Shown here in pieces: positions 1 to 10,903 of a stretch of 10,903 nt of DNA. The position numbers were made by a program, and so were the translations under genes. The notes beneath the pieces were generated by a model. It made no database searches and was not told the origin of the DNA. It saw only the letters and a program-made list of their open reading frames with translations. Each line of letters begins with the position of its first letter. Positions within the stretch are counted from its first letter, which is position 1. Source of the stretch: Pavlovales sp. CCMP2436 (Eukaryota; Haptophyta; Pavlovophyceae; Pavlovales); contig MU631899.1 of the NCBI GenBank assembly GCA_026770615.1, positions 69,767 through 80,669 of the forward strand. Direction: 5' to 3'.

Positions 1-53
1 GGGGGGGGGGGGGGGGGGGGGGGGGGGGGTGAGAGAGAGAGAGAGAGAGAGAG
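1..53. repeat. G homopolymer (29 G) followed by GA microsatellite
   Basis: Bases 1-29 are all G and bases 31-53 are essentially (GA)n. No coding potential is visible. A run this long at the very edge of a window may be a genuine simple repeat where an assembly stopped, or a base-calling artefact; the sequence cannot separate these. Confidence 0.9.
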
Positions 54-144
54 GGAGGTCAGATTGCGATGAATCAGAATAAAAATAAGAAGTAAGAAGA
101 CTGTGATGTACGGCGGGCGGGCACTTTCACGGTGGTTATGTTGA

Positions 145-213
145 GGATAATTTGACCGTTAGACCAAACCCACTAATCAATTGGTGGAATTAGTCCAACG
201 GTCAATCTTATCC
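145..213. repeat. Imperfect inverted repeat with TTGACCGTT arms
   Basis: The left arm (145-164) and the reverse complement of the right arm (193-213) share GGATAA..TTGACCGTT.GAC, with one gap and a few mismatches. Between them lie further short complementary stretches (ACTAAT/ATTAGT and a CAATTG palindrome), so the whole segment could fold. It lies in the putative second intron or 3' side of the minus-strand Tudor-like gene. It may be a small foldback element; no family is recognised. Confidence 0.6.
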
Positions 214-254
214 ACAACAGATTACCCTAACCGGTGGGCACTTCGTCAGCGGAG

Positions 255-318
255 GTGCGTGCGTGCATGTGTGTGTGCGTGTGTGTGTGCGTGCGTGTGT
301 GTGTGTGCGTGTGTGTGC
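255..318. repeat. TG/CA dinucleotide microsatellite
   Basis: The segment alternates (TG)n with interspersed GTGCG units. An open minus-strand frame through it encodes only alternating His-Thr/His-Ala, so the repeat is not treated as coding. It falls inside the presumed second intron of the minus-strand gene. Confidence 0.9.
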
Positions 319-371
319 AGGTAGGAGGCTACTAACCCATTCGCAGTAAGTAACCCGCATTTATGAATTAC

Positions 372-1003
372 CTTGTCGCCGACCTGGAAGCGAGTAGGCA
401 CCGCGTGGTTCTCCGCCACAACGTCGTACTCGATTCCGAGCGCCTGCAGCCGCCCGCGCGTGGTGAAGGTGGAGCGAAAGAAGAGCACGAGAGAGCCCAA
501 CGGGTCGAGGCCGCCGGGTGCGATGCGCATGCGCGAGGGGGGCACGTTCTCCTCGATCTGCCCATCATCATACTCGATATCATAAACACCGTTGCGCAGC
601 ACCTTGTTCACCGTGCCCGGCTGCCACGCGCCGCGGCCGAAGCGGTTCGCGACCACGTGCGTACCCGGCGGGAAACCAATAGTCCACGCGAGCAGCGCAG
701 AGAGCAGTTGGTTGACGTACGTGCGCCGGCGAATGCGGACTGCGGTCAGCCCGTCCTCCTGCGGGCATGGAGGGGACGCGCGGGGAGGGCGGGTTCGGCC
801 GGGCTCGGAGGGGACGCGCGCGCGGGTGGGGGGGGGAAGGGGGGCACCTCAGCGTACACGTCGTAGTCCACCGAGAATGTCGTCTCGCCGTGCTCCTGGT
901 GCAGGATGTGGGTGACGATGCCGGGGAGCCAGAGACCCTTCGCCTCGGCGTCGACCACCTCCCCTTCCTTGATCGGGAACGCCCAGTCGTACAGTATCGG
1001 CAT
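372..1003 (-). CDS. Tudor/Agenet-like domain protein, two exons visible, 3' end missing
   Basis: Exon 1 (1003-848) and exon 2 (758-372) join in phase 0 and give 181 codons. Two beta-barrel-like repeats are visible. The first is spread over exon 1 and the start of exon 2 (LWLPGIV, then VDYDVYAE joined to EDGL and RIRRR). The second lies near residues 85-125 (AWQPGTV, GVYDIEYDDG, EENVP, SRMRI). The pattern W-x-P-G-x-V ... Y-x-I-x-Y-D-D-G ... R-x-R is typical of Tudor/Agenet-like modules common in algal and oomycete proteins, which usually bind methylated residues or act as scaffolds. The start at 1003 is the first ATG of the good-looking region; another in-frame ATG lies at 1132 but the sequence between is not domain-like. 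Exon 2 ends FQVGDK at a strong donor (GTAATT, 371-366), which resembles the first strand of a third module. Further exons probably lie beyond the window. Function is otherwise unknown. Confidence 0.62.
759..847 (-). other. Spliceosomal intron (89 bases) in the Tudor-like gene
   Basis: On the minus strand the donor is GAG|GTGCCC at 848/847 and the acceptor is CCCGCAG|GAG at 759/758. The intron is strongly C-rich with several C homopolymers. Removing it joins two open frames in phase 0 and completes the first Tudor-like motif (YAE joined to EDGL). Without the splice the exon 1 frame runs into low-complexity Pro/Ala sequence, which supports the intron. Confidence 0.7.
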
Positions 1004-1141
1004 CTGCGCGGAGCTGCGCGCGCCGAGTCCGTCGGTGGTAGCTGCCCGGAGCCCGTTCGCGCCTAGTGGAGTTGCGAGTTGCTGCACCAACGCGCAGACT
1101 GCGCACAACCGCCGATTGAATTTCAATTTCAATTCTGTAAA
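1004..1141. promoter_or_regulatory. Head-to-head intergenic spacer, possible bidirectional promoter
   Basis: Only 138 bases separate the presumed ATG of the minus-strand Tudor-like gene (1003) from the plus-strand ATG of the ubiquitin-fusion element (1142). No TATA box is evident. The most notable motif is a short tandem of AATTTC units at about 1117-1134, just before the plus-strand ATG. The 5' end of the retroelement must lie in or near this spacer but cannot be placed. Confidence 0.35.
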
Positions 1142-1514
1142 ATGAGCACGGCGCCGTCGGGCGTGCTGCTGAGCGCGTCACTGAGCGCGCCGCCGCCGCC
1201 GAATGCACAGTCGGTCGTGTCGCCTAACGCGGCCCTGAGCGGGACTCCGGCACGGAGCGCGGCGCACGATGCCGAGTCAAGCTCCATGCACATTTTTGTC
1301 GTGATCTTCGCTGGCCAGACGCTGGTGGTCGAGGTGAAGCCATACTTCACAGTCGAGACGGTCAAGGACGCTATCACGCTCAAGACCGGCATCGCACGCG
1401 ACCTCCAACTCCTCACCTGCGAAGGCAAGCGGTTGGATGACCAGCACTCACTCGTCGAGTGCGGCGTCGGAGAATCATGCGACGCTGCGCCTCACGAGCC
1501 GCATGAGAGGCGGC
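1142..1514 (+). pseudogene. N-terminal ubiquitin domain of the retroelement polyprotein (one frameshift)
   Basis: From ATG 1142 there is a 48-residue Ser/Ala/Pro-rich leader, then a ubiquitin fold from Met 1286. It aligns with ubiquitin without gaps if a single extra base near 1466-1470 is discounted: MHIFV at the start, T-V-E-T-V-K at ubiquitin positions 22-27, EGKRLDD at 46-52, ATLRL at 65-69 and RMRGG at 72-76. Lys equivalents 27, 33 and 48 are kept; 6, 11, 29 and 63 are not. The hydrophobic patch is changed (L8 to Phe, I44 to Thr, V70 to Thr). The Gly-Gly is at 1509-1514 and is followed by Ala, as in precursors cut by deubiquitinases. The frame continues past Gly-Gly into the rest of the polyprotein, so I infer a fusion that host proteases could release. 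An alternative is a host ubiquitin-fusion gene lying next to the element. Confidence 0.7.
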
Positions 1515-2200
1515 GCGCCAAACGACCCCTCCTTCGCAGCCAGCATTGTAGTCTCCTACAACAAGATATACGCGCAGCTTCACGCGGCGGGCGGCCCGAT
1601 CAGGGTAGAGCGCTCTAGACCGGGTCGCGAGCTTGCACGCGCGATCCTCGCTGCGGTGCCCGTCGCGCCGAAAGGCCATCGAGCCTAGCGAGATCCCCCA
1701 GCGACAGAGCCGTGCAGATGCGCAGAAGGCCCGCGACAAGACGCTCAAGATTGCATTCAATGTGAGTTGCGGCAAGGGGCTGCACATCGACAAGCTCTGC
1801 CGCATGGTGCAAGGCTGCACAGTGGCTCATGAGCTCGCGACCACCTTGATCTTCGCCGTTTGCCAGCGTGCACTGCAAGTCATCGACGAGGCTGACACAC
1901 TTGCCTTCGACAAAAACCGCAACCGAGTCATCGCTCTCGTCCTAGATGATGTGGACATTTTCTCCAACTACCGCACCACCGGATGGATGGGGCTCAGTGG
2001 CGGAAGTGGCTCGACCTCAGCTCAGGCCAACCGGCCCTCGCTCTTCGAGGCCCATGCTGCCAAGCATGCCTTTAGGGTCCGGGCGCAAGCTGATGCCAGC
2101 GTGTTTGCGAACATGCTCACAGTCGCACGCAAAGATGCCCTCGACAACGCCGCCAACGTTGCCGACGAAGCTGCAGCTACACTCCTAGCCCAACTCTTGA
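1515..2200 (+). pseudogene. Unrecognised helical region after the ubiquitin domain
   Basis: This follows Gly-Gly directly (APNDPSF...). It is open in one frame to about 1670, then continues one frame over after an extra A in an AAA run, up to about 2200. It is rich in Ala, Arg, Asp and Lys, with amphipathic stretches such as TTLIFAVCQRAL and ASVFANMLTVARKDA, and no Cys/His finger pattern. The position corresponds to the Gag/ORF1-like or DNA-binding region of other retroelements, but I see no motif that proves this. It could be a nucleic-acid-binding or oligomerisation module. Confidence 0.4.
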
Positions 2201-3085
2201 CGGGGAAGCCCGGAAGGACCACATCGCCGGCTCCATACCACTGTTGCAGCCGCTGCCAAGACCGCCAGCTCAGCCACCGCCGCCACCGCCGCAGCTGCGG
2301 CCACCGCAGCGGCCGCCACTGCATCGCGATGCGTATGACGGAGGCTACAGGCGCGGCCGTGGTGGGGGAGGACGGGGGGGGGGTGCAGGAGTGCGCGCGC
2401 GCAGCGATTGCAACACGCTTTCTGGTGGGCATGGGAGACTGCTACCACCACCCCGTCGTCAATGGCAAGCGCCATCGTCGAGCGAGGACGTCGAGCGCCC
2501 AACCATGCCCCTACCCACACGGCCAAACGCAGACCCGACCGGCCGCGACTTCTCCGTCCTCGACCACCTCACTGCTGCCAAAGTCGCCGGGGACGCGGGG
2601 AACACGTCTCGGCAACTCGATGCCATACCCCGAGACTTCCACGAGCCCTGGGCCGCCGCGACAGTCCTCGTCATCGAAGCCATCCGCAACTCCGGGCCGG
2701 ACAACGAGGTGGAGGAGGTGCGAGCGCTGAAGGCGCTGCTGATCCTACCCTCGCTACTACTCCGAAAGCAGCCCGCGGCCCGCGGGTGCCGCGAAGGACG
2801 TCTGGCGAGCGCCAGACTGCTCGCCTTCCGCTTCGACCGATGGGGGCGGGGAGACTTTGGCAGCCTCGTTGCTGACTAGTCTGGAGACTCCGCGGCGGAG
2901 GTACAGCAGCGCAGCAGCCGGCGCTCCCGTCCAGCCAACCCCGAGCGAGACATCAAGGCGGCCGTCGCCCTTCTCGCCAAGGGCAAGTTCTCCGACGCCA
3001 CAAAGCTGCTTCAGAGCCACGGCCTCGCTGACATCGCGGACCCGGCCGTGCTCCAGCAGATGCTCGCCAAGCATCATCTGCCCGG
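2200..3085 (+). pseudogene. Pro-rich and Gly/Arg-rich linker and conserved pre-RT region
   Basis: After a shift near 2200 the frame encodes a polyproline stretch (about 2246-2325) and then a Gly/Arg-rich segment (GGYRRGRGGGGRGGG, about 2338-2385, over a 10-base G run), which suggests RNA binding. From about 2530 it becomes globular: residues around ALKALLILPSLLLRKQPA and LLAFRFDRW resemble the pre-RT region of RT proteins with a RPIG..RR motif. A TAG at 2877-2879 interrupts it, yet the same frame continues sensibly afterwards (DIKAAVALLAKGKFSDATKL at about 2949-3008, a helical repeat-like unit seen ahead of such RTs) up to a 1-base loss in a G run near 3085. Confidence 0.5.
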
Positions 3086-4141
3086 GAGGTCCCCGTGCCA
3101 GCGGTCATCCCGGGCCTCGATACCACCAACCGTCTCGTTGTCGGCGTCACGGAGATGGAGGAGGCATACCGAGGGCTCAAGACCGACAAGGCACAGGGTG
3201 CCTCGCCCTGGCGATACGAGTACCTCATCCCACTCGCCCCGACGGAGCCTTTCGTGGGCGACGCTGCACGCCACGTGCTCGGGTCGCACGCCTGGCTGGC
3301 ATCATCCTTCGCCAACAGCGATCTGCCCCCCTGGTTCTACTTCGTCTTCTGCGCCGCACGGTGCGTGCCACTCTGCAAGTGTGCGGCCCAGGCCGGCGTC
3401 GCGGAGTCTGCGCGGCCAATCGGCATCTCGTGCGCGCTGAGACGGGGTCTCACCAAGAGAGTCTTCCTCAACAAGGGCCTTTGTGGCAAGATCGAGGACT
3501 ACCTCTTCCCACAGCAGCTGGGAGTGCTCGTCTCGGCAGGCGGGACGAAGCTCATCTTTGGCGTGCGCGAGCTCCTCGAGAACCCCAGCTTCTGCATCGC
3601 CGGCTCCAACATCTACAACGCCTTCAATGAGGAAGACCGCGTAGAGATGGTGGCGCGCACCCTCGCCAGCTCCTCCGGCCTTGCCCCGCTCGCACGCCTC
3701 TTCTACGTCACGCTTGCCCCCAAGTACCCCATCTTCGTCAGCGGCAAGGGCGGCGGCTTGACGCCCATGGGCAGGGACGGCGAGACGGGTGTCGCCAAAG
3801 GGTCGGTGGAGGGCGGAGTCGCCCTCGCGATCTCCATCCACCCCGAGCTACAGGTGCTGGACGCAGAACTGCGGCCATACGGTGGGGGCGCTCGGGCCGG
3901 CCACGACGATGTACGGGCGGTCGGCCCGCCCCATATCGTCTTCCCGGCGATGCAGCGCTTCCATGACGCGCTCTTCGCGCAGCTCGGCCTCGTCGTGCAA
4001 CCGGCTAAGTGCGAGTGCTGGATCGATGAGGCCCACATCGATTCCCTCGACACCCATCGCGGCCTAGTGACGCGCAGTCACCTACGCGACGGCGTGACTC
4101 CGTACTACGGCGTCATGTGCTACGGCATCCCTATCGGTTCG
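3086..4141 (+). pseudogene. Reverse transcriptase domain, catalytically degraded
   Basis: The open frame holds the RT fingers and palm: a LKTDKAQGASPWRYEYL-type N-terminal motif (about 3173-3226), ARPIGISCALRRGL (from about 3413), PQQLGVLVSAGGTKL (about 3509-3553), motif A region at 3590-3628 (GSNIYNAFN, where the family has V-D-x-S-N-A-F-N), motif B at 3779-3814 (TGVAKGSVEGG, where the family has Q-G-D-P-L-G-P), motif C at 3899-3913 (GHDDV) and LVVQPAKCE after it. The order and spacing are those of RVT_1 domains of non-LTR retroelements. The motif A Asp appears replaced by Asn and motif B has lost Q-G-D-P, so polymerase activity is unlikely although motif C keeps Asp-Asp (3905-3910). The frame is cut by the solo LTR right after GIPIG. 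Confidence 0.75.
4137..4141 (+). repeat. Left target-site duplication GTTCG of the solo LTR
   Basis: GTTCG at 4137-4141 is repeated at 4390-4394, immediately flanking the LTR. Both copies sit within the RT coding frame. Confidence 0.8.
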
Positions 4142-4389
4142 TGTCAGGCTACGGATCCAGCGTAGTGCTGGTCTGGCCGCAGACACTGAGTGGACTATCA
4201 GTGGTTGATCACCAGTCCGGGCGCAGAGCCGGATTCAGACTGTTACGTCGGGATTTTGGGGCTCGTGTCCTCATTTACCTTTCGTGTAAATGTAGGATGT
4301 TAGACACTTCGACCTGCTTCCCGAGGCTCGAAATCCGACTAGCGCTGCAAGGACTAGTCGAGAGAAGGACCAGATCTGCGCACCCAACA
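4142..4389. mobile_element. Solo LTR (248 bases) inserted in the RT frame
   Basis: The insert begins TGTCAGG and ends CCCAACA, so it has 5'-TG...CA-3' ends with a 3-base TGT/ACA terminal inverted repeat, and is flanked by 5-base GTTCG duplications. It separates two halves of one reading frame: GIPIGS before it and EEYNKLAL after it. It carries a perfect 7-base stem, CATTTAC (4272-4278) with GTAAATG (4286-4292), and near its end CTAGCGCTGCAAGGACTAG (about 4339-4357), which recurs inverted at 9343-9361. Size, ends and 5-base duplication fit a copia- or gypsy-type LTR left after LTR-LTR recombination. The family is not recognised, and orientation is assumed, since TGT...ACA is symmetric. Confidence 0.82.
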
Positions 4390-4394
4390 GTTCG
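4390..4394 (+). repeat. Right target-site duplication GTTCG of the solo LTR
   Basis: This is the second copy of the 5-base duplication. The reading frame resumes directly after it. Confidence 0.8.
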
Positions 4395-5490
4395 GAGGAG
4401 TACAACAAGCTTGCCCTAGCTGGTAAGTGTGACGAGATCGCATGCATCTCAACCAAGCTAATCACTTCGCTCAGCTCGTCACACAAGCAACAGTTCTGGC
4501 TCTTAACCCTCTTCTCCACGGCGCGCAAATTCGAGTACTTTGCGCGGCACTGCTACCCGGACCACTCGCGCGAGGCATGCACCCGCTTCGACGCGATCAT
4601 CCACGCGCAGGCGACGCACGCGCTAGGAGTCTCGCTCGACGACGATCAGTTCGCGACCGCCCGCCTCGCGCTTCCCCAACCGTGGCGCCGGACTTCGGCG
4701 AATGGTCGACATCGCGCCGGCCGCCTTCTGTGGCGCCATGGTGCAGGCGGTGCCAGCCTTTCTCGACATGTGGGCCGACGCGACCAACCCGGCCAGCGGC
4801 ATCACGCAGCGCGGGATGCTCGAGCTGCCGCAGGTCGGGCGCACGGTGGGGCGGAACTCCTTTGTGGACATGCAGCAGCACGGCTGGCGCGCGTACCAGC
4901 TGCCGTCTTCCGGGGCAGGCTCTCTGTCACCGCCGCTACAGGGACAGGCCTTCCGCCGCTGCTGGTTGCTGCTGCAGCAGGAGGCCGGTATCGCCACAGG
5001 AGCGGGGCCCAACCAAGATCGGCCAACCTCCGTGCTCCACCTACCTCCAGATAAAGCATGGCCGACGGCGCGCAGGAGCGCCGGCAGGCTGTGCCTCAAC
5101 ATGCAGAAGGACCCCACCGACGACCTGAAGGCTCACCGGTACGACATGCTCAAGATGCAGATCAACGCGCGACACCGCAGCGATCGCGCCGTATGTACAC
5201 CTCTTCAGGAGCCTCGATCGCAACAGCTCCGCATGGGTCGCTGCGCTAGCGAGCGGCTACGGGCTCTGCAACACCGGCGAGTGGGCGGAGATCACCTCGC
5301 GCTTCTTTGGCGTCCAGAGCCCCATCTGCGCCGGCCTCGTCGCGCGCGGCTCGCGGCTCTTCGGCCACCTCATCGACGCGTTCGGAGACAACCTCGTCGC
5401 AGCCACGGGCGCAGGCGTCACCGGCGGCCACATCGCCACGCTCCGGCACGACCCGATCCTCGCCCTCCTCGCGGAGTTCGCGAGGGTCCG
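4395..5490 (+). pseudogene. Post-RT thumb/linker region with decayed zinc-site-like segment
   Basis: The frame resumes with EEYNKLALAGKCDEIA and a helical stretch (FWLLTLFSTARKFEYFARHC), the usual thumb region after this type of RT. An extra C in a CCCC run near 4677 moves the frame to RGAGLRRMVDIAPAAFCGA, matching the G-G-L-G-L-R...A-P-A-A-Y block typical of the family. A further shift near 5190 leads to YVHLFRSLDRNSSAWVAAL and then DAFGDNLVAATGAG with GGHIATLRHDPIL (about 5376-5462). In relatives this is Cys-x-Cys-G ... D-P-x-G-D-H-x-x-x-C followed by RH-x-x-x-R-D. Here the His and the last Cys are Asn and Ala, so the putative zinc site is lost. Confidence 0.55.
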
Positions 5491-6211
5491 TGGGTGCATT
5501 CGCGCGCACCGAGGTTGAAGACATCTTTGGCTCGGTGCTCGCCGCCAACCCAGCGGCCTACCACCTCTACTACGGCGGAGTCGGCCGGCGACCCGGGCCG
5601 AAGGTCGACTTTTACGCCGAGTACGACCACTGGGGTGGGCGTGCAGTCCCGCGGCTATTCGAACTCAAGACCATCGTGTTCTGCCCTACTCGGTACAGGG
5701 ACACCGACGGGCAGTACCCGCAGGGCGCGGTGGGCAGGTGCGCCGACGCGCTACCTGGCGAGCGCATCATGGAACTCATCAAGCTCGACCGCGACTTCTT
5801 CCACACACCAGCCGGGCAGACTGGCCCAATGGAGGCCCGCGCGCTGACCTTCTGTCCCCCAGGCGGCAACCCGTTCACTGCTCTCGCAGTTGCCGCCTTT
5901 GGGGAGTTTTCGGTCGGCTTGGAAACGCTGGTCGCCGACTTCGCCAGCATGGGCGCACGCGCACTCGAGGGCGCACGTGAGCTCCCTCCGAACAGCTCGC
6001 ACGCACCGCCCTCCTGTGGAAGATGCGGCAGGAGATCGGTATGTGCGCCTTGCGTGGACACGCAATGGTCATCATAGCGCGCATACGTATGGAGAACATC
6101 GGTGGCGGCGGCGCGGCACACGGTGGCGCAGACGGCGACGGCACCGAGGAGTGGGCTAAGGGCGTATACCACCAGCGACAAGAGACACGGTCGTTGCATG
6201 AAGCCGCGTAG
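5491..6211 (+). pseudogene. C-terminal PD-(D/E)XK-like endonuclease region and tail
   Basis: The open frame from about 5490 begins GAFARTEVEDIFG. The core is PKVDFY (Asp at 5607-5609), an 18-residue gap, then LFELKTI (Glu 5661-5663, Lys 5667-5669), which fits the D...E-x-K signature of restriction-like endonucleases placed after the RT in RLE-type non-LTR elements. The stretch LIKLDRDFF (about 5776-5802) may be a later helix of the fold. Near 5988 one base is missing; the frame then continues EQLARTALLWKMRQEIGMCA and ends at the TAG 6209-6211. Unlike the RT, the nuclease residues look preserved. The fold is inferred from motif and position only. Confidence 0.55.
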
Positions 6212-6303
6212 GCCCGCCACCTGAGCGATCACTGGCTGAATTCGTCAGCCGTACACATCAGATTTGCCTGAATGCTGCTGCCTTTCTTCCTATTAAGTGA
6301 GTC
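6049..6303 (+). repeat. Left arm of a ~250-base inverted repeat (retroelement 3' end)
   Basis: The reverse complement of this stretch matches 10612-10864 with roughly 18 differences and one short gap, judged by eye. It covers the last ~54 codons of the element plus the 3' UTR. The pair flanks the PP2C gene and its spacers at a distance of about 4.3 kb. Confidence 0.9.
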
Positions 6304-6320
6304 ACAGCGAAAAAAAAAAA
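6212..6320 (+). other. Retroelement 3' UTR and A-run
   Basis: About 92 bases separate the stop from the point (about 6303) where similarity to the inverted copy ends. An 11-base A run follows at 6310-6320. The inverted copy has no matching A run at its 3' side, so this tract may be a tail specific to this copy or a chance homopolymer. Confidence 0.5.
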
Positions 6321-7272
6321 TGTACAATCAACTCCCTTTGACTCAACCCTCCTGGCTCAACTCTTGACGTCGGCGGAGAAGAGAAGTGGCAACAGGCAAG
6401 AACCTGGGGGGGGAAATGGGCGCGGCAACTCAACGATATAATGTCTGTCAGTGATGGCCTTTCAGCTGAATGGGCGCAGCTGGAAGTACCTGCTGGCACA
6501 GCGGGTTCACTCCTCGGAGTGACGTTGTTATAAACCGATGACGATGAGGGGTCTCGGGCGGAATATTGCATATTGTAAAGCAGTGTACACTACACCTTGA
6601 TTCTACTCCACTTTAAGAAGCGAGCCGGGTGAGCGGAGGCAACACCGCCATCGTGGAGTTACCGGCCTAGATAGGACGGAATTTATATAATGAGGAATTC
6701 CCCCACCCTGTCTAACTCAACCCTGGTGCAGCCATAGGGGCACTTAGTCGCCATCCTATTGGTCATGGTCGTACCTCGCCAAATCCTATGCGAATAGTCT
6801 GGTATATCACTTTAATTTTAATTATCTTCAGCATTTTATTAAGCATGTGAAATTAGTTATTGCGCGCTCAGCGAAATGATGATGCTTTATATTTGCCTCG
6901 TGAGACCCTACAATCCAAGTCGCAGCTCGAGAGAGCGAAATATGGACACACGGCGACCATGCGACTGCATATTTATGTAAGTTGTTAATAATAGTACCGT
7001 CGAAAGACGAAACTCGAATAACTTTCACTTTCAGCTCAGCCGCCCAGCGGTGTGACCGAATAGATAGACCTGCATGTTTCGCCTTTTCATGCTCACTAGA
7101 CTAATTCTGAGCGAGCAACGAAAACATAAATTTAAACCTAAATTTACTTAAAAACTGATCAACTCTATATTTTAACTATTCGCTGGAGAGTCGAAACCGG
7201 CTAAGTAATTGTCGTCAGTTCATACTCATATACATATTTAATATAAATATAATTGTAAATTTAATAATTATA
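6321..7272. other. Gene-free, increasingly AT-rich spacer
   Basis: No convincing coding region, RNA gene or mobile element is seen. Open frames here are short and of low-complexity composition. The left part has recurring CTCAACCCT-like words (about 6342-6362 and 6716-6725). The part from about 6800 on is AT-rich, and 7219-7275 is almost pure A/T and lies directly downstream of the PP2C stop codon, so it probably contains that gene's 3' UTR. No canonical AATAAA is seen on the minus strand there. Confidence 0.6.
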
Positions 7273-8385
7273 TTAATCAAGCTTCGTCGGTTGCCAAGGT
7301 AGCATCGTCGGCTGCTTCCTGGGCAGCTTGTGCCCGTGCAGGCTCTGAGTCTGGCCAAGGCGCTCCTTTCCCTTGGACTCCGACAGGGTGAAAGAGTCTG
7401 AATCGCTTTCGCGAAACGACCGCACATCGCCTGATCCGTCCTCGTTCGGGGCCGTGTTGCGTCTGGGCCGGGTGCCAATGCTGAGGATCGAGCGCGCCCG
7501 CGACTTCATTTTCTCGCTGAGCGACATGGACGGAGGGTCGTCGGCGTCGTTGCGCGCGTCGACGCAGAGGATCGTGGCGTCGTCGATCTCCAAGTTTGTT
7601 TTGGTTGTCGCGCGCAAAATAGCATTTGCAAGCCAGGCCGCGCCACTTCTCGGTTTGTGGCTCTGCTGCGCGAGCTTCTCGATGTGCGTCTTGCTGACAA
7701 AATCCCAGACCCCGTCCGAGGCGATAACGATCATGCCGCCTGACGCCGGCAGCGTGATGGTGCGCACTTCGGGTAAGGGAATTGCCGCCGGCGTCGAGTC
7801 TCTGTCGCCTATCGATCTACTCACGCCCAAACCTCCCGGGTAGATGCGTTCCGGCCCGACAGGAAGTCCGTTGCGCCCCTTGATCCGGCCGATTGCCGCT
7901 CCTGCCTTCATGAGGCGGTCGTGCTCGGTGGGCGTGCGGCGCTCGACGCGGTGGTCGGCGCTAAGGATGATCGTCCCATCCTGAGCATAGAGAATCGCTA
8001 TGCTGTCGCCCACGTTGGCCGTCGTCACCTCGTCGCCGTCGACGATCACGCACGTCGCGGTCGTGCCGTCGCCGCACGTGGGCGACGCGATTCGGAAGAG
8101 CTCGTCGGTCTCGAGGAACGCCGAATTGCACGCGGCGCGAATCCGCCCGGCACGGCTCGCGCCCGGCGCGGTCGCGTAGTGCTTGGCGATGAGCATAGGC
8201 AGGTGCTCGCAGCAGTAGCGGGCGGCACGCGGGCCACCGTGTCCATCAAAGACGCCAAAGAAGTGCACGACAGCGCCCGGCTCGAGCTCGATGGTGCAGG
8301 AGCGCGATGTGTCCTCGCCCTTGACAGAGTAGCTCGATTTGGCCTTCACGATGCGCCGCGGCGGGAGCGCGGGGTCCACCTTCAT
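7273..8385 (-). CDS. PP2C-type (PPM family) serine/threonine protein phosphatase
   Basis: Single uninterrupted frame of 370 codons from the ATG at 8385-8383 to TAA at 7275-7273. PPM/PP2C phosphatases are Mg/Mn-dependent enzymes that remove phosphate from Ser/Thr in signalling proteins. Motifs in order (numbering from this Met): KGED (22-25, metal-side Asp), FFGVFDGHGG (42-51), GDGTTAT (105-111), ANVGDS (123-128), LSADHR (141-146), GVSRSIGD (187-194), VIASDGVWD (220-228) and IDDAT (267-271). The metal-ligand Asp residues expected for the family (DG, SDG, DD) are all present, so it should be active. After the ~275-residue catalytic core there is a Ser/Arg/Lys-rich, probably disordered tail of about 95 residues. 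No transmembrane helix or clear signal peptide is seen. The frame stays open upstream to 8472 but without an ATG, so an upstream exon is possible. The substrate is unknown. Confidence 0.9.
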   Translation of the reverse strand: MKVDPALPPRRIVKAKSSYSVKGEDTSRSCTIELEPGAVVHFFGVFDGHGGPRAARYCCEHLPMLIAKHYATAPGASRAGRIRAACNSAFLETDELFRIASPTCGDGTTATCVIVDGDEVTTANVGDSIAILYAQDGTIILSADHRVERRTPTEHDRLMKAGAAIGRIKGRNGLPVGPERIYPGGLGVSRSIGDRDSTPAAIPLPEVRTITLPASGGMIVIASDGVWDFVSKTHIEKLAQQSHKPRSGAAWLANAILRATTKTNLEIDDATILCVDARNDADDPPSMSLSEKMKSRARSILSIGTRPRRNTAPNEDGSGDVRSFRESDSDSFTLSESKGKERLGQTQSLHGHKLPRKQPTMLPWQPTKLD

Positions 8386-8801
8386 TATGCAGCTGCAGGG
8401 TACGCGAGCCTCTGGGTACGCGAGCAAGAGGTAGCTCAAGACGACGCTTCGGACAACGTCGTCCCACTGCAAAACCTTTCGATGTTGATTGATTCGATTG
8501 TATTTTTATGGTGTTTTCTTTTTTTAGACTACATCTTGGTTCATTCTGTATGTTACTGTTAGTTTCTTGTTAAACGTACTGTGAAGAGCGTTGAAAAACA
8601 CTCAAATCCGGGTTCGCCGCGCCTTGCTTAGATCTTCCATAGAGGTATAAAATTAAAATGACGTGCGCTAATGCGCAGCCGGGGGCGGTAATCTCCAACC
8701 CCTGGTCTAGTCCCAGGCGGCGGGGTGTCTCAATGATCCTCCACTTATCTTAAAAAAACTCTCAACTCATCTAGGGTGGTTGCGGTTGTTGGCCTGGGAT
8801 A
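8386..8801. other. 5' flank of the PP2C gene and spacer with short inverted repeats
   Basis: Bases 8386-8472 stay open in the PP2C frame (VVLSYLLLAYPEAR...). On the minus strand TTTTGCAG ending at 8467 could be a splice acceptor, so this may be 5' UTR or part of an exon. On the plus strand TATAAAA lies at 8646-8652, of unclear meaning. AACCCCTGGTCTAGTCCCAGGC (about 8695-8716) is partly complementary to GCCTGGGATAAGGGGTT (about 8791-8807), so this spacer may be an outer part of the foldback that follows. No RNA gene was found. Confidence 0.45.
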
Positions 8802-9007
8802 AGGGGTTGGGTTGGGTTCATGCATATCGCAAATATTCGATGCTTGTCCGACCGACCGCTTTTCAAAATGAATTTATTTATAAAAGGTCCCAGGCGCAAT
8901 CAAATTCTCAACTGATTGCGTCTGGGACTACATTTGAATACAGAAAATCCATTTTTGAAAAACGGTCGGTCGGACAAGCATGATTTCACTGGTAAACCCA
9001 ACCCCCT
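8802..9007. mobile_element. ~205-base foldback (MITE-like) element
   Basis: Two arms pair across a loop centred near 8905. Left segments and their complements on the right are AGGGGTTGGGTT (8802-8813) with AACCCAACCCCCT (8995-9007); GATGCTTGTCCGACCGACCG (about 8839-8858) with CGGTCGGTCGGACAAGCAT (about 8963-8981); and GGTCCCAGGCGCAATC (8886-8901) with GATTGCGTCTGGGAC (8914-8928). The loop is about 12 bases (AAATTCTCAACT). There is no coding capacity beyond a short chance frame. Long near-perfect arms with almost no unique centre are typical of foldback or MITE-type non-autonomous DNA elements, and an extended hairpin RNA precursor is another possibility. Confidence 0.7.
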
Positions 9008-9140
9008 CTATTCTATACCCCTGGATCTTCACGCTCCGAAGATTTGTGTGGTGCATGAGCATCTCTGACGTTGCCACGAGATGATGTGTGGTGCGGTTAC
9101 AAGCCGTATATGAAAAACTTAAACCCCACTAGAAGCCCCT

Positions 9141-9232
9141 TGCTGGAAGACTTGCGACGATGTTTCATGCATTCTTTTTCACTCCCTGTTGGAAGACTTG
9201 CCAACATGTTTCATGCGTTCTTTTTCACCTAG
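9141..9232. repeat. 46-base tandem duplication
   Basis: Units 9141-9186 and 9187-9232 share TGYTGGAAGACTTGC, then ATGTTTCATGC and TTCTTTTTCAC, with about eight differences. A fragment, ACTTGCGACGATG, reappears at 9283-9295. No function is assigned. Confidence 0.85.
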
Positions 9233-9310
9233 CATTCTGATTGAGATTTTGCTGTTTAGTCAAAAAGAGTAGCGTGAATACCACTTGCGACGATGATTTC
9301 ACTCATTTTT

Positions 9311-9361
9311 TGTTGGTGTTAGCCGGTCGCTCCATCTCTCCTCTAGTCCTTGCAGCGCTAG
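9311..9361 (-). mobile_element. Probable LTR end fragment, reverse orientation
   Basis: Compared with the reverse complement of the right end of the solo LTR (4339-4389), this 51-base stretch has the same length. It starts with the same TGTTGG, has a diverged middle, and then matches at about 28 of 31 positions, including the 19-base CTAGTCCTTGCAGCGCTAG at 9343-9361. Similarity fades after 9361. I infer a diverged or truncated relative of the same LTR family in opposite orientation; a shared short motif by chance is less likely but possible. Confidence 0.5.
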
Positions 9362-9845
9362 AGGGTGCCCGTTGTCTCGACGGGCGGCAGGATCAAATAC
9401 AGCGAGTTAGATCTTCACGAGCGATCAGTGCAACGCGATCAGTGGCGGACGGCAAACTGAGCGATCATTGAGTGGCAACACAATTTAAAATGAGCCAAAC
9501 CAGCAACTGGCTACCGTATGATACGGGTTGTGGCCAGTAAGTGTGTGCGGTGCTGTGTGCTGCGGGCAGGCATGTAGGCAGTATAGCTTGAGTATATGCA
9601 ATAGCCCTGGCCGCTTTAGGAGCATATACAAGAGCCATACCTCCAACATTTTTTCTCCGCACGTTCATGTCAAGAGTTGCATTTGATACAGAGAGTGTCG
9701 TTAGTTGTTGGAGAGTAGTCGGCCGGTGGGTAGAACATCGCCTCAGTGTTGGACTTTTTGGCGACGGTGCCGTCGGTCGGGTTCATTGTGCCGCAGTACA
9801 GGCATCACGAAGGCGAAGCTATGGTTTTTAGATTACCTTCATTGA

Positions 9846-9865
9846 CCGGTCATGACCGAAGATCT
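9846..9865 (+). repeat. Dispersed direct repeat, copy 1 (CCGGTCA-TGACCGAAGATCT)
   Basis: This 20-base copy is matched by the 21-base copy at 10534-10554, with one added base. Both are internally near-palindromic (GACCGGTC / GGTCA.TGACC) and both are followed by more TGACCG words (about 9872 and 9919; about 10574 and 10585). Confidence 0.7.
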
Positions 9866-10048
9866 CCAGCTCTGACCGAACTTTGGTGAAAAATTAATAA
9901 TCGCTGGCCGATGCACATTGACCGACTGCTATCATAGGGTCGGACCGGGACGACGAAACTTCGCGGACAGAGTCCAGCGTACTTATAATTTGTATTTTGT
10001 CCGTATTTGCTCCCCAAAAATCGCCTGCGGCGCCACCTTCACCTACAC

Positions 10049-10071
10049 CGGAAGCAGATCAGCTGCTTCCG
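10049..10071. repeat. Perfect 9-base hairpin
   Basis: CGGAAGCAG (10049-10057) pairs with CTGCTTCCG (10063-10071) across a 5-base loop, ATCAG. No U-run follows, and no gene ends nearby, so a terminator role is not claimed. Confidence 0.6.
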
Positions 10072-10372
10072 ATTCTTGTAAGTTCCACAGCTCGCACACA
10101 CACATCCTTGCATCGATAATACCTATAGCTTAGTTAGTTCATATGGCTACCTGCCGGGTGCAGTGCCTCTTAGGAGTGAGAAAGTATTGTTCATGAGTGC
10201 CATATTATGTGCACTTCTTTTTTATAGGTTCGGTTCGGTAAAATTAGGGTGGGGCTAGGGACTTTGAGCCGGGGCCGAGTTGACGATCATTGCGGGCATC
10301 GGACGGCGCAGCGCACGCCCGAGCCACTCAGAGAGCGAACCCTGCTTATCCGTCTTCGAAATTGAAAACCTC

Positions 10373-10448
10373 CGCGAGCCACGTAGGCCGCGAGCACGTA
10401 GGCCGCGAGCGGCAAGCGCGTAGGCCGCGAGCGCCGTGCGTAGGCGCG
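10373..10448. repeat. Tandem GTAGGC-CGCGAGC array
   Basis: About four units built from CGTAGGC and CGCGAGC with variable spacers of 1-9 bases. The array is GC-rich within an otherwise mixed spacer. It is followed at about 10472-10500 by AT-rich TAACTAACT-type short repeats. Confidence 0.75.
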
Positions 10449-10533
10449 CTGCGCTCGAGCCGAGAGTTGGGGGTAACTAACTAGTAACTTACTAACTAAC
10501 TTGGCAATTGTTTTTATTTGAATTGTTTATTCG

Positions 10534-10554
10534 CCGGTCACTGACCGAAGATCT
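10534..10554 (+). repeat. Dispersed direct repeat, copy 2 (CCGGTCACTGACCGAAGATCT)
   Basis: This is the second copy of the repeat at 9846-9865, about 690 bases downstream in the same orientation. It lies about 60 bases from the 3' end of the inverted retroelement copy. Confidence 0.7.
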
Positions 10555-10611
10555 GTCAGATATGACTAAATGCTGACCGATGGGTTGACCGAGGACTTGA
10601 TTTCTTACTAC

Positions 10612-10864
10612 GACTTACTTAATAGGAAGACAGGCAGCAACAGTCAGGCAAATCTGATGTGTGCGGCCGACGAATTCAGCCAGTGATCGCCCAGGTGGCG
10701 GGCCTACGCGGCTTCATGCCACGACCGCGTCTCTTGTCGCTGGTGGTATACGCCCTCAGCCCACTCCTCGGTGCCGTCGTCGTCTACGCCACCGTGCGCC
10801 GCGCCGCCGCCACCGATGTTTTCCATACGCGCGCGCTATGATGACATTTGCGTGTCTACGCAAG
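10612..10864 (-). mobile_element. 5'-truncated, inverted copy of the retroelement 3' end
   Basis: On the minus strand this matches 6049-6303 at roughly 93% by eye. It covers the last codons of the polyprotein, the stop and the 3' UTR, in the same order. Similarity ends abruptly at 10864 (after CGCAAG) on the 5' side and near 10612 on the 3' side. A short 3'-end fragment is what 5'-truncated target-primed reverse transcription leaves. No convincing target-site duplication was found. It proves that the 3' end of the central element is a dispersed repeat. Confidence 0.8.
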
Positions 10865-10903
10865 ATTTGAAGAGTATCTAAAATACACAGGGGCGAAGCG
10901 TAG
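10865..10903. other. Short right flank
   Basis: These 39 bases do not match the region upstream of 6049 in the central element, and nothing is recognised in them. Confidence 0.4.

What the first reader, a model, noticed from the sequence alone, without database searches (positions are those of the whole stretch)
1142..3085. Ubiquitin domain fused to the front of an RT/endonuclease retroelement polyprotein
A gap-free ubiquitin fold (once a 1-base shift is discounted) ends R-M-R-G-G and is followed by Ala, with the frame continuing toward the RT. Known facts: ubiquitin precursors and fusions are cut after Gly-76 by host deubiquitinases, and some non-LTR elements carry their own cysteine proteases (Ulp1-like, OTU-like). 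Inference: this element may use host deubiquitinases to separate its N-terminal leader and ubiquitin from the Gag-like/RT part, or use the ubiquitin as a stability or folding tag. Loss of several Lys residues and of the Ile44 patch suggests it is not a normal conjugated ubiquitin. I know no well-described element of this layout, but cannot search.
Basis: partly seen in the sequence, partly recalled or inferred. Interest (0 to 1): 0.82.

Follow-up and report, generated by a model that had tools for sequence, protein, structure and literature searches.

The report
Jumping gene with built-in ubiquitin domains
In a marine alga, a family of copy-and-paste jumping genes carries two ubiquitin-like domains in its own long protein, perhaps so that the cell's own ubiquitin-cutting enzymes can separate its parts.

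Summary
Confirmed, with corrections. Window 1286-1517 encodes a ubiquitin domain (Pfam 1.2e-9) with a private frameshift, ending RMRGG|A, upstream of a gag-like region, an RT (nearest solved structures R2 and LINE-1) and a PD-(D/E)xK-like domain. It is part of a decayed, multicopy non-LTR family in the haptophyte Pavlovales sp. CCMP2436. The window copy is 5'-truncated at 1148 (7 of 7 relatives), so the ATG at 1142 is flank. Fuller copies add a second ubiquitin and an ankyrin, perhaps F-box, region upstream. 33 of 43 loci with this ubiquitin have the RT within 6 kb downstream. Gly-Gly|Ala follows both ubiquitins in both subfamilies, though ubiquitin-2 is only 61-68% identical between them; its R-G-G codons differ synonymously only. 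Best reading: host deubiquitinases release the parts, as in pestiviruses with inserted ubiquitin. Cleavage is inferred; ubiquitin-2 lacks Ile44; the gag-to-RT frame is straight in only three copies, each with stops. The two outside RT relatives with a usable N-terminus lack ubiquitin. Nine literature searches listed no such element.

The parts
1148..6320 (+). 5'-truncated, decayed copy of a non-LTR (LINE-type) retroelement, up to and including the run of A (6310-6320)
   Evidence: 5' edge: all 7 relatives given to one search align from exactly 1148. 3' end: shared sequence ends near 6303 with different flanks.
1148..1285 (+). remnant of the Pro/Ser-rich linker between the ankyrin region and ubiquitin-2
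   Evidence: Matches the same stretch in L040-L046.
1286..1517 (+). ubiquitin-2 domain, 77 codons including the following Ala; private frameshift at 1468/1470
   Evidence: Pfam ubiquitin 1.2e-9; matches the L041 domain at 98% and 100% in two frames.
1509..1517 (+). Gly75-Gly76|Ala: predicted deubiquitinase cut after 1514
   Evidence: G75 in 7 of 9 and G76 in 9 of 9 subfamily A copies; 18 of 18 and 17 of 18 in subfamily B. Codons differ only synonymously between subfamily majorities.
1518..2228 (+). gag-like region of unknown fold, frames shifted in this copy
   Evidence: 89% identity to the L041 segment over 1657-2148; no Pfam family.
2229..2504 (+). Pro-rich then Gly/Arg-rich linker, resembling a nucleic-acid-binding tail
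   Evidence: Read directly; the same stretch is open in C34 and C104. Function inferred.
2505..3134 (+). pre-RT region
   Evidence: 70% identity to the C4 copy.
3134..4138 (+). reverse transcriptase: NAFNE, GVxxGS and GHDD motifs; in this copy the motif-A Asp reads Asn
   Evidence: 126 own-genome matches. Family profile hits R2 protein 3.2e-5 and LINE-1 ORF2p 9.6e-4 in the PDB. RVT_1 in relatives P0012 (5.7e-6), P0013 and P0006, all below its cut-off.
4142..4391 (+). stretch of about 250 bp with no counterpart here in relatives: probable later insertion
   Evidence: RT and C-terminal matches are adjacent in C34 (4488/4489) but separated here.
4392..5401 (+). C-terminal region between RT and nuclease-like domain
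   Evidence: 48-70% identity to L033 pieces in three frames.
5490..6005 (+). PD-(D/E)xK-like nuclease candidate: Asp codon 5607-5609, Glu-Leu-Lys 5661-5669
   Evidence: D and E-L-K invariant in 6 of 6 aligned sequences (3 Pavlovales-type, 3 outside relatives 29-31% identical). No PDB match and no meaningful Pfam match.
6006..6303 (+). 3' end shared by copies, taken as 3' untranslated
   Evidence: 87-95% identity to 8 of 8 copies L048-L055 over 5901-6302 or beyond.
10601..10864 (-). second copy of the element's 3' end, inverted
   Evidence: Inverted repeat of 6049-6314, 91%; shared end at 6303.

Best explanation
This is a non-LTR retroelement family of the haptophyte Pavlovales sp. CCMP2436 whose long coding region reads: tandem-repeat N-terminus - ubiquitin-1 - GG|A - ankyrin (perhaps F-box) region - Pro-rich linker - ubiquitin-2 - RGG|A - gag-like region - RT - PD-(D/E)xK-like nuclease. 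The ubiquitins most likely serve as processing tags: host deubiquitinases cut after each Gly-Gly and release the leader, the ankyrin protein and the gag-RT-nuclease part, each new N-terminus beginning with Ala. Shown: the order of domains, their spread in many copies, ubiquitin-2 and gag in one frame, conservation of both tails. Likely but less firm: one frame from gag through RT. Inferred: that cleavage happens, and what the ankyrin piece does.
For: Two ubiquitin domains in one open frame of 769 codons from ubiquitin-1 to gag (C426). Ubiquitin-2 and gag share a frame in 14 of 15 stitched copies (window start read). Ubiquitin-1 to ubiquitin-2 is one frame in 3 of 7 copies (C426, C104, C38). 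Gag, linker and RT region read straight in C34, C104 and C4. Both tails end Gly-Gly|Ala in both subfamilies, although ubiquitin-2 is 61-68% identical between them. Between subfamily majorities 25 of 77 ubiquitin-2 codons changed residue, but R74, G75 and G76 changed only synonymously (3 of 3; Fisher one-sided p=0.034, window chosen after the fact). Median dN/dS between subfamilies: ubiquitin-1 0.42 (one B copy), ubiquitin-2 0.47, ankyrin region 0.19, gag 0.49, pre-RT 0.20, RT 0.49, C-terminal 0.38, nuclease 0.33, all well below 1. The host has Peptidase_C12 and USP-type (PF00443) genes and a ubiquitin-L40 fusion gene (L001, recognised by eye). Precedent: cellular ubiquitin C-terminal hydrolases cut between inserted ubiquitin and NS3 in pestivirus CP Rit (PMC8310069, passages).
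Against: Ubiquitin-2 has lost Ile44 (Thr) and Arg42; ubiquitin-1 of subfamily A has Lys at 44 and Pro at 74; this may weaken recognition by many deubiquitinases. 4 of 27 ubiquitin-2 copies have a changed R74, G75 or G76. The tail test rests on three codons. No copy that I examined is open from ubiquitin-2 to the RT: C34 and C4 share one frame over that span but hold 3 and 2 stops, C104 holds 3 between ubiquitin-1 and the start of its RT. Across gag to pre-RT the net frame is the same in only 6 of 16 copies, window apart, so a second ORF or a frameshift signal is not excluded. No transcript or protein evidence. The two outside relatives that can be judged do without ubiquitin.
Confidence: 0.5

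Rival explanations
1. The ubiquitin domains are uncut ubiquitin-like modules that bind host partners (proteasome shuttles, Cdc48-type unfoldases, chromatin readers) or help the long protein fold and stay soluble.
For: Loss of Ile44 and Arg42 in ubiquitin-2 means it is not ordinary ubiquitin; the domain as a whole is under purifying selection (dN/dS 0.47).
Against: Uncut modules need no Gly-Gly (recalled); here Gly-Gly|Ala follows both domains in both subfamilies, with synonymous-only change of R-G-G in ubiquitin-2.
Confidence: 0.25
2. The N-terminal half (ubiquitin, ankyrin, perhaps F-box, ubiquitin) is a captured ubiquitin-pathway gene used as an effector, for example to steer a host silencing factor to degradation; the tails are a leftover of its origin.
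For: Ankyrin repeats (Ank_4 1.3e-5 in A, 1.9e-5 in B, both above cut-off) and a weak F-box (E 0.016-0.041, A only) sit between the ubiquitins. The region has the lowest dN/dS, 0.19.
Against: The F-box is below Pfam's cut-off and was not reported in the two B stretches scanned. No search for a free-standing host gene of this layout was made. Not exclusive of processing.
Confidence: 0.12
3. Ubiquitin/gag and RT are two products: two ORFs, or one joined by ribosomal frameshifting, so that the ubiquitins serve only the first.
For: Net frame from gag to pre-RT agrees in only 6 of 16 copies. Metagenome relative P0001 is predicted to start at the Met after the Gly/Arg-rich linker. C4 has a stop in the linker.
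Against: C34 and C104 read straight and open through the linker; the shifts in the others differ in sign; the C4 stop is a one-codon change, and C38, C32, C278 and C325 have Gln there.
Confidence: 0.15
4. Passive hitch-hiking: a host ubiquitin sequence was swept in by recombination and has no function in the element.
For: Nearly all copies examined are decayed; ubiquitin is absent from P0009 and P0012.
Against: Both domains are present in two diverged subfamilies with dN/dS below 0.5.
Confidence: 0.05

Closest known systems
R2-group (RLE) non-LTR retrotransposons
   Same: RT followed by a C-terminal PD-(D/E)xK-type nuclease (here by motif only); the RT profile's best PDB match is R2 (3.2e-5).
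   Different: R2-like ORFs have a CCHC motif (PMC3636483, passages); a pattern search found none in 7 of 8 relatives and one odd hit inside the RT of P0001. Motif C reads GHDD where R2 reads FADD. Two ubiquitins and ankyrins at the N-terminus.
NeSL/Utopia elements with Ulp1-like protease, and Dualen with OTU protease
   Same: Non-LTR elements that tap the ubiquitin/SUMO world (Utopia/NeSL: PMC4640811, passages; the OTU domain of Dualen is recalled).
   Different: Those encode a protease; this one encodes ubiquitin, the substrate, and no protease family was matched.
Cytopathogenic pestiviruses with inserted host ubiquitin
   Same: Ubiquitin inside a polyprotein, cut by host ubiquitin hydrolases (PMC8310069, passages; insertion also in PMC9550988, passages).
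   Different: There a host insertion in single strains of an RNA virus; here two diverged domains shared by a whole retroelement family.
Ubiquitin-ribosomal protein fusions (UBL40, S27a)
   Same: Ubiquitin joined in frame to a partner through Gly-Gly; the same genome has one (L001).
   Different: The retroelement domains are diverged and internal.

Membership tests
Ubiquitin family (PF00240) | Profile match above curated cut-off | tested here: met
   38.2 bits against 25.4 in the window; two stretches, 80.1 bits in all, in L041.
Ubiquitin family (PF00240) | C-terminal Gly-Gly | tested here: met
   Ubiquitin-2: G75 in 25 of 27 and G76 in 26 of 27 copies. Ubiquitin-1: first Gly 14 of 14, second 11 of 11 where covered in A; both in the one B copy.
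Conjugatable ubiquitin | Ile44 patch and Arg42 | tested here: not met
   Thr44 and Leu or Phe42 in ubiquitin-2.
Non-LTR retrotransposon (LINE) | RT related to LINE/R2 RTs | tested here: met
   R2 3.2e-5, LINE-1 9.6e-4, one other RT 1e-3.
Non-LTR retrotransposon (LINE) | A-rich 3' tail | tested here: met
   A run of 5 or more A in 6 of 10 copies whose 3' end was seen; short or none in L048, L051, L054 and the second window copy.
Non-LTR retrotransposon (LINE) | 5' truncation of copies | tested here: met
   Window copy cut at 1148. Matches rise toward the 3' end: ubiquitin-1 16 loci, ubiquitin-2 43 loci, RT 126 matches, nuclease 152 listed with more unlisted. Query lengths differ and counts are lower bounds.
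Non-LTR retrotransposon (LINE) | Target-site duplication | tested here: inconclusive
   None obvious by eye around 1148 and 6320 in the window copy; other copies not looked at.
R2-group RLE element | PD-(D/E)xK nuclease after the RT | tested here: inconclusive
   D...ELK invariant in 6 of 6, but no PDB profile match and no meaningful Pfam match; structure prediction was not accepted.
R2-group RLE element | CCHC zinc motif before the nuclease | tested here: not met
   Pattern search of 8 of 15 relatives: none in P0006, P0009-P0013 and P0015; one odd CxC hit inside the RT of P0001. Own-genome copies not searched.
Dualen/NeSL/Utopia | Own OTU or Ulp1 cysteine protease | tested here: not met
   No protease family in 7 long ORFs or 10 of the 15 relatives; the N-terminal gaps could hide one.
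Deubiquitinase-processed polyprotein | Cleavage after Gly76 in cells | not testable with these tools
   No protein or transcript data.

The most novel reading that the evidence does not exclude
A retrotransposon that uses ubiquitin as an internal spacer at two sites and relies wholly on host deubiquitinases as its maturation protease, releasing an F-box/ankyrin adaptor as an accessory protein that turns the host ubiquitin ligase machinery against a silencing factor.
Probability: 0.28. Interest if true: 0.87.

Novelty: new variant of a known kind. Interest (0 to 1): 0.71.

Why it matters
Non-LTR elements that carry ubiquitin/SUMO-type proteases are known; one that carries the substrate, twice, would invert that theme. 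If the cuts are real it would be, as far as the nine literature searches here show, the first retroelement whose polyprotein maturation depends on host deubiquitinases. It makes the question of how a long LINE protein separates its gag-like and enzyme parts testable with a simple cleavage assay.

Tried and rejected
Chance neighbour or host ubiquitin gene: rejected by co-occurrence in 33 of 43 loci. The 10 without a listed RT within 6 kb are C632, C161, C38 (which has the pre-RT part, then N), C565 (two), C276 (which has the nuclease about 3 kb on), C314, C110, C220 and C342; I did not look further into why. Of 16 ubiquitin-1 loci, 11 have a ubiquitin-2 match downstream; of the other 5, C184, C170 and C221 have an RT match downstream and C229 and C194 do not. 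Assembly artefact: disfavoured because two subfamilies on many contigs agree. Virus-borne: 3 scans of viral contigs found no relative. Relatives with ubiquitin elsewhere: none; 4 hits, all the same alga; both hit the candidate limit, and saw only proteins of about 173-550 residues, so this is weak. Rfam: nothing in the window or in 4 copies. EN by sequence: no PDB match; one chance-level Pfam row, 0.26. Literature: nine of ten searches; only listings were seen, and no title or abstract there describes a ubiquitin-bearing non-LTR element; most subscription papers are not held.

Limits: dN/dS includes some wrong-frame matches, so the gag and RT values are soft (the far RT group was 3 loci); ubiquitin-1 rests on one B copy. 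Within-subfamily pN/pS was 0.25-0.65. Co-occurrence was counted by hand from printed lists that the tool calls lower bounds. The host name comes from names given to homologous proteins and one matching contig length (202375 bases). After the recount of frames I lowered the main reading from 0.55 to 0.50 and the novel case from 0.30 to 0.28, and raised the two-product rival from 0.10 to 0.15.

Full report
What is there. The window is C546:69767-80669 of a 119-Mb, 703-contig genome. Names of homologous proteins and a matching contig length point to the haptophyte Pavlovales sp. CCMP2436 (taxonomy). A ubiquitin domain at 1286-1517 is certain (Pfam 1.2e-9). It runs in frame 2 to 1468 and in frame 3 from 1470; none of the 26 other ubiquitin-2 copies printed has this break. 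The tail is R-M-R-G-G followed by Ala.

It is a repeat family. Of the 50 matches I count 43 element loci: 22 at 78-100% identity (subfamily A, window included) and 21 at 45-64% (subfamily B); 3 split pieces and 4 other ubiquitins were dropped. The RT piece has 126 matches and the nuclease piece 152 listed, with more unlisted. In 33 of the 43 loci an RT match lies within 6 kb downstream on the same strand; about 0.0025 per locus is expected.

The layout. The C426 copy (L041) has one open frame of 1071 codons with two ubiquitin domains. The order seen in copies of both subfamilies is ubiquitin-1, a region with ankyrin repeats (Ank_4 above cut-off in both; F-box only weakly and only in A), a Pro-rich linker, ubiquitin-2, a gag-like region, a Pro- then Gly/Arg-rich linker, RT, C-terminal region, nuclease-like domain. 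For B, ubiquitin-1 rests on C38 and a partial match in C221. N-terminal to ubiquitin-1 in A is a tandem-repeat stretch that runs into assembly gaps in three of four A copies read upstream. Ubiquitin-1 was found at 16 loci, 11 of them with ubiquitin-2 downstream.

Frames. From ubiquitin-2 into gag the frame is kept in 14 of 15 stitched copies (window start read). From ubiquitin-1 to ubiquitin-2 it is kept in 3 of 7 (C426, C104, C38). From gag to pre-RT the net frame agrees in 6 of 16, window apart, and reads straight through the linker in C34, C104 and C4. The shifts in the others differ in sign, as expected of decay in a repetitive tract, but a frameshift signal or a second ORF is not excluded. 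Stop-free spans include ubiquitin-1 to gag, 769 codons (C426), ankyrin to gag, 726 (C591), and RT to nuclease, 833 (C162). C34 and C4 hold 3 and 2 stops between ubiquitin-2 and the RT or beyond. No copy that I examined is open from ubiquitin-1 to the nuclease.

The window copy. All seven relatives given to one search align from exactly base 1148, so the ATG at 1142 belongs to the flank and the copy is 5'-truncated inside the linker. Its 3' end is near 6303, followed by a run of A at 6310-6320. It carries frameshifts, an Asn in place of the motif-A Asp, and about 250 bp of unrelated sequence after the RT. The rise in match number from ubiquitin-1 to the 3' end fits 5' truncation by target-primed reverse transcription (mechanism recalled), though the queries differ in length.

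Which element. A profile of the family with its distant relatives matches R2 retrotransposon protein (3.2e-5) and LINE-1 ORF2p (9.6e-4) among solved structures; three relatives hit RVT_1 below its cut-off. Motif C reads GHDD. The C-terminal domain keeps D and E-L-K in 6 of 6 aligned sequences, a PD-(D/E)xK-like signature that no profile search confirmed. A run of five or more A follows the 3' end in 6 of 10 copies. A CCHC motif was not found in 7 of 8 relatives searched, with one odd hit in the eighth. So it looks like an RLE-type LINE, but membership of the R2 group is not established.

Where ubiquitin came from. Most outside RT relatives (24-44% identical) are fragments that start inside or near the RT. 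Only P0009 (1250 residues) and P0012 have an N-terminal region to judge, and neither has ubiquitin. P0001, 72% identical, starts after the Gly/Arg-rich linker and says nothing about what lies upstream. Searches for ubiquitin-gag relatives found only the same alga, with both searches at their candidate limit. So the ubiquitins look like a lineage addition older than the A/B split.

How it may work. Gly-Gly|Ala follows both ubiquitins in A and B. Between subfamily majorities 25 of 77 ubiquitin-2 codons changed residue, yet R74, G75 and G76 each changed only synonymously (p=0.034, a small test chosen after the fact). Median dN/dS between subfamilies is 0.19-0.49 across the parts. Ala at a new N-terminus is a stabilising residue (recalled). 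The host has C12 and USP-type deubiquitinase genes. In a pestivirus, cellular hydrolases cut a ubiquitin inside the polyprotein (PMC8310069, passages). Hence the best reading is a ubiquitin-spaced polyprotein cut by the host. Against it: Ile44 and Arg42 are gone from ubiquitin-2, ubiquitin-1 of A has Lys44 and Pro74, and 4 of 27 ubiquitin-2 copies have a changed R-G-G. The domains may instead be uncut modules.

Novelty. Nine literature searches (listings seen) showed no ubiquitin-bearing non-LTR element. Utopia-1_TSP and NeSL families of nematodes encode Ulp1-like proteases (PMC4640811, passages). This element carries ubiquitin, the substrate, instead. I rate it a new variant of a known kind.

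Noticed in passing
window 10601-10864 (-): Inverted second copy of the element's 3' end, at the end of the contig.
   Followed up: partly
window 7276-8505 (-): Ordinary host PP2C phosphatase ORF (Pfam 1.7e-35).
   Followed up: no
window 246-845 (-): Agenet/Tudor-like ORF (1.7e-5, just under the cut-off), probably a host gene next to the insertion.
   Followed up: no
window 4142-4391: About 250 bp inserted after the RT; bases 4339-4369 match 9331-9361 inverted, perhaps a short mobile repeat.
   Followed up: no
window 8840-8981: 29-base inverted repeat with 84 bases between the arms, MITE-like.
   Followed up: no
L089/L008 (C38), upstream of the B-type ubiquitin-1: Frames with a DDE-like look by eye (HSDNATHFKS, FGAPGHG), possibly another mobile element.
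   Followed up: no
L015 (C61): RT frame continues into a different but related D...EMK nuclease-like tail, hinting at tail swaps between families.
   Followed up: no
L066/L090 (C229): A ubiquitin-1 to ankyrin copy that ends before ubiquitin-2.
   Followed up: partly
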